NCBI GenBank assembly: GCA_018650285.1
Contig: JABIGF010000015.1
Span: 1-64,000, forward strand
DNA: 64,000 bases
Direction: 5' to 3'
Origin: Methanobacteriota archaeon
GTDB lineage: Archaea > Thermoplasmatota > Poseidoniia > Poseidoniales > Thalassarchaeaceae
Numbering within the stretch: the first letter of the stretch is position 1; each line of letters starts with the position of its first letter. Shown piece after piece: positions 1 through 64,000 of this stretch. The position numbers were made by a program, and so were the translations under genes. The notes beneath the pieces are model-generated. The model had not been told where the DNA came from. It worked only from the letters and a program-made list of their open reading frames with translations, and ran no database searches.

Positions 1-44
1 ATATTCAATCTTTCCGTATGAGATACTGTGGATTAAAGGCGAAA

Positions 45-200
45 CAAAGGGTTAGTGCATAACACCCTTTGATTCATAATCGGTGAATCACTGGGCCTTC
101 AGTGGGACGAATCAATCGCTAGCGTTCCGACTGGCCCACTGAACACCCTTCAAACAAGATTTTGAAGTTGGATGGGTAATCGGATAACCCCTTGCAACTT
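45..200. other. Hairpin-rich non-coding stretch, possible structured RNA or terminator cluster
   Basis: The first 206 bases hold no convincing gene but carry four consecutive inverted repeats: CAAAGGG (45-51) with CCCTTTG (65-71); GATTCA (71-76) with TGAATC (84-89); TTCAGTGGG (98-106) with CCCACTGAA (135-143), a perfect 9-base stem; and AAGTTG (165-170) with CAACTT (195-200), enclosing a GGGT/ACCC pair. The last hairpin lies directly after the stop of the minus-strand DUF4287 gene and could end its transcript. I could not match the stretch to RNase P RNA, SRP RNA, 5S rRNA or a tRNA by eye. Confidence 0.35.
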
Positions 201-206
201 TCCGAA

Positions 207-404
207 TCAATCGAGAAGGTAGAATTTGATGATTGTTTGAGCCTGAAAATGTCCCACTCCGTGAACAGCCTTGAGATGCTCCTTCAGTTCATGTTTTTCT
301 GACAAATCAGTATCTCTCAACACTGAGAACCACTCCTCAAGAGAGCGACCGGTTTTGTCCGCAAGATTTCGGATAATGGCCTTCTCCATTTCCTCTGGTT
401 TCAT
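207..404 (-). CDS. DUF4287-family small protein
   Basis: A 65-residue soluble protein. It starts MKPEEMEKAIIRNLADKTG and continues with a TGRSLEEW segment and a LKAVHGVGH segment, the pattern I know from DUF4287 proteins (short helical proteins with a TGK-SLEEW core and a KH-LKxxHGLGH stretch). The function of that family is unknown. It begins with ATG and is divergent from the membrane protein at 608, with about 200 bases between them. Its stop is followed at once by the AAGTTG/CAACTT hairpin. The family match is from memory of the motif pattern. Confidence 0.75.
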   Translation of the reverse strand: MKPEEMEKAIIRNLADKTGRSLEEWFSVLRDTDLSEKHELKEHLKAVHGVGHFQAQTIIKFYLLD

Positions 405-607
405 AGAATGGCCCCCCTTGTGTTTGGTATCCTCCGCTCCTTATTACGATGTCCAATCGGAAGGGCCCCCCTCTGTATCGTATACGGTTGCATCGGTACC
501 GAAGCGCTCATTTTGAATGATAGGGGGGCCATTGGTTCGTATCAAAAAATAAAGATTTTTGAACCTATTACGAATAGTTTATTTTGGTGTGCTGGTTCCA
601 TTTAATC

Positions 608-1051
608 ATGGAGGGTATTTCTTATTCCAAAGGGATTTTGATATTGGGTGGGTTGTTTGGAATCTTCGCAGTAACGTTGTTCATTTCGGCCCTATTCATG
701 CTCGACGAAGAGTACTGCCCTCCGGAATATGAAGATAATCATGATGGAGGGCTTGGTGACTGCGATGTAGGTGAATGGGGCCCTGATATAGACTCAATCA
801 TCAGTCGTTTGGCCTTCTCTCTCTGCGCCCTACTTCCCATCTCAGTAACTCTATTGACTTACTCCTTGATGTCGCAACGGGAGTCTGAATCTGCTGACGA
901 AGTAATGGAATCTGGTTTAAACCCAATAATAAAGTCGATTGCAACAGGTCTAGGTGTAAGTGTAACAGTGACAGTGGTACTCGTCGTTTTAGGAATCATT
1001 ATTTTGTTAGGTTTTGTTTTCTGGGCGATTCTCAACTTCCAGATGACTTGA
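608..1051 (+). CDS. Small membrane protein, unknown function
   Basis: About 147 residues with three predicted membrane segments: one near the N terminus (ILILGGLFGIFAVTLF), one in the middle (around LCALLPISVTLL) and a long one at the C-terminal end. Between the first two is an acidic loop with two cysteines (CPPEYEDN...GDCDVGEW), probably extracellular and possibly disulfide-bonded. The frame is open from 584, but the ATG at 608 puts the hydrophobic segment close to the N terminus and is preferred. I do not recognise a family. The upstream 540-600 stretch is very A/T-rich and could hold the promoter. Confidence 0.6.
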   Translation: MEGISYSKGILILGGLFGIFAVTLFISALFMLDEEYCPPEYEDNHDGGLGDCDVGEWGPDIDSIISRLAFSLCALLPISVTLLTYSLMSQRESESADEVMESGLNPIIKSIATGLGVSVTVTVVLVVLGIIILLGFVFWAILNFQMT

Positions 1052-1157
1052 ATTTACACTAGTGGCTCAATAATGTGCGGTTTAAACGAATTGAATCAAA
1101 CTCTTGATGTTTGGTGGGATGATTACAAAATTGGTATTCCTTCTGAACAATGATATG

Positions 1158-2684
1158 TTAAAATAAGGTCCGCTGGCTCTTGTCTATAGTTTTCTCAACA
1201 TGTTCTTCTGGCTCAGGTTCTTCAACTTCTTCAACAATCTCATTTTGTGTAGAATCGTTATACCTCTCAACAATTGCTTTTGTTGATTTTAGATTGCTTT
1301 TGAGACCGTGTAGCATTGCATGTTCATCTCCATCTAATCCAATTTCTTGACTAATGGTAAAATCTTCAGGGTCGGTATTGTCACCCATTTCATGAATAGC
1401 GGCTAGAGGTGGCCATAGTTCTTCTCTGGCTGCTTGTGTGCTACTACCACTTAATTTGGATAATTTGCCAATTAGTGATACACGACGCCATGGCTCATTC
1501 CCTCTTCTCAAGAATTCAGGATAGGATAATGATATTCTATCAGGTGTGGGAGAACTGCTCGATATTGCCATGGAAAGAGAAGATAGTTGGCCAGCCCAAT
1601 ACCAAGAGCGGTAAGCGTTGTTTCTGTACATTGTATGGATTGCTTGGTCTGCGTGAGAGCAAGAGACGGCAGACCGGTAGAGGTCGTCTCGCCCTTTGAA
1701 GACTGAACCATTATTCCAAGATGCCCAAGCAATCAGTTCACGAGGTGTGATTTCCAACGTTCGTGACATGTCACTTGCTTCCTTAGCAGTTGAACAATTG
1801 TAGAGTTCGGTAAGTCCAGGGAATAGGTCAAGTTGCTGGTCTCTCAATCCTCTGCTTAATTGCAATTCAACAGATTTCAAGTCAATGTGAGTGATTTCAT
1901 CTTCACAAATCATTTGTAAGTCCCTGACTAAGGCCCTAATATCTCCAGGGTTTGCTTGAACGAGACGGTTAATTGCCCCGGGGTCAGATGTCATATTTTC
2001 AGATGTTAGTACCCGTTTTGCGATTTTGAGCATTGCAGTTGCTGAAGCGCGTCTGAATTTGATTAATTCTGCTTGACGAAGGAATCGATCTCGTGCAGAT
2101 TTCCAACTAGAATTTCTCCTACCCCACAATCCCATTTCATCATTGCAGGTCATGATGACTGGTTGTGTTGTGGTTTTCAGCATTTTGAGAAGTTCAGCTT
2201 TTCCACCAGAATCACCTTTCAGGGATTTTAGTTTAGAGTCTTCACCTCTTCTTACTGCGATTGAACCTTCAATACGTTGTTCGCTGACTTCTCTTAGCCC
2301 ACCGTGCAGATGGTCCACTTCATCAAGTAAAATCAAGGTCTTGCGTTTGCCCCCTAGGTCAAATGAACCATCAAGACTGAATGTGTAATTCTTAGCTCCT
2401 CCACCAGCGGCCTTCCTGATAGAGGCGGCATTTCTCGCATCACTAGCATTCAATTCAATGACAACCCAGCCTAAATCCTGAGCAATCGCTCTAACAATGC
2501 TTGTTTTTCCAATTCCAGGGGGTCCAGCCAAGAGCAAGCCCTTTTTGCTAGGCGTACCCTTTTTCCATGATTCAAGCCAGATTTGAATGCGTTTTCGTGC
2601 CGCTTCATTACCTTCTAAATCTGAGGCACGCTGAGGTCTGTAGCGCTCAGTCCAATCGGACGGAACAGTTTCAGCCTCAGCCAT
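1158..2684 (-). CDS. rfcL: Replication factor C large subunit
   Basis: Clamp-loader large subunit that, with RfcS, opens and loads PCNA on primed DNA. The N-terminal AAA+ module has Walker A GPPGIGKT (about residues 54-61) and Walker B with the DEVD box (about 121-124), followed by a sensor region (MTCNDE), the helical lid and a C-terminal collar domain. The protein ends QRTLF, which fits the PCNA-interacting PIP box found at the C terminus of archaeal RfcL. The frame is open to 2786, inside glyS, but the ATG at 2684 gives the usual short N terminus before the WTERYRP motif. About 508 residues, normal for the family. It lies 76 bases downstream of glyS on the same strand. Confidence 0.95.
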   Translation of the reverse strand: MAEAETVPSDWTERYRPQRASDLEGNEAARKRIQIWLESWKKGTPSKKGLLLAGPPGIGKTSIVRAIAQDLGWVVIELNASDARNAASIRKAAGGGAKNYTFSLDGSFDLGGKRKTLILLDEVDHLHGGLREVSEQRIEGSIAVRRGEDSKLKSLKGDSGGKAELLKMLKTTTQPVIMTCNDEMGLWGRRNSSWKSARDRFLRQAELIKFRRASATAMLKIAKRVLTSENMTSDPGAINRLVQANPGDIRALVRDLQMICEDEITHIDLKSVELQLSRGLRDQQLDLFPGLTELYNCSTAKEASDMSRTLEITPRELIAWASWNNGSVFKGRDDLYRSAVSCSHADQAIHTMYRNNAYRSWYWAGQLSSLSMAISSSSPTPDRISLSYPEFLRRGNEPWRRVSLIGKLSKLSGSSTQAAREELWPPLAAIHEMGDNTDPEDFTISQEIGLDGDEHAMLHGLKSNLKSTKAIVERYNDSTQNEIVEEVEEPEPEEHVEKTIDKSQRTLF

Positions 2685-2760
2685 TATTCTCGTCAGACAT
2701 GCGACGGGTTTTGAATGTTCATTACCAAACTGATGTTTTGGTGTGTAAAGATGAAACAAT

Positions 2761-4485
2761 TCAGTAGAGAGAGCCAAGCGTTCCATTCTGAAGATGTTGT
2801 GCTAAATCGTCTTGACTAATTCTAATTTGGAGTTGGTCATCACGACGTCGAATTGTTACTGTCCCATCCTCAATCGTAGTATGGTCCACAGTGATAGCCC
2901 AAGGGACGCCAATTTCGTCAGCGCGGGCATACCGCCTGCCGATAGATTTTGAACCATCATAATAGACGCCAATGCCGTTTAATTTGAGCAAATCCCGTTG
3001 AATTTGATTTGCGACTTCATCCATTCCATCTTTCTCAAACAGAGGCAGGACGACGACTTCGTACGGGGCGACACTTTCTGTCAGGTGAAGAATAAGGTAC
3101 TCCTCTCCTTCCTTTTCGGTCATTTCGTAGCCATGGTCTAAGATATGCCAGATGATTCTGTCAAGTCCAAAGGCGGGTTCAACGACATGTGGCAAGAACC
3201 ATTCTCCTCGAATTGTCTCTTGCACTCTCTTGATTTCAACCATGTTTTCTTCGATTGAAACAGTAGTCCCATCACTCAAGTTGAGATCAAATGGGAAAGC
3301 AGATGGCAAGTCATTGAGTTCAGATAGTGCTTGAGTGACTAATCCGGCCTGTTGACGGAAAGCAGGGCCAATAACAGCCCCAACTGCTGCAGCAACTTCT
3401 TTGTCAATTTCAATAGGTTCAGCAAATTCTCTCCACGCTCTCAACTCTTTGCTGTTTGTTGCTTCTTCATGGGCTCCAAGGTCGTAGCAACCACGGTGAG
3501 CTATGCCAACACATTCAATCCATCCGTATGAGCCTAACATTTCCAAATCCCAACAATCTGTAGCATAGTGAGCCATTTCATCGGATTCATGTTGGCGGAA
3601 TCGTATTTTTTCTGGGTTGGCGCCAATATTTATCAAAAAGTCGAAAGTTTCTGCCATGAAAAAGGCAACAGTAGGGTGTCTGATGATATTTTCATTTAAT
3701 GCTGCTGAAATGCCCATCTTAGTCTCATTTTGCTGTCCGCCTGCAGGGTCTGGGATTAGATTAAATTCAATTCCATCCCATTTGGTGAAGTCATGCGAAG
3801 CATCTGTTTCAGGGTCAATGAAATATTCTAATTCAGCCATATTGAATTCACGTTGACGAATCATTCCTTGACGTGGGCTAATCTCATTGCGGTACCCTTT
3901 TCCTACTTGGATAGCACCAAAGGGTAGACGGTTTCTGAAATGGCGTTGAATCATAGGGTATGTGAGAAACATCCCTTGAGCAGTTTCAGGGCGCATGTAT
4001 GCTTGCCTTCCACCCCGTGTAGCACCAATTCTTGTGCCAAACATGAGGTTCATTGGTCGCGACGCTAGCCAGTCAGATTCTTTGCATGATGGGCAGGCTA
4101 CATTGTTTGTAGTAAGAATGGCGTCTAAGTCAGGACCGGAGAGAGAATCTGGATTCTGGTGAAACTCTTCAACAAGATGGTCGCTTCTGAAAATAGCATT
4201 ACAAGCGTTACACTCTGAAGCGTGGTCATTGAAAGCAGAAATGTGTCCACTAGCGGCAAGAACTGAGTCTGGGGTGATTGTGGGGCTATCGATTTCAACG
4301 ATATTCCCTTTTGATAGCCAATGTTCTCGCCACTCTTGTTGGACCTTTCTTAGTAATCTTCCACCAACAGGTCCGTAGTCAAAAAGGCCAGCGACGCCGC
4401 CGTGAATTGAAAATGCAGGGAATATCATCCCCCGTCTTTTGAGTAGAGACATTAGCGAATTGACACGCTCTCCCTCGGTAGTCAA
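2761..4485 (-). CDS. glyS: Glycyl-tRNA synthetase (archaeal/eukaryotic alpha2 type)
   Basis: Charges tRNA-Gly with glycine. Class II synthetase of about 574 residues: the N-terminal RRGMIFPAF and GGVAGLFDYGP segment is diagnostic of the dimeric archaeal type, motif 2 contains RNEISPRQG, motif 3 is AFGLDRI, and the C-terminal third is the anticodon-binding domain. A CxxC...CxxC insertion (CNAC, CPSC) suggests a zinc site. The start is taken as TTG at 4485 because AGGTGA lies 4 bases upstream on the coding strand (complement at 4490-4495); an in-frame ATG at 4452 would truncate the first helix. Divergent from the ferredoxin gene, with a dyad element between them. Confidence 0.95.
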   Translation of the reverse strand: MTTEGERVNSLMSLLKRRGMIFPAFSIHGGVAGLFDYGPVGGRLLRKVQQEWREHWLSKGNIVEIDSPTITPDSVLAASGHISAFNDHASECNACNAIFRSDHLVEEFHQNPDSLSGPDLDAILTTNNVACPSCKESDWLASRPMNLMFGTRIGATRGGRQAYMRPETAQGMFLTYPMIQRHFRNRLPFGAIQVGKGYRNEISPRQGMIRQREFNMAELEYFIDPETDASHDFTKWDGIEFNLIPDPAGGQQNETKMGISAALNENIIRHPTVAFFMAETFDFLINIGANPEKIRFRQHESDEMAHYATDCWDLEMLGSYGWIECVGIAHRGCYDLGAHEEATNSKELRAWREFAEPIEIDKEVAAAVGAVIGPAFRQQAGLVTQALSELNDLPSAFPFDLNLSDGTTVSIEENMVEIKRVQETIRGEWFLPHVVEPAFGLDRIIWHILDHGYEMTEKEGEEYLILHLTESVAPYEVVVLPLFEKDGMDEVANQIQRDLLKLNGIGVYYDGSKSIGRRYARADEIGVPWAITVDHTTIEDGTVTIRRRDDQLQIRISQDDLAQHLQNGTLGSLY

Positions 4486-4538
4486 AGTCTCACCTATTGG
4501 TGCTCGGTGGGGGTTGGGTTCTCAATGCTTCGCCATGA

Positions 4539-4561
4539 ATAGTCTGAATAATGCAGACTAT
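4539..4561. promoter_or_regulatory. Dyad element between glyS and the ferredoxin gene
   Basis: Perfect 8-base inverted repeat ATAGTCTG (4539-4546) / CAGACTAT (4554-4561) with a 7-base A/T-rich spacer, in the short divergent intergenic region and 11 bases before the ferredoxin start. Its size and position resemble a dimeric regulator site; as RNA it would be a hairpin in the ferredoxin leader. No factor can be assigned. Confidence 0.35.
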
Positions 4562-4572
4562 GTGGGTTAGTT

Positions 4573-4884
4573 ATGGCACAGGCAATGGTGAAAATCACTG
4601 CATCTGAATGTACTGGTTGTGACCTGTGCATCACCCATTGTCCTTTTGAGGCACTATTGCCGTTAACCGAGTGTCCACCAAATCATAGGAAAAGACCAGT
4701 CGTAGTAATCTTCGAGAAATGTGTAGGTTGTCTGAGTTGTATTGGTTCTTGTCCAACTGGAGCGCTGCATGAAATCTCAATCCCAATAGTGGCAGAATTA
4801 TCACCTCTTGTCCTAATGGATGGAGAAACCCTAGATGTTGAACTGATACAACGTTGGGGCAAAGATGGTTCAGGCTGGGCTTGA
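4573..4884 (+). CDS. 2[4Fe-4S] ferredoxin-like protein
   Basis: Small electron carrier of 103 residues. Two classical cluster motifs are visible: Cys13-16-19-23 followed by Pro, and Cys50-53-56-60 followed by Pro. The last Cys of each motif would ligate the opposite cluster, as in bacterial-type 2[4Fe-4S] ferredoxins. The spacer between motifs is about 26 residues, longer than in the shortest ferredoxins, and the C-terminal 35 residues form an extension without cysteines. The ATG at 4573 is used; the ATG at 4585 is an alternative. It stands alone between glyS and the helicase, so its redox partner is not indicated. Confidence 0.85.
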   Translation: MAQAMVKITASECTGCDLCITHCPFEALLPLTECPPNHRKRPVVVIFEKCVGCLSCIGSCPTGALHEISIPIVAELSPLVLMDGETLDVELIQRWGKDGSGWA

Positions 4885-4939
4885 ACGGAAATAATCGTAG
4901 TAATCTTTGATGGTTGTTTGATTTATAATCCGAACCATT

Positions 4940-4948
4940 GATATATTG
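4940..4948 (+). promoter_or_regulatory. Possible TATA box of the helicase gene
   Basis: The A/T-rich box GATATATTG lies in the 105-base gap after the ferredoxin gene and about 45 bases before the helicase ATG at 4990. That spacing would place a start site near 4970 with a short leader. A second A/T stretch (TTTATAAT) lies about 20 bases further upstream. Confidence 0.3.
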
Positions 4949-4989
4949 AATCGTTGCGCTGTACACCATAGACAAAGGCTGGCGATAAT

Positions 4990-7900
4990 ATGGCTAACAT
5001 AGTATACCTAGATTCATATGAAGAATCAGAGGTATTGTTTGATGGATTGTCTCAACCAGTTCGTAATTGGTTCATGGATAAATTCCCCGATTTTACTGCG
5101 CCTCAGAAGATGGCGATCCCATCAATTAGCGCAGGAGACAACCTGTTATTATGTAGCCCAACAGGAAGTGGAAAAACCCTTACTGCATTCTTGTCAATCA
5201 TAGATAAATTGATTCGAAAATCTCTTGATGGGACTTTGGAAAATAAAGTGTATTGCGTTTATATTTCTCCAATCAAAGCGTTGGCAAATGATATTCAGAA
5301 AAATTTGATTGAGCCATTAGCGGAAATAAAGGAGAGATTTCTGCCAGGCAGAGCAAAGGACATCAAAGTTGGATTGCGTACAGGTGACACTAGTCAATCT
5401 GAACGTCAAAAGATGTTGAGAAAACCACCTCATATATTGATTACTACACCAGAAAGCCTTGGTTTGGCATTAGCATCATCTAAATTTAGACCATTAATGA
5501 ATGAGTTGAATTGGATTATTCTTGACGAGTTGCACAGTTTAGTTCCCTCAAAAAGAGGAACTCTTCTCTCACTGACGATGGCTTTGTTAGATTCAGTAAT
5601 CACAACCCCAGTTCAACGAATTGGTATTTCTGCGACAATGGAGCCACTTGACAAAGTAGCTCAATTCTTAGTTCCTGCTGGCAATGAAGATGAAGAAGTA
5701 AAAATTGCAAAAATAAGTGGCGCCCGTGAATTAGATTTAGATATCATTTTGCCAAATCCAAGATTTGGTGACCCAACTTTTGACTATAAACAAATCTTGG
5801 ACGCGAATGTTGAAAAAATTCTCGACCTTGTTGAAGCGCATACTACAACAATTGTATTTGTGAATACAAGGAAAATGACAGAAGAGATTGTTCAGAAGTT
5901 AAGGCGACTTGCTGGCTGGGATGAAACTGCTATTGAAGCGCATCACGGATCAATGAACAAAGCAATTCGAAAGGATGTTGAACAGAGATTAAAACTTGGA
6001 GAATTGAGGTGTTGTGTATCTTCTTCGTCACTTGAACTTGGTATTGATATTGGTACAGTTGACATGGTTGTTCAACTTGGTTCACCAGGCAGTATCGCTA
6101 CTGCTCTACAGAGAATTGGGCGTGCAGGCCACCATGTGGGCGGTATTCCAAGGGCGAGATTCCTACCTACTGGGCCACACGACTTGGTTGAACTGGTTGC
6201 TTTGCAAGGCGCAATCATGTCTGGGGAAATGGACCTTCTCCTTTTCCCTGAAAATTCATTGGATGTACTAGCTCAATTTATGGTCGGTTTGACAATTGTC
6301 GGTGAACAAGACATCGATGAAGTGTTTGAATTAATCACTACAGCGTGGCCATATCGTTTTCTCCCATATGACGATTACATCGAAGTAATTGACATGTTAG
6401 AGGATGAAAAGCGATTGTGGGTTGATTGGGAAGAGAACACAATTGGTAAGCGCGGTTATTCTCAGATGATTTACTATACAAATCTTGGAACAATTTCACC
6501 TGATAACAATTATCTTGTTTTGAATACTGATGGTTCAATGATAGGTCAGTTGTCATCCTCATTCGTCTCTAGTGTTCGCCCTGGAGATGTTATTTTGCTG
6601 GGTGGTACGACATATCGTATTCAATCGATACAAGGTTCAAGAGTAAATGTCACTCCAGTGACTGGTTTCCGCCCTACCGTTCCATCTTGGTCTGGTGAAG
6701 CACTTTCACGTAGCGCTGAACTTTCTGCATCGGTGTTGAAATTACAGAAAGCGCTAATGTTGGCTTTGAGAAGACAACGAGATCCACGAAGACTTTTGGT
6801 GGAAGGATATGGTCTTTCAAGAAAAATCGCTGAGGCTGTTGCTCGATTTATGGAGTTGCACGTCGCTGAATCATTTGAGGTGCCAGCACCTAATAGAATC
6901 ATGATGGAACAGATTGTTGGAGGAATTACTACCTACATGGTAACAACATGTAGGGGTAGAGCATTCAACATGACACTTGGATACTTTTTTGCTGGTATTG
7001 CCTCAGCAAATGAAATCCATGTAAATGAGATTTCTTTCGATGAGAATGGATTCCTAATCAAGATGTCAGACGATATTGACCCTGCTGCATTCCCTGACGT
7101 CTTTGAAGGAGGCAATCATAGGGAAGTGATTGAGAGATATTTGATGGATACTCAATTATTTGCTAAGAGATTTCGTGAAGTGGCAGGGCGCAGTCTAATC
7201 ATCCCAAGACGAATTGGTGCTGACGAAGTATCGCCTCAGCAATTTCAGCAGAAAGCAGACGCATTATTGAAAGCGCACAGAGCAAAATCCGGTTCTCTAC
7301 TAATGAAGGAGGTTTTTAACGAAATTTTCCACCATGATTTGGATATGATTGGATTAAATCAATTTGTCAATGAAGTTGTTGAGGGAACTTCACGTATTCT
7401 TCACACTAGAGTCAAAGTTCCTTCGCCAATTGGTATGAATTTGTATATGTCTGCATTTGAAGACTTGTTATCAATGAGGACAAGGGCGTATCTAATCAAA
7501 GATATTGACCCTGAAATTCTACGCCGTCTGTTAGGTCAGCGTGCGTTAGCAACCCAACTTGATGGAGAGGAATTGCATGCCTATTATGGTGACAAAGTTG
7601 CAATTCCAAAGAATGCTGAGTCCCTTCTTGAAATGATGGAGATGGGCGGGGGATTAAACAAAGATCACGAGAATCCCCTCTACAAGGCAAAACTTGAAGG
7701 AATTGAAAAAGAGACAATTCGAGGTTGGGTTCGAGAGTTAATTGTCAATGAGGATATTATTAGAATAAAAGATACAGGCCATTCAGGGATTGATGGCAAA
7801 TGGTTCTCACGGAGAATGGGTGATATTCACGGCACTTTGGGTGTTCTTTCATCCCACCATACTGAAGAATTAGACGACCTTAGGAAATTATACCTTGGAG

Positions 7901-10284
7901 GCCTAACATACGAGGCGAGTGTCGAATATGATGATACTGAAGCAATAAAATGGGAATCGCGACCACTTTCAGACCCGCACGAATGTTTGCGTGTTAAATT
8001 GGTAGATTTATTGGGCAGTGAAGGGCCTCAAACATTAGATGACATTGTTGAGAGATTCCCCTTCCCTAAAACGATGATTGAAAATATCTTGCATGAGCTT
8101 GAAGTTAGAAACATCGTCACTATTGGATTCTATAAACAGACAGAAGAAGGAGAATTTATTCTCCGCGTTGATGAGCATTATTTGGCAGGTGGAGAAGAAG
8201 AAGTAATCGCATATCGCAACTTACAAAATTTACTTCTAACAAAATCTTTCAAGATTCATGATGACCCACTTCAGGCACTTTCGTCGCATGTGATGATTCA
8301 GAAAATGCACGAGTTACTTGATCGTGTCAAGGATTTCCGTTTTAGAGATTGGAAAGATATGAAACACGATTCTGATGTTGTAATGGGTCGTCTATTGCAT
8401 AATCGTGTTGGTTACACGAAGAAGGATCAAATGTCAATGTTGTTGGGATTGCGACCAGAACCATGGATTGGAGATATGGAAGCAAAATTAATGACAAAAA
8501 TTCCCGCCCATGATAATGTTACAAGGCAGCAAGTATTGATTGACATCCCAAGAGATGATGAGTCAAAATATTTGATGAATCGGGCAAAATATGCAATCAA
8601 TAACATGGAAAGGCAACTTCTCTTTGTCAAACAATACGAGGAGATGCCTGAAAGGAAGAGAAGTCTTTCTCTCTTCCATCGTGTATTAGATGTTTATCAG
8701 CCGATGGCTTTTGATGATGCTTTACTCGAATTAATTCGTCGTATTGGACCTGTTAAGAGATTTACTTTAGGTTGGTATGTCAGCAAATCAGGAGACATTT
8801 TAGAAGATAATCTGAAGTTGCTATTGGACCAAGGAAAAATTACCAAGGTTACCGCCCTTCAACCAGGTTTAACTGATTTTTACTGTATTCCCGATGATGT
8901 GCCTGCTGTAAAGAAGAGAATTAGAGAAGATAGAAAGATGCGGATAATGACTCAATCAGATCCATTTTGTTCACGTTTCATTCAAGAAGTTCGTTACGTT
9001 CTCAAACAAGGTTGGTACTATCCAGTCTTCAAGGGTGTTGACCCCGTTGGCAGAATTTTGATGTACAAGGTAAATGATTATCTTGAAATTAAGGATATAC
9101 ATATCCCCCACGCATATTTAGATGAATTTGTAGAACAGTTTGAGAGATTACTGGAGAATTATCGAGATACTCTCGTTGAAATCGCTGTACTAACCAATTT
9201 CAATGGGGAGAATATTTCCGAAGCACGCGACGAAACGAAGGACGCGTTTGAGAGAATTGGCTTCAAGTGTATTGGCGATGGTCAAAGAATGATTCGTGGC
9301 GGAGTAATGGACCCTCGTCCAGTAAAAGAGTCTGTACGCGCCCTCTTCTATAACCACCATATGCACCAACAAACAAGAAGTGAAAATGAAACTATAGCAG
9401 TAAAACATCTCAATGAGATTAGAGATGACTTCGCATTGAGAGGAAGATGTGAGGCTTATCGAGTGAACTTGAGTTCAATGGCTAGCGCAAATCAACTTCA
9501 TCAAGGAACTAATTTGACAAGCCATCGAGTGTATGCGCCATATTCACATTTCCAGAGACTGCTGACTATTCGAAATCTACCACCTAATGAGGAATTGCTC
9601 GACGTATTGGATTTCTTCACTGACCATTCAGACCCACAGTTGTTCATGGATAGGCACGCTTTGAGGCGCTCGGAATTCCGTAAACTTGCTCAACCACTTA
9701 TTCGTTCTGGACATTTAGTTCAGGACTATCGTGGTGGTTTTAGAACTGTAAACCCAATGATAGCGACAGACCATTGGCAATTCAAACAGGATTATTTGAT
9801 TGAATTAATTAAGGACGTACCTGTGATAACTATGAAGCAATGTGAGAAGATGGCTGGTAAGCCATACATGCCTGAAGAAATTATGACAGTTCTTCAACAC
9901 CTTGTTGACGAAGGGGAACTAATCAAAGGATTTCTGCTTGAGGATTTGAATCAGGTTTGCTGGGGGCGAAAAGAAATGCTACAAAACGCCTCAGAATTGC
10001 CAAAGATGCGTGACTTCGTCTTACCTCCATCTGACCCATTAGCACCCTACTTCGCATCGTTATTGAGGGAACGGTTTGGTTTTGGCTCAGCATATCTTGT
10101 ATTCTATGATGAAGAACCAATAGCTGCTTTCAAGGCAAACACCAGGGAGAACTTGATTGACGTCAAAGATATTGTTGCTGATCCAAAGTTAGAGAAGGAA
10201 GCATTACGAGTTATGAAAGAGTTTGCCTGGGAGCAAAACATGCCACTTCGTGGTAAAGTTTTGGAGAAGCTCAAGAAGCGTTAG
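4990..10284 (+). CDS. lhr: Giant Lhr-type ATP-dependent helicase with extended C-terminal half
   Basis: Superfamily 2 helicase of 1764 residues, about twice the roughly 900-residue archaeal Lhr core. Visible motifs: Walker A SPTGSGKT (56-63), DELH (179-182), SAT (motif III), IVFVNTR (motif IV), SSSLELGIDIG (motif V) and QRIGRAGH (374-381). Then come a winged helix and the Lhr-specific beta domain up to about residue 880. The second half holds further winged-helix-like stretches (for example near 1030 and 1237) and two similar beta-rich blocks, each opening with a SDP motif (near 1322 and 1680), which suggests an internal duplication like the Lhr C-terminal and YcaQ/AlkZ-type HTH modules. Probable role: DNA unwinding in repair. 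Its 3' end overlaps the convergent archaeosortase gene by 14 bases. Confidence 0.9.
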   Translation: MANIVYLDSYEESEVLFDGLSQPVRNWFMDKFPDFTAPQKMAIPSISAGDNLLLCSPTGSGKTLTAFLSIIDKLIRKSLDGTLENKVYCVYISPIKALANDIQKNLIEPLAEIKERFLPGRAKDIKVGLRTGDTSQSERQKMLRKPPHILITTPESLGLALASSKFRPLMNELNWIILDELHSLVPSKRGTLLSLTMALLDSVITTPVQRIGISATMEPLDKVAQFLVPAGNEDEEVKIAKISGARELDLDIILPNPRFGDPTFDYKQILDANVEKILDLVEAHTTTIVFVNTRKMTEEIVQKLRRLAGWDETAIEAHHGSMNKAIRKDVEQRLKLGELRCCVSSSSLELGIDIGTVDMVVQLGSPGSIATALQRIGRAGHHVGGIPRARFLPTGPHDLVELVALQGAIMSGEMDLLLFPENSLDVLAQFMVGLTIVGEQDIDEVFELITTAWPYRFLPYDDYIEVIDMLEDEKRLWVDWEENTIGKRGYSQMIYYTNLGTISPDNNYLVLNTDGSMIGQLSSSFVSSVRPGDVILLGGTTYRIQSIQGSRVNVTPVTGFRPTVPSWSGEALSRSAELSASVLKLQKALMLALRRQRDPRRLLVEGYGLSRKIAEAVARFMELHVAESFEVPAPNRIMMEQIVGGITTYMVTTCRGRAFNMTLGYFFAGIASANEIHVNEISFDENGFLIKMSDDIDPAAFPDVFEGGNHREVIERYLMDTQLFAKRFREVAGRSLIIPRRIGADEVSPQQFQQKADALLKAHRAKSGSLLMKEVFNEIFHHDLDMIGLNQFVNEVVEGTSRILHTRVKVPSPIGMNLYMSAFEDLLSMRTRAYLIKDIDPEILRRLLGQRALATQLDGEELHAYYGDKVAIPKNAESLLEMMEMGGGLNKDHENPLYKAKLEGIEKETIRGWVRELIVNEDIIRIKDTGHSGIDGKWFSRRMGDIHGTLGVLSSHHTEELDDLRKLYLGGLTYEASVEYDDTEAIKWESRPLSDPHECLRVKLVDLLGSEGPQTLDDIVERFPFPKTMIENILHELEVRNIVTIGFYKQTEEGEFILRVDEHYLAGGEEEVIAYRNLQNLLLTKSFKIHDDPLQALSSHVMIQKMHELLDRVKDFRFRDWKDMKHDSDVVMGRLLHNRVGYTKKDQMSMLLGLRPEPWIGDMEAKLMTKIPAHDNVTRQQVLIDIPRDDESKYLMNRAKYAINNMERQLLFVKQYEEMPERKRSLSLFHRVLDVYQPMAFDDALLELIRRIGPVKRFTLGWYVSKSGDILEDNLKLLLDQGKITKVTALQPGLTDFYCIPDDVPAVKKRIREDRKMRIMTQSDPFCSRFIQEVRYVLKQGWYYPVFKGVDPVGRILMYKVNDYLEIKDIHIPHAYLDEFVEQFERLLENYRDTLVEIAVLTNFNGENISEARDETKDAFERIGFKCIGDGQRMIRGGVMDPRPVKESVRALFYNHHMHQQTRSENETIAVKHLNEIRDDFALRGRCEAYRVNLSSMASANQLHQGTNLTSHRVYAPYSHFQRLLTIRNLPPNEELLDVLDFFTDHSDPQLFMDRHALRRSEFRKLAQPLIRSGHLVQDYRGGFRTVNPMIATDHWQFKQDYLIELIKDVPVITMKQCEKMAGKPYMPEEIMTVLQHLVDEGELIKGFLLEDLNQVCWGRKEMLQNASELPKMRDFVLPPSDPLAPYFASLLRERFGFGSAYLVFYDEEPIAAFKANTRENLIDVKDIVADPKLEKEALRVMKEFAWEQNMPLRGKVLEKLKKR

Positions 10285-11194
10285 AACGCTTTTTTGGCAT
10301 CCAAGGTTCCATTAGTTTCAAGATATTGTTGTGTAGTTCTGGAAGAATTTCAAATAGAACAATTGCTAGCAGGAACATTGCAATGAGTGAGCCGGCTTTT
10401 GCAGCATAAGAGTGGGCGAAATCAAACATTCCCATTCCAAGCCAATTCCAATCTCTGTAGGTCATATCTAAGTAAATTATTCCAGCATTTCTGAAGACAT
10501 TGAGAAGATGAATGACAGGGACGGTGATAAACAATCCACGTAGTCTCATTTTCCAAGGTGAAGTCTTGAGGGCTACCAATGCGCCAACAAAGACAATCAT
10601 TGATTGCAAGGCACTACAAGCAAGAATAATTGAAACACCGGTTGGTCCGCCATCTGAAGTAAGGATAGGGATGTAGAATCCACCTTCTCCTAATGGTTCA
10701 AGATAGAGCCAAGGATTTCCAGTGAAGTCAGAAAATAAACCAGTGGTCCCATCAGCATATTCAACATGCGGTGCTCCGACTTGAAGTTGAGATATTCCTG
10801 CGATTCTTAGGAAAAATACTGCTTGTACTGCAGTCACCCAGACGAGTGCTACGGAAAAGTATGGGACCCATGAGATTGCTAAGTAAGGAAGGGCTGACCA
10901 GAAGATGGCTCCTTTCAACCAATCTAATGCAGGTTCTTCAATAGATTTTTTCTCATTATTTAATTCCCAAATTCCAATGCCTATTCCAGCAGGTAGCGCT
11001 CCTGCTGACATGAGAATAAGGACAGGGTCACTAATCTCAATGTAATGAGGTGTGTCTAGGAAAAAATAAGTTGAAATTGAAATCCAACCAATAGTAGCAA
11101 TAATTGCCTTTTTCTTCATCTTTCCATGAAAGGCTAGTCCCAAAAAAAGTAGGCCAGCAAGTGCAAAAAAGAGCCTTATCTCTTCACTCACCAT
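10271..11194 (-). CDS. artA: Archaeosortase-family membrane transpeptidase
   Basis: Multi-spanning membrane enzyme of about 307 residues with roughly eight hydrophobic segments. It matches the exosortase/archaeosortase pattern: ACSALQSM holds the nucleophilic Cys, LLNVFRNAGI holds the conserved Arg, and a HSYAAK segment holds the conserved His; the C-terminal HNN motif is also typical of ArtA. The family removes PGF-CTERM-type tails from surface proteins and joins the new C terminus to a lipid. No PGF-CTERM protein is visible in the window. The ATG at 11194 is preferred over the upstream start at 11224 because it places the first helix at the N terminus. It is divergent from gmhA, which may reflect shared surface functions. 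Confidence 0.75.
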   Translation of the reverse strand: MVSEEIRLFFALAGLLFLGLAFHGKMKKKAIIATIGWISISTYFFLDTPHYIEISDPVLILMSAGALPAGIGIGIWELNNEKKSIEEPALDWLKGAIFWSALPYLAISWVPYFSVALVWVTAVQAVFFLRIAGISQLQVGAPHVEYADGTTGLFSDFTGNPWLYLEPLGEGGFYIPILTSDGGPTGVSIILACSALQSMIVFVGALVALKTSPWKMRLRGLFITVPVIHLLNVFRNAGIIYLDMTYRDWNWLGMGMFDFAHSYAAKAGSLIAMFLLAIVLFEILPELHNNILKLMEPWMPKKRSNAS

Positions 11195-11297
11195 CGTTGC
11201 ATCCCCTGTGACAAGCGGTCTCAAAGCCGCCTCTTTGTATTGTCGTGGTTCAACAAGTCGTAAATAGACTGCCCTCTAGCGATTGCTCAGTGGTGAC

Positions 11298-11882
11298 ATG
11301 GAGGACTCTGACTTCTCAGCCTTTTTGAAGGATTATCAAAGCGGTTTAATCACCGCTTTGAACTCTTTAGATTCAATGATTTTACATCAATTAGCAAATG
11401 AAATAATGGCTGTCATGGACAATGGTGGAACCATACATTTCATCGGCAACGGTGGTTCAGCAGCAACTCCATCTCATTCTGCTGGAGATTGGAGTAAGGA
11501 ATTGGGTGTCAAGACAATTTGCCATACCGATAATATCGCATCTCTTACTGCTTGGGCAAATGATACGGGTTATGGGAACATCTTTGCGGGTGCTCTTGGA
11601 ACTTGGGCGAAATCAGGTGATTTGGTCGTTGGATATAGTGGTTCAGGAAATTCTGAAAATGTTTTGAATGGAATGTCCAAAGCAAAAGAATTGGGCTGCA
11701 GGACTGCTGCAATTACAGGCAATTACAAAAATGGTGGAGGTGGTAAATTAGCCCAAATGGTTGATGTCGCAATCATTTGTAATACCACTTCAATGGAAAG
11801 AATTGAAGATATGCAGTTAATTATCAATCATATGGTGAAGGAAGCAATAAAGCTAGAAAGAAATCTTCCAAGTCATTCATGA
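11298..11882 (+). CDS. gmhA: Phosphoheptose isomerase-like SIS protein
   Basis: SIS-domain sugar isomerase of about 194 residues. GmhA converts sedoheptulose 7-phosphate to D-glycero-heptose 7-phosphate. Visible are the family's IGNGGSAATPSHSAGD loop, the YSGSGNSENV phosphate-binding loop and the C-terminal E-D-x-Q-x-xxxH motif (EDMQLIINHM) that carries catalytic Glu and His in GmhA. The ATG at 11298 is preferred; GGTGA lies just before it. The gene overlaps gmhB by ATGA, so the two are probably translated together. A closely related SIS enzyme such as DiaA cannot be excluded, but the gmhB partner supports heptose synthesis. Confidence 0.85.
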   Translation: MEDSDFSAFLKDYQSGLITALNSLDSMILHQLANEIMAVMDNGGTIHFIGNGGSAATPSHSAGDWSKELGVKTICHTDNIASLTAWANDTGYGNIFAGALGTWAKSGDLVVGYSGSGNSENVLNGMSKAKELGCRTAAITGNYKNGGGGKLAQMVDVAIICNTTSMERIEDMQLIINHMVKEAIKLERNLPSHS

Positions 11883-12538
11883 GGGATTTCTTAATGTTGC
11901 CATCTAGACATCTTGCAAACTTGACAGACATTACTCCTCCTATTCCAATGCCCTCTGGAAATGATTGGGGTGGAGAAATAGCCTACCTTGATAGAGACGG
12001 TGTTCTAAATATTGGTAGTTCTGATTACATCAATAATGTGGATGAATTAATTGTATTAGATGGCGTTGCTGATGCCATTGCTCGTATTAGAAATGCAGGC
12101 TTTAGAGTTTGCATTGTGACAAATCAGTCGCCAATTGGGAGAGGTCTTTGGTCTCATGAAACCTTGGCAGAAATAAATTCAGTCCTGCAAGAGAGGCTAC
12201 TAAAATCAAATCCAGAGGCCCACTTAGACTTGATATTGTATAGTCCATATGTGCCTTGGAGCAATGCTTGGGCGCGTAAAGGTAATCCTGGGATGTTGCA
12301 AGTAGGTCGCCAAATTCTTGCTGCTGCAGACTCAGATGAATCTATTGAAGAATTTGATTACGGCCCAAAATACATTTCTGTTGAGGAGGGTAATTCATTC
12401 ATGGTTGGAGATAGGCTTGCTGACATGAAGGCGGGGTTAAATCATGGAGTTCGTACATTCCGTTGTAATGAGGATCTTGGAATTGTTGATGTCATTGAGC
12501 GCGTGTTAAATTTCGATGATGACGGCGATTCACTTTGA
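11879..12538 (+). CDS. gmhB: D,D-heptose 1,7-bisphosphate phosphatase-like HAD protein
   Basis: HAD-superfamily histidinol-phosphatase/GmhB group, 219 residues. Motif I is LDRDGVLN with the nucleophile and acid Asp, motif II TNQSPIGRG, then the RKGNPGM segment and motif III GDRLADMKAG. GmhB dephosphorylates heptose bisphosphate on the way to ADP- or GDP-heptose. The usual three-cysteine zinc loop is replaced by a region reading YSPYVPWSNAW without cysteines, so this is the zinc-free subtype. About 35 residues precede motif I, longer than usual. Start ATG overlaps the gmhA stop by 4 bases. The kinase and nucleotidyltransferase of the pathway are not in the window. Confidence 0.85.
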   Translation: MRDFLMLPSRHLANLTDITPPIPMPSGNDWGGEIAYLDRDGVLNIGSSDYINNVDELIVLDGVADAIARIRNAGFRVCIVTNQSPIGRGLWSHETLAEINSVLQERLLKSNPEAHLDLILYSPYVPWSNAWARKGNPGMLQVGRQILAAADSDESIEEFDYGPKYISVEEGNSFMVGDRLADMKAGLNHGVRTFRCNEDLGIVDVIERVLNFDDDGDSL

Positions 12539-12578
12539 ACGACGCCCTCAAGAGTAAGTGACATCCGCCAATAGATGA

Positions 12579-13832
12579 ATGGCGTGGATTGGGCTTGATG
12601 ATACAGATACCCTAGATAGTGGTTGCACCACTTGGGATTTCCATCTACTCATCACACATTTAGAGGACAATGGGGTGATTTTGTCCGGCCAACCTAATCT
12701 TGTGCGATTGTGGCCATTTGCTCCTAAGCGCACGCGAGGTAATGCTGCCCTGTGTGCTGAATTCGCTACTGATTATTCAACTGAAAAGGTATGTAGTATC
12801 CTTGAAAATTGGTTCTTTGAGAGATTTTCCTTGGGTGAGGCTGATGAAATAGATGATACAACATCTGCTTGCCCAGTTTTACTATTTTCCGAAGAAAAAT
12901 TGCCGGAATTATGGTATTGGGAGGCCGTGAAAAGCCATGTTGATGTAGATTCTAGATTACAACAACTAAGCAATATTTCCGGTATCAAATTTTGGTCATT
13001 AATGGATATTGTAAACTCTTCAAACTCTGAATACATTAGGGGCATTATTGGAGCATCTAGTGCAATCGCTTGGGTTGGTGCTGAAGATTGGACATTTGAA
13101 GCAACAGCTTGGAGAAAAGAAAATTTCATCGGAAGTAAAAGGGCTGTTCCATTCGAATTAGTTGATGAGATGACTAAATTATTTCCTAGGACGATTCTCA
13201 ATCGTGATCCAAATGCTGGTAAATCTTTGATTGCTCCAAGGACTCCTTGCCCCGTTCTATATGGGATTCGTGGTGAGCAGATAGAAGATGTAACTCAAGC
13301 CCATTTGTGGTTGCAACAGAATGAGATGGTGGAAACATCCGTGGCCATGCGGGTGCACAAATCAAATCAAGCAACTGGCGACCACTTGCCTGAAATGGGT
13401 AGGGGGATGGTAATTTCACGTATCAGGGAGGTGAAGGGAGGACACGCTTCAGTAACAGTCTTTGATGGGACCTCTAGAAAAACGATTGTTGCGTTTAAAC
13501 AGGGGGGGGAGATTAATTATTTGTTGAAATCATTACAGATCGGTGATGTGGTTGAATGGAATGGTTTGACTTCACCTGATGAGGATGTACACTTAGAATC
13601 AATTAACTTGCAAAGTTCTGTTCCTAGAAAATTAGTGAGGCCAATCTGCCAATGTGGTGAAAGGTTTCATCGACAAGGTGTTGGTCAACCTTTGAGGTGT
13701 TCTCAATGTGGTGAAAATCATGATTCTGTTTGGATTAGTGGAGAGATTCCAAAACTACATGGTTGGAAAGAACCGCCAATATCTCATCGTCGTCATCTAG
13801 CCAAACCGTTAGACCGTAATCCGAAGAGGTAA
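12579..13832 (+). CDS. tiaS: tRNA(Ile2) 2-agmatinylcytidine synthetase
   Basis: TiaS joins agmatine to C34 of tRNA-Ile(CAU) so that it reads AUA, an archaeal-specific modification. The N terminus shows the GLDDTDTLDSGCTT signature that binds ATP in the three-Asp kinase-like domain; a ferredoxin-like domain follows, then an OB fold (about residues 265-345), and a C-terminal zinc ribbon (CQCGERF...CSQCGE). About 417 residues, normal size. The stop overlaps the start of the next gene in a TAATG junction, so the downstream small membrane protein is likely co-translated. Confidence 0.93.
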   Translation: MAWIGLDDTDTLDSGCTTWDFHLLITHLEDNGVILSGQPNLVRLWPFAPKRTRGNAALCAEFATDYSTEKVCSILENWFFERFSLGEADEIDDTTSACPVLLFSEEKLPELWYWEAVKSHVDVDSRLQQLSNISGIKFWSLMDIVNSSNSEYIRGIIGASSAIAWVGAEDWTFEATAWRKENFIGSKRAVPFELVDEMTKLFPRTILNRDPNAGKSLIAPRTPCPVLYGIRGEQIEDVTQAHLWLQQNEMVETSVAMRVHKSNQATGDHLPEMGRGMVISRIREVKGGHASVTVFDGTSRKTIVAFKQGGEINYLLKSLQIGDVVEWNGLTSPDEDVHLESINLQSSVPRKLVRPICQCGERFHRQGVGQPLRCSQCGENHDSVWISGEIPKLHGWKEPPISHRRHLAKPLDRNPKR

Positions 13833-14119
13833 TGGGGCAGATGCTTACACGCAGTCCCATGGTAGATTCTGTAAACGCAGCCTATGTGGTATTATTGATG
13901 GCTGCTGGAGCCTTGTTGTATCTAGTCTGGAAGATGGTGAAGAGGAATCAACAAACTTTCATTGAGGATAATGCTCCTGCTGTGGCGGGCGCTGATGATT
14001 TGGGTGGCCAGGCAAAAGACCCGTCGCAATTTGACGAACCAGACGAGGATGCTCTAGAAGAGATGGCTGATGTATTATCAGCAGCAGCAGAAGCACAAGG
14101 AATTGATTACGAAGAATAA
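13832..14119 (+). CDS. Small single-pass membrane protein, unknown function
   Basis: A 95-residue protein with one membrane segment near the N terminus (VVLLMAAGALLYLVWKMV) followed by a basic stop-transfer patch (KRN) and an acidic hydrophilic tail rich in Asp, Glu and Ala. The positive charges after the helix suggest the tail is cytoplasmic. It overlaps the tiaS stop by one base (TAATG), which supports that it is real and co-expressed. No family recognised. Confidence 0.6.
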   Translation: MGQMLTRSPMVDSVNAAYVVLLMAAGALLYLVWKMVKRNQQTFIEDNAPAVAGADDLGGQAKDPSQFDEPDEDALEEMADVLSAAAEAQGIDYEE

Positions 14120-14128
14120 TCCTCTTTG

Positions 14129-14704
14129 TCATTGAAACCCTTCATCTGAGATAGTAAGGGAAATGTTTTCATCAGCGATAAGGAGATTTCGTTTTTGTAC
14201 GCCGCCTTCTTGTATTGTCAATTTCCATGTGATGGAATCTAGTTTTTGAAGTGCCTTCTCTCCACGTACTCGCCATTCATCCTTTCCACTTGCATCACCA
14301 TATAGCGAAGAAATTATCAGAATAGGGCAATTTTTACCTTCAAGGAGTTGCATAATATCTTTGATAGCGGAAATAGCCATCTTGTCCGCTTGTCCTGTAC
14401 GAGGTGTCCAATCATCAATGACCACCAATTGAGGTGAGAGTCTTTCTGTTAATTTTGCTGAAGTTTGAATTCCCATGGTTAATCCCTCGCCACAAGCCAT
14501 CAAGTGTAATTTGGCCAAGAAAACAACTGAAACATCTTCGAAAAGTTGGCTAAACCTTCCAGGGTCGGGTGAATTTTCACAAACCCAGATGACTCGTCCG
14601 CCATCATTTAGCACCTCTCGAGAATATTGCATAGCCATTGTCGTCCCTCCACATCCCTCAGCAACTGCGAGGTGGGTTAGAGGTGACAAATCAGGGAGGT
14701 TCAC
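14129..14704 (-). CDS. RadB/RecA-fold protein lacking the Walker A lysine
   Basis: A 191-residue protein with the layout of a short RecA-like ATPase: a glycine-rich loop at residues 16-22 (EGCGGTT), a beta strand ending VVIDDW that resembles Walker B, and SS at the end of a later core strand (LIISS). In the loop the position of the invariant lysine is glycine (G20), so normal ATP hydrolysis is doubtful. Size and layout recall RadB, an archaeal recombination accessory protein, but the match is weak. Starts with GTG at 14704. It is convergent with the gene ending at 14119. Could be a nucleotide-binding scaffold or a diverged RadB. Confidence 0.5.
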   Translation of the reverse strand: MNLPDLSPLTHLAVAEGCGGTTMAMQYSREVLNDGGRVIWVCENSPDPGRFSQLFEDVSVVFLAKLHLMACGEGLTMGIQTSAKLTERLSPQLVVIDDWTPRTGQADKMAISAIKDIMQLLEGKNCPILIISSLYGDASGKDEWRVRGEKALQKLDSITWKLTIQEGGVQKRNLLIADENISLTISDEGFQ

Positions 14705-14798
14705 AGCGGTTCGTGGGTTCGGGGGCTATTGAAGACTTAGTTTGAAATTAGTGCATTCTTCGGTAATCGCTATGACTGTCTACCCTTTGGGGTTGTCC

Positions 14799-15017
14799 AT
14801 GAGTGACAAGAAAGCGGGCGAAAGAATCCCTCGTCGAAGTCTTCCACCGTTTGAAGAAGTAGAGGGTGGCTTAGGTGAAGCATTGCGTACACATGGCTTG
14901 TTTGGCACTGCATTATTGGACAAAAATCAATACGGACCACAAGCAATGATTGTTCTTCTAGTTATTACTGCAACAGTCACGGGATTACTTCTCGGCGGTT
15001 TGATGCTCATCACTTGA
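14799..15017 (+). CDS. Small C-terminally anchored membrane protein
   Basis: About 72 residues: a charged N-terminal half, then one C-terminal membrane helix (QAMIVLLVITATVTGLLLGG) with only a few residues beyond it. The layout (soluble N terminus, tail anchor, proline-rich start) is like Sec61-beta, but I do not see a convincing sequence match. The frame is open from 14742; the ATG at 14799 (MSDKKAG) is preferred because the upstream residues look non-coding. Divergent from the RecA-fold gene, convergent with purB 11 bases away. Confidence 0.55.
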   Translation: MSDKKAGERIPRRSLPPFEEVEGGLGEALRTHGLFGTALLDKNQYGPQAMIVLLVITATVTGLLLGGLMLIT

Positions 15018-15028
15018 ATTGTTTGAAC

Positions 15029-16378
15029 TCAATTAATTTGAGCACGAGCTAAAGCAACCGTTTCATCTACTAATTCTCCAGATACACCTAGATGGCTATT
15101 TGGGTCAAATAATGCATGAAGTTGGTCGCCATCAAATATGGCAGAGATTGTTGGCGTCATAGCACATACATCTTCTAGATGAATTCCTTTCTCTAATGAT
15201 TCCATTGATGCAGAGCGTAATACTTCATGCGCTTCATCGCGAGGTATACCGTTGTCAACAAGTGCCAACATGATCTTTTCAGCCATAACCAAACCATTTT
15301 GATTTTCGATATTGCGGAGCATATTTTCTTTGTCAACTGCTAGTTTACTCAATACGCGATTACATTTTACCATCACATCATCAAGTAATACAACTGAATG
15401 TGAAAGGGTGAATCTTTCAGCACTTGAGTTGGCTAAGTCTCTTTCATGCCATAATAGGGCATTTTCCCAGGTGGGTAGCATCATTGAACGGACTACGCGG
15501 GCTAGGCCACAAGCATTTTCCGCAGTAATTGGGTTTCTTTTGTGAGCCATTGTTGAAGAGCCAACTTGTTTCTCTACATCGAAGTATTCTCCAACTTCAG
15601 CAATTTCTGAACGCTGTAGATTGCGGATTTCTTGAAGCACTTTTTCAATACTGGTGGCTACATTTGCCATCCATGAAACCCATTCAATATATCTGTCTCG
15701 TCCAACAACTTGAGTGGTGACAAGTGGGACGCCTAGGCCCAAGTGTGTGAGAATAAGTGATTGTAACTCGCGTGCATTTTCGCCTTGTGCTGCACCAGTA
15801 CCGACAGCACCTAGGAATTTACCAACACAAACTCTGTCAGTCATCTCATCTAGTCTGATGTAATGACGGCGAAACTCATCAAGCCAGACTGCTACTTTGA
15901 GTCCGAATGTGATTGGAACTGCAGCCTGCCCATGGGTGCGGCCGATGCAGACTGTATCTCTCTCTCTTTCAGCGAGGTCAGCCATTGTTGAAATTAAAGT
16001 TGAGAGGATCTCAACTTGTTTGACAATTGAATCTCTCATTTGTAGTGCTACAGCAGTATCTACAATATCGTTTGAAGTTGCACCAAGATGGATACACCAT
16101 CCAGCATCTCCTGCTTGTTCTGCCATTGCTTTTGTTAGAGCCATGATATCGTGGCGGGTTTCAGCCTCAATTTCTTCAACTCGCTCCTTTGTGACAGATG
16201 TGGGGTTGGCGATTGAAGCGACAATTTGGTAATCTTCATCACTTACTTTTCCAAGTTCTTTGTGAGCCCAAATTAGTGCTCTTTCAACCTCAAGTTGACG
16301 TGAGTGCCTTCCCAAATCGCTCCAGATATTCTTGACGTCATCGCGCCCATATCGGTAATCAAGTGGACAGAGTGCCAT
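15029..16378 (-). CDS. purB: Adenylosuccinate lyase
   Basis: Catalyses two fumarate-releasing steps: SAICAR to AICAR, and adenylosuccinate to AMP. Fumarase/aspartase superfamily protein of 449 residues; the signature loop reads GSSTMAHKRNP, the substrate-binding region shows LGATSNDIVDT, and the catalytic His region RTHGQAAVP is present. The length is normal. ATG start with an ordinary upstream region. No other purine genes are adjacent, so it seems to be transcribed with or near dph6, which lies 55 bases upstream on the same strand. Confidence 0.96.
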   Translation of the reverse strand: MALCPLDYRYGRDDVKNIWSDLGRHSRQLEVERALIWAHKELGKVSDEDYQIVASIANPTSVTKERVEEIEAETRHDIMALTKAMAEQAGDAGWCIHLGATSNDIVDTAVALQMRDSIVKQVEILSTLISTMADLAERERDTVCIGRTHGQAAVPITFGLKVAVWLDEFRRHYIRLDEMTDRVCVGKFLGAVGTGAAQGENARELQSLILTHLGLGVPLVTTQVVGRDRYIEWVSWMANVATSIEKVLQEIRNLQRSEIAEVGEYFDVEKQVGSSTMAHKRNPITAENACGLARVVRSMMLPTWENALLWHERDLANSSAERFTLSHSVVLLDDVMVKCNRVLSKLAVDKENMLRNIENQNGLVMAEKIMLALVDNGIPRDEAHEVLRSASMESLEKGIHLEDVCAMTPTISAIFDGDQLHALFDPNSHLGVSGELVDETVALARAQIN

Positions 16379-16433
16379 AGTATCCCCAAAATGGCCGAGA
16401 GGGGTCTTTGGTTTGAGGGTGACGCCACTTCAA

Positions 16434-17213
16434 TTATTCAAGTGCGGCGTGGTTGATGGCAAAAATCCCGCTCTGTTTAGCCCAAATAGAATTTCCCTGA
16501 AGATTTATTTTTGGACCCATCCATGGGGCTGAAAGAACTGTAGTTTCAAACTCGCCGCCTTCTCCATCTATTGAAAAACGATGTTTTTTGGAGAGTTGAG
16601 TAAGTTCTTCTAAACTTTGCATACATAGTGTTCTGCCAACCCATTGTTCATCAAGGCCATCGGCTGAGACTGATGTGAACAATAATTCAAACCCGTGAGA
16701 AACTAAGTCATGCATATGTTGGTTTGGGTCATGATGCCAAAGGGGAGTGTAGGATTTTACTGCTAAAGATTCTGCCATGCGTTCAATGCGGGTCTTTTGG
16801 TAATCACTTCTTAACGCGCCTGTGACAAGTGCATCAATAGGTAGGTTTGGCGACAGGCGGAGGACACCTTCGGGCAAATCCCAATTATTAGGCCATAAAT
16901 TGTTTAATTCAGTTTGATTCCATATTGATGATGAGTTGGGTTGCATAGACCCTACAATCAAGGGCTTTAATTGCGATTCAAGTTCTTGCATTTCATTATC
17001 AGGGTTGCCAGATACTGTTATTGGTAACCAAGGTATTTTTGCGGATTTTGCTTGAAGTGCTGCGATTGCAGTGGCTGGGAGTTGAAACATAAATGAATCA
17101 TTGCCGCTGATATTGATAGTAACGATGCCCGCAACATCCCAACCTTTCATCAAAGCCCACCAAATAGCGTAGCAAGAATCCTTACCACCCGATGAGAGGA
17201 CAAGCACTCGCAT
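16434..17213 (-). CDS. dph6: Diphthine-ammonia ligase
   Basis: Dph6 performs the last step of diphthamide synthesis on EF-2, amidating diphthine using ATP and ammonia. The N terminus has the PP-loop SSGGKDS (about residues 7-13) and the C-terminal part has GEGGEFET (about 217-224), the Dph6 hallmark. Near 260 residues, a little longer than many archaeal homologues. The frame is open to 17282 but the ATG at 17213 starts exactly at the MRVLVLSSGGKDS strand. Its presumed substrate, EF-2, is encoded at 28902-31109 with the target His602. It is divergent from psmA. Confidence 0.88.
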   Translation of the reverse strand: MRVLVLSSGGKDSCYAIWWALMKGWDVAGIVTINISGNDSFMFQLPATAIAALQAKSAKIPWLPITVSGNPDNEMQELESQLKPLIVGSMQPNSSSIWNQTELNNLWPNNWDLPEGVLRLSPNLPIDALVTGALRSDYQKTRIERMAESLAVKSYTPLWHHDPNQHMHDLVSHGFELLFTSVSADGLDEQWVGRTLCMQSLEELTQLSKKHRFSIDGEGGEFETTVLSAPWMGPKINLQGNSIWAKQSGIFAINHAALE

Positions 17214-17324
17214 AGTTGGCGCACTAGCCGGTGGGTGAAAAAGAGGAGGTTGGTAGTGTGGCTCCACCAAAGCCATTCTCAAGGTTCATAAGAGTCCGTC
17301 CGACAGCGGCGCTTAGGTGAGCAG

Positions 17325-18047
17325 ATGCAACCAAGCGGAAGAGGATATGACCACGGTATCACGACATTCAGTCCAGACGGCAGATTATTTCAAGTGGAAT
17401 ATGCAAGAGAGTCAGTCAAAAGAGGAACAACAACTGTTGGATTGAAGTATAAGTCTGGGGTTTTACTGATAGTTGACAAGCGTATTGCTAGTCGCTTGAT
17501 AATCCCTGAATCTATCGATAAAGTCTACAAAATTGATGGCCACATTGGATTTGCAACATCTGGATTAGTAGCTGATGCGCGTCAACTTGTTTCAAGGGCA
17601 CGTTCAGAGTGCCAAATTAACAGAATCACATATAGTGATAGAATTCCAGTTGATATCTTGACCAAGAAAATTTGCGATTTCAAACAATCATTCACACAGT
17701 ATGGTGGCGTTAGGCCATTTGGAACTGCACTGCTGATTGCTGGTGTTGACCACAACGGAATCCACCTTTACGAGACAGACCCTTCTGGTGCTTACCAATC
17801 ATATCACGCTGGAGCAGTAGGCAGAGGCCGAAATTCCGTTGTTGATTTCTTTGAAAGCAAGTGGAAGAAAAACATGACACTTAATGCGGCTGTCAAACTA
17901 GGTTTGGAAGCATTGCGAAATTCACTAGATGATGATCTTAACAAAAATGCTGTTGAAATCGCTGTATTGGATAAAGATGGTTACCGTTTGATGGACAGAG
18001 ATGAAACAGTTGCTCACATCGAAAAACTCGCTCCCCTAGATAATTGA
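17325..18047 (+). CDS. psmA: Proteasome alpha subunit
   Basis: Forms the outer rings of the 20S proteasome and docks the PAN ATPase. The N terminus has the gate region and signature YDHGITTFSPDGRLFQVEYA, followed by the Ntn-hydrolase-like fold; 240 residues, normal. The alpha subunit carries no catalytic Thr. First gene of the conserved archaeal superoperon (psmA, SBDS, exosome, L37Ae, Pcc1, prefoldin). The start ATG is followed by the usual MQPS-type gate residues. The leader 17293-17324 contains a G/C-rich GTCCGAC stretch. Confidence 0.97.
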   Translation: MQPSGRGYDHGITTFSPDGRLFQVEYARESVKRGTTTVGLKYKSGVLLIVDKRIASRLIIPESIDKVYKIDGHIGFATSGLVADARQLVSRARSECQINRITYSDRIPVDILTKKICDFKQSFTQYGGVRPFGTALLIAGVDHNGIHLYETDPSGAYQSYHAGAVGRGRNSVVDFFESKWKKNMTLNAAVKLGLEALRNSLDDDLNKNAVEIAVLDKDGYRLMDRDETVAHIEKLAPLDN

Positions 18048-18113
18048 TTTTAGGGAAGAGGCTATGGCTCTCGCCCGTCTCTCAACAAATTGAGAGGGGT
18101 TACTTTGGTCAGC

Positions 18114-18794
18114 ATGGATGACGCCGTCATTGCACGATTAGAGAAAGGTGGTAAGCGTTACGAGGTATTGGTTGACCCTAACCTAGTCAATCAGTGGAAG
18201 GAGGACCACGACAGCGTCTCTTTAGACAATTTACTCGCTACTGATGAAATATGGCACGATGTCAAAAATGGTGAGAGGCCTACTACTGATAAGTTGGAGG
18301 CGGTTTTTGGTACAACTGAACTTGCCCCCTGTGTTGAGAAAATTATTCACGAAGGGAGTATTCAACTTACTACTGACCAGCGGAAAAAGATGATCCAAGA
18401 TAAAACAAGACAGGTCATTGCAGATATCTGCATGTTGGGTATTGACCCTCAAACAAAAATGCCACATCCACCCCAAAGAGTAGAAAATGCTCTCATTGAA
18501 GCACGATTCAAAGCCGACCCGTTCAAACCAGTTGAAAAGCAAGTGAAAGATGCTGTTGCAATGATAAGAGAATTGATTCCAATTTCCTTTACAACAATTC
18601 GTTTGGCGTTTAAAATCCCTGGAGTGAATTATGGTGCTGTATTTTCAGTAGTCAGAGAGGACATTTTGAAAGAGGATTGGCTTGCAAACGGTGATTGGGC
18701 ATTTACTGTTGAAATCCCTGCTGGTATGAAAGCCGATTACATCGCAAAAATTGGAAAAAGAGCCCCAGATGTGGTAGTTAAAGAATTGAAATGA
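18114..18794 (+). CDS. sdo1: SBDS/Sdo1 ribosome maturation protein
   Basis: Homologue of the Shwachman-Bodian-Diamond protein, which with an EF-2-like GTPase helps release eIF6 from the large subunit. About 226 residues with the N-terminal SBDS fold (ARLEKGGKRYEVLVDPNL), the basic-helix middle domain (TTDQRKKMIQDKTRQV) and the C-terminal ferredoxin-like domain. The frame is open from 18090 (TTG), but the ATG at 18114 gives the family's usual N terminus. Between psmA and rrp4, the standard archaeal order. A T-tract follows the stop. Confidence 0.95.
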   Translation: MDDAVIARLEKGGKRYEVLVDPNLVNQWKEDHDSVSLDNLLATDEIWHDVKNGERPTTDKLEAVFGTTELAPCVEKIIHEGSIQLTTDQRKKMIQDKTRQVIADICMLGIDPQTKMPHPPQRVENALIEARFKADPFKPVEKQVKDAVAMIRELIPISFTTIRLAFKIPGVNYGAVFSVVREDILKEDWLANGDWAFTVEIPAGMKADYIAKIGKRAPDVVVKELK

Positions 18795-18803
18795 GTCATT
18801 GGA

Positions 18804-18810
18804 TTTTTTT
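18804..18810 (+). terminator. Possible T-tract terminator after sdo1
   Basis: A run of seven T directly after the sdo1 stop, followed within 20 bases by a TATA-like box for rrp4. In archaea a T-tract alone can end transcription, so psmA-sdo1 may be separable from the exosome genes. Only the T-run is seen; the function is inferred. Confidence 0.3.
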
Positions 18811-18826
18811 CATTGCTATGCAATGG

Positions 18827-18850
18827 TTATAGAGGGGGGGCCGGTCGGCC
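18827..18850 (+). promoter_or_regulatory. Putative rrp4 promoter with GTCGGCC element
   Basis: TTATAG (18827-18832) is followed by seven G and then GTCGGCC (18844-18850), in a strikingly G/C-rich patch (GGCCGG occurs twice) that ends 15 bases before the rrp4 ATG. The same GTCGGCC heptamer lies in the leaders of EF-2, kptA and mbf1, and a near copy before rps12. Confidence 0.35.
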
Positions 18851-18865
18851 GGCTCGGAGATAAAC

Positions 18866-19570
18866 ATGAGTGATAGTGGCGCCTCGGATGGGCGCACTTC
18901 GGCTGCATCCGGCAGCCTGGTGATACCCGGCGATAAAATTAGTTCAGATACCGGTGGTCAAATCGGCCACGGTGTAATGAAAAAAGATGGTTCTTTGATT
19001 GCAACGAAACTTGGATACCTTGTTGAAAAGGGTGGAGAATTTTCGGTTTCACCAATTCATACAACTTACTTTCCCCGACCTGGAGACCTTGTTATTGGAT
19101 ATATTGAAGGTATGCGAGCAAATATTTGGTTCATTGACCTAAATGCTCCATTCAATGCAATTCTTCCTATGAGTCTCGCACCGATGAAAGTTGAGTACGG
19201 GGCGACAAGAGATGCCATGAACGTAGGCACAACAATACTTTGTCGTGTTCAAGAGGTTGATGAATCACATTCTTCAGTTGTAACAATGAAGGGAATGGGC
19301 CTAAGAAAGGTCAATTCTGGTTTTGTTGACACTATACCACCTCATTTGGTAGGTAAGGTTGCAAGTGGAGCTAATTCAATCATCAATCAAATTAAGGATT
19401 CAAGCAATTGTAGAATTATCCTTGGTGCGAATGGACGCATTTGGGTTGATGGTGATTCAAATGGAATTAGGGTTGTTAGAGATGCCCTTTCCTTTGTTAG
19501 AGAAAATGAGCATTCAACAGATTTGAATGGCGATGTAGCCAAATATCTGGTTAACGGAAATGGAGAGTGA
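18866..19570 (+). CDS. rrp4: Exosome RNA-binding subunit Rrp4
   Basis: Cap subunit of the archaeal exosome, which feeds RNA to the Rrp41/Rrp42 ring. 234 residues: N-terminal domain (LVIPGDKI), S1 domain (about 75-150, with PRPGDLVIGYI) and KH domain (GANGRIWVDG). It begins with a Ser/Gly/Ala-rich tail of about 18 residues that is longer than usual. Just before rrp41; the stop at 19570 lies 4 bases before the rrp41 ATG. Belongs to the exosome superoperon. Confidence 0.95.
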   Translation: MSDSGASDGRTSAASGSLVIPGDKISSDTGGQIGHGVMKKDGSLIATKLGYLVEKGGEFSVSPIHTTYFPRPGDLVIGYIEGMRANIWFIDLNAPFNAILPMSLAPMKVEYGATRDAMNVGTTILCRVQEVDESHSSVVTMKGMGLRKVNSGFVDTIPPHLVGKVASGANSIINQIKDSSNCRIILGANGRIWVDGDSNGIRVVRDALSFVRENEHSTDLNGDVAKYLVNGNGE

Positions 19571-19574
19571 TAAA

Positions 19575-20300
19575 ATGGGAGGATATGGAGACATCCAGAT
19601 GATAGATGAAAATGGTGTTCGAGTTGACGGCCGTAAGGCTGGAGATTTGCGCCCTATTGAGATAGAACTTGGCGTCGTGCCAGTAGCAGATGGTTCAGCA
19701 AGCATGCGCTGGGGAACAAATTACGTTATTGCTGCGGTTTATGGCCCAATGGAAGCGCACCCAAGAAAGATTCAGCGTCAAGAACGAGCAGTTCTAGATG
19801 TTAGATACAACATGGCGCCCTTCTCTACAACAGATAGATTCCGTCCTGGCTTCAACAGAAGAAGTCGTGAAATTAGTAAGGTTACAGCAGATGCACTAGA
19901 ATCTGTGGTTCAACTTGAATTATTCCCACGTAGTAAGATACGTGTTGAAATCGAAGTTATCTGCGCAGAAGCAGGAACTCGCTGCGTAGGTCTAACTGCT
20001 GCATCACTTGCTTTAGCAGATGCTGGTATCCCAATGTCTGACATGGTTGTAAGCGTTGCAAGCGGCAAAGTCAACGATGTGGTTGTTTGCGACCTTAACA
20101 AGGAAGAGGACAACTACGGTGAAGCGGATTTGCCAATGGGTATTTTGCCAAATAGCGGAGAACTTGTGTTCTTGCAAATGGATGGAGATCTTTCTCCAGC
20201 AGAATTTCAAGAGGCATGGGATTACAATATGGCTGCTGCTATGAATGTTCATGAAATCATGAAAGAAGCAATTGCAAAGAAGTATGGAGGTGAATCGTAA
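19575..20300 (+). CDS. rrp41: Exosome catalytic subunit Rrp41
   Basis: RNase PH-type phosphorolytic subunit that degrades RNA 3' to 5' or adds tails. 241 residues with the RVDGRKAGDLRPI start, RRSREIS RNA-binding arginines, and the catalytic acidic motif CDLNKEEDNYGEADLP. The ATG at 19575 is chosen because it does not overlap the rrp4 stop and gives the family's GGYGD-type start. Overlaps rrp42 by one base in TAATG. Confidence 0.96.
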   Translation: MGGYGDIQMIDENGVRVDGRKAGDLRPIEIELGVVPVADGSASMRWGTNYVIAAVYGPMEAHPRKIQRQERAVLDVRYNMAPFSTTDRFRPGFNRRSREISKVTADALESVVQLELFPRSKIRVEIEVICAEAGTRCVGLTAASLALADAGIPMSDMVVSVASGKVNDVVVCDLNKEEDNYGEADLPMGILPNSGELVFLQMDGDLSPAEFQEAWDYNMAAAMNVHEIMKEAIAKKYGGES

Positions 20301-21079
20301 TGGGACAACCACTTGTTTCAGAGCTTTTGAGAGACCATCTCCAAGAACTTGCAAATCGAGATGAGAGAGCAGACGGAAGAACTCAATGGCAAGGAAGAGA
20401 CCTTTCTGTTGAAATCGGTGTTCTTGAGAGAGCAGAAGGTAGTGCAAAAGTTGTCATGGGTGATACTATTGTATATGCTGGTATCAAATTTCAACTTCAA
20501 ACACCATACCCTGACAGGCCAGATGAAGGCGGATTAATGACAAGCGCTGAATTAAGGCCACTTGCAGGTAGACATCACGAACCAGGGCCACCAAGCCCCC
20601 TGAGCATTGAAATGGGACGTGTGGTTGATCGTGGTATCCGTGAATCTGGATGTATTAACACAAAGGACCTTTGTATTATTCCTGGTGAAAAGGTTTGGCA
20701 GGTCATCATCGATTGTTTTGCTATCAGTGATGACGGCAATATGTTTGATGCATTTGCGTTAGCAGCAATCGCTGCACTTCAAAACTCAACTTTACCTGGT
20801 GAGCGCTTTGATGTTGGTGAAGATAGACCACTTCCAGTAAACAAAACCCCAATTATGTGTTCGTTCCAAAAGGTTGGTGGACGCTTTGTATATGATGCAA
20901 ATCGCGAGGAAGAAGTTGGTGGAGATGAGAGGATTCACATTACTCTTGGAGAGGGCGACCATGTTCATTCATTGCAGAAGGGATTAAAGGGAGTGTTCTC
21001 GGCGAGCGAATTTGCTGAAATCATGGACGCGGCCAAAGTTCGGTGTGCAGAGTTGAGAAAAATAGTAGATTCTTTGTGA
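20300..21079 (+). CDS. rrp42: Exosome subunit Rrp42
   Basis: Non-catalytic RNase PH-fold partner of Rrp41 in the hexameric ring. 259 residues, RADGRTQWQGRDL start, ELRPLAGRHHEPGPPSPLSIE middle region and the GECLI-equivalent IIPGEKVWQV. The catalytic Asp pair of Rrp41 is not conserved, as expected. The TAATG junction with rrp41 indicates translational coupling. Followed after 9 bases by the L37Ae gene. Confidence 0.95.
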   Translation: MGQPLVSELLRDHLQELANRDERADGRTQWQGRDLSVEIGVLERAEGSAKVVMGDTIVYAGIKFQLQTPYPDRPDEGGLMTSAELRPLAGRHHEPGPPSPLSIEMGRVVDRGIRESGCINTKDLCIIPGEKVWQVIIDCFAISDDGNMFDAFALAAIAALQNSTLPGERFDVGEDRPLPVNKTPIMCSFQKVGGRFVYDANREEEVGGDERIHITLGEGDHVHSLQKGLKGVFSASEFAEIMDAAKVRCAELRKIVDSL

Positions 21080-21088
21080 GGTGTTTAG

Positions 21089-21496
21089 ATGTCAAAGAGA
21101 ACCCAAAAAGCAGGTTTAGAAGCAAGATTTGGCGCAAGATACGGTGTCAGTGTTCGTCGTCGTTCAGCAGCAGCATTGCGCAAGGTGAAGCGTGAATATT
21201 CCTGCCCCGTCTGTCAATATCAGAAGGTTCGGCGCGAAGCAGCTGGTATCTGGGCTTGCCGTAAGTGCGGTCACGAGTTCGCTGGTGGCGTTTGGCAACC
21301 ATTCACACGTGCATCAGATGCAAACAACAGAATCATCCGCCGTTCAATTGAAGGTGCTACCGCAACTGACATGGCATTAATCGCACAAAACGCAGCCATC
21401 GAGTTCGAGAAGAACATCGCTGCTGAAAGTGAGGATGCACCTGTTGCTGAGATTACCACCGAAGGAGATGGTGATGATGGCAGCGAAGAAGAGTGA
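21089..21496 (+). CDS. rpl37ae: Large-subunit ribosomal protein L37Ae (eL43) with acidic tail
   Basis: Zinc-ribbon ribosomal protein. The first 85 residues match eL43: RFGARYGVSVRRR and the zinc motif CPVCQYQ...CRKCGHEF. The remaining 50 residues form an extension ending in an acidic stretch (Glu/Asp-rich), absent from typical 80-95-residue homologues. The 3' end encodes this acidic tail and also overlaps the start of pcc1 by about 23 bases. Standard position after the exosome genes. Confidence 0.93.
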   Translation: MSKRTQKAGLEARFGARYGVSVRRRSAAALRKVKREYSCPVCQYQKVRREAAGIWACRKCGHEFAGGVWQPFTRASDANNRIIRRSIEGATATDMALIAQNAAIEFEKNIAAESEDAPVAEITTEGDGDDGSEEE

Positions 21497-21716
21497 TGCT
21501 TGCACAGCAACACTTACTCTTGATGATTCAATTGACGCTTCTGCTATAGAAGCGGCACTAGCAACAGAAGATGTCTTGATTAGCAGAGATGATTCTGGAA
21601 TTTCAATTCAAGTCAGTGGAGGGAACATTACTGACTTACGAGCGAGGCTCAATACCGCGTTGCGTTCTTTACAAGCCGCTTCCGAGTCCCTTATTGAGGT
21701 TGAGCGCTCCGCCTAA
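21474..21716 (+). CDS. pcc1: KEOPS subunit Pcc1
   Basis: Small dimerising subunit of the KEOPS complex that makes t6A37 in tRNA. About 80 residues with the Pcc1 pattern: a TATLTLDD strand, a Leu-rich middle and the C-terminal LRARLNTALRSLQAASESL helix. Several in-frame ATGs occur at 21468, 21474 and 21477; AAGGAG at 21463 favours 21474 or 21477. The overlap with the L37Ae gene implies coupled translation. Same gene order is known in other archaea. Confidence 0.85.
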   Translation: MMAAKKSDACTATLTLDDSIDASAIEAALATEDVLISRDDSGISIQVSGGNITDLRARLNTALRSLQAASESLIEVERSA

Positions 21717-21731
21717 AACAGAGGGATTACA

Positions 21732-22052
21732 ATGGTTACAGAAGATGTCAGGCAAAGATTGCAATTAATCGTCTCGGAATTACAAAACGCGGCTCAACAA
21801 GTTGCAGCAGTCAGCGGTCAAATAAAGGAACTTGAAGGTACAATTGAATTACTTGCAAGCCAAGAAGATGACCGAGCTGTTTATCGGCAGTCAGGGCCAC
21901 TATTGTTGGAAGTAAAGGATAGAGAACAACTCAAAGAAGATCTTCGAACTAGTGTTGATACATTGAAAGAGCATGCAGAGAGATTAACTTCTCAAGAAGA
22001 AAACTTCCGCCAACAATATGATGAAATGGTGAAGCAATTCGAGGGTTCATAG
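21732..22052 (+). CDS. pfdB: Prefoldin beta subunit
   Basis: Chaperone subunit of the alpha2-beta4 jellyfish-like prefoldin that hands unfolded proteins to the thermosome. 106 residues, almost wholly two coiled-coil helices (QLIVSELQNAAQQV; LKEDLRTSVDTLKEHAERL) linked by a short hairpin around YRQSGPLLLEV. Classic position after pcc1. Its stop overlaps the GTG of the next gene by one base. Confidence 0.93.
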   Translation: MVTEDVRQRLQLIVSELQNAAQQVAAVSGQIKELEGTIELLASQEDDRAVYRQSGPLLLEVKDREQLKEDLRTSVDTLKEHAERLTSQEENFRQQYDEMVKQFEGS

Positions 22053-23047
22053 TGACAAATTTTGAAACAGATTTAGCTAACCTAAATCAGTGGATAACTT
22101 CCAAAAGAGAAGAGGGTGCAATAGCCGTCCTAGCCCATAAGAATGGGGATATGGATACAATTGGTTCTGCAGTTGTTTTGGCGTCAATAATTGGCCCCTC
22201 TGCTCGTGCATGTGGACTTCACGTCTCAAAGGTCGCCCAGAGAGTGCTTGAACAGGTTGATGGCACATTTCACCTAATGGATGAAAAGAAACCGATGTGG
22301 CCTAGAACTCTTGCTGGGATTATCGTAGTGGACAGCGCTTCAGTATCTCAAACAGGGTTGACTCTACCCGAAGGAATACCTGTGTGTGCAATAGATCATC
22401 ATGAAGGAGGGAGTGATTGGGATGATGCGGATTTGGCAATCTGTTGGAAAGTCTCTTCTACTGCTGAAATGATTCATCAGTATTCTATGGAGTATCATTC
22501 CGAAGAGATGGATAGTGGGAATGCGACATTGCTAGTTGCAGGAATCATAACCGATACTGGACGCTTCAAACACGCTGCTGCAGGCTCATTTACTGCTGCT
22601 GGTGAATTGATTAGTACTTACAATCTAGATTACGCTGAATTTGTTGAGTCACTTGAAAGGGAGGAATTGAATCATTCTCAAAGAATGGCAATTGCAAAGG
22701 CACTTTCTCGTTTAGAGGCAATAGATGCAGGTGAATGGTTTCTACTTCACACACAAGGAAGTACAAATGAAGGTGTGACAGCACATTCACTTCTAGCAGC
22801 AGGTGCAGAGGTTGCTTTAGTGGTCCGAAGAGCAAAGGACGAGACACGACTAATCGGCAGAGCGAATCGTGCTGCCGTGTTAGATGGTGTACATCTTGGA
22901 GATTTGATGGCTAGTCTTTGTGATACATTAGGGGGTGAAGGTGGTGGCCACCCTGGTGCAGCTGGTTGGTCAGGGGAAGTTCCAGCCATCACTGCTCGTT
23001 CAGGATTTATCGCCGCTCTTTCGGCTGCAGAGAGGGTGAGGAGATGA
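22052..23047 (+). CDS. DHH/DHHA1-family phosphoesterase
   Basis: 331-residue metal-dependent phosphoesterase of the DHH superfamily, which includes RecJ and oligoribonucleases. Motif I reads DMDTIGSA, motif II DSAS, the DHH motif itself is present (IDHHEGG), motif IV is TDTGRF and the DHHA1 domain ends GGGHPGAAG. Size and lack of extra domains fit a NrnA-like nanoRNase or an archaeal DHH nuclease more than full RecJ. Starts with GTG overlapping the prefoldin stop (TAGTG). The position in the exosome/prefoldin operon fits an RNA-decay role, but this is inference. Confidence 0.88.
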   Translation: MTNFETDLANLNQWITSKREEGAIAVLAHKNGDMDTIGSAVVLASIIGPSARACGLHVSKVAQRVLEQVDGTFHLMDEKKPMWPRTLAGIIVVDSASVSQTGLTLPEGIPVCAIDHHEGGSDWDDADLAICWKVSSTAEMIHQYSMEYHSEEMDSGNATLLVAGIITDTGRFKHAAAGSFTAAGELISTYNLDYAEFVESLEREELNHSQRMAIAKALSRLEAIDAGEWFLLHTQGSTNEGVTAHSLLAAGAEVALVVRRAKDETRLIGRANRAAVLDGVHLGDLMASLCDTLGGEGGGHPGAAGWSGEVPAITARSGFIAALSAAERVRR

Positions 23048-24003
23048 AGTCGGCACACCAGATGTATGAGCGGCACGTAAAATCACCACTTTCCGCGGAT
23101 GATATTGACCAGTTTGAAGATAAATTAGGCTTGGCAGAATCTGCAATAATGGCTTCAGATTTGCAATTTCTAGGTCTTGTTCAGAAATCATTAACAGAAG
23201 CAGAATTAGCCTTTTCAAATTTTAGATTAGCGCAATTAAACAATGATTTTGATACTGCTCAGGAGCAACTGAAAATTTCTGTTGAATCAAGTCGTAAGAG
23301 TGATTCGCGAGATCATATTCTTGAAGCTAGGTCACGCATGGAATGGGGTCTATTGCGATTTACCCAAGGTGAAGAAGAACAAGCAGGGGTAGACTTACGT
23401 TGGGCGATGGAACGTTTGAAGGCACTTTCCGAAGGCAGCCTTTACCATGGTTTGGCAATCCTCAATATGGCTGAGTGGCATGTTTCACAAAACCAATCAA
23501 TCATGGCAATGGTAATACTATCTGGGATTGATAGAGAGGGGCCTCATGCAGAAGAGATAATTGCAACTAGCCGATTAAGCACTTCAAAATTGCATTTTGA
23601 GGTTGGCGACTATGTCGCTAGTCAACGTCATGCTTGGGTTGCCTTTACTGGTTGCGCCAATAATGAAATGATTGAATCTGCAATCGAATCAGGTTTGATT
23701 TGGTTGGACTTAAGTCTTAACGAAATAACTGATGATGCTGAAAGAATGGCCTCTATTGTTGCCAACGCAGCGCCAAGGAATGTTGGTGAAAATCCTGAAT
23801 TACGCGCTCATCCTGAAGATGTAAAAATTGTATTAGATTGGTTCCAGAATCACTGGGATATTGACTATTCAGGTGAATCTAGGCCCGATTTAGCAGTATT
23901 GATTGAAGCAGAAAAGGTAATTGATGAACCTTATTTTACCTCAATAATATCAAATTCAGCAGATATTGAGGATATTGAAATCATCAATTTGTTGAACCAG
24001 TAA
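23044..24003 (+). CDS. Helical-repeat (TPR-like) protein
   Basis: About 320 residues, nearly all alpha-helical, with repeated helix pairs of TPR-like character (for example NFRLAQLNNDFDTAQEQL; SRMEWGLLRFTQGEEEQAG). No catalytic motif. The ATG at 23044 overlaps the DHH stop (ATGA), which argues for this start rather than the open frame to 22966. Its 3' end overlaps the convergent TPR gene by 20 bases. Probably a scaffold; partner unknown. Confidence 0.65.
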   Translation: MKSAHQMYERHVKSPLSADDIDQFEDKLGLAESAIMASDLQFLGLVQKSLTEAELAFSNFRLAQLNNDFDTAQEQLKISVESSRKSDSRDHILEARSRMEWGLLRFTQGEEEQAGVDLRWAMERLKALSEGSLYHGLAILNMAEWHVSQNQSIMAMVILSGIDREGPHAEEIIATSRLSTSKLHFEVGDYVASQRHAWVAFTGCANNEMIESAIESGLIWLDLSLNEITDDAERMASIVANAAPRNVGENPELRAHPEDVKIVLDWFQNHWDIDYSGESRPDLAVLIEAEKVIDEPYFTSIISNSADIEDIEIINLLNQ

Positions 24004-24976
24004 GTTTTGTTTGTGCAGCATCCAAGTATTCTTGTGCCCACGCCTCACCATTAGTGACTAGGCGGCGAGCAAGGAAAAAGGCTGATGAGTACTCTTTTGT
24101 TTCCATTAACATCTTCAAATTCTCTTCATCGCTTCCAATAGTTTCAACGGTTTCAGTTGTAACAGTAGAGACTGAAGGTGCTGGTTTAACTCTGAGGGCC
24201 AACTCTTCCATTTTCTTTAGGAAAGTTGTTCTGCTAGCATTGTCAGGGGTTGCCCATGATGTTTTGAGTCCATCAAGTCTCTTTTCCATTCGTTCTCTAA
24301 ACAAATTTCGTGCTTTGATTTGTGGAAAGTGAGATTGTGCTTGGTCGTAACAAAACCATGCTTCATCGTATTCTTTTCTCTTTTCATGAAGGTGCCCTAA
24401 TTCAATCCATGCTTCATGGTTGAAGGGACGCTGAGCGAGAAGGCGGCGTACTAGTCGGATGAATAGTTCCTCATCTATTGTCCTGATTCGTTCTAACCTT
24501 CTTCCAAATAGGACGTTTGCCCGAGGGTCTGATAGGTCTAATTCAAAAAATCGTTGTTCAAGTTCTTGCAAAAATTCAGTATTGATGTGTTCTGACCAAT
24601 ATTCTGGGTCAAGTGGGTCTGCAGCCAAAGAGGCAGATAGAAGTTGAAAACCATGTTCTAGCATATTTACGCCGGCTAATTGTTCAAGTTGCTCAGGATC
24701 TCTGCCTAATACCGTGAAGAGGTCTTCAAGTACCGCTCTAAGACCAATTTCATCACCAGCTAAAGTTTTGATTTCTGCTAAGACGCGCCAATTTTCTTCA
24801 TGTGTAAAATCATGCAAAACGGCTTGGCGTGCGCTCTGTTCAGCCCATTTTAGGTTCTGAGGTGATGAAGTTTCATCCTGTTTTGCTAAATTGAGAAACT
24901 TTTCTGCTTGCGAGCGATGGCGATTCCCTAGGCTCCTCCGTGGATGCTGCAAGTCAGCCCCGCTACTATTCGCCAC
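23984..24976 (-). CDS. TPR-repeat protein
   Basis: 330 residues with several degenerate TPR units; the clearest reads NHEAWIELGHLHEKRKEYDE. A Thr/Val-rich linker (around VSTVTTETVETIG) separates the repeats from a C-terminal helical pair. No signal peptide or membrane segment. Starts with GTG. Convergent with the previous TPR-like gene with a 20-base overlap. The function is unknown; a protein-interaction role is likely. Confidence 0.7.
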   Translation of the reverse strand: MANSSGADLQHPRRSLGNRHRSQAEKFLNLAKQDETSSPQNLKWAEQSARQAVLHDFTHEENWRVLAEIKTLAGDEIGLRAVLEDLFTVLGRDPEQLEQLAGVNMLEHGFQLLSASLAADPLDPEYWSEHINTEFLQELEQRFFELDLSDPRANVLFGRRLERIRTIDEELFIRLVRRLLAQRPFNHEAWIELGHLHEKRKEYDEAWFCYDQAQSHFPQIKARNLFRERMEKRLDGLKTSWATPDNASRTTFLKKMEELALRVKPAPSVSTVTTETVETIGSDEENLKMLMETKEYSSAFFLARRLVTNGEAWAQEYLDAAQTKLTGSTN

Positions 24977-25026
24977 GTCATGCTCTTATGGTGGCTACCA
25001 TTGAAGTTTGCCAACAGATGAGTGCT

Positions 25027-26292
25027 TCAAAGAACAGATGTGAAGGCCTTCTTGTCACTGCCAAAAGGGATTGTGGCATCATAGCCAATTTTGGAAGTCA
25101 TTCCATCATCTGTACGAGTTGGGTCAAGGCTGCTACCTCTTTGATTACTGAGGATTATTGTATCTTTATCCGGCTGCCAACGGGTCATTAACGCCCATTC
25201 TACTCTAACTGGGTCGGCTGGATTAATATCGGTGTCAACTATTGTGACAGCCTTCATTGAAGGGTGTCCAGCAAAAGCAGCCATGATGGCATTTTTTGCA
25301 TCATCAGCATTTGAAGGCACAATTTGGACAACAGCAGCAAGCCATCCTGAACCACCAGATGTCATTACTACGTCTCGACAATCACAAACTTCTGAAACCG
25401 CTGCTAGAATGGTCGGTGCTCGCGGTAATCCCATCAAGGCGTGATGTTCTGCTAATCCAGGTAGTAGTGCATGGTAAACGGGGTTATTTCGGTGGTGAAT
25501 TGAGTGAACCTCAATCACAGGTTCCTGTCTAACATCGTCAACTGTGCCTGTGATGTCAATGTAGGGGCCTTCGTCATCATCATCGCAAGTGATTGTTGCA
25601 CACATCGCATATTCAGCATCAACTGGGACAGGTACTCCGTTGGCTAATTCAATTATTTCCATCGGTTTACCATAGAATTTCTCGTAAAGAGCGGATGCTA
25701 CAGTCAATTCATCAATCGGTTCATTGAATGACATTGCTGCAGCAAGAAGCAGACACGGGTCAGCGCCATTTACAATTGCAATATCAATAGTTTCACCTTC
25801 GGCACGCGCCTCATCAACCATTGTCCTTAGGTGGCGAGGAACTAACCTCGCGACAATGTGTGAGTCATCACGTATGAATTGTCTATGGAAAGAAACATTT
25901 CTTCTCCCTGCCCATTGTGCTATTATGATACTAGCCGACATGTAACGTCCACGATCTTGAGGGTAATGATGAGGGATGGGTAACATGGAAAGGTTGGCTG
26001 GTTGGATAGTATTCTCCATCACAGGAGGGGGCGTGGCGCATTTAACCGGCTCACTTCTATTTTTCATCGCCCATTCTAGTGTAGTTAGAAGTTCATGGGG
26101 TTGAATTCCAAATTCTCTAGCCATATTTTCACGTAGGCAGACGTTTGCAGCCGCCGAGTGATTGGGCGCGCCATCAACATTTTCAAAGAGTATGGTTTTT
26201 GTCGGATTTGCCTCAATTTGCAACCGCATCGCATTAATTGGGTCAACTTGGTTGATTCTGAGGGCGTTGTTCAGATGGTCCCTGAATGCCAT
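25027..26292 (-). CDS. UbiD-family decarboxylase, candidate anhydromevalonate phosphate decarboxylase
   Basis: 421 residues starting MAFRDHL, as UbiD proteins do. The family needs prenylated FMN and decarboxylates unsaturated acids; conserved Arg/Glu segments such as DRGRYMSASI and a HHRNNPVYHALLPG region are visible. In archaea without the classical mevalonate diphosphate decarboxylase, a UbiD relative (trans-anhydromevalonate 5-phosphate decarboxylase) makes isopentenyl phosphate, the substrate of IPK. IPK and Idi-GGPPS are encoded 5-8 kb away, so this role is plausible. A quinone- or aromatic-acid decarboxylase role is the alternative. Divergent from rps12. Confidence 0.8.
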   Translation of the reverse strand: MAFRDHLNNALRINQVDPINAMRLQIEANPTKTILFENVDGAPNHSAAANVCLRENMAREFGIQPHELLTTLEWAMKNRSEPVKCATPPPVMENTIQPANLSMLPIPHHYPQDRGRYMSASIIIAQWAGRRNVSFHRQFIRDDSHIVARLVPRHLRTMVDEARAEGETIDIAIVNGADPCLLLAAAMSFNEPIDELTVASALYEKFYGKPMEIIELANGVPVPVDAEYAMCATITCDDDDEGPYIDITGTVDDVRQEPVIEVHSIHHRNNPVYHALLPGLAEHHALMGLPRAPTILAAVSEVCDCRDVVMTSGGSGWLAAVVQIVPSNADDAKNAIMAAFAGHPSMKAVTIVDTDINPADPVRVEWALMTRWQPDKDTIILSNQRGSSLDPTRTDDGMTSKIGYDATIPFGSDKKAFTSVL

Positions 26293-26400
26293 TAGTGACG
26301 GGACTTAGACACATCGCTTGAAGGTTGGGGGAGGACTAGATTGCATAGTTGGTAAACAGTAGGCTGTGCGCTGGTGTGGTGTGGCTGTGCCGATGTACTC

Positions 26401-26421
26401 ATATATGCGGGGTAGGTCGGC
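26401..26421 (+). promoter_or_regulatory. Putative rps12 promoter with GTCGGC element
   Basis: ATATATG (26401-26407) resembles a TATA box about 40 bases before the rps12 ATG and is followed by GGTCGGCGGG (GTCGGC at 26416-26421). The TATA-to-element spacing of about 15 bases is similar to that before rrp4, EF-2 and kptA. Confidence 0.4.
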
Positions 26422-26442
26422 GGGTTGCTTCAAGGTGTGACC

Positions 26443-26871
26443 ATGGGTAGAGGACTCTTCGCTGGCTCAAAAATGAAGCGGGATCGTCAACGTTTTCGTT
26501 GGAAGGATCGAGGATACAAAAAACGAGTTCTCAAGCTCAAGCAAAAGTCTGACCCACTTGGTGGTTCAGCACAAGCAAAGGGCATCGTTATCGAGAAGGT
26601 TGGTATTGAAGCCAAGCAGCCAAACTCTGGAATTCGCAAGGCTGTCAAAATTAGTTTAATCCGAACTGGTAACAAACTAACCGCATTCGCTCCAGGTGAT
26701 GGTGCAATCAATTTCATTGATGAACACGATGAAGTAATGGTTGAAGGAATCGGTGGACGCATGGGTCGTTCTTATGGAGATATTCCTGGTGTTAGATTCA
26801 AGGTTATCAAGGTAAATGGCGTTTCATTGAATGAAATGGTCCGTGGCCGTAAAGAGAAGCCAATTCGCTGA
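26443..26871 (+). CDS. rps12: Small-subunit ribosomal protein S12 (uS12)
   Basis: Decoding-centre protein, 142 residues. Contains the conserved loop [16 protein letters not shown] and the C-terminal [18 protein letters not shown]. The archaeal N terminus reads [20 protein letters not shown]. The ATG at 26443 is chosen by homology; GGTGTGA lies just upstream. First gene of the str-type operon rps12-rps7. Confidence 0.97.
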
Positions 26872-26880
26872 GGTGTTTAG

Positions 26881-27522
26881 ATGAGTGATGAAGAAGTTGT
26901 TGAAGAGGCGCCAGCCCCTGCTCCTGAAGAGCCAGTCAACGAATCTCCAATCGCTGGAATCGGCACCTTAGTTTTTGGAAAGTGGGATGCTACTGAAGTA
27001 TCCTGTGAAGACCCAGGTATTGCCCCATATATCAATCTCAAAACAGTAGGTGTCCCTCACACAGGTGGGCGCCACGCAAATGCTTGGTTTGGAAAATCAA
27101 AGTTATCAATTGTTGAAAGATTCATTAACAGTTTGATGCGAACTGGAAAGTATTCTGGAAAGAAGACCGCTGCTACCAAAGCATTCGAAGCAGCGCTTGA
27201 CCGTATCGCAGATAGAGATGATACAAATCCTTTGCAAACATTCGTTGATGCTGTAGCAAATGCTGCTCCAATGGAAGAAATTACTCGAATTAAGTTTGGA
27301 GCAGTTAGTCAGCCCAAAGCGGTAGATAGCGCTCCAAGCCGTCGAATTGATGTTGCACTTCGTCACTTGGCAACAGGTTCAACTCAAGCTACTCGAAAGA
27401 GTACCAAAACATTGTCACAAGGCATAGTTACTGAAATCTCTAAGGCAGCAAATGGAGATGTAACATCATTTGCTATTGGCAAGAGAGAAGAAGTAGAAAG
27501 AATCGCAGCATCTGCTCGATGA
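26881..27522 (+). CDS. rps7: Small-subunit ribosomal protein S7 (uS7) with acidic N-terminal tail
   Basis: Head protein of the small subunit that nucleates 3'-domain assembly and contacts mRNA at the exit. 213 residues: the core has RFINSLMRTGKYSGKKTAA and SRRIDVALRHLATG. The first 25 residues form an acidic, Pro/Ala-rich extension (EEVVEEAPAPAPEEP) not found in typical uS7. Nine bases after rps12. EF-2 would normally follow, but a desaturase gene intervenes. Confidence 0.96.
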   Translation: MSDEEVVEEAPAPAPEEPVNESPIAGIGTLVFGKWDATEVSCEDPGIAPYINLKTVGVPHTGGRHANAWFGKSKLSIVERFINSLMRTGKYSGKKTAATKAFEAALDRIADRDDTNPLQTFVDAVANAAPMEEITRIKFGAVSQPKAVDSAPSRRIDVALRHLATGSTQATRKSTKTLSQGIVTEISKAANGDVTSFAIGKREEVERIAASAR

Positions 27523-27547
27523 TTTCGCATACTTTTTCATTTCATGA

Positions 27548-27573
27548 AATACAACTGTAATGATAGTTGTATT
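27548..27573. repeat. 9-base inverted repeat between rps7 and the desaturase gene
   Basis: AATACAACT (27548-27556) and AGTTGTATT (27565-27573) are perfect complements with an 8-base loop. A 12-base palindrome ATTTCATGAAAT (27539-27550) overlaps its left end, and a short T-run (27533-27537) precedes it. It may end the rps12-rps7 transcript or be an operator for the desaturase, whose TATA-like box (AGTATAAC near 27603) follows by 30 bases. Confidence 0.4.
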
Positions 27574-27635
27574 CCTTAACTTAATAGTGCTAATAGAATA
27601 TCAGTATAACTACTTACAAACTACTTGGTGATAAT

Positions 27636-28793
27636 TTGGTCAATTCAGAAGTAATTAAGAAACCAATAAAAATCAATTGGATAAATACTCTTTTTCTTAC
27701 AATTACGCTAGTATTGGCCGTATTCGGTTCGATTTGGCACGGATTTACATATGGAATTACATGGGTTGAATTTGCTATTTTCTTTTTTTGGTATTTTGCT
27801 TGTGGCCTATCAATAACTGTGGGCTACCATAGGTTGTTTTCTCACCGTAGCCATCAGGCGATATTGCCGCTTCGGATTTCGTACGCATTATTTGGCGCAG
27901 GCGCATTTCAAAACTCTATATTAGAATGGAGTAGTGACCATCGTAGACATCACAAAGAGACCGATAAAGAGGGCGATCCATACAACGCATCAAGAGGATT
28001 TTGGTGGAGTCATTTCTTTTGGATAATGGTGGATGAAGAGGATGGTGTTGTAGATTATTCTAATGTTCCAGATTTGCAAAAGGATTGGGTTGTAAGGATT
28101 CAACATAGATTCATTTTTACGATTGGCTTTTTGATTGGCATGGTTGCACCTGCGATTATTGGTTATATTATTGGAGGTATACCAACTGCAATAGGCGGGT
28201 TTGTTTGGGGAGGTTTAGTTCGTACAGTATTTGTTCATCATGGCACCTTTTTGATTAATTCTGCCGCTCATGTATGGGGTAAACAATCCTATACAACAGA
28301 TAATAGCAGCAAGGATTCTTTGTGGCTTGCGTTCTTTACTTTTGGAGAAGGGTATCATAATTTTCACCACGCGTTTCAAGCCGATTATCGTAATGGATTC
28401 AAATGGTGGCAGTGGGATCCCTCAAAATGGTGGATTAGTGCTTGGGCTTTAATCAAATTTAATTCCAAATTAAAAAGAACTTCACAATCATCTATTGAGG
28501 CTGCGAAAATGAAAACAAAGTTTTCAATAATAGTTGAAAAATCCGAGCCGATACATGATAAGAAAAAGATGGAAATTTTTGAAATGAGATGCAAAGAATA
28601 TATTGTATCCATGAAAAAAACACTGAGGAGTTTAGATGAAAAACGCGAACAAATGCGTAACGCTAGTTCAAGAACACGTAGTAACATATCTAGTCAAATT
28701 TCTCAAACAAAGGAAGCAATTGCTCGGATCAATATTGATTTTCAGAAACTACTAGATGATATGATGCTACCTTCATTTCATCATTCTGTTTGA
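27636..28793 (+). CDS. Acyl-CoA/fatty-acid desaturase-like membrane diiron enzyme
   Basis: 385 residues. Three His boxes mark the membrane fatty-acid desaturase family (delta-9 type): HRLFSH (65-70), HRRHH (102-106) and HNFHH (about 240-244), between four hydrophobic segments. The enzyme would put a double bond into an acyl chain using O2. The last 105 residues form a charged, Lys-rich, coiled-coil-like extension not usual for the family. The TTG start has GGTGAT 3 bases upstream and a TATA-like box about 30 bases upstream, so the message may be almost leaderless. It sits between rps7 and EF-2 and looks more A/T-rich than both. An archaeon with only isoprenoid lipids has no obvious substrate. 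Confidence 0.88.
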   Translation: MVNSEVIKKPIKINWINTLFLTITLVLAVFGSIWHGFTYGITWVEFAIFFFWYFACGLSITVGYHRLFSHRSHQAILPLRISYALFGAGAFQNSILEWSSDHRRHHKETDKEGDPYNASRGFWWSHFFWIMVDEEDGVVDYSNVPDLQKDWVVRIQHRFIFTIGFLIGMVAPAIIGYIIGGIPTAIGGFVWGGLVRTVFVHHGTFLINSAAHVWGKQSYTTDNSSKDSLWLAFFTFGEGYHNFHHAFQADYRNGFKWWQWDPSKWWISAWALIKFNSKLKRTSQSSIEAAKMKTKFSIIVEKSEPIHDKKKMEIFEMRCKEYIVSMKKTLRSLDEKREQMRNASSRTRSNISSQISQTKEAIARINIDFQKLLDDMMLPSFHHSV

Positions 28794-28854
28794 AGGACTG
28801 GGATGATATCTGGCCCAATGCTTGCTACATTTCACAAATATCGCGGCGGTGCCC

Positions 28855-28879
28855 TTTATGAACCAAGGTCAGGTCGGCC
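28855..28879 (+). promoter_or_regulatory. Putative EF-2 promoter with GTCGGCC element
   Basis: TTTATG (28855-28860) followed by GTCGGCC (28873-28879) about 18 bases downstream, the same arrangement as before rrp4 and kptA. This would give EF-2 its own promoter although it lies close to the desaturase gene. Confidence 0.35.
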
Positions 28880-28881
28880 GC

Positions 28882-28896
28882 ATCACCAAAGGTGAT
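28882..28896 (+). promoter_or_regulatory. EF-2 leader hairpin covering the Shine-Dalgarno sequence
   Basis: ATCACC (28882-28887), AAA, GGTGAT (28891-28896) form a perfect 6-base stem with a 3-base loop. GGTGAT is the ribosome-binding sequence, 5 bases before the EF-2 ATG at 28902, and ATCACC copies the 16S rRNA anti-Shine-Dalgarno sequence. The hairpin would hide the ribosome-binding site. Confidence 0.45.
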
Positions 28897-28901
28897 ACCT
28901 C

Positions 28902-31109
28902 ATGGGACGTAAAGAAGACAACATCGCAAAAGCGACTGAAGTGATGCACGTAAGAGACCAAATTCGGAACCTCTGTATCGCGGCTCACATTGATCACGGA
29001 AAGACCACGCTTTCAGACAATTTGATTGCTGGAGCAGGTATGATGAGTGAAGAATTAGCAGGTAAAAGTCGTGTTCTAGATTTTGACGAACAGGAAGCTG
29101 CTCGCGGAATCACCATTAATGCCGCATCCGCTTCAATGGTCCACAATGTTGAAGGCGTAGATTTTCTCATTAATCTCATTGACACACCTGGTCACGTTGA
29201 TTTCGGTGGTGACGTAACTCGTGCAATGCGTGCTGTTGACGGTTGTTTCATCCTTACTTGTGCTGTAGAAGGTGCTATGCCTCAGACTGAGACTGTTGTT
29301 CGTCAAGCACTCAAAGAGAAGGTGAAGCCAGTGTTGTTTATCAACAAGGTTGACAGACTTATCAACGAACTACAAGTTACTCCAGAAGACATGCAACAGA
29401 GATTTATGGAGCAAATTACTAAGGTTAACAAATTAATTAGGCAATTCGCTCCTGAAGAGTACAAAAAAGAGTGGCAAGTCAGTGTTGCTGATGGAACTGT
29501 AGCATTTGGTTCAGCGTACCATAACTGGGGAATTACTGTACCTTACATGAAGAAGAGTGGAATTTCATTCAAGGATATTTTTGATTACTGTAACAATGAA
29601 CAACAGAGAGAATTGGCAAAGAAAGCACCTGTGCACGCTGTTCTTCTAGACATGGCTGTTAGCCAATTACCTTCACCGGTTGTTGCTCAGCCATATCGTA
29701 TCCCTAATATTTGGACTGGAGACTTAGATTCAGAACTTGGGAAGGCAATGATGGAGTGTGACCCTGAAGGGCCATTAGCTCTAATGATTACAAAGATCTG
29801 GATGGACCCACATGCTGGAGAAGTCGCCGTAGGAAGAATGTACTCTGGTACCATCGAGCACGGAGAGAGCCTTTGGGCGATTGGAGGAAGTAAGGCTGAA
29901 CGCGTTCAACAAGTCAGTATGATGGTTGGAGGCGACAGGATTGCAATTCCAAAGATTGTTTCTGGAAACATTGCTGCATTGACTGGTATTAGGTCAGCAG
30001 CAGCCGGTGTAACTGTTGCCCGCGACAAAGATATTGTCCCCTTTGAAGCAATTAGACACTATTCTGAACCTGTAGTAACTGTTGCAGTCGAGCCGAAATC
30101 AATGAAGGACCTTCCAAAGTTCATTGATGCTCTTCGTTCACTTGCTAAGGCGGACGCATCTTTGCAAGTAACTACTAACCAAGAAACTGGTGAAGCACTT
30201 CTAGCAGGTATGGGTGAATTACATCTTGAAATTACTACATATCGAATTGAAGAGGAACAGAACATCAAAGTTTCAGTCTCTGAACCTATTGTGGTTTACC
30301 GTGAAACAACTTCTGGCGATAACAAAGGACACGCCTTTGAGGGTAAGTCACCAAACCGTCACAACAGATTCTACATTGAAGTTGAACAACTTTCTGAAGA
30401 GGTTGTACAAGGTCTACGTGAAGGAGTATTCGGTAGTGGCACAATTAGGCCAAACGATGGTAAGGAAGTAGGTCGTAAGTTCGGTGAATATGGAATGGAC
30501 AAAGATTTGATGCGTAAGATATACGCTATCAATGGTACAAATGTTCTTGTCAACGACACAAAAGGTATCCAATACCTACACGAAACAAAAGAATTGCTTA
30601 TTGAAGCATTCAATGAAGTTTGTAAGAAGGGCCCTATTGCTGAAGAACCTCTGATGAGTGTTATGGTTAGGCTAACTGATGCTAAACTTCACGAAGACGC
30701 AATTCACCGTGGACCGGCTCAAACAATTCCAGCAATGCGAAATGCAGTCAAGGGCGCACTAGTGCGTGCAAACACTGCATTGATGGAGCCTATGCAGAAG
30801 ATGCACGTTTCAGTCCCTAACGATTGGCTTGGTGGGGTAACTAGAGAAATTACACAACGTCGTGGTGAAATTGAAGACATGCCATCTGATGGTGAAATTA
30901 CAACAGTTATCGGAAAGGTTCCAGTCGCTGAAACATTTGGCTTCTCAAACGATATTCGTGCAGCTAGCCAAGGGCGTGCTGTGTGGAATTCAGAAAACTG
31001 TGGTTTTGAAGAACTTCCACGTTCACTTCTTGACAAGGTTGTTGGAGAAATCCGCACCCGCAAGGGAATGAAGCCAGAAATACCTGGTGAATCCTACTAC
31101 GCAGATTGA
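28902..31109 (+). CDS. fusA: Translation elongation factor 2
   Basis: GTPase that drives ribosomal translocation; 735 residues, normal for aEF-2. G1 AHIDHGKTT, G3 DTPGHVDF, G4 NKVD are present, followed by domains II-V. The diphthamide loop DAIHRGPAQ places the modified residue at His602. Dph6, the last diphthamide enzyme, is encoded at 16434-17213. The start is fixed by GGTGAT 5 bases upstream. A desaturase gene separates it from rps12-rps7, its usual operon neighbours; no EF-1A gene follows. Confidence 0.97.
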   Translation: MGRKEDNIAKATEVMHVRDQIRNLCIAAHIDHGKTTLSDNLIAGAGMMSEELAGKSRVLDFDEQEAARGITINAASASMVHNVEGVDFLINLIDTPGHVDFGGDVTRAMRAVDGCFILTCAVEGAMPQTETVVRQALKEKVKPVLFINKVDRLINELQVTPEDMQQRFMEQITKVNKLIRQFAPEEYKKEWQVSVADGTVAFGSAYHNWGITVPYMKKSGISFKDIFDYCNNEQQRELAKKAPVHAVLLDMAVSQLPSPVVAQPYRIPNIWTGDLDSELGKAMMECDPEGPLALMITKIWMDPHAGEVAVGRMYSGTIEHGESLWAIGGSKAERVQQVSMMVGGDRIAIPKIVSGNIAALTGIRSAAAGVTVARDKDIVPFEAIRHYSEPVVTVAVEPKSMKDLPKFIDALRSLAKADASLQVTTNQETGEALLAGMGELHLEITTYRIEEEQNIKVSVSEPIVVYRETTSGDNKGHAFEGKSPNRHNRFYIEVEQLSEEVVQGLREGVFGSGTIRPNDGKEVGRKFGEYGMDKDLMRKIYAINGTNVLVNDTKGIQYLHETKELLIEAFNEVCKKGPIAEEPLMSVMVRLTDAKLHEDAIHRGPAQTIPAMRNAVKGALVRANTALMEPMQKMHVSVPNDWLGGVTREITQRRGEIEDMPSDGEITTVIGKVPVAETFGFSNDIRAASQGRAVWNSENCGFEELPRSLLDKVVGEIRTRKGMKPEIPGESYYAD

Positions 31110-31131
31110 AGTTATCTATTGGGCCTAAGGC

Positions 31132-32823
31132 TCAAGATATACGGACAAGTTGCCAATCAGTTAGTTGCCTTAGAATTTGTAGTGCGACAGAATCTGGCAT
31201 ATTGTCAAGACAAGCATGTGCCCTTTGGTGATATTCCATTGCTCTATCCTTTGCATAGTCAATTGAACCTGATGCGGTTAATTCTTCTAGGACTAGGTCT
31301 AGAGTTTCTTTTGGCGTATCATCATCCCCGCAGCCAAATGTCAAATTAAAGGTAGGTAGTTGTGCAGAATCTTGTTCTAACGCGTGGATTGCAATCAGGG
31401 TTCTTTTTCCCTCTACTACATCACTACAAGCAGGCTTACCTAGTGTTTCACTATCGCCAGTAGCATCAATTAAATCATCCATTAATTGGAAACATAGGCC
31501 AAGGTTTTCACCCCACGATGCCATGTTCTCAATGACATCGTTACTAGTGCCTGAAAGAATGGCGCCGGTCCTAGCACATGTGGTAAACATCGCTGCTGTT
31601 TTCCCTGAGATCATTGTGAGGTATTCCTCTTCACTAACAAAATCTCGATTCTCAAAATCCATGTCCAATTGTTGTCCTTCTGAAACTTTTCTAACCATTT
31701 TTCCAATAATTGAAATTAATGAACGGAAATTTTCATACGAAATTTCTTCGGCTTCACTCAATAGTTCAAATGATACAGCTAACATTGCATCTCCGGCGTT
31801 AATGGCGGTGGGCATATCAAAGGCAATGTGAACTGCTTCCCTCCCTCTTCTTAGTTCATCATTATCCATGATGTCGTCGTGTACGAGGGTGAAATTGTGT
31901 ATAATTTCTATTGCCGCACCTAAGTCATAGAGAGAGTCAGAAGCTCCTCCACAGGCATCAGCTACTAGCCATGGCATTATTGCTCGAAGTCTTTTTCCTC
32001 CCCCCTCAATTAAGTGGAGCATCGCATTCTTTAGTTTTGCATGCTTAGTTTTCTCTAATGCTGTAATGATTCTAGTTTCCACCGCGTTTGAGTGGCATTT
32101 TAGGGCATCAAGCAATGATGCCTCATTTGTTGCGGAAACATCTCCAATATGGTGAACCACATCTTCTTGAAGAGAAGCCATCTCATCAAGATGTCCCCAC
32201 CAATTTGAAACAAATCTGTCATTAATCTCCCTGAACCAAGGCGCGATATGTTGTCCATTTGTAGGGCTACCATTTACTAATTCAGCCAATTCTTGTTGAT
32301 TTACCCACCTTACTTCATCAATTTCATTTGGATTAATATCTAATGTAACATCGGCTTTAATGAAAAGAATATGGTCAAGTTCATGTTCAATCCATTTTTC
32401 ATCAGCCTTTGCCAAATAATGCATACGTGTAATTAGATGGAAGTCGGATAATGGTAGTTGGCTAGGTGGTATTCCCAATTCCTGTTCTATTTTCCTAACT
32501 GCTGCTCTTTTCACACCTATGTCGTCAGCCATTTCATTTTCATCATCCACATCAAGTGGATGGCTACAACAAGAATTAGCCCAAACTGATGGGAAGGTGA
32601 TTTTGGATGCCGCTCTTTTTTGAATCAGCAATTTTCCCTCTGAATTGAAGATATGAATGCTAAATGCGCGGTGTAAAGAGCCGTTTCCAAGGTGGCTTTC
32701 TACTTTTGACATAGAACCAATCTGGTTATCATTTTCATCAACTAAAATGACCATTTCATCCATCATGGTAGTTTGAGTTTCATCATACTCATTGCCAAGG
32801 AATGAGTGACCTTCGCCTACCAT
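31132..32823 (-). CDS. Fused isopentenyl-diphosphate isomerase (type 1) and geranylgeranyl diphosphate synthase
   Basis: 563 residues with two enzymes in one chain. Residues about 22-205 are a Nudix-type Idi: the active-site Cys lies in WANSCCSHP (81-89), the metal/acid region in WIEHELDH (144-151), and a Nudix-like helix in RAAVRKIEQELG. Residues about 235-555 are an all-alpha polyprenyl synthase with GGGKRLR (274-280), first aspartate motif DDIMD (316-320) and second DDLID (449-453). Together they isomerise IPP to DMAPP and elongate to GGPP for archaeal ether lipids. Next to ipk on the same strand. No frameshift separates the domains; the fusion is in one continuous frame. Confidence 0.92.
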   Translation of the reverse strand: MVGEGHSFLGNEYDETQTTMMDEMVILVDENDNQIGSMSKVESHLGNGSLHRAFSIHIFNSEGKLLIQKRAASKITFPSVWANSCCSHPLDVDDENEMADDIGVKRAAVRKIEQELGIPPSQLPLSDFHLITRMHYLAKADEKWIEHELDHILFIKADVTLDINPNEIDEVRWVNQQELAELVNGSPTNGQHIAPWFREINDRFVSNWWGHLDEMASLQEDVVHHIGDVSATNEASLLDALKCHSNAVETRIITALEKTKHAKLKNAMLHLIEGGGKRLRAIMPWLVADACGGASDSLYDLGAAIEIIHNFTLVHDDIMDNDELRRGREAVHIAFDMPTAINAGDAMLAVSFELLSEAEEISYENFRSLISIIGKMVRKVSEGQQLDMDFENRDFVSEEEYLTMISGKTAAMFTTCARTGAILSGTSNDVIENMASWGENLGLCFQLMDDLIDATGDSETLGKPACSDVVEGKRTLIAIHALEQDSAQLPTFNLTFGCGDDDTPKETLDLVLEELTASGSIDYAKDRAMEYHQRAHACLDNMPDSVALQILRQLTDWQLVRIS

Positions 32824-32880
32824 AGTGTTCCCAGTTATTGTGAAAGGGCTTGGGTCTATAATGGGGTGGTTTAGAATCTC

Positions 32881-33699
32881 CTATGGAGATTCAGGTAAGA
32901 TTCTAGTCCCAGTAGTTATTCCAGTAGATAATAATTCCAAGATCCTCTCGGGTTGTTCACCGTCAACAATCCAAACATGTTCTACGCTTTTTGATAATTC
33001 TGCGGACCTTTCTAATTTCAAATGGATCCCCCCCGTCACATCCATTTCAGATTTATGTTCGCCAACAAATGAATAACCCGGATGCCATATTGGTATTAGT
33101 TTTGAATTTGGGGTATCAGGTGGGGATGTAAGTAATCCAGAAGCCCCACCCATTGCAAAAACCACATGGGTCGCACCCAACTCATCACCTATTCTATAGC
33201 AAATATCGTCGCCGCTTAATATGCCAAATTCTGTAGGGCCGGAGCATTTTACCACATCTCCAAATGTGACATTGACGACACTGTTCCCACTGGCAAATCG
33301 GGCCACATCTCCTTCAAATTGAGGGCCTATTTCTTGGGCCCATATGTGTGGTGGGTGGGTTGATGTTTCGATTCCATGAGATTGTAAAATGTCACAAACA
33401 ATTCCATTGAGGGTGAGCATATCCTGGCGAACAGAGTGAATGGCTTCATCTTGGCTAGATATCTCCCCCTCTTCTTTTGGGAGATTGTCAGTTACTCGCC
33501 CTAAGTGTAATTGCCATTTTTTTGCTTTCAAATGGCCAAAACTACCAGCTCCATGGACGATTATCACATTATGTCTAGATTGAATTAGTTCTGCAACGGT
33601 TTTTGCTAACTTCTCTATAACAGGAATATTTGGGGTGCACATAGATTGCTTCTTGGTGATCAATCCGCCACCAAACTTGATGACAATCAGCCCTGCCAT
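32881..33699 (-). CDS. ipk: Isopentenyl phosphate kinase
   Basis: Amino-acid-kinase-fold enzyme (about 272 residues) that converts isopentenyl phosphate to IPP. N-terminal VIKFGGGLITKK phosphate loop, then GAGSFGH with the catalytic His56 that distinguishes IPK from fosfomycin and glutamate kinases, and SGDDICYRIG. The ATG at 33699 is chosen because the strand GLIVIKFGGG follows immediately; the frame runs open to 33726. It lies upstream of Idi-GGPPS on the same strand with 57 bases between, so the genes form a short isoprenoid operon. Confidence 0.93.
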   Translation of the reverse strand: MAGLIVIKFGGGLITKKQSMCTPNIPVIEKLAKTVAELIQSRHNVIIVHGAGSFGHLKAKKWQLHLGRVTDNLPKEEGEISSQDEAIHSVRQDMLTLNGIVCDILQSHGIETSTHPPHIWAQEIGPQFEGDVARFASGNSVVNVTFGDVVKCSGPTEFGILSGDDICYRIGDELGATHVVFAMGGASGLLTSPPDTPNSKLIPIWHPGYSFVGEHKSEMDVTGGIHLKLERSAELSKSVEHVWIVDGEQPERILELLSTGITTGTRILPESP

Positions 33700-33817
33700 G
33701 AGACACCCGAGAAGGGCATCAATCATGTTAATTCCTATTGAGGTTAGAACAAGATGTTCCTATTACGCTCATTTTTATTCCGCCGCCTTGATTAATGGCT
33801 AGCAAGTCGCATACTCA

Positions 33818-34147
33818 ATGGTGGAAGAGACGACGCTAGACCAATTCAGGAGATATCTCCAAGACCAATTGGTTGAAGCAGAAGAAATGTCTAACAAAAA
33901 AGAGAAAATCAAGAGAATTAAGGAAATCGAGTCTGCTCTTTTCCAAGCCATCAATTTTTCTAAATCAGTAGATGATAGAAAAATGATTGAATCAGTACTT
34001 TTTGATGAATCCTCATCTGTCAGACTACTATCATCTTCATCTACAGAAGATAGTACTACCCTTGATGGTGACACTTGTCCAAAATGCGAAGAGCCTTCAG
34101 ACAACGACTTAGGTTTTTGTCAAGTTTGTGGATACAAGAAGAAGTGA
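33818..34147 (+). CDS. Small protein with helical N terminus and C-terminal zinc ribbon
   Basis: 109 residues: a charged helical or coiled-coil N-terminal half (residues about 8-50), a Ser-rich linker, and a C-terminal CPKC...CQVCGYKKK zinc ribbon. Ordinary in layout for archaeal zinc-ribbon proteins of unknown role. ATG start. Divergent from ipk and exactly abutting, tail to tail, the kptA stop at 34148. Confidence 0.65.
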   Translation: MVEETTLDQFRRYLQDQLVEAEEMSNKKEKIKRIKEIESALFQAINFSKSVDDRKMIESVLFDESSSVRLLSSSSTEDSTTLDGDTCPKCEEPSDNDLGFCQVCGYKKK

Positions 34148-34831
34148 TTATTCTTCTTCGCCCCACTCTTCTAGCATAAGTGAATATTCGGTATCATCAT
34201 ATGGTACTTGAGCGCAGAATACTGGGTCAACCTTTTCAGTTAGGTAAACAGTTGTGCCGGCATGGAAAATGGTATTCCCTGAAGCAATCATTTGGATGGT
34301 ATCAATTTCAACGATTGCTGGCCTAAAGTTGTGTACTGCGCCTGCGTTTGCAGCTGAAGTAATTGTTTTGGATAGATGAACCCACTTTCTTCCACCAGGA
34401 TGAATACCACCCTCAAGTAATGTATCAAGTTCTTCTCTTGCACATGGGTAAAAGAGCAACTCAGGGATATTGTCAGTGGGTAGGTCAAGTTCAATTTCTA
34501 CTGTGTGTGCATAAGTTGCACGAACATTACCTCCACGGATTTCATATCGCCCCTTTGGGTCAGTATCTACTACTGCCTTGATGTGTCGGTCTCTTAACCA
34601 GTGCTTACGCTTATCTTTTCGAGCGAGGGCATTGGATAGTTCACGTACACTAACCCAGCCGTTGATGTCCATTTCCAAGTCAAACTTTTCAGGGAAATGG
34701 CGTAAAATCCCAGCCATACGTCGACCAATTTGGTCGCGTTCTCTACCATTCATTACGAATTTTCCTTCGCTATTACAAGCAGGGCAAAGTTCGCCATCAA
34801 ATATTCCATGCACTTCGCATTCTCTAATCAT
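34148..34831 (-). CDS. kptA: RNA 2'-phosphotransferase (Tpt1/KptA) with N-terminal zinc motif
   Basis: Transfers the splice-junction 2'-phosphate of RNA to NAD. About 227 residues. The core shows LRHFPEKFDLEMDINGWVSV, then RYEIRGGNVRATYAHT with the catalytic Arg-His pattern, and the C-terminal LLEGGIHPGGRKWVHLS. The N-terminal 25 residues carry CEVHG...CPAC, a small zinc-binding addition. ATG at 34831 (a TTG precedes it). Its leader has GTCGGCC 6 bases before the start. Confidence 0.92.
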   Translation of the reverse strand: MIRECEVHGIFDGELCPACNSEGKFVMNGRERDQIGRRMAGILRHFPEKFDLEMDINGWVSVRELSNALARKDKRKHWLRDRHIKAVVDTDPKGRYEIRGGNVRATYAHTVEIELDLPTDNIPELLFYPCAREELDTLLEGGIHPGGRKWVHLSKTITSAANAGAVHNFRPAIVEIDTIQMIASGNTIFHAGTTVYLTEKVDPVFCAQVPYDDTEYSLMLEEWGEEE

Positions 34832-34837
34832 CAATGC

Positions 34838-34863
34838 GGCCGACTCGCGCCCTATTCATAACC
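34838..34863 (-). promoter_or_regulatory. Putative kptA promoter with GTCGGCC element
   Basis: On the minus strand GGTTATGAATAGG (34863-34851) is followed by GTCGGCC (34844-34838), ending 6 bases before the kptA ATG. Same box-plus-GTCGGCC layout as for rrp4 and EF-2. Confidence 0.35.
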
Positions 34864-34954
34864 GCGCCGGTTTGCCTTTCAATCGCATTTTGAAACAGTA
34901 GTTGAAAATATACAATCACAATGCCTATCAAGAGGGGCAAGTCTGAAGATTTTG

Positions 34955-35980
34955 ATGGCATTCCGTAAGGGGCCCGTAAAAGGGACAAAAGGACTTGCTG
35001 AGGCTAAGGATAACTTAGCCGTTGAAGAAGATGGAGATTGCCCTCGTTGTGGGGGTTCATCTAACAGTTCATCAATCCCAGGTTACGTTAGTTGTGACCG
35101 TTGCAGATATGAATGGGCTGATCCAAATGCTACCACAAAAAAAAGAGGGCCGAAAGAATCTATTCATTCTCAATCAGAAATGGTTAAGCAATTCAAGGAA
35201 GAGATGGAGTCAGGTACAGGATTATCAAAAGTATTAGGGATTGAGGAAAATCTATCAAAAGAACAGCAGGAAGGCCTATCTAGGCTACAGGATAAATGGA
35301 TAGATGGTATGCAAGGTCACTTTAATGCTGCAGAAGAAGAGAGAAAACCTCTGATGATTAGTTTTGATGAAGATGATAATATCCTTGAAACTCAAGTAGG
35401 GAAACTCACATTATTGAATAATGAATTTGATGGTGGGGAAGAAATACGTGTTGAATACCCTGGGAGGGGTACTGAATTTTATTTACTCAATGACCAATCA
35501 GACAAGGGATGGAGGCGCGGCAGAACAATAGGCGATACTGCTAGAAATATTGCTTCAATAATCAATAAAGAATCTGAATTTGTCTATGCCCATAATGAGG
35601 CTAACGTGGTGGTTTTTGAGTTAAGAGATAATTCATTGAATCCAGATTCTATCGTCCTATATATTGACGACCCTGGTAACAAAGATATGATTGCAGAAAA
35701 AGATGGAGTCACTCTAGATCCAGAAGCAGCATCCATTGAATCCGACTATCAAACAGCAGTTGAATTGGTACTTTCTGATGGTGTGATTACCCCTAGTGAA
35801 GACCAGTTGCTTTGGGCCATGCGCCAACACCTAGGAATATCGGAAATACGACACATGGAAATTGTAGTCACAATATTTGGGGAAAGCGTTACCAAAGAGT
35901 GTACAGGGTGTGCAAAACCTGCTCCTTTGTTCGTAGAACACAACGCTTGGTATTGTGATGGCTGTGAAATGTGGCTGTAA
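34955..35980 (+). CDS. MAFRKG-start protein with zinc ribbons at both ends and TerB-like segment
   Basis: 341 residues. It begins MAFRKGPVKGTKG, then a zinc ribbon (CPRCGG...CDRCRYEW, about residues 29-55), a helical segment, a beta-rich middle (about 130-260), a short acidic helical part (ELVLSDGVITPSEDQLLW) that resembles the TerB helix-DG-x-I-xxxE pattern, and a final CTGC...CDGC zinc motif. The first six residues are shared with the proline-rich protein at 55885. An upstream 15-codon frame (34921-34968) overlaps the start. No known family as a whole. Confidence 0.65.
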   Translation: MAFRKGPVKGTKGLAEAKDNLAVEEDGDCPRCGGSSNSSSIPGYVSCDRCRYEWADPNATTKKRGPKESIHSQSEMVKQFKEEMESGTGLSKVLGIEENLSKEQQEGLSRLQDKWIDGMQGHFNAAEEERKPLMISFDEDDNILETQVGKLTLLNNEFDGGEEIRVEYPGRGTEFYLLNDQSDKGWRRGRTIGDTARNIASIINKESEFVYAHNEANVVVFELRDNSLNPDSIVLYIDDPGNKDMIAEKDGVTLDPEAASIESDYQTAVELVLSDGVITPSEDQLLWAMRQHLGISEIRHMEIVVTIFGESVTKECTGCAKPAPLFVEHNAWYCDGCEMWL

Positions 35981-36011
35981 TACCTTGTTAAATCAGATAA
36001 ATGTTAGGCAT

Positions 36012-36040
36012 TGTTGATATACCGGCCCCTGCGGAGCAGG
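36012..36040 (+). promoter_or_regulatory. Leader of the actin-like gene: TATA-like box and GC hairpin
   Basis: GTTGATATAC (36012-36021) is a TATA-like box; CCTGC GGA GCAGG (36028-36040) is a perfect 5-base hairpin 15 bases before the ATG at 36056. The 10-mer GCCCCTGCGG (36025-36034) recurs just before the OPT transporter start (minus strand, 45376-45367). Confidence 0.35.
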
Positions 36041-36055
36041 AATGACGGTGACGCA

Positions 36056-37081
36056 ATGGGAACAGAGACTCTCTACATTGGTGTAGACTTAGGGACATTT
36101 AGGTCAGTGATGGTATCGAACGACGGACACGATGAACAAGTATTGACTGTGATTGGGACACCAAAGGATTCTATCGCAAAAAATTTCTTGAGAAGAGATG
36201 TATTATTTGGCGAGGAAGCGCTCAAAAACAGACTCGCTCTAAACCTATATCGTCCACTTGAACACGGTGTGATTAAGGACACTGTTGAAGATAAAAAATA
36301 TATTGCTCATTTCATCAATCACATGATGAATTTAGCAGACCCAGAAGATTACGACCGTGTTGTTGCTGTTATTGGCGCACCTGCTGAAGCTAGTCACGTA
36401 GATAAAACTGCAATTTTTGATGCTGCTGCTGGTACTGTCAATGCTTGTATGATTATTTCAGAACCGTTTGCGGTTGCTTATGCTCTTGATATGCTAGATC
36501 ACACAATGGTTGTTGATATTGGTGCTGGAACTACAGATATTTGCCGTGTATACGGAACAATACCACGCCCAGAAGACCAATTGCACATCAACAAGGCTGG
36601 CGATTTCATTGATGCCCGATTGATTGAAGAAATCCAGCGCAAATATGTTGGCGCCCAGATTACCAAGGATATGTCAAGACGTTGGAAAGAACAATTTTCA
36701 TTCACTTCTGCATCCCCGCCAAAAGACCCAGTTATTGTTGACTTTTCGATTGAAGGAAAAGCAATGTCACTCGATATTACTGATTGTCTTTCAAATGCTT
36801 GTGAAGGAATCGTTGATGGGATTGTAGCCAACATTAAGAAATTGATTTCAGACTCAAATCCTGAGTATCACGATGCATTTAGACAGAACATCATCCTTGC
36901 TGGTGGCGGTTCAGGTATCCGCGGTCTTGGTGCAACTATTGAGGAGCGCCTTTCTGACCTCGGTGAGATTACAGTTCATGTCGTTGAAGACCCCGTTAAA
37001 CTTGGAGCCCATGGTGGCTTGAGATTGGCCCAAGAAGTCCCAGAGGAATACTGGAAGAACCTTACAATTTCAGACCAGTAA
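36056..37081 (+). CDS. Actin-fold ATPase (MreB/MamK/ParM-like)
   Basis: 341 residues with the actin/Hsp70 ATPase signatures: phosphate-1 GVDLGTFRS (from residue 9), phosphate-2 VVDIGAGTTD (from residue 152) and adenosine motif LAGGGSGIRGLG near residue 285. The length and lack of a peptide-binding domain exclude Hsp70. It may form filaments that act in cell shape, segregation or positioning, like MamK and archaeal crenactin relatives; which clade it belongs to cannot be decided by eye. The ATG at 36056 is chosen over the open frame to 36011. No partner such as a ParR-like gene is adjacent. Confidence 0.8.
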   Translation: MGTETLYIGVDLGTFRSVMVSNDGHDEQVLTVIGTPKDSIAKNFLRRDVLFGEEALKNRLALNLYRPLEHGVIKDTVEDKKYIAHFINHMMNLADPEDYDRVVAVIGAPAEASHVDKTAIFDAAAGTVNACMIISEPFAVAYALDMLDHTMVVDIGAGTTDICRVYGTIPRPEDQLHINKAGDFIDARLIEEIQRKYVGAQITKDMSRRWKEQFSFTSASPPKDPVIVDFSIEGKAMSLDITDCLSNACEGIVDGIVANIKKLISDSNPEYHDAFRQNIILAGGGSGIRGLGATIEERLSDLGEITVHVVEDPVKLGAHGGLRLAQEVPEEYWKNLTISDQ

Positions 37082-37087
37082 ACCAGA

Positions 37088-37708
37088 TTATTCTTCTTCA
37101 AGGTTGAACTTTTCAACAAAAGCTTGTGAGACAAGTCTCTCGCCACAGTTTGGACATAGGTCTTCACTACTGAGTTCTATTGGCTTCACAGCTAGAATTG
37201 AAAGACAATTTGGGCAGGCACCCATCATTTCATCATCGTTCAATTTACTTGAGGCCAAAATATTGTTTCCTTGCCCAATGTACCAAGCAACAAATAGTGG
37301 GTTGGAAAATGTGGAGAATCTCTTGACCATTCCAAAAGTAATGTAGATCAACATAGCTGCCATTATGGCCGCCATTATGTCTCCATTAATTCCCGCACGC
37401 AAATCCAATAAAGAGATTAGTGAACACACCAATATTAGGCAAATCCAATGTACAATGGCAAATTTATAGGCCCAAATTCTTCTTCTTGAGAATCCAAAAT
37501 ATACGGACATGCCTCCAATAAACAATGCAATGCAAAAAATACCAGGCAAACTATCAATGGTGAATCCAACATTTGATAGGAAACTCAATAGAAGAAAGAA
37601 GAAAAGGAGTGTCAACCACAATAAAGTGCTTGACATACTTCGATGCACTCTCTCAATGGTGCCAAGTTCATCCTCCATGATTATGCCGGATTGGCTACAG
37701 TAATTCAT
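37088..37708 (-). CDS. Four-helix membrane protein with C-terminal zinc ribbon
   Basis: About 206 residues: four hydrophobic segments (for example TLLWLTLLFFFLLLSFLSNV; AAIMAAMLIYITFGMV), then a cytoplasmic-type CPNC...CPNCGERLV zinc ribbon near the C terminus. Start ATG at 37708 or 37678; the frame continues to 37903 but would then overlap the divergent coaBC gene. Tail to tail with the actin-like gene, 6 bases apart. Function unknown. Confidence 0.6.
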   Translation of the reverse strand: MNYCSQSGIIMEDELGTIERVHRSMSSTLLWLTLLFFFLLLSFLSNVGFTIDSLPGIFCIALFIGGMSVYFGFSRRRIWAYKFAIVHWICLILVCSLISLLDLRAGINGDIMAAIMAAMLIYITFGMVKRFSTFSNPLFVAWYIGQGNNILASSKLNDDEMMGACPNCLSILAVKPIELSSEDLCPNCGERLVSQAFVEKFNLEEE

Positions 37709-37757
37709 GTTGGCGGAACCGGTATGCGTAAAACAGACCACCAAACCCGCCCAATTG

Positions 37758-38954
37758 ATGAGTGAGACGCAGGACATCGACGTTGAAGTCTCGTCCGATG
37801 CATTATTCAACAAACGTATACTTGTTGGAATATCTGGTGGCATTGCCGTTGTTGATAGTGTTAGGGTACTTAGAGAATTAAGAAGGCATGGTGCAATACC
37901 CATTGTAATAATGACACATTCTGCTCAAGAAATCATTTCTCCGTTGGCTATTGAATGGGCAAGTCAATCAGAAGTTATTACTGATTGGGATTCAGATATG
38001 ACCCAATTAAGCAATGTTGATGCTGTTTTAGTCTGCCCAGCAACAAGGCATACCATTTCTAGCCATGTACATGGAATTATGGATACGCCTCTACAAATGG
38101 CATTGTCTGCTTCAAGAGGGAGAAATACCCCAATACTGTTTGTACCTAGTATGCATGGTTCACTTTCCCAAGACCCAGTGACCAGTGATTTGTGCTCAAA
38201 TCTAGAGAAACAGGGCCATGATGTTCTTTGGGGTGCTAGCCAAGAAGGACGAAAAAAGCAGCCAGATGCATCAGAAATAATTGCTGAACTATGCCATATT
38301 GTCAATTCAAAATTACCTGACAGAAAGAGAATCGTAATCACATTAGGTTCTACTCGAAGTAAAATTGATGCTGTAAGATGGATTCAAAATACATCATCTG
38401 GGAAAACAGGTTTTGAAATCGCAGAATATCTCTATAGAATGGGGCATGAAGTCACAATATGCTCCGGAGTAACTACTCATCCATCTCCATCTGCAAACAT
38501 CCCAACAATCTTCAGGCCAGAGCCAGAAGAGATGCTTTCAGCCTTAATGGAAATAAGTCAAAAGGAAGCAAAAACGGATTGCTGGATTCATGCAGCAGCT
38601 GTATTAGATTATGTCGTTGGTGAACCAATATCTGAAAAAACGAAATCAGGATTAGATGGTATCAATGTCAAATTAATTAATTCAAGCAAACATATTGAAG
38701 CACTTTCACAAACCTGTGCTAATTCCATTAGAATCGGATTTAAATTAGAATCGGGTATTTCTGATGAACAATTAATTGAAGCAGCATCCGATTCTTTGGC
38801 CACGTATGGATTAGATGCAGTTGTTGCAAACCACCTAGAATCTCTTGAAATCTCAGGCGCTCGGGCATTTTGGGTAACTAGCGCAACTCAATCAATTGAA
38901 CTAAACGACAACTATGCAATAGCAAAGATAATTGATGCAAGACTATCACAGTAA
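37758..38954 (+). CDS. coaBC: CoaBC-like phosphopantothenoylcysteine synthetase/decarboxylase, divergent decarboxylase half
   Basis: CoaBC makes 4'-phosphopantetheine from phosphopantothenate and cysteine. 398 residues: N-terminal flavoprotein (GISGGIAVVDS, about 20-190) and C-terminal CoaB (LGSTRSKIDAVRWIQNTSSG; AAVLDY). Two CoaC motifs differ: the PATANT-type loop reads PATRHT and the PxMNxxMW loop reads PSMHGSL, so both expected Asn residues are His. The CoaB motifs look intact. The ATG at 37758 is preferred. Four bases before the next membrane gene. The decarboxylase may have altered chemistry or substrate. Confidence 0.8.
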   Translation: MSETQDIDVEVSSDALFNKRILVGISGGIAVVDSVRVLRELRRHGAIPIVIMTHSAQEIISPLAIEWASQSEVITDWDSDMTQLSNVDAVLVCPATRHTISSHVHGIMDTPLQMALSASRGRNTPILFVPSMHGSLSQDPVTSDLCSNLEKQGHDVLWGASQEGRKKQPDASEIIAELCHIVNSKLPDRKRIVITLGSTRSKIDAVRWIQNTSSGKTGFEIAEYLYRMGHEVTICSGVTTHPSPSANIPTIFRPEPEEMLSALMEISQKEAKTDCWIHAAAVLDYVVGEPISEKTKSGLDGINVKLINSSKHIEALSQTCANSIRIGFKLESGISDEQLIEAASDSLATYGLDAVVANHLESLEISGARAFWVTSATQSIELNDNYAIAKIIDARLSQ

Positions 38955-38958
38955 CTGA

Positions 38959-39249
38959 ATGACTGAATCTACTGTGGGCTATTCTAGCCTTGAACCACTA
39001 ACATTCTATGCAGCATATATTGGCATGATCTTGATACTCGCTGCATTTGTATTGGAAACACGCGGTGTTGTTAATAGCCGAGGAAAAAATTATCTCATTA
39101 TGATGGCTATTGGGTCATCCATTCTTGGGATTAGAGCATTTCATACAGGAGAATGGGCGTTTGTTGTCCTAGAAGTTGTATGGGCATGTGCCGCCTTGCT
39201 TGCAATATTTAGTCCAAGTGCGCCTGTTTCAGATAGTTCGGCAGCGTAG
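38959..39249 (+). CDS. CBU_0592-like small membrane protein
   Basis: 96 residues with three membrane helices; the pattern of a Tyr/Gly first helix (YAAYIGMILILAAFVLE), a YLIMMAIGSS second helix and a FVVLEVVWACAALLAI third helix fits the CBU_0592-like domain of unknown function. It follows coaBC by 4 bases and precedes proS, so the three probably share one transcript. Confidence 0.6.
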   Translation: MTESTVGYSSLEPLTFYAAYIGMILILAAFVLETRGVVNSRGKNYLIMMAIGSSILGIRAFHTGEWAFVVLEVVWACAALLAIFSPSAPVSDSSAA

Positions 39250-39281
39250 TATTGAAGCAGTATGGGCAGGCCCGAGGCATC

Positions 39282-40775
39282 ATGGGCAACCAGGGTAAGG
39301 CGAAGCGCGGAATCCCTCCAAAGAGTGATTTCAATGCGTGGTATCCTGCTATAGTTGAAATTGCTGACCTTGTCGATAAAAGATATCCAATCAAAGGAAT
39401 GGATGTTTGGAGACCATATGGGTGGAAGGCGATGAAGTACATTGATGCTCTAACTCATGCGGAAATGGAGAGAACAGGTCATGATGAAGTCCACTTCCCT
39501 CTTCTTATTCCTGAAGACCTACTTGAGAAAGAAAACAGGCTTGTTGCTCATCTAAAAGCGGCACGTGAAGCTGGTGTTGACCCAAGCGAGTTGCGTTTTG
39601 ATGAAGAGGTTGAAGGATTTAGCAAAGAAGTATATTGGGTAAAGCACGCAGGGGAAACTGACCTTGATGTCCCAATGTTTCTAAGGCCTACTTCTGAAAC
39701 CGCAATGTACACTCTTTTCCCATTGTGGATTCGTAGCCATTCAGATCTTCCATTGAAAACCTATCAGATAGTAAATACTTTCAGATATGAGACAAAGCAA
39801 ACCCGTTCTTTCATACGTGTTCGGGAAATACACTTTTTTGAAGCACATACAGCACATATAGACGAAGAATGCGCATCAAAGCAAATTGCTGAAGATTTAG
39901 AAATAGTTGGCAACATCATGTCAGACCTATCTCTCCCTGTTATTATTTCTAAGCGCCCTGTATGGGATACATTCCCTGGTGCTTGGTACACTATTGCAAT
40001 TGATGTCATAATGCCTAATGGACGAACTCTACAAGTTGCCTCATGCCATCACTATCGAGACCAATGGGCTGAAGCATTTGATATGACATACGAATCAGAA
40101 GATGGCTCGCACAAGAATTGTCATCAAACAACATATGGGATGTCTGAAAGATTGCTTGGAGCTGTCGTTGGCACACATGGTGATGACAACGGATTGATTT
40201 TCCCTCCAAAATCAGCACCAATCCACGTGGTATTGATTCCTGTGGCGGCTCACAAATCTGAGGCAGTAATGGAAACAGTAAATTCGATTTCAAAATTATT
40301 ACGCGAATCCGGTTTTAGAACGCATGTGGACGACCGTAACATTCGTGCTGGTCAAAAATACTATGATTGGGAAATCAAAGGCGTACCACTTAGATTAGAG
40401 ATTGGGCCAAGAGATATTGAAAACGGTACCGCTTTTGCAGCAAGAAGAACCGGTGGTAAGCAACCAATTAGCATTAAAAACATCGTTTCTGAAGTAACTA
40501 ATGAACTCAATGAAGTCCAACAAGAATTATCTCAGCGTACATCACAAATATTTTCTGAAATGGTCCAACCATTAACATCGTTAGATGGAGAAATTGTGGA
40601 TGGAATAATCTATGAAATAGCATTTGATGGAAATGATGCTGATGCTGAATCATTAGAAAAATCAACAGGATTGACAATATTAGGAGATTGTGTTGTTCCC
40701 TTCCCAGATGAGAAACCTTGCATCATTAGCGGGCGCATGACAACAAAAAGAAATCATCTTGCCCGCATGTATTGA
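39282..40775 (+). CDS. proS: Prolyl-tRNA synthetase (archaeal type)
   Basis: Class II enzyme that charges tRNA-Pro. About 497 residues; RPTSETAMYTLFPLW (motif 1 region), TFRYETKQTRSFIRVREIHFFEAH (read in parts: RYETKQTR motif 2) and the archaeal/eukaryotic C-terminal domain ending in Tyr (ARMY) are visible. The C-terminal Tyr enters the active site in this type. The ATG at 39282 is chosen; the frame is open to 39252 (TTG). No bacterial editing insert. Confidence 0.95.
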   Translation: MGNQGKAKRGIPPKSDFNAWYPAIVEIADLVDKRYPIKGMDVWRPYGWKAMKYIDALTHAEMERTGHDEVHFPLLIPEDLLEKENRLVAHLKAAREAGVDPSELRFDEEVEGFSKEVYWVKHAGETDLDVPMFLRPTSETAMYTLFPLWIRSHSDLPLKTYQIVNTFRYETKQTRSFIRVREIHFFEAHTAHIDEECASKQIAEDLEIVGNIMSDLSLPVIISKRPVWDTFPGAWYTIAIDVIMPNGRTLQVASCHHYRDQWAEAFDMTYESEDGSHKNCHQTTYGMSERLLGAVVGTHGDDNGLIFPPKSAPIHVVLIPVAAHKSEAVMETVNSISKLLRESGFRTHVDDRNIRAGQKYYDWEIKGVPLRLEIGPRDIENGTAFAARRTGGKQPISIKNIVSEVTNELNEVQQELSQRTSQIFSEMVQPLTSLDGEIVDGIIYEIAFDGNDADAESLEKSTGLTILGDCVVPFPDEKPCIISGRMTTKRNHLARMY

Positions 40776-40804
40776 GATCCTCAAAATATGGCACAGTAGG
40801 ATGA

Positions 40805-41362
40805 TTAGCGCTTCATCATGATTAGAAGAAGGCCACCGAATCCAACTATTAGGATTACAATATCAGGAATCCCTAAACTTCCTTCAAGAATGGATGGAGA
40901 CCAACCCCAACCAGTGTCTAGATTGCCAAGGCTTGCCCAATTGAGACGTGTTTGGCCATCACTAGGGCACCCACCTCCTGTGCATGAGTTTCCTAGAAAA
41001 GAGAGGCCGCCGAATAGGTTGATTGTGCCTAATAGTGATAATGCCATACTGATTACAAGTTTGAACTTACTCTTGGATGGTACTTGTACCACTTCAACTA
41101 TGGCTGTAGGTGGAGCAAATGGTTCTAAATCAAGATGCGAGTCATCTGAAGGTATTACCTCAATCATCAATTCTTCATCTTCATCAGTAAGTGATTCTGA
41201 AAGGGCTCTTTTTGATTCACCACGCGATAAGCCCATTTTTTCTAGAAAATCCTCGCCATATATTCGCTCTGCGAGTTTAGCAAGAATGGGGTCATTTTCT
41301 AATATTTCAGCAGCTAAATCACCATCAAGCAATTGTTTCAGCCTGTCAGAATCGTCACTCAT
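40805..41362 (-). CDS. Membrane protein with acidic helical N-terminal half, unknown function
   Basis: About 185 residues. The first 100 are hydrophilic and acidic with a helical start (DDSDRLKQLLDGDLAAEIL); two hydrophobic segments follow (LVISMALSLLGTINLFGGL; IVILIVGFGGLLLIMM), separated by a Gly/Cys-containing loop (NSCTGGGCPSDG) that is probably external. ATG at 41362; the frame is open to 41401. Downstream of the transketolase genes on the same strand. No family recognised. Confidence 0.55.
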   Translation of the reverse strand: MSDDSDRLKQLLDGDLAAEILENDPILAKLAERIYGEDFLEKMGLSRGESKRALSESLTDEDEELMIEVIPSDDSHLDLEPFAPPTAIVEVVQVPSKSKFKLVISMALSLLGTINLFGGLSFLGNSCTGGGCPSDGQTRLNWASLGNLDTGWGWSPSILEGSLGIPDIVILIVGFGGLLLIMMKR

Positions 41363-41436
41363 CCGAACCCCTCCATCCCCTGCCAAATGCTGACTACTCA
41401 AGAAGCCATTGCTTCGGGGCTTGTTATAACAACTAT

Positions 41437-42368
41437 CTACTTTCTTTGTATTGCAACCTTTGATGCTTCAATAATATGGTTAATACCCATGCCAAATTTT
41501 TCCAGCAGTTCATCTCCACCACCAGATTGACCAAAGTGATCCTTCACACCGATTCTTTCAAGCGGGGCAGGGCAATTAGAACTCAAATGTTCTGCAACAG
41601 CCCCACCAAGTCCACCAATAATGGAATGGTCTTCGACAGTCACAAACGCACCACACCTAGATGCCAAATTTGAAATTAATTCGCCATCAAGTGGTTTGAT
41701 TGTATGCATATCGATAACAGTTGCCTCAACTCCCTCTTTTGCCAGTTCGGCTGCAGCATCTAGTGATTTAGATACCATTACTCCGCAGGCAATAATTGCC
41801 ACATCATTTCCTTCGCGAAGAGTAACACCTTTGCCGATTTCTAATCGAGATGCCGAGTCTGCATCGTAGATTCTTGGTGTTTTATTTCTAGCAGTCCTAG
41901 TATATGACGGGGAATTCATATCAGCCAATTGTATAGTAAGCATTTCAGTACTTATATCATCACTAGGGTGAATAACGAGCATATTTGGAAGTGTTCGATA
42001 AATCGCTAAATCTTCAATTGATTGTGCTGATGAACCATCAGTACCAGTATGAATTCCACCATGACTACCACAAATATGTACGGGGATGTTAGGTCTTGCA
42101 ATCCCATTTCTCACCTGTTCGAATCCTCGTTCAGTAAATATTGCAAAGGTGGATGCAAATGGTTTGTATCCACTAGTTGCAAGACCGGCAGAAACTAGCA
42201 TCATGTTTTGTTCTGAAATGCCTAGAGAAATCGTTCTCTCTGGATACACCTTTCTGAAATTTTGACTCTTTGTTGATTTACCCAAATCAGCTTCAACTAC
42301 TACGACGGTTGGGTCGCTAGCCAATTTTAGTAAGGCCGCACCATAGCCATCTCTTGACGCCCCCATGG

Positions 42369-42372
<4 letters not shown>
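41437..42372 (-). CDS. tktB: Transketolase, C-terminal subunit
   Basis: The pyrimidine-binding and C-terminal domains of a split transketolase, 311 residues. Visible: GISEQNMM, FASTFAIFTERGFEQVR, and SHGGIHTGTDGSSAQSIEDL, where the Glu of the SEQN motif activates thiamine diphosphate. Works with the N-terminal subunit encoded just upstream to move C2 units between sugar phosphates. The start overlaps the upstream gene stop by 4 bases (ATGA). This arrangement is common in archaea. Confidence 0.94.
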
Positions 42373-43208
<836 letters not shown>

Positions 43209-43282
43209 CACAACCTGTCCCCGTTGCCCTTGCCCTTCCGCAAGCCTTTGATGATTTCCTTAAGTGGAGAAAATCAATTTGT

Positions 43283-45361
43283 TTAATTTGGTTTGATTTT
43301 TTCAATCAATCTTCGGCCACCATCAAAAGCAACTTGTGCCCAATCAAACATAAGAGAGAATGGTCTTTTTCCAGGAGGGAGGCTTCTAGTTACTAACCAA
43401 GTGAATACACCAAAGAACCAAAGGAAGAAAATTAGCGAGAAGAATGGACCAAGTGTACCTAGGAAAGGTATCCAATTATTTGGAGGCGAGATAAATGGAA
43501 TAATAATGATTACAGCAATCAATACGCCCATTAGGGCTTCTCCAGCAATTAGGCCGGCAGATAACAAAGTGCCACGACTAACCAATTCTTTACTTGATTT
43601 AATTGCCTTTTCAGAAGGCTTCCCACTCAAGGTTCCATCGACTCTTAGATGGGCTGTTCTACTAACGAAGTGGTTTAGTACTCCACCAAGGAATATTGTT
43701 GCAGAAAGATAGAATGGCAGATACATTCCAATAGCGATTGACATGATTGGTAGTTTTGGACCGTTAGAGCCAAGGTACCAACGGGCACCAATTATTATGG
43801 CAGCCACAGCTACTCCCAATCCTAACATTGGATAGTTGACAGAGCCACCAAACATCCCTTCAATGAGAGTACCAATGATTTCAGCCTGTGGTGCTTCTAA
43901 GACTTTACTACATCCCCATTCAGGATGTGGATTCACGGCACAATATGTTGGTGTAATTCTAAATGCCTCATTAAGAACAGTTAGAGTCAATGGGGCTACA
44001 ATGGCACCAATAATGACTCCAATTAGTTCTGCTGTTTGCTGCTTCCATGGTGTCGCTCCAACTAAATGCCCTGTTTTTAGATCCTGCATTACATCTCCAG
44101 CGATTGCAGCATTAACAGCGACTACAGACGCAATGATTAGAGTGGCATACATCAAGTCCTCTTGTTCCATGTTCAATAGAACACCACCTACAAACCAAAC
44201 AACAAGGCTGGTTGCCATCAAAGTAGCAATAGTCATGCCAGATACTGGAGAGTTTGAGGAGCCAACAACTCCAGCAATGTATCCGGCAACTGCAGAAAAG
44301 AAAAATGCTGTAACAGATAAGAATAGAGCACCAACAATTGCTAAGACGAGTGAATTAGTCTTCCACCAGTAGAATAAGAATGTCAAAAATGCAATAACTC
44401 CAAGAGCGATGATAGCGCGATTCATAGGGATATCCATTTCAGTTCGAATTGTTGATATTTCGGTTTCACCCATGCCTGAACTGATGGCTTTTTTCAATCC
44501 ACTAGAAATTGTTCTTCGCATATCAATTAATGTCCATAATCCGCCAACAACCATACAACCTACGCCGACAAAGCGGATGTGAGTTGCCCAAAGGGTCTTG
44601 AAACCGTGAGCTAAATCAGCATCAACAGGCCAACCGTATGTAAGGCCGTAAATTGGCGTGAGTATGAATACCCCCAGAACAGCACCAAAAAAAATGTATG
44701 ATGCGATATTTAGCCCGACAATCCAACCCACAGCAATCAACGATAGCGAATAGTCTAGAGATGAATATATTCGCATCCCAATAACTTCTCCTGCGACTTC
44801 AATCTTTGCTTGAGTTAATTCAAATCCTTTGACCATCCACCCATATAGAGCACCTAATCCTAGAGCATAAAGAATTACGACAAGTTGTGACCCTCCCTTT
44901 TCACCCGCGACCAATACTTCCTCACAAGCGATTCCTTCTGGATAGAGAAGGGCTTCTTCAATGATGAATACTCTTCTCAAAGTAATGGTGAAGATTGTGC
45001 CTAAAATCCCTCCAAGAATGGCGACAATGAATGTGGTGAGTGTGTCCATTTCTCGACCCATTACTAGGAGCGCAGGCATAGTGAATATTACGCCAGCAGC
45101 AAGGCTTTCACCAGCTGAAGTCATAGTTTGAACAATGTTGTTTTCTAGAATACTTACATCCTTAAAACGCAGCATACGCAACAGAAGCATAGACATTACA
45201 GCGGCTGGAATTGATGCAGAAACGGTCATACCGATGTATAATCCCAAGTATGTGTTTGCTGCTGTCATCAAAGCGCCAAGAACAATTCCAAGAATTAGGG
45301 CGCGCTTAGTTAATTCGGGCAAAGTAACTGACGCGGGAATGTACGGTTCAAACTCGCCCAT
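43283..45361 (-). CDS. OPT-family oligopeptide transporter
   Basis: 692 residues with about 14 to 16 membrane segments. The start TLPELTKRALILGIVLGALMTAANTYLGLYIG is typical of the OPT family (read in parts: NTYLGLYIG), and SPVSGMTIATL plus a GDVMQDLKTGHLVGA loop support it. Members import oligopeptides or metal chelates with protons. A loop with two Cys (YCAVNPHPEWGCSK) is probably external. Transcribed toward the transketolase genes, 74 bases away. Its ATG is preceded by a GC hairpin. Confidence 0.88.
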   Translation of the reverse strand: MGEFEPYIPASVTLPELTKRALILGIVLGALMTAANTYLGLYIGMTVSASIPAAVMSMLLLRMLRFKDVSILENNIVQTMTSAGESLAAGVIFTMPALLVMGREMDTLTTFIVAILGGILGTIFTITLRRVFIIEEALLYPEGIACEEVLVAGEKGGSQLVVILYALGLGALYGWMVKGFELTQAKIEVAGEVIGMRIYSSLDYSLSLIAVGWIVGLNIASYIFFGAVLGVFILTPIYGLTYGWPVDADLAHGFKTLWATHIRFVGVGCMVVGGLWTLIDMRRTISSGLKKAISSGMGETEISTIRTEMDIPMNRAIIALGVIAFLTFLFYWWKTNSLVLAIVGALFLSVTAFFFSAVAGYIAGVVGSSNSPVSGMTIATLMATSLVVWFVGGVLLNMEQEDLMYATLIIASVVAVNAAIAGDVMQDLKTGHLVGATPWKQQTAELIGVIIGAIVAPLTLTVLNEAFRITPTYCAVNPHPEWGCSKVLEAPQAEIIGTLIEGMFGGSVNYPMLGLGVAVAAIIIGARWYLGSNGPKLPIMSIAIGMYLPFYLSATIFLGGVLNHFVSRTAHLRVDGTLSGKPSEKAIKSSKELVSRGTLLSAGLIAGEALMGVLIAVIIIIPFISPPNNWIPFLGTLGPFFSLIFFLWFFGVFTWLVTRSLPPGKRPFSLMFDWAQVAFDGGRRLIEKIKPN

Positions 45362-45363
45362 GC

Positions 45364-45376
45364 GCCCCGCAGGGGC
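45364..45376 (-). promoter_or_regulatory. GC hairpin directly before the OPT start
   Basis: GCCCC (minus strand) TGC GGGGC forms a 5-base stem with a 3-base loop, 2 bases before the OPT ATG at 45361. The 10-mer GCCCCTGCGG (45376-45367, minus) is also in the actin-like gene leader at 36025-36034. A hairpin this close to the start would affect ribosome access. Confidence 0.35.
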
Positions 45377-45466
45377 AATAGGTTGTCAATGCTATGGGTG
45401 AATCGCCTTCTACAGTAAATGGAGAGAAGACCCGCGTCTACAAATAGGACTCCCAATCTGCTCCAC

Positions 45467-48403
45467 ATGAGCGAGCGTATGCCTTCCCCAGCATCAGAAG
45501 AGGAAACTGCCTCTGTAGAAGAGGTTCATCCTTGGCATTTCTTCAATGTTGATGAAGTATTATCTACCCTAAATTCCAGCACAAATGGTCTTTCAAGTGA
45601 AGAGGTTGAGCGGCGTAAATTGATGTACGGAGAGAACAAACTCAAAGGAAAAAAACCACGCCATCCTCTACTAAAATTACTAGATCATTTCAGAGACCCC
45701 ATGGTATATCTTCTTTTGATAGCAGCAATAATTGCTTTCATTGTTGATAGAGATGATATTGGTACACCAATCTTCATCTGTTTCGCATTGACATTAAATG
45801 CTGTCTTTTCATTTATCCAGGAAAATAAAGCCGAAGAAGCAATGAATTCACTAAAAAAGATGTTAGTCAGTTATTGTATTGTATTACGCGATGGGATGGA
45901 ACATCGCCTATCTACTGAAGATTTAGTGCCAGGGGATATTGTTTGGTTGGAAGAGGGCCTTAATGTGCCTGCGGATGTTAGATTGTTAGAAGTTCATCAA
46001 CTTGCCATTAATGAATCTTCATTGACTGGTGAATCAGATGTTGTCTATAAAATAATTGACAGTTGTGCTGAAGATTCAATTCTTCAAGAAATGGAAAATA
46101 TGGCATTCATGGGTACAGTAGTATCTGCTGGACGAGGCCTAGGTATTGTAGTGAAAACTGGAATGATGACGCAGTTAGGCGATATTGCATCGGGACTTTC
46201 CGATGTAGAAACGCCTCCAACTCCCTTAGAAGTGAAACTTAATTCACTAGGTAGGTTCCTTGGACAAATAGCCATTTTTACAGCATTAGCCTTAGTTGGA
46301 ATCAATGTAATTGGGTCATTAATTGATGGAGCAAGTACTGCCGAACTAAAAGCTATAGTTTCAGAACAGTTTCTGATTGCAGTTGCCATTTTTGTAGCCA
46401 TAGTTCCAGAAGGGCTCCCTATTATTCTAGTAATTACATTAGCCCTTGGTATGCAAAATATGTCTGCAAAAAATGCTATCGTATCACGTATGAAAGTTGT
46501 AGAAACATTAGGTTCAGCAACAATCATTTGCACTGACAAAACTGGTACCCTTACTAGAAATGAAATGTCTGTAAGGTCATTTTTCTGCGGGGAGCATGTA
46601 TATTCTGTTTCTGGCTCGGGATTTAACCCCACAACTGGTTCACTGAGAATTGGTGAAAAGGCAAATATCCCTGAAAATGAATTAGCTGAATTAAAGGTTG
46701 ACAAGGGATTCAAATTAGCTACTGCCTGTACACTCCTTTGTCAAAACAGCACTATTCGTGAGGATGAAGGTGAATGGAAAGCGATTGGTAATCCAACTGA
46801 TAGTGCGTGTGCTGTATTCGGCTGGAAGATGATTGAACCTGTAGATTCATTTAGAAGAAGTCATCCTAGATTCAAAGAATATACATTCGATAGAGTAAGA
46901 AAAAGAATGACCACTATCCATGAATATGAAGGGGAAAGGTGGGTGTTTTCAAAGGGCGCTATCGGACCATACCTCTCACGAATCTCTCATGTTGTGGAAA
47001 ATGGAAAGGTAATTCCCATCAGTGATAAACATCGAAACCGTATTGGAGAGGTTAACCTTGAAATGGCTACCAAAGCACTTCGCGTAATCGCTTTGACTGC
47101 AAGGCCTCTAAGTGGTGAGGAAAATACTGAAGATATTGATTCAGTAGAATCAGGCTTAATTTTCCTTGGTCTTGTTGGTATTATGGACCCACCTAGACCA
47201 GAGGTTACTGAAGCAATTAAGACGTGCAATGCAGCAGGTATACGCGTAATGATGATTACTGGCGACCAACAGATGACTGCTATGTCTATTGGTAAAGAAA
47301 TTGGTATTATCCAACCAGACTCTCAATTTGTTACTGGAAAACAGTTGAGGAATATGTCTGATGAAGAATTAGATGGGCGTCTAGACAAAATTGTGATGTT
47401 TTCTAGAGTCACGCCTGATCAGAAACTTAGGATCGTTTCTCGTCTACAACAAGCTGGCCACGTGGTAGCAATGACTGGAGATGGCGATAATGATGCACCA
47501 GCCCTCTCTAAAGCAAATATTGGTATCGCTATGGGCTTGAATGGAACAGATGTTGCTAGAGACGCTGCAGACATGGTTCTCAAAGATGATAATTTTTCAA
47601 CTATTGTTGACTCTGTTGAAGAAGGGAGAAAAATATATCTCAACATTCGTAATTTTGTTAGATATCAGATTTCCACAAATGTTGCAGCAGTTTTACTCAT
47701 TATTGTTGGCACATTCATTCTTGGGTGGCGACTACCTATGACGGCCACTCAATTGCTCGTAATCAATATTCTAATGGATGGCCCGCCTGCACTAGCGCTC
47801 GGTATTGAAAAGCGCCATGGAGATGTTATGAATAACCCGCCTCGTGCATTAGTGGAACCGCTCCCTAATGTGATGGATAAAAAGATAATTGGATTCTTGG
47901 GGGTCGTCATGGTGATAGGTACACTCTCCATCTTTGCACTTGCTGGCGGCGGATTAGTTACAGGAGAGGCTTGTGATGGGTTCTCTGCTGCCGATAGTCC
48001 TGATTTGTTTACAGATTCAGGTGAATGTGATGCCACTGCATGGGATACATTTTCTGAGGCGAAATTTGATTATGCAAGGACGGTTGCTTTTGCGGGCTTC
48101 ATTTTGTTCCAATTGTTTAATGTCGTAAATAGTAGAAGTGTTGATGAATCTGCATTCAAACTTGGATTATTCAAAAATATTTTCATCAGTGCGTCTTTCT
48201 TCATCAGCCTATTCTCACTGGTATTAATAGTTCAAAATTCCTATGTTAATGTGCCATTTATGGACATTACAGTTGGTGATTTCCTTTCAACAATCCCGCT
48301 TGAATTATCTGATTGGGCAATGGTTTTTGTTGTAGCATCATCTGTATTCTGGATTGAAGAGTTTAGAAAATACATCTTTGCTAGACGCCATAATGAAGAA
48401 TGA
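45467..48403 (+). CDS. P2-type cation ATPase, SPCA/PMR1-like (Ca2+/Mn2+)
   Basis: About 978 residues: cation_ATPase_N domain (WHFFNVDEVL), TGES loop, M4 motif VPEGLP, phosphorylation site DKTGTLT (about 357), TGDQ motif, a hinge motif reading TGDGDNDAPAL (V to D relative to the usual TGDGVNDAPAL), and M6 NILMDGPPALALGIE, which resembles yeast PMR1 rather than SERCA. C-terminal membrane loop M7-M8 has an acidic, two-Cys insert (GEACDGF...GECDATAW). ATP-driven export of Ca2+ or Mn2+ is likely. Start is uncertain among ATGs at 45419, 45467 and 45479; 45467 lies 20 to 25 bases after a TATA-like ACAAATAG. Confidence 0.85.
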   Translation: MSERMPSPASEEETASVEEVHPWHFFNVDEVLSTLNSSTNGLSSEEVERRKLMYGENKLKGKKPRHPLLKLLDHFRDPMVYLLLIAAIIAFIVDRDDIGTPIFICFALTLNAVFSFIQENKAEEAMNSLKKMLVSYCIVLRDGMEHRLSTEDLVPGDIVWLEEGLNVPADVRLLEVHQLAINESSLTGESDVVYKIIDSCAEDSILQEMENMAFMGTVVSAGRGLGIVVKTGMMTQLGDIASGLSDVETPPTPLEVKLNSLGRFLGQIAIFTALALVGINVIGSLIDGASTAELKAIVSEQFLIAVAIFVAIVPEGLPIILVITLALGMQNMSAKNAIVSRMKVVETLGSATIICTDKTGTLTRNEMSVRSFFCGEHVYSVSGSGFNPTTGSLRIGEKANIPENELAELKVDKGFKLATACTLLCQNSTIREDEGEWKAIGNPTDSACAVFGWKMIEPVDSFRRSHPRFKEYTFDRVRKRMTTIHEYEGERWVFSKGAIGPYLSRISHVVENGKVIPISDKHRNRIGEVNLEMATKALRVIALTARPLSGEENTEDIDSVESGLIFLGLVGIMDPPRPEVTEAIKTCNAAGIRVMMITGDQQMTAMSIGKEIGIIQPDSQFVTGKQLRNMSDEELDGRLDKIVMFSRVTPDQKLRIVSRLQQAGHVVAMTGDGDNDAPALSKANIGIAMGLNGTDVARDAADMVLKDDNFSTIVDSVEEGRKIYLNIRNFVRYQISTNVAAVLLIIVGTFILGWRLPMTATQLLVINILMDGPPALALGIEKRHGDVMNNPPRALVEPLPNVMDKKIIGFLGVVMVIGTLSIFALAGGGLVTGEACDGFSAADSPDLFTDSGECDATAWDTFSEAKFDYARTVAFAGFILFQLFNVVNSRSVDESAFKLGLFKNIFISASFFISLFSLVLIVQNSYVNVPFMDITVGDFLSTIPLELSDWAMVFVVASSVFWIEEFRKYIFARRHNEE

Positions 48404-48456
48404 AATAATTCTAAGAGTCATTATAGCACACGGCTAACGCCGAGTAGTTGAGATAG

Positions 48457-49683
48457 ATGAGTAGGCAGTCAGTAACCACGTGGACAACAACACGCGAAGA
48501 GGCTGGCCAGATCAATCAAAGAGGAGGAATCCCCACTATTTCCCTCAATGCCCATGGCATGGATGACACAGTAAAACAAATCTTAGAGAAGGTATTGCAA
48601 GGGTGTAGGATAACCACTTCTGAGGGCGAGGTGTTGTTCAATCAATGTGACCTGCCAACATTAGGTGCTGTAGCACAGCATCTCAAAGCGAGGAGATTTG
48701 GTGATAATATTTTTTACAATCGCAATCTACACATTAACCAGACAAATATTTGTGTCCTATCATGTAGATTCTGTGCTTTTCGTCGAGGGAGGAAATCGAG
48801 TGATGCTTACTCACTTTCAATTGAAGAATATATTTCAAGAATTATTCCCTTTGAACATTATATTTCGGAAGTTCATACAGTAGGGGGATTGCATCCTGAT
48901 TGGGGTTTAGATTACTATGAAGAATTATTCAAAGCGGTTAAACATAGATTTCCAAATTTGTTTATCAAGGCACTTTCAGCTGTTGAAATTAAGCATCTAT
49001 CTCAATTGACTGGATTATCTATTGAAACAGTATTATCTAAATTAAATGAGGCTGGCCTAGATACACTTCCTGGCGGAGGGGCAGAAATATTAGTTGATGA
49101 AGTGCGAGATAAAATTTGCAAAGGTAAAGAATCTAGCCAAGAATATCTAGATATTCACAAAGAAGCGCATTTACAAGGAATCCCCACTAACTGTACAATG
49201 TTATTTGGAACGGTTGAATCAGTATCACAACGCCTTACGCATTTAGATAAATTAAGGAAATTGCAAGATGAAACCAAGGGATTCCAATGCTTTGTGCCAT
49301 ATCCATTTTTACCCGACTCATCACGTCTTCTAGAAGCACAACTGGCTACTTCAAATGAGATACTACGTATGATCGCAATCTCTAGAATAATGTTGGATAA
49401 TATCCCTCACATCAAGGCGTATCGGATGAATTTGGGAGATAATATCGCTTCCCTAGCATTGTTACATGGTGCCGATGATATTGATGGTACAGTTAGTCAT
49501 GAAGAGATAATGCATCTAGCAGGTTCAAATGCGCCACTAGAAGATAGGGATACCAACCTAATTACCCTCATAGAATCCATTGGGGGGGTTGCAGTTGAGA
49601 GAAACACTGACTACACTCAATTCAATAATCAGAGAACTAACCGCCCTTCACGGCGTAAGGGATTACCGGTAGCACATAGTTGA
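48457..49683 (+). CDS. mqnE: Aminodeoxyfutalosine synthase (radical SAM)
   Basis: First radical step of the futalosine menaquinone pathway, adding a SAM-derived radical to 3-[(1-carboxyvinyl)oxy]benzoate. 408 residues; the [4Fe-4S] cysteines are C99, C103 and C106 (CVLSCRFC), followed by VGGLHPDWGLDYY and KALSAVEIKHL, which match MqnE more than MqnC (whose strand reads QGGLHP). MqnA follows directly, so the pair forms an operon. CofH and MqnC are the nearest alternatives. Confidence 0.9.
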   Translation: MSRQSVTTWTTTREEAGQINQRGGIPTISLNAHGMDDTVKQILEKVLQGCRITTSEGEVLFNQCDLPTLGAVAQHLKARRFGDNIFYNRNLHINQTNICVLSCRFCAFRRGRKSSDAYSLSIEEYISRIIPFEHYISEVHTVGGLHPDWGLDYYEELFKAVKHRFPNLFIKALSAVEIKHLSQLTGLSIETVLSKLNEAGLDTLPGGGAEILVDEVRDKICKGKESSQEYLDIHKEAHLQGIPTNCTMLFGTVESVSQRLTHLDKLRKLQDETKGFQCFVPYPFLPDSSRLLEAQLATSNEILRMIAISRIMLDNIPHIKAYRMNLGDNIASLALLHGADDIDGTVSHEEIMHLAGSNAPLEDRDTNLITLIESIGGVAVERNTDYTQFNNQRTNRPSRRKGLPVAHS

Positions 49684-49697
49684 GGGGAGGGGTTGTA

Positions 49698-50492
49698 TTG
49701 ACTAATTGGACAGAAGTAATTGGCCGGGTATCTTTCGTTAATTGCGACCCACTATTTCATACAATAAGCGATGGTTGGGCTGTATTACCTGCACCACCAG
49801 CCTGGTTAACTGGCCATTTATTGAAAAATGATTGCTTAGTTGCACCTATACCTGCTGCGGATTTTGCAGAACATATTGATGAACTTCTATTGTTGCCTGA
49901 CATTGGGATTGCATCTGATGGTAGCGTTGGCAGCGTTCTATTGTTTAGCAAGAAGGAATTGGCTGAAATCAAAGATATTGCAATGCCAACTGATTCATCA
50001 ACATCTAGAAAGTTAGCGTTATATCTTCTTGCTCAGAGAGGGATTACACCTGATGTTAGTGAAATGGGCCCAGACTTAGATGAAATGCTAGGAAGGTGTG
50101 ATTCTGCTCTTTTAATTGGTGACCGAGCACTAGATGAGGCACAGCGAAATCCAGATTATGTGAAAATGGATTTAGGATTAGAATGGAAGCAATTAACTGG
50201 TTTGCCAATGGTTTTTGGTGTATTTGCTGCATCCAAGAGTGCGCCAAAAAACAAACTAAAAAGCGCACATCAAGAACTATATTCCAATGTCACAAATTTC
50301 TATGAAAGTCAATTGATTAAAGAAAAAGTGATTGATGAAACATCAATGCGTAGCGGCTTTTCTAAATCGCGGGTAAGAGATTATTTTTCAGAGGTTACCA
50401 ATTTGTTGGATGGGTCATCTATTGCAGGCCTAGAAAAATTTCTGACTGAAGTGTGTGAAGTCAATTTGGAAATTGAATGGTTAGAAGTATAA
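49698..50492 (+). CDS. mqnA: Chorismate dehydratase
   Basis: Converts chorismate to 3-[(1-carboxyvinyl)oxy]benzoate, the first committed futalosine-pathway step. About 264 residues, periplasmic-binding-protein fold; N-terminal IGRVSFVNCDPLFH and the middle SALLIGDRALDEA are MqnA signatures. The start is taken as TTG at 49698, with GAGGGGAGGGG (49682-49692) just upstream as ribosome-binding site; an upstream TTG (49680) would overlap mqnE by 4 bases. Abuts the convergent propeller-protein gene at 50493. Confidence 0.9.
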   Translation: MTNWTEVIGRVSFVNCDPLFHTISDGWAVLPAPPAWLTGHLLKNDCLVAPIPAADFAEHIDELLLLPDIGIASDGSVGSVLLFSKKELAEIKDIAMPTDSSTSRKLALYLLAQRGITPDVSEMGPDLDEMLGRCDSALLIGDRALDEAQRNPDYVKMDLGLEWKQLTGLPMVFGVFAASKSAPKNKLKSAHQELYSNVTNFYESQLIKEKVIDETSMRSGFSKSRVRDYFSEVTNLLDGSSIAGLEKFLTEVCEVNLEIEWLEV

Positions 50493-52829
50493 TTACTTCT
50501 TTCTTCTCTTCACCTTTCTACGAGTTTTCTTATCTCCATCCGATGCGGTGGAAGTCTTTGTACCAGTCAACATGGACAATGCCTCGTCCATTTTTTCATC
50601 AGTTGAAGCTTCCTTAGATTCTCTTTCTTTTGTTTCGGCAGCAATTTCCTCAGCAATATCCAAGGTGTCTTTTTCTTCATCATGGTACTCTTTCACCTCT
50701 CCATAAGGGTCTTCTGCGCTTGGATCATCTGAATCCCAATAAGCGCCATGTTCCGAATAATCCCATTCTTTACCCTCAGGTGCATCTCCTGATTGAATAG
50801 ATGAACCGGGGGTCTTACGAACCCGCCTAACCGGGCGTTTGTCAGGAGTTGAGGTTGGTTGTTTCCTTCTTGAAACAGTCTGAGGGGGTTGGAATGGTTG
50901 TGGCCTTTTAGAAGATGTTCTTCTATCTGGGGGCCTTTCAGGTTGAGGGCGTTTTGATTTTCTTCTTTTGGTAACAACATTTTCGTACTCTTCTTCATCA
51001 TCAAAATCAAAAAGATTTTGATTTCTTCGTCGTTCAATTACAAGATATAGGACGACAATAGAGATGATAATTAATGATGGTATCCAAAAATATTCAATCA
51101 ACCAAGATATTGACAGGTCAACAATGGTTGGGTCTGGGGCAGGTAGTAAATCTACATCAATTTGAAAACTTGATTCAGTTGAGAAAGTTGGAGAATCATA
51201 GTATATCAAGTCGCTTTCAAAGAAGACGGATATGGTAAAAGGTGATGATGGGGCAATTTGTGCAGTAGTATGTTGAGGTGGTTCAATGCTTGGATCAACA
51301 GTCATGTTGAAGGGCCTATCGACATCGTTTGCTAAATTAATTTCAATAAACCATCGTAATTGAATTCTAGTTTTTGAATCAACACGCTCTGTATCACTTA
51401 ATCCCAACTTTGCATCGCACCATACAGTTGATGACATTACTGCTGAATTATTTATTTTTACAGCATCCATCCATGCTTGAGATAATTCCCCCTCATTAGT
51501 CCCTCCGCACAATACTTTCTCCATTCTTGTTGCTTCACCTGTATCAACATAAGAGTCCGCGTGTACTGAAGATGAGGCTAATTGCCTAATTGGGGCGCTT
51601 TGACTGGCATTTAACTGGTATCGGTCTTCAATCGTTATTTTATCTCCTTGAATTTGAATTGAGACCTGTCTAACTAGATCTTTGTCAGGATGTAAACTAC
51701 ATTCAGTAACTTCAGGACATGAGAACTCAAAGTTATCGCCAATCCCATCACCATCATCATCACTGTCATAATTGTCTGGAGTTCCGTCTCCATCTGTATC
51801 TACCCCTGGTAAACCTGCAAATGGTTGCCAAGGCGTCTCCTTGAAAATAGTGATATATCCGGTATTTGATGAAACAATAAATTCTGCTTCAGCGGGGGCT
51901 TTAGCAAATTTTGAAACCTGTTGCCCAAGAAACAATGAATTTATCACTTGGTAATTTGAGCTATTGAAAATCAAAAGAGTTGGGGATGACGCCTGAACCA
52001 ATACCCACAATTCTTCTCCAGTTGAATCCCATTCTAATTGAATACCATCGGCTTCAATACTAAGTGAACTAATGTATTCACCACCAGGTAGACTACGAAC
52101 CTGAAGGAGAGAGTCTGCTATCCATGCCAATTGAGTTCCATCGGGTGATATAGAACAATCTGTAATACTAAATTGGACGTCCCATGAAAAGTCTGGTGTA
52201 ATCGTAGTTCGGTTCCAAAGGTGGACAAAACCATCTTTACCTCCAGTCACTAATTGTTGCCCATTTGGTGAATGGTCAAGACAAGTAACATCGTCTGTAT
52301 GTACGCCATCATAGGTATTTACGGCATTTGTTGAATCTGAAATATAATACTCAGCAGCACCATTGTTTTCAATAGAAGAAGCAAACAATTCGCTATTTGG
52401 TAACATGCTAATATCAGTGACTTCTTTTCCATCTTCATTCAAACTAGTTCTTTCCCATGACACAGTATTGTAAATGGCAATAGACATGCTACTGCTATAG
52501 GGGCTATCTAAACCAACTAATAATGATGAATCATCATTTGAAAAAGTTAAGGAAAGTATGGTGCTACCTACATCAACATAAGTGACAAATGTTCTAGAAC
52601 TAGAATCAATAATTGCAAATTTATTCAAATACGCGACTGCCATCAATTGGCCATCATTTGAATATGACAGAGAATCTGAGCCTGATAATGAATAAGGATT
52701 AGAAAGAATGCCACTTAGAGGGATATTCTCTTCTGATGAAGCAGATGCAAATGGCAAAGGGATAGATGACAATAGTAACCCTAGCACGACTAGAATAATC
52801 GCAACAACCGATTTAGATACCCTTGGCAT
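50493..52829 (-). CDS. Membrane-anchored beta-propeller surface protein with calcium-binding repeat and basic tail
   Basis: About 778 residues. N-terminal signal sequence or anchor (VVAIILVVLGLLLSSIPLPFA), then WD40-like propeller repeats (for example QQLVTGGKDGFVHLWNR), a short Asp-rich repeat like thrombospondin type 3 (DTDGDGTPDNYDSDDDGDG), a beta domain, one membrane helix (IPSLIIISIVVLYLVI) and a cytoplasmic tail of about 180 residues rich in Pro, Arg and Lys that ends RRKVKRRKK. Not a PGF-CTERM protein. The frame opens at GTG 52886, which overlaps the next gene's stop by 4 bases; ATG 52829 gives a better signal peptide. Confidence 0.75.
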   Translation of the reverse strand: MPRVSKSVVAIILVVLGLLLSSIPLPFASASSEENIPLSGILSNPYSLSGSDSLSYSNDGQLMAVAYLNKFAIIDSSSRTFVTYVDVGSTILSLTFSNDDSSLLVGLDSPYSSSMSIAIYNTVSWERTSLNEDGKEVTDISMLPNSELFASSIENNGAAEYYISDSTNAVNTYDGVHTDDVTCLDHSPNGQQLVTGGKDGFVHLWNRTTITPDFSWDVQFSITDCSISPDGTQLAWIADSLLQVRSLPGGEYISSLSIEADGIQLEWDSTGEELWVLVQASSPTLLIFNSSNYQVINSLFLGQQVSKFAKAPAEAEFIVSSNTGYITIFKETPWQPFAGLPGVDTDGDGTPDNYDSDDDGDGIGDNFEFSCPEVTECSLHPDKDLVRQVSIQIQGDKITIEDRYQLNASQSAPIRQLASSSVHADSYVDTGEATRMEKVLCGGTNEGELSQAWMDAVKINNSAVMSSTVWCDAKLGLSDTERVDSKTRIQLRWFIEINLANDVDRPFNMTVDPSIEPPQHTTAQIAPSSPFTISVFFESDLIYYDSPTFSTESSFQIDVDLLPAPDPTIVDLSISWLIEYFWIPSLIIISIVVLYLVIERRRNQNLFDFDDEEEYENVVTKRRKSKRPQPERPPDRRTSSKRPQPFQPPQTVSRRKQPTSTPDKRPVRRVRKTPGSSIQSGDAPEGKEWDYSEHGAYWDSDDPSAEDPYGEVKEYHDEEKDTLDIAEEIAAETKERESKEASTDEKMDEALSMLTGTKTSTASDGDKKTRRKVKRRKK

Positions 52830-52882
52830 CAAGTCGCCGATACCGTCACTTATCAAAGAACTATCCTTATAGATGTTTGATT

Positions 52883-53377
52883 TCACTCATATTCAAAGGA
52901 TTCACTAGTTATCCAGTTTAACAAATCTAACGCTACTTCACAAGATTGTGACACGACGATTGATGGGTCTGATTCAAATTCTTCTAGGGCCGGTCTTGCC
53001 TTTTGGTCACCAATCGCACCAAGAGCTTCTGCGGCTTCATGACGGACAATTGCATCCTCTTCTATGTCTGAAAGTCTGTCTATTAATGCAGGTACTGCAT
53101 GTGGGTTTTGCATCTGCCCCAATACATATGCAATTTCATGCTTAAGTAAAGCCGATGAACTTGAGAATCCATCAATTAATCCATCAACTGCATCTTCACC
53201 TTCAATATTTCTCAATGAAAAAAGTGCCCTCATTCGAATAAACATTCTTTCATCTTCATCACATAATGTGGATGATAGATCAGATATTGATTTTTCATTA
53301 CCTGCTGGAGCAGGGTCAATCGAACCAAAACGGCTTGGTTCGAGTTGCTTGAAATCTAATTCTTCTTGAGACATCAT
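52883..53377 (-). CDS. Half-length deoxyhypusine hydroxylase-like HEAT-repeat protein
   Basis: 164 residues of HEAT repeats. It carries HE motifs at H80-E81 (ALLKHEIAYVLGQMQ) and H113-E114 (IVRHEAAEALGAIG), the patterns of the diiron-binding repeats of eukaryotic DOHH, which has two such pairs in about 300 residues. The linker-like SIDPAPAGNE and the C-terminal SCEVALDLL also resemble DOHH. DOHH hydroxylates deoxyhypusine on eIF5A. One pair per chain would need a homodimer to build the site. ATG overlaps the mqnD stop (TAATG). A generic PBS-lyase HEAT protein is the alternative. Confidence 0.75.
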   Translation of the reverse strand: MMSQEELDFKQLEPSRFGSIDPAPAGNEKSISDLSSTLCDEDERMFIRMRALFSLRNIEGEDAVDGLIDGFSSSSALLKHEIAYVLGQMQNPHAVPALIDRLSDIEEDAIVRHEAAEALGAIGDQKARPALEEFESDPSIVVSQSCEVALDLLNWITSESFEYE

Positions 53378-54234
53378 TAAGCACCTATGAATTTAATTTT
53401 TTGAGGATCAAAATCAGATTGAATCATACCAATTTGTATGCCTTCATCCAAAAATTGGCGCACACTTGTTCTTCCATCATCACCATAATCAATTGTTCTA
53501 GAATTGACATACATTTGAACAAACTTAGAATTGGTTTCTTCATCAATTCCTCTGCCCCATTGTCTAGCAAACTCTAGTGCCCCTTCAGGATTATCTATTG
53601 CTACCTCTATGCTTTGTTTAACCCACTCTGTGATTTTCTCGCATAGTTCCTCACCTAGGTCATTTCGTACAACATTTCCACCTAATGGTAATGGGAGCCC
53701 TGCTGTTCTTTCATTCCACCAAATCCCTAAATCTAGTAAAAGATTCATGCCGTGCGATTCCCAAGTTAATTGCCCCTCATGGATAATTACTCCACTATCA
53801 AATTCTCCACTTTCAATTCTAGGCATTATTTCATCAAATGGAACAATAACTGTTTCAACATCTCCAACTGCCATTTTTAGGGCAAGATGTGCTGATGTTT
53901 TCTCACCAGGTATTGCAATTGGTTTAGCACACGCCTCCTCAAGTGTCATCTGTTTGTAACTGACTAGCATAGGACCGTAACCCTCGCCCATACTTGCACC
54001 GCAATTCATTAGTGTGTAATTATCTGCAATCAGTGGAAACGCGTGAATACTAACAGCACTTACTTCATATTCCTCAGCCATCGCTTTTTCGTTCAATGTT
54101 TCAATATCTAACAATACATGTTCAAACTTGAAACCAGGTGTATCAATTAATCCAGTAGTTAATGCATGGAACATAAACGCATCGTCAGGGTCTGGAGAAT
54201 GGCCTACTCGGACTATACGGGTTGCTTCGGTCAT
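53377..54234 (-). CDS. mqnD: 1,4-dihydroxy-6-naphthoate synthase
   Basis: Last ring-forming step of the futalosine pathway, acting on cyclic dehypoxanthine futalosine. About 285 residues with the GHSPDPDDAFMFHAL N terminus, SVHAFP-type SIHAFPLIADNY and ALKMAVGD region of MqnD. The ATG at 54234 is chosen for the family N terminus (open frame to 54315). It is separated from mqnE-mqnA by two unrelated genes and transcribed in the opposite direction. MqnB and MqnC are not in the window. Confidence 0.9.
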   Translation of the reverse strand: MTEATRIVRVGHSPDPDDAFMFHALTTGLIDTPGFKFEHVLLDIETLNEKAMAEEYEVSAVSIHAFPLIADNYTLMNCGASMGEGYGPMLVSYKQMTLEEACAKPIAIPGEKTSAHLALKMAVGDVETVIVPFDEIMPRIESGEFDSGVIIHEGQLTWESHGMNLLLDLGIWWNERTAGLPLPLGGNVVRNDLGEELCEKITEWVKQSIEVAIDNPEGALEFARQWGRGIDEETNSKFVQMYVNSRTIDYGDDGRTSVRQFLDEGIQIGMIQSDFDPQKIKFIGA

Positions 54235-54350
54235 GGACTGCGCGACGGCGATTTGGTTGTGAACCTTATGCATTGGTAATTTCGTAATTAGTAAGCGCTC
54301 AAGCAGTAGCCTCAAAGACTACTTTCTCCCGCCCTAGTCATAGTGAGAAC

Positions 54351-54545
54351 ATGCCGGATGTGTCAAGACTAGGAATTCATCAGGGTCAAATCGGGCCTAT
54401 CTGTGATTATTGCGGGGCGCGATTGACTTTTGGACAATCAATTCCCGTTGATAAAAAATATGCGTGCTATGAATGCTACCAAAAGGAAACGGGCGTTTCA
54501 TCTTCAACTGAAGGAAAATCGGTCCAAGGCCTAACATTGGAATAA
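54351..54545 (+). CDS. Small zinc-finger protein
   Basis: 64 residues with a CxxC...CxxC pair (CDYCGARL, CYECYQK) that forms a likely zinc site; the rest is short and polar. ATG start; 45 bases before priS and divergent from mqnD. Function unknown, though co-transcription with priS is possible. Confidence 0.6.
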   Translation: MPDVSRLGIHQGQIGPICDYCGARLTFGQSIPVDKKYACYECYQKETGVSSSTEGKSVQGLTLE

Positions 54546-54590
54546 GCGCGCCGTTCAAGTGCCGTCGCTTCATGGCCCACCCTGAGAGTC

Positions 54591-55796
54591 ATGGTTGAGA
54601 GTAATTGGGCGCGTGCTGCTCACCGCTTTTCTAAGTGGTACTCTCACCTTTCAGAGGATGATTATTGGTTCCCTCCTAGGCTACGTACAAGAGAATGCAT
54701 GTTTCAAGGTTGGGCATCAAATTTATTTGATCGCCACATCAATTTTGATACGCCAAAAGGAGTATTACAATACCTGCAACAAAGAGGCCCCAAAAGTTGT
54801 TTTTACTCAACTGCATATTATGGCAAACCGCTTGAAAGAAAAATGGCTGACAAAGATTGGAAAGGTGCTGATTTGATTTTTGATTTGGACGGGGACCATT
54901 TGGCTCATGTAGACCCGTATAATTTTCCCGAAATGCTAGAAATCATTCAACAACAAGCATGGGATCTATGGCATGAATTCTTACAACCAGAATTTGGTTT
55001 TTCTGAAGATTATCTTCATGTCACCTTTTCAGGTCATCGCGGGTTCCACTTACATTATCGTGAACCATCAACCCTAGGCCTTGATAGCGCAGCTAGAAGG
55101 GAATTAGTTAACCACATTAGGGGAGAAGGAGTAGAGGTTAGTGCATTAATGAATAATTCAGCCCATACAGGGTGGAAAAATAGGTTGGATTCTGGAACAA
55201 ATTCAATCTTAGATAAATTGGATATTGCAAACCAAGATAATGCAGATGGAAGAAAAATGCTGAAAGAATTGTGTGACATTATCAAACAACAATCTCAATC
55301 CCCAAGTAGTCAAGTCAAATCTTGCGGCCCTACAAAAATGGCGACTATTGCCGCCTCAGTTCAGCACCGAGAAAGAAGAGCAAATATTGCAAGTGGGAAT
55401 TTTCATGGTTTGGGAAAAAATGCTCATGTTTTTCTTGAATTAGTTAAAGGTGATCGTTCACTAATTCTTGGTTCTGCTGGTGAAACTGATGAAGCCGTGA
55501 CTGTGGATATCAAAAGACAAATCCGTTGGCCAAATAGTTTGAATGGAAAGTGTGGGATGCAGGTAGTTACACTGCCACTTGAAAGACTACTGCCAGATGG
55601 GCCAAACGCTTTTGATGCGATTGAGGAAGCATTACCTTACTTTGATGATAAATCGCGTGAAATTCAAATTACAGTTGAGAGATGTATCCTCAAAATTGAT
55701 GGGGAAACACAGGAATTCTCTCAAGGAGATACATTGATTGCCAATTCAAATATTGACACATTTTTGACATTGAAAGGTTGGGGTCGGCCAATTTGA
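54591..55796 (+). CDS. priS: DNA primase small subunit
   Basis: Catalytic subunit of the archaeal/eukaryotic primase. 401 residues; YSTAYYGKP, the metal-binding DLDGDH motif, and HVTFSGHRGFHLHYRE with the conserved SGxRGxH phosphate-binding motif are present. The length is at the long end of archaeal PriS. ATG start preceded by an unremarkable spacer. The large subunit PriL is not in the window. Confidence 0.94.
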   Translation: MVESNWARAAHRFSKWYSHLSEDDYWFPPRLRTRECMFQGWASNLFDRHINFDTPKGVLQYLQQRGPKSCFYSTAYYGKPLERKMADKDWKGADLIFDLDGDHLAHVDPYNFPEMLEIIQQQAWDLWHEFLQPEFGFSEDYLHVTFSGHRGFHLHYREPSTLGLDSAARRELVNHIRGEGVEVSALMNNSAHTGWKNRLDSGTNSILDKLDIANQDNADGRKMLKELCDIIKQQSQSPSSQVKSCGPTKMATIAASVQHRERRANIASGNFHGLGKNAHVFLELVKGDRSLILGSAGETDEAVTVDIKRQIRWPNSLNGKCGMQVVTLPLERLLPDGPNAFDAIEEALPYFDDKSREIQITVERCILKIDGETQEFSQGDTLIANSNIDTFLTLKGWGRPI

Positions 55797-55884
55797 CATA
55801 GTCAAACTGACGAAATTACTGATTACACATCAAGCCAATGTTAAAGGCAGATTGTTTGTCACCACGAATCAACCGGGTGACACC

Positions 55885-56916
55885 ATGGCGTTCCGTAAGG
55901 GCAAGAAGAAGGATTTACCGCCGCCTCCGGGTTCACTCCCGATGCCACCTCCACCTGGGGAAATGCCACCTCCACCTAGTGGTCTTCCAACTCCCCCGCC
56001 TCTCCCAGAAGAACCTGCGCCATTGCCTGAGCCGCCTGCACCTCAACTACCACCTGCCCCAGCACCCCCTGCTGAGCCGATGGATGCTCCTGAAATTGAA
56101 GAGACAATTGTTGAAGATGAAATTGAAGTAGTTGTTGAATCTGATGAAGGGGAGAATTACGCAGATATGTGGAAGAACCGAACTGAAAAATCACTTCAAC
56201 AGATGTATGGTCACATTGATCGTATCGGTTCAAGTGACGTTGGTAGTCTACTAGAAAGATACGCTGACCGATTTGGACATGATTTGGATAGAGAAATCAT
56301 TGTAATGCGAAAATCGGAAAAGGAAACCACAAGAGAATCAGCCCCTGTTGTAGAATTGATTTCAGTGCCTGATGAAGAAAGTGATGACGAAGAAGGTGAC
56401 ACTTCATCTGATTTAGAAGAGAGGCTTTCAGCGCTTGAATCTGAAATGAGGCCGCTGAAAAAGAAGTTTGATGCTGCTAAATCAAAGAAGAAGCAAGCTG
56501 CTATTGCTAAATTTGGCAATATGCTCAAACCTATGGTTGAAGAGAGAAAATTGCTGAAGGGTATTATCTCAGGTGACATTGACATTTCTGAACTTGAGGA
56601 ATTTGATTCTGAAGAAGAAATTGACGAAGATGAGGGAGATGATACTGATAACTTTGGTGAATTCTTTTCTGTTGTCAATAATCTTCTTGGTGAGATGCCT
56701 GAAGATTTCGTCAATAATTTCATCGCCTCAAAGAATTTCAAACTCTTTGAAAAGGTTGGAGAAGACCCTGATGGAACTTCTGATTCAATGCGCAAAAAAT
56801 TCTTCAAGATGGTTAACCAAGAACTTGGTACAATACCAGATGATAAACTTCAGGAATTTATGGCGACACCAGACTTCCAGTTATTCATTGAAATGAGTGA
56901 AATATATGGAGAGTGA
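55885..56916 (+). CDS. MAFRKG-start protein with proline-rich and acidic coiled-coil regions
   Basis: 343 residues beginning MAFRKGKKKDLPPPP. Residues about 10-75 are a Pro-rich tract of PPPPG repeats, then a charged segment, a coiled coil with many Glu and Lys, and a C-terminal conserved-looking acidic domain with FVNNFIASKNFKLF and its partial repeat FMATPDFQLF. No membrane segment. The first six residues match the protein at 34955. It precedes the RDD-like gene by 5 bases and is probably its operon partner. Function unknown. Confidence 0.65.
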   Translation: MAFRKGKKKDLPPPPGSLPMPPPPGEMPPPPSGLPTPPPLPEEPAPLPEPPAPQLPPAPAPPAEPMDAPEIEETIVEDEIEVVVESDEGENYADMWKNRTEKSLQQMYGHIDRIGSSDVGSLLERYADRFGHDLDREIIVMRKSEKETTRESAPVVELISVPDEESDDEEGDTSSDLEERLSALESEMRPLKKKFDAAKSKKKQAAIAKFGNMLKPMVEERKLLKGIISGDIDISELEEFDSEEEIDEDEGDDTDNFGEFFSVVNNLLGEMPEDFVNNFIASKNFKLFEKVGEDPDGTSDSMRKKFFKMVNQELGTIPDDKLQEFMATPDFQLFIEMSEIYGE

Positions 56917-56921
56917 TATGA

Positions 56922-57704
56922 ATGGGATTACTTGAAAAGGCAGGACAAATGCAAGATGGCGGTGCTTCAAAGCCTGCGAAAAAGAGTAAAGTAGCAAAAG
57001 CTAAGCCTGCAAAGGCAAAACCTGTTGCAAAGAAATCACTCCGCCGCGCTAAGAAAGTATCTGACGATTTGGATGATTTTGAAGTTGCTCCACGAGTTGC
57101 AAAAACTCTACCTGACGAATATGAAATCTCTAAGAAACCTGCTCGTTTTGCACGAAGTCTAGTTGATTTTATTGTTTCTTATGGCTGGGCCGCACCAATA
57201 GTTGGAATAAACCTCTATGGAAGTAATTTTGATGGCACATACTTCATTATCGGGGGTGCTCTACTACTAATTTTCAATGTTATTGCCATGCCAATAATGA
57301 CAAATCGAACTGTTGGCAATTATGCTTCACTAACAAAATATGTGACTCATAAAGGAGCGGCACCATTTTTCCTACATCAAACATTCAAGGCATTGACAGT
57401 ACTTTTCCTTTCAATGGGTGCATTTATGATTCTATCAGCCGGCATTGGTACAACAGCTGGAGTAAATACAGTAAACCTTGGAATCGGATTTGGTATTCTT
57501 CTACTTCCTATTTCAGATTGGATTATTGCTAAAGTTCGTCACGAAACAAAACAGGGGCTTTGGGACTCAATGTTCTTCGCATACATGGTTAGCCACACAC
57601 GTTCTGATGACGCTGAAGCAACTGGATTCTTCGGAAAGTTAGAATCCTCTGGAGACTGGTTGAAAGACAAAGGTTGGCTTGGAGACGAAAAGTCAGAGGA
57701 TTAG
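56922..57704 (+). CDS. RDD-like membrane protein with basic Lys-Pro-Ala N terminus
   Basis: 260 residues. The first 50 form a basic Lys/Ala/Pro tail (KPAKKSKVAKAKPAKAKP), followed by four hydrophobic segments. The ARSLVDFIVSYGW helix, the middle NRTVGNYASLTKYV and the last SDWIIAKVRHETKQGLWDS loop resemble the RDD family (conserved Arg-Asp and Asp at the end). The start ATG is 5 bases after the stop of the proline-rich gene; another ATG at 56918 is out of frame. Interaction of the basic tail with the acidic partner protein is an inference. Confidence 0.6.
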   Translation: MGLLEKAGQMQDGGASKPAKKSKVAKAKPAKAKPVAKKSLRRAKKVSDDLDDFEVAPRVAKTLPDEYEISKKPARFARSLVDFIVSYGWAAPIVGINLYGSNFDGTYFIIGGALLLIFNVIAMPIMTNRTVGNYASLTKYVTHKGAAPFFLHQTFKALTVLFLSMGAFMILSAGIGTTAGVNTVNLGIGFGILLLPISDWIIAKVRHETKQGLWDSMFFAYMVSHTRSDDAEATGFFGKLESSGDWLKDKGWLGDEKSED

Positions 57705-57706
57705 AG

Positions 57707-58765
57707 TTATTCCTCTATTTTTTGTTTAGCGAATTCTCGCATATCTTCTGCAGTTGTACCTTCGGCGATGCCTTCTTGGTCTGTTTCATCAACAATCTCT
57801 CGACCAAGTAATGTTTCGATAATATCTTCAATAGTAATGATACCTGTTGTACCACCAAATTCATCCTTAACAATCAACAATTGTTCTTTATGATCTAGTA
57901 AAATGTCTAAGGCCACATCAACTGATTGGCTAGGGCTCACAGGATGAATTGGACGCATGATATCTGCCATCTTTACGTCAAATCGGTCATCAGCTGCAGT
58001 TTTCAAAATATTGCTTCGAAGTACTAATCCTTTGACATCATCTATTGTGTCTCCATGAACAGGCATTCTACCATGGACCATTATTGGAATTTCATCCATT
58101 ACTTGTTTGACAGTATGTGATGCAGGAACTGAAGATAATACCACTCTAGGAGTCATAATGTCTGCAACTTCAATATCACGCAGTTTCAATAAATTATGAA
58201 TTACTTGCTCTTCATCAGTTTCAATTGTTTTCTCTTCCTCAGCAACATCAACCAAAGCCGCTAATTCATCACGAGTCACAGTTTCCTGTTCTGGTACTGG
58301 GAAGAGTTTTCGTGTCCATTCAATTGGTGCAACTATCCAAATTAGTACAATGATTAATATTTGTAGAACAAAAGCAGTAGGGATTGCCAATTTCTTAGAA
58401 TAGATTGTTCCAATTGTTTTTGGCAATATCTCAGAAAATAGTAACACACCAAGTGTCAATATTGCAGATGCAACACCCATTATAATGTCTAAATCGGGGC
58501 TATTTGCATATAATTTTGCAACTTCAGTACCTACTCCAAGAGCGCCAACTGTATGGGCAATGGTGTTCAACGTTAGAATAGCAGTCAGGGGTCTTTCCGG
58601 CTCATTCTTGAAGGCGCGCCATTTGGATGCAAAACGGCGTTTTTCTGCTTCCATTACTGCAACATTTGAAACAGATGTTGAAAGCAATACTGCTTCTAAA
58701 ATGCTGCAAATGAAAGAAATACCAATTGCCACTATGGCAAATGTGATGAGTAGAGTATAACTCAT
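57707..58765 (-). CDS. CNNM/CorC-family (DUF21 + CBS) membrane transporter
   Basis: About 352 residues: CNNM transmembrane domain with three or four helices (SFICSILEAVLLS; FSEILPKTIG), then two CBS domains (VMDEIPIMVHGRMPV; LLIVKDEFGGTTGIITIEDI). Members export Mg2+ or act in divalent cation balance. Ends tail to tail with the RDD-like gene, 2 bases apart. The ATG at 58765 is used; GTG at 58783 is possible. Divergent from metG with an unusual repeat-bearing intergenic region. Confidence 0.87.
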   Translation of the reverse strand: MSYTLLITFAIVAIGISFICSILEAVLLSTSVSNVAVMEAEKRRFASKWRAFKNEPERPLTAILTLNTIAHTVGALGVGTEVAKLYANSPDLDIIMGVASAILTLGVLLFSEILPKTIGTIYSKKLAIPTAFVLQILIIVLIWIVAPIEWTRKLFPVPEQETVTRDELAALVDVAEEEKTIETDEEQVIHNLLKLRDIEVADIMTPRVVLSSVPASHTVKQVMDEIPIMVHGRMPVHGDTIDDVKGLVLRSNILKTAADDRFDVKMADIMRPIHPVSPSQSVDVALDILLDHKEQLLIVKDEFGGTTGIITIEDIIETLLGREIVDETDQEGIAEGTTAEDMREFAKQKIEE

Positions 58766-58831
58766 TAAAGTTCGATTCTCCACCGACGCATTACACGCAC
58801 GACACCAACGCCAACAAGCGATACTCTTTCA

Positions 58832-58904
58832 AATTACCTAGCCGTTATTACATCAATAATTGCCATATCTTGCTTCAACCTAGCATCTGTTAGGTAATTG
58901 CCAT
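58832..58904. repeat. Inverted and direct repeats between the CNNM gene and metG
   Basis: AATTACCTA (58832-58840) and TAGGTAATT (58891-58899) are perfect complements 50 bases apart; TAATTGCCAT occurs twice in direct orientation (58857-58866 and 58895-58904). Together they look like paired regulator sites in a divergent promoter. The metG GTG is at 58930. Confidence 0.35.
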
Positions 58905-58929
58905 TAATGACCGCTGTCGCCCAACACCT

Positions 58930-61212
58930 GTGGAACAACCCGAACATGTCCTCATCTGCGTTGCTTGGCCCTATGCAAACGGGCCACTGCATCTTGGGCA
59001 TGTCGCTGGCTGCTATCTCCCTCCAGATATTCATCTTCGATTTGAAAGAGCGTTTGGCAATCGCGTTTTACTCGTTAGTGGTAGTGATGAACATGGCACA
59101 CCAATCACTGTTACAGCAGAACAACAAGGAGTTGAACCACAAGCTATCGTTGACCAATATCACGCTATCAACAAGCAAGCATTACTAGACTTAGGTTGTG
59201 CATGGGAACCAAATATTGACCCTAGAGGGATTGAATACGGTGGGGCTTTGTTTAACCGAACTTCAGACCCTAGGCATAAAAAAATAGTTCAAGAGAATTT
59301 TTTAGATCTACATAATTCAGGTATGTTTGAGAAAAAAACAATGCAACAATATTACGAAATTCGAAGTGATGGAGGAGGAAGATTTCTCCCCGACAGATAC
59401 ATTGAAGGGGTATGTCCAAATTGTGATTTTGAATCTGCTAGAGGAGACCAGTGTGACGAGTGCGGGACTACTTACGAAGCATCAGAACTATCAATGCCAA
59501 AGTCAAAAATGAACCCTGGCGCAGATATTGAAGTCAGAGATACTGAACATTTCTTCTACCGTCTTGATTTGTTCCAGAAATCATTAGAATTACATTCAAA
59601 GGAACGCTGGGATGATTGGAAAAATAACGTCCGTTCAATGACCAAGAATTGGTTAGATATGGGCTTAAGGCCACGTGCAGTAACTAGAGATTTGTCTTGG
59701 GGAATTGAATTACCTCTTGAAGGCGATGAATGGGATGGCAAGTGTGTATATGTATGGTTTGAAGCTGTTCAAGGATACTACTCTTGCGCCAAGATTTGGG
59801 CTGAAGAATTTGCAAAAGACTTGCATCCTGATGCTGAAATGGCTTGGGAAAATTGGTGGCGTAATCCAGTAGATGGGCCGCAGCCACGCCATCTATATTT
59901 CCTAGGAAAGGATAACATACCGTTCCACACAGTTATTTGGCCAGCCATCATCATGGGCTTGAACAATGTTGGCAATGAGGTATCACCGACTGACGATTTA
60001 AGGCCTGGCCCAGGCGATTTACATTTGGAAGATAATGTTCCAGCCATGGAATATCTGATGCTTTCAGGCGGTCAATTTTCAAAAAGCAGAAAGCATGCAG
60101 TTTGGCTGCCTTCATTTTTAGATAAATTCCAACCAGATACATTGAGATATTATTTATCAATTAATATGCCTGAGAATCATGATACTGATTTTAATTGGCC
60201 TGATTTCGTAGAGAAGGTCAACAATGAATTAATTGGCACTTATGGAAATTTTGTTCATCGCGTCATGACATTATCTGCAAGATTAGATGATGGTAGTGGC
60301 GTAAATCCATTATCCGCATATGACGACATTACTCTTGCAGAAGAAGAAATTGCAAAGATTTCTGAATTGCATTCAGATGTCACCAGTAGTCTTCAGAGGC
60401 ATAGATACAAAGAAGCTCTTAGAAGTGCTATGAATATTGCACAATTGGGCAATCAAATGCTACAAGAGGCTACACCTTGGAAATATCTCAAGGTGCCAGA
60501 TGATGCTGATGAAACATGGTATGCTTCTAGACATAAATCATTAGCAAAGCTTGCATTCGGATGGAGGATATCACGTACTCTAGCAATTATCACACAACCA
60601 TTCATTCCTTTTAGTGCACAACAATCTTGGGAAAACATTGGTCAATTAGGCCAAGTTTCCTTGGCTTCATGGAGTGATGCACTTGATTGGGAATCACCTA
60701 TGACGTATGCAAGTGGGGAACCAACACCATTATTCACAAAATTAGATTTAGATGAAATCTTGAAACAGGAACAAGAATTAGCCGATTCGGCATCAAACGA
60801 TGCATCGAATGACCCTACCCACGGGGTAAAGGGTGGAAAGAAAAAGGAGAATGAAAAGATGAGCGAAGCACCAGAGGGGGTAACATACCTAGATTTTGAA
60901 ACCTTCATGAAGGTAGAATTGAGAACTGGGAAAATAACGAATGTTCAGGATCATCCTGACGCAGATAAACTGTATGTTGTATCAGTTGATGATGGTAGTG
61001 AGAGTGGCAGAACCGTTTGCGCGGGGCTAAAACCATACTATTCTGCTGATGAAATGGTGGGGAAATCTGTTGTATTTGTAGCCAATCTAAAACCAAGAAA
61101 ATTACGTGGAGTGATGAGCGAGGGGATGTTGTTAGCGGCAGATGATGGAAATGATAATGTCAAATTAATTTCTATTGATGGAGATATTCAGGTTGGTTCT
61201 GAAGTTAGGTGA
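58930..61212 (+). CDS. metG: Methionyl-tRNA synthetase with C-terminal EMAPII-like domain
   Basis: Class I enzyme that charges tRNA-Met; 760 residues. Visible: the HLGH class I motif near the N terminus (ANGPLHLGHVAG), zinc knuckle CPNC...CDEC, FSKSR in place of KMSKS (GGQFSKSRK), and the C-terminal tRNA-binding domain (VELRTGKITNVQDHPDADKLYVV). The N-terminal GTG is the only plausible start. The Gln before FSKS is uncommon. Four bases after its stop is the next gene. Confidence 0.95.
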   Translation: MEQPEHVLICVAWPYANGPLHLGHVAGCYLPPDIHLRFERAFGNRVLLVSGSDEHGTPITVTAEQQGVEPQAIVDQYHAINKQALLDLGCAWEPNIDPRGIEYGGALFNRTSDPRHKKIVQENFLDLHNSGMFEKKTMQQYYEIRSDGGGRFLPDRYIEGVCPNCDFESARGDQCDECGTTYEASELSMPKSKMNPGADIEVRDTEHFFYRLDLFQKSLELHSKERWDDWKNNVRSMTKNWLDMGLRPRAVTRDLSWGIELPLEGDEWDGKCVYVWFEAVQGYYSCAKIWAEEFAKDLHPDAEMAWENWWRNPVDGPQPRHLYFLGKDNIPFHTVIWPAIIMGLNNVGNEVSPTDDLRPGPGDLHLEDNVPAMEYLMLSGGQFSKSRKHAVWLPSFLDKFQPDTLRYYLSINMPENHDTDFNWPDFVEKVNNELIGTYGNFVHRVMTLSARLDDGSGVNPLSAYDDITLAEEEIAKISELHSDVTSSLQRHRYKEALRSAMNIAQLGNQMLQEATPWKYLKVPDDADETWYASRHKSLAKLAFGWRISRTLAIITQPFIPFSAQQSWENIGQLGQVSLASWSDALDWESPMTYASGEPTPLFTKLDLDEILKQEQELADSASNDASNDPTHGVKGGKKKENEKMSEAPEGVTYLDFETFMKVELRTGKITNVQDHPDADKLYVVSVDDGSESGRTVCAGLKPYYSADEMVGKSVVFVANLKPRKLRGVMSEGMLLAADDGNDNVKLISIDGDIQVGSEVR

Positions 61213-61216
61213 GAGC

Positions 61217-61546
61217 ATGAAACTCTATCATAACCCGCGCTGTTCTAAAAGCAGAAAGACTGTTGAAATTACAGAAAACCAACAACCAGAAATTGTTCTA
61301 TACCTAAATCAACCACCAACAAAAGGTGACCTTACTTCTTTGATAGAACGCTTTGATGCACCTGTTGAAGAGTTGGTTCGGTGGAATGATAATGACGCAC
61401 CAGCAAAACCAGAAGTCATTACATCAGAGATTATTCTTGATATTTTACTAAAATATCCCAAATATATGCAACGACCTATTCTAGATGATGGGGAGATTGC
61501 AATAATTTGTCGACCTCCTGAACGTGCCTATGAATTAATATCATAA
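61217..61546 (+). CDS. arsC: ArsC-like thioredoxin-fold protein (arsenate reductase family)
   Basis: 109 residues. The N terminus HNPRCSKSRKT carries the active-site Cys in the CX-S-R pattern of the ArsC/Spx/YffB group, and the RPILDDGE segment near the C terminus is also typical. Arsenate reduction is the default role, but YffB-like proteins have other functions. ATG at 61217 with a short gap from metG. Possibly co-transcribed with metG. Confidence 0.8.
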   Translation: MKLYHNPRCSKSRKTVEITENQQPEIVLYLNQPPTKGDLTSLIERFDAPVEELVRWNDNDAPAKPEVITSEIILDILLKYPKYMQRPILDDGEIAIICRPPERAYELIS

Positions 61547-61564
61547 CATTTCAGAAAGCTTTCA

Positions 61565-62095
61565 TTATTCATCTGGTTTGTCAAAAAATTCCCATTGTAA
61601 GTCAATTAATTCGGCATTGGTTGAAGCATTTGCATACGCTTCAAGTGGTTCTTTATTGAGTTGTAAAAATTGTTCACCAAATTTGAATGGTGAGAGAATT
61701 TCTCTTGCTTGCTCCCATTTATTCAACAAAATCAGGCAAACGGCTAATGCTTCAACAGTTGATAGGCGCCCTGGTTTGCCCCAAGATACTTGATTTGCGG
61801 CTAGTACTAGTGGCAATGTTCTTGGTTTTAGCATCGGTGATTTCGCCTTAACATCATCAAAAGAGACATCACATTTTTTCCAAGAGCAATCCAAACCAAC
61901 AATAGCACCTCCTCGATTAATCTCAACTAAATCATCAGGGCCAAGAATTTCTCCAGCCAGAGGGTCTAACAAAAAACCGCGCCTAGGAAGGCGCCTCATA
62001 GAATCATGAATTATGGCTAAACCCCTCTTCTGTAACTTTCGAGCGGTACATTTCTTTGGATCGTCTTGAGAGAGATGAATGATATGAAGGGGCAC
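61565..62095 (-). CDS. tsr3: Tsr3: rRNA aminocarboxypropyltransferase
   Basis: Transfers the 3-amino-3-carboxypropyl group of SAM to a pseudouridine of small-subunit rRNA. 176 residues; HLSQDDPKKCTARKL, GLDCSWKKCD and RTLPLVLAANQVSWGKPGRLSTVEALA are the DUF367/Tsr3 conserved blocks (last given in parts). GTG start. Convergent with arsC and 12 bases downstream of mbf1, so the pair forms a likely operon. Confidence 0.9.
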   Translation of the reverse strand: MPLHIIHLSQDDPKKCTARKLQKRGLAIIHDSMRRLPRRGFLLDPLAGEILGPDDLVEINRGGAIVGLDCSWKKCDVSFDDVKAKSPMLKPRTLPLVLAANQVSWGKPGRLSTVEALAVCLILLNKWEQAREILSPFKFGEQFLQLNKEPLEAYANASTNAELIDLQWEFFDKPDE

Positions 62096-62107
62096 TTTGG
62101 TGATTAA

Positions 62108-62629
62108 TTACTCCCCCTCTTTCCTTGCCATTTTAATTAAGTCTCCCAAGTTTAATGAGCGGGAATCATGGTTACCAACCTGTCTTTCCACGTTTATATC
62201 TTGAATTTCGCCAAAAAGTGAGATGTTTAGAATGCGTTCAAATTTCTTTAGTACTGAATCCGAAGGCCTTTGCCCCCCTTCTGTTCGCTGGATAACATTG
62301 ATTTTCTCTTTCATCTTTAATGCTAGAGTGCGTTGATTCCATCCCTTTTTTTCTCTGGCTTCTCGGATTAAGGTAGGGAAATCAGTGGATAATTCCTTAG
62401 AATCTCTCATCATGATATCTTTTCCAGATGTACCTAAGCCACCATATCCGCCCGATGTTTTTGTAGAAGACTGGCGGTTAACTCGGGCAACATTTTGCGC
62501 CGCTTTGTCAGTTTCAGGATTGAAGCCCATTTTCTCTTGACATTGTTTGCAACCATCAACAAAGGCACCATGGACAGTCATTCTCTTTGTGGAAACATTG
62601 TCAACGCCACACAATTCGCAACTCGCCAT
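62108..62629 (-). CDS. mbf1: MBF1-like transcription/ translation-quality factor
   Basis: 173 residues: an N-terminal zinc ribbon (CELCG...CKQC), a flexible Gly/Ser linker and a C-terminal helix-turn-helix of Cro/MBF1 type (IREAREKKGWNQRTLALKMKEKINVIQRTEGGQRP read in parts: GWNQRTLALKM). Archaeal MBF1 proteins bind DNA and the ribosome. ATG start; leader contains GTCGGCC. Its neighbour on the other strand is PAN. Confidence 0.92.
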   Translation of the reverse strand: MASCELCGVDNVSTKRMTVHGAFVDGCKQCQEKMGFNPETDKAAQNVARVNRQSSTKTSGGYGGLGTSGKDIMMRDSKELSTDFPTLIREAREKKGWNQRTLALKMKEKINVIQRTEGGQRPSDSVLKKFERILNISLFGEIQDINVERQVGNHDSRSLNLGDLIKMARKEGE

Positions 62630-62642
62630 GGATAAGGACCAA

Positions 62643-62649
62643 GGCCGAC
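62643..62649 (-). promoter_or_regulatory. GTCGGCC element before mbf1
   Basis: On the minus strand GTCGGCC lies 13 bases before the mbf1 ATG, in the context AGGGTCGGCCTT. It is the fourth exact copy of the heptamer found in a leader of this window. Confidence 0.3.
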
Positions 62650-62720
62650 CCTATTTGAGTCCATCTAACGGTCATCAAATTAAACCTAAATAACTCAACA
62701 TTAGTGCCTATAGGTCCTTA

Positions 62721-62744
62721 GATATTATTAGTAGTTGAACTACT
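62721..62744 (+). promoter_or_regulatory. Putative PAN promoter with palindromic operator
   Basis: GATATTATTAG (62721-62731) resembles a TATA box and is followed by the 15-base palindrome AGTAGTTGAACTACT (62730-62744), 20 bases before the PAN ATG. The palindrome sits between the box and the likely start site, the position of a repressor site. Confidence 0.4.
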
Positions 62745-62764
62745 CGAGGCAATTGGGATTCGGG

Positions 62765-64000
62765 ATGGTATCTGACTCAGACGCAATTCACCCTAATGAT
62801 AAAGATAAGTCAAAACACACAGTTGGAACTATTGCAGAGAAGACACTGAAAGACTTAGAAAATCAATTTGAAGAATTGCGGCAACGAACTCAACAACTTC
62901 TTACAGACAGGATTGAGCTAGAAAATCAAGTTGCAAAACAAAAGTCAAAAGTTAGTCGTCTTAATGAAGAAATTCGTTTGATGAGAATGCCTCCACATGT
63001 TATTGGTAACATCCAAGATTTATTGGATAGTGAGAGAGCTATTGTTAGATCTAGCAATGGGACAGTATTTCTTGTCACATACAATAGAGGGCTAGACCCT
63101 GAATTGATGAAACCTGGTGCACGTGTTGCCCTGAACCAAGATACACTTTCTATCATCGACGTACTTCATGATGCATGGGACCCATTAGTCATGGGTGCTG
63201 AAATGATTGAAAAACCATCAATTTCATTCAATGACCTTGGTGGTTTAGATGAGCAAATTTCATTGATTAAAGAATCAATTGAATTGCCCCTAACAAATCC
63301 TAAAGCATTCACCAATTTTGGGATTGAACCACCGGGCGGTGTAATGTTAGTTGGCCCTCCGGGTTGTGGAAAGACGATGTTGGCCAAAGCTGTTGCCAAC
63401 AGTACAGACTGTACATTTATTCGACTTGTTGCAAGTGAATTAGCTCAGAAATACATTGGCGAAGGAGGTAGGATGGTTCGTGAACTATTTGACCTTGCAC
63501 GTGAAAGAGCACCATCTATCGTTTTCATTGATGAAATTGATGCAATTGGTGCGAAGCGACTGGACTCTGCAACCAGTGGCGACAGAGAGGTTCAAAGAAC
63601 TCTTATGCAATTATTGGCTGAATTAGATGGTTTCGATTCATTGGCAGATGTCAAATTGATCGCTGCTACAAACCGCCCAGATATCCTAGATGAAGCATTG
63701 TTGCGCCCAGGTCGATTTGACAGATTAATTGAAATTCCTCTTCCAAAAGATGAAGCGAGAGCAGCAATTCTAAAACTCCACATGGGCAAAATGCCAATTA
63801 CAAAAGGTGTGACAATTGACAGCCTTGTTAATCCTACAGAAGGGTTATCTGGAGCTGAATTGAAGGCGCTTACCGTAGAAGCCGGAATGTCTGCAATCCG
63901 CGAAAACCGTAAGAAAGCAAGCAAGAGTGACTTCCATAAAGCGCTTGAAACTATTATCAAGAAGAGGAATGAAAAGAGTAGTGGCGCACCTAATTCATTG
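62765..64000 (+). CDS. pan: Proteasome-activating nucleotidase (partial, runs off the window)
   Basis: AAA+ unfoldase that feeds substrates into the 20S proteasome; 412 codons are in the window and the frame is open at the end. N-terminal coiled coil (about 25-75), OB domain (IGNIQDLLDSERAIV), Walker A GPPGCGKT (197-204), Walker B with DEID (256-259), and a sensor region ATNRPDILDEALLRPGRFD. The HbYX docking tail lies beyond the window. PsmA is encoded 45 kb away. ATG start 20 bases after a palindrome. Confidence 0.95.
   Translation, partial: MVSDSDAIHPNDKDKSKHTVGTIAEKTLKDLENQFEELRQRTQQLLTDRIELENQVAKQKSKVSRLNEEIRLMRMPPHVIGNIQDLLDSERAIVRSSNGTVFLVTYNRGLDPELMKPGARVALNQDTLSIIDVLHDAWDPLVMGAEMIEKPSISFNDLGGLDEQISLIKESIELPLTNPKAFTNFGIEPPGGVMLVGPPGCGKTMLAKAVANSTDCTFIRLVASELAQKYIGEGGRMVRELFDLARERAPSIVFIDEIDAIGAKRLDSATSGDREVQRTLMQLLAELDGFDSLADVKLIAATNRPDILDEALLRPGRFDRLIEIPLPKDEARAAILKLHMGKMPITKGVTIDSLVNPTEGLSGAELKALTVEAGMSAIRENRKKASKSDFHKALETIIKKRNEKSSGAPNSL

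Follow-up and report, generated by a model that had tools for sequence, protein, structure and literature searches.

The window, by which we mean the whole 64,000-nucleotide stretch of DNA that was analysed, carries a real gene for a half-size homologue of deoxyhypusine hydroxylase (DOHH), referred to here as half-DOHH, together with two genes for PF02621 proteins (Table 1). The two His-Glu (HE) pairs of half-DOHH, at residues 80–81 and 113–114, lie within SALLKHEIAYVLGQMQ and VRHEAAEALGAIG. An earlier note, made from the sequence alone, had pointed to these pairs, a SIDPAPA linker and a SCEVALD tail, and all of them are present where it placed them. The TAA stop codon of the upstream MqnD-like gene overlaps the half-DOHH start codon (TAATG). 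Beside the half-DOHH gene, positions 50493–52886 encode a beta-propeller protein of 797 aa that contains a DTDGDGTPDNYDSDDDGDGIGD stretch, carries a transmembrane-like segment at its C terminus and belongs to a family that occurs at many related loci. Positions 54351–54545 encode a 64-aa protein with two CxxC pairs and no Pfam match, which is kept near the DOHH/primase region and belongs to a cluster of 57 loci.

Table 1 Position and strand of the half-DOHH gene, its motifs and the two PF02621 genes in the window
Feature	Coordinates	Strand	Evidence
Half-size DOHH-like gene	52883..53377	(-)	ORF 53377->52883, ATG start, 164 aa; DOHH homology; family dN/dS median 0.07
SIDPAP motif, residues 19-24	53306..53323	(-)	Alignment; counterpart of the SVDPAP linker before the human DOHH C-half
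First His-Glu motif, H80-E81	53135..53140	(-)	Aligned to human H56-E57 and H207-E208
Second His-Glu motif, H113-E114	53036..53041	(-)	Aligned to human H89-E90 and H240-E241
SCEVALD tail, residues 145-151	52925..52945	(-)	Same in the human C-half
PF02621 menaquinone-biosynthesis protein (MqnD-like), upstream neighbour	53377..54315	(-)	E 1e-68
Second PF02621 protein (MqnA-like), nearby	49680..50492	(+)	E 2e-46

Pfam assigned half-DOHH to HEAT_2 and HEAT_PBS only, and a search of NCBIfam returned no family over its cut-off, so both libraries would leave the protein as a HEAT-repeat protein. These annotations are what supports the first rival reading, in which the protein is a generic scaffold of HEAT repeats (PBS-lyase-like) and resembles DOHH only through those repeats. 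Comparison of half-DOHH with all PDB chains by phmmer ranked human DOHH (4d4z) first, with an E-value of 4e-68; the two human halves scored 113 and 117 bits, each covering nearly the whole query, and among the non-DOHH proteins no single stretch shown scored above 43 bits, a value reached by a designed alphaRep fusion. A family profile of 50 rows gave the human halves 160.6 and 186.4 bits, whereas the highest-ranked non-DOHH protein had no stretch above 69.9 bits. Pairwise BLASTP aligned half-DOHH without gaps to both human halves, at 46% identity over 147 residues for the C-half, beginning at the SVDPAP linker, and at 43% identity over 136 residues for the N-half. The human sequence used for the pairwise and tree work matches all of the human residues shown in the PDB search output.

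The scores within archaeal genomes also speak against a generic scaffold. Across 59 related genomes, intact half-DOHH proteins scored approximately 234–268 bits against 22–27 bits for other HEAT proteins, so that family members outscored the generic HEAT proteins of the same genomes about tenfold, and the only scores in between came from a few truncated or stop-containing (broken) copies. The weak-scoring HEAT proteins that we read from the same phylum were without paired HE motifs.

Structure prediction of half-DOHH gave a model of eight helices, which form four HEAT repeats, with a mean pLDDT of 91. Foldseek placed 4d4z at the top for this model (r.m.s.d. 1.3 Å over 145–147 columns, TM 0.85 by query length), with the runners-up far behind at a TM of about 0.66. 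Generic HEAT and PBS-lyase proteins (alphaRep, YibA, CpcE and MTH187) have the HEAT-repeat fold in common with half-DOHH but score far lower, with single-sequence stretches of at most 43 bits and a TM of about 0.66 or less. That the window protein is homologous to one half of DOHH is essentially certain, and the generic-scaffold reading, refuted as to homology, is all but excluded. The earlier note had claimed a resemblance to one half of eukaryotic DOHH, linker included, and this held for both sequence and fold; it had also named an outcome that would refute the claim, namely best hits to generic PBS-lyase HEAT proteins with no preference for DOHH, and that outcome did not materialize, DOHH being the clear best match by either measure.

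Human DOHH holds its two irons through H56, H89, E90, H207, H240 and E241, and binds the deoxyhypusine side chain through E57, E90, E208 and E241 together with two glycines (PMC9117371). In the alignment the archaeal HE residues correspond to these iron ligands and substrate-binding glutamates, and H80, E81, H113 and E114 are invariant among 60 archaeal sequences. The same 60 sequences also show no variation at S75, L77, G87, Q88, V111, R112, E117 and G120, or at D21 and P22 of SIDPAP.

Human DOHH (PDB 4D4Z) and yeast Lia1 share with the window protein the HE motifs, the SVDPAP linker and SCEVALD, and both halves of the human enzyme match it gaplessly at 43–46% identity. The eukaryotic enzymes differ in size, however, at approximately 300 aa against approximately 160 aa, and have eight HEAT repeats and four HE motifs per chain, whereas the archaeal protein has four repeats and two HE motifs and would need to form a dimer to reach four. 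By a standard under which one chain carries all eight repeats and all four HE motifs, half-DOHH, with a single gene copy in the genome, does not qualify; we therefore class it as a half-size homologue whose function is probably that of DOHH, and not as a standard member.

The half-size form is a stable family and not a fragment. Half-DOHH was found in 192 of the 293 sampled genomes of the window's class, with a length of approximately 160 aa and as a single copy in nearly all of them, and pairwise dN/dS within the family (median 0.07, maximum 0.20) indicates purifying selection. A full-length DOHH that has been truncated or broken is ruled out by the recurring length in approximately 190 genomes and by the purifying selection; the family is half-size throughout. 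Locus names point to Candidatus Thalassarchaeaceae (Marine Group IIb) as the window's own family. Outside the class, half-size copies with approximately 40–52% identity occur in eight genomes from five other Thermoplasmatota families. Two longer frames, L063 (666 aa) and L066 (320 aa), were read as stop-free GC-rich upstream stretches, and fusions are not shown.

A motif scan of one genome per species for 84,980 species yielded 244 relatives. We ranked these by likeness to human DOHH and kept the best 80, which, by their record titles, all come from Thermoplasmatota or marine euryarchaeota except for one contaminant. Because the scan demands an exact match to either of two conserved motifs and was limited to these 80, more distant DOHH proteins elsewhere are not excluded. 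The exception, at positions 5001–5848 of L072, a Verrucomicrobiaceae MAG contig, is the sole full-length match among the 80 and would be a bacterial DOHH; its exons are split by introns, and we read it as a likely eukaryotic contaminant. No viral copies of half-DOHH were found in IMG/VR with two queries, and none were found in the plasmid collection.

In eukaryotes DOHH completes the hypusine modification of translation factor 5A. The window's genome also encodes two other components of the hypusine pathway, a deoxyhypusine synthase (DHS) that scores over the NCBIfam equivalog cut-off and carries the EAISWGKI active-site stretch, and an archaeal factor 5A (aIF5A) with its target lysine in SKPGKHGSAK; the half-DOHH gene adjoins neither of them. 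A second DHS-like protein (L007, G000:C17:97137-98036) is closest to the NCBIfam homospermidine biosynthesis proteins but falls below the cut-off. PF01564 spermidine synthase was not found in this 88.6%-complete genome, so the donor for deoxyhypusine is uncertain. An agmatinase-family gene is present, and the donor could possibly be supplied through agmatine, by the route described for Haloferax (PMC5178350), or be taken up.

According to papers of 2012, 2016 and 2018, no archaeal DOHH orthologue was known, although hypusine had been reported in some archaea (PMC3306375, PMC5178350, PMC6105217), among them several Crenarchaea for which no enzyme is known (PMC5178350, PMC6105217). The remark in the earlier note that archaea are usually said to lack DOHH and to stop at deoxyhypusine needs a qualification: the lack of a known archaeal DOHH agrees with the literature, but the literature does not hold that all of them stop at deoxyhypusine, given the hypusine reported in Crenarchaea (PMC5178350, PMC6105217). 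In a control search, Sulfolobus acidocaldarius, in which hypusine is reported, had no HEAT_2 match, and the half-DOHH family is therefore probably not the explanation of crenarchaeal hypusine. The closest known archaeal systems, the Sulfolobus DHS and the agmatine-based DHS with agmatinase of Haloferax, resemble the window's genome, which also has DHS and aIF5A; they differ in that no DOHH is known for them (PMC5178350, PMC6105217), whereas the window's genome encodes a protein homologous to that second enzyme.

DOHH requires O2, and aerobic hosts would therefore be expected. This expectation is met, indirectly, outside the window's class, where COX1 (haem-copper oxidase) is present in all eight sampled half-DOHH carriers against 31 of the 141 genomes overall. 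The association has a Fisher p of 2.5e-6, uncorrected for kinship, and of approximately 0.001 when counted by families.

We consider it likely that half-DOHH acts as a homodimeric, O2-dependent DOHH that makes hypusine on aIF5A; dimerisation, iron binding, catalysis and the substrate are all inferred. In this model, two identical four-repeat subunits would face one another in the way that the N-half faces the C-half in the eukaryotic enzyme, and H80, H113 and E114 from each subunit would give a dimer with two irons, one per subunit. The diiron dimer is predicted to bind O2 as a bridging peroxide, with E81 of each subunit, E114 and G87 gripping the deoxyhypusine side chain. DHS would act first, and the dimer would then hydroxylate deoxyhypusine to hypusine on aIF5A. 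Weighing against this model are the loss of the gene from several oxidase-bearing Marine Group II lineages, its separation from the DHS and aIF5A genes, and the lack of a PF01564 match. The earlier note had proposed a single-half, homodimeric DOHH with four HE motifs; the half-size part of that proposal held, and the homodimer remains inferred.

Two further readings would keep the chemistry and change the substrate. In the first, half-DOHH is a hydroxylase of the DOHH type whose target is a different protein or a different lysine modification. In its favour, the gene is unlinked to those for DHS and aIF5A and is dispensable in some lineages. Against it, both HE motifs, the glutamates assigned to substrate binding and the glycine are invariant, and DHS and aIF5A are encoded in the same genome; we regard this reading as very unlikely.

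In the second, a diiron hydroxylase of the DOHH fold has been recruited to menaquinone metabolism, with a small-molecule substrate in place of aIF5A. This reading rests on the gene neighbourhood. At most Marine Group II loci, in both families, half-DOHH lies directly after the PF02621 (MqnD-like) gene, whose stop it overlaps in the window; the second PF02621 gene and a gene that looks radical-SAM-like by eye are nearby. However, the two Marine Group II genomes G047 and G063 retain both PF02621 genes with half-DOHH cleanly missing between them, and, conversely, G325, G345 and G406 carry DOHH but gave no match to PF02621. Around the DOHH genes of six genomes from outside the class, ten proteins were scanned and none was a PF02621 protein, although one of these loci, L065, has a polyprenyl synthetase in its vicinity and gene calling in this GC-rich DNA was rough. 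Half-DOHH moreover retains the residues to which deoxyhypusine binding is assigned. Because the presence of half-DOHH and that of the mqn genes are uncoupled in both directions, a role in menaquinone metabolism is disfavoured and appears unlikely, and a conserved location is the best reading of the neighbourhood.

Within Marine Group II, inheritance of half-DOHH in the tree follows the two families of the group. The eukaryotic C-halves group weakly with the Marine Group II proteins, but the AU test does not reject a tree in which both eukaryotic halves form one clade (p 0.305). As the tree rests on approximately 160 columns and only two eukaryotes, it cannot tell duplication of an archaeal half from transfer of a eukaryotic C-half, and the suggestion in the earlier note that the half-size protein is the ancestral form is left undecided by it. 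A bolder reading is that the archaeal homodimeric half is the surviving form behind eukaryotic DOHH, which would have arisen by tandem duplication and fusion, and that a true O2-dependent hypusine pathway existed in archaea before the eukaryotic enzyme; the tree does not decide this, and we lean slightly against it. The full-text literature searched held no report of half-DOHH in Marine Group II; bioRxiv and most subscription papers were outside the scope of that search, and priority is not proven. A half-size DOHH conserved in widespread surface-ocean archaea is a concrete candidate for expression and assay, which would test whether two identical HEAT halves can build a diiron hydroxylase and whether the eukaryotic enzyme arose by duplication and fusion of such a half-size protein.

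The gene is absent from several Marine Group II lineages that retain the terminal oxidase, and its loss in these oxidase-keeping lineages means that it is not essential. In the sampled genomes of family f3 of the same class (G001, G003, G005, G007 and G009) the oxidase is present, and neither half-DOHH nor PF02621 genes are. Loss has left different traces elsewhere. In G047 and G063 (L152 and L153) it took the form of a clean deletion; stop-containing remnants persist at the usual place in G034 (L155, approximately positions 1226–1400) and G071 (G071:C22:31647-31817). In G028 (L154, approximately positions 2081–2165), the N-terminal MSEDKPDTDEFGSVDPAPPS motif runs on into a different helical protein.
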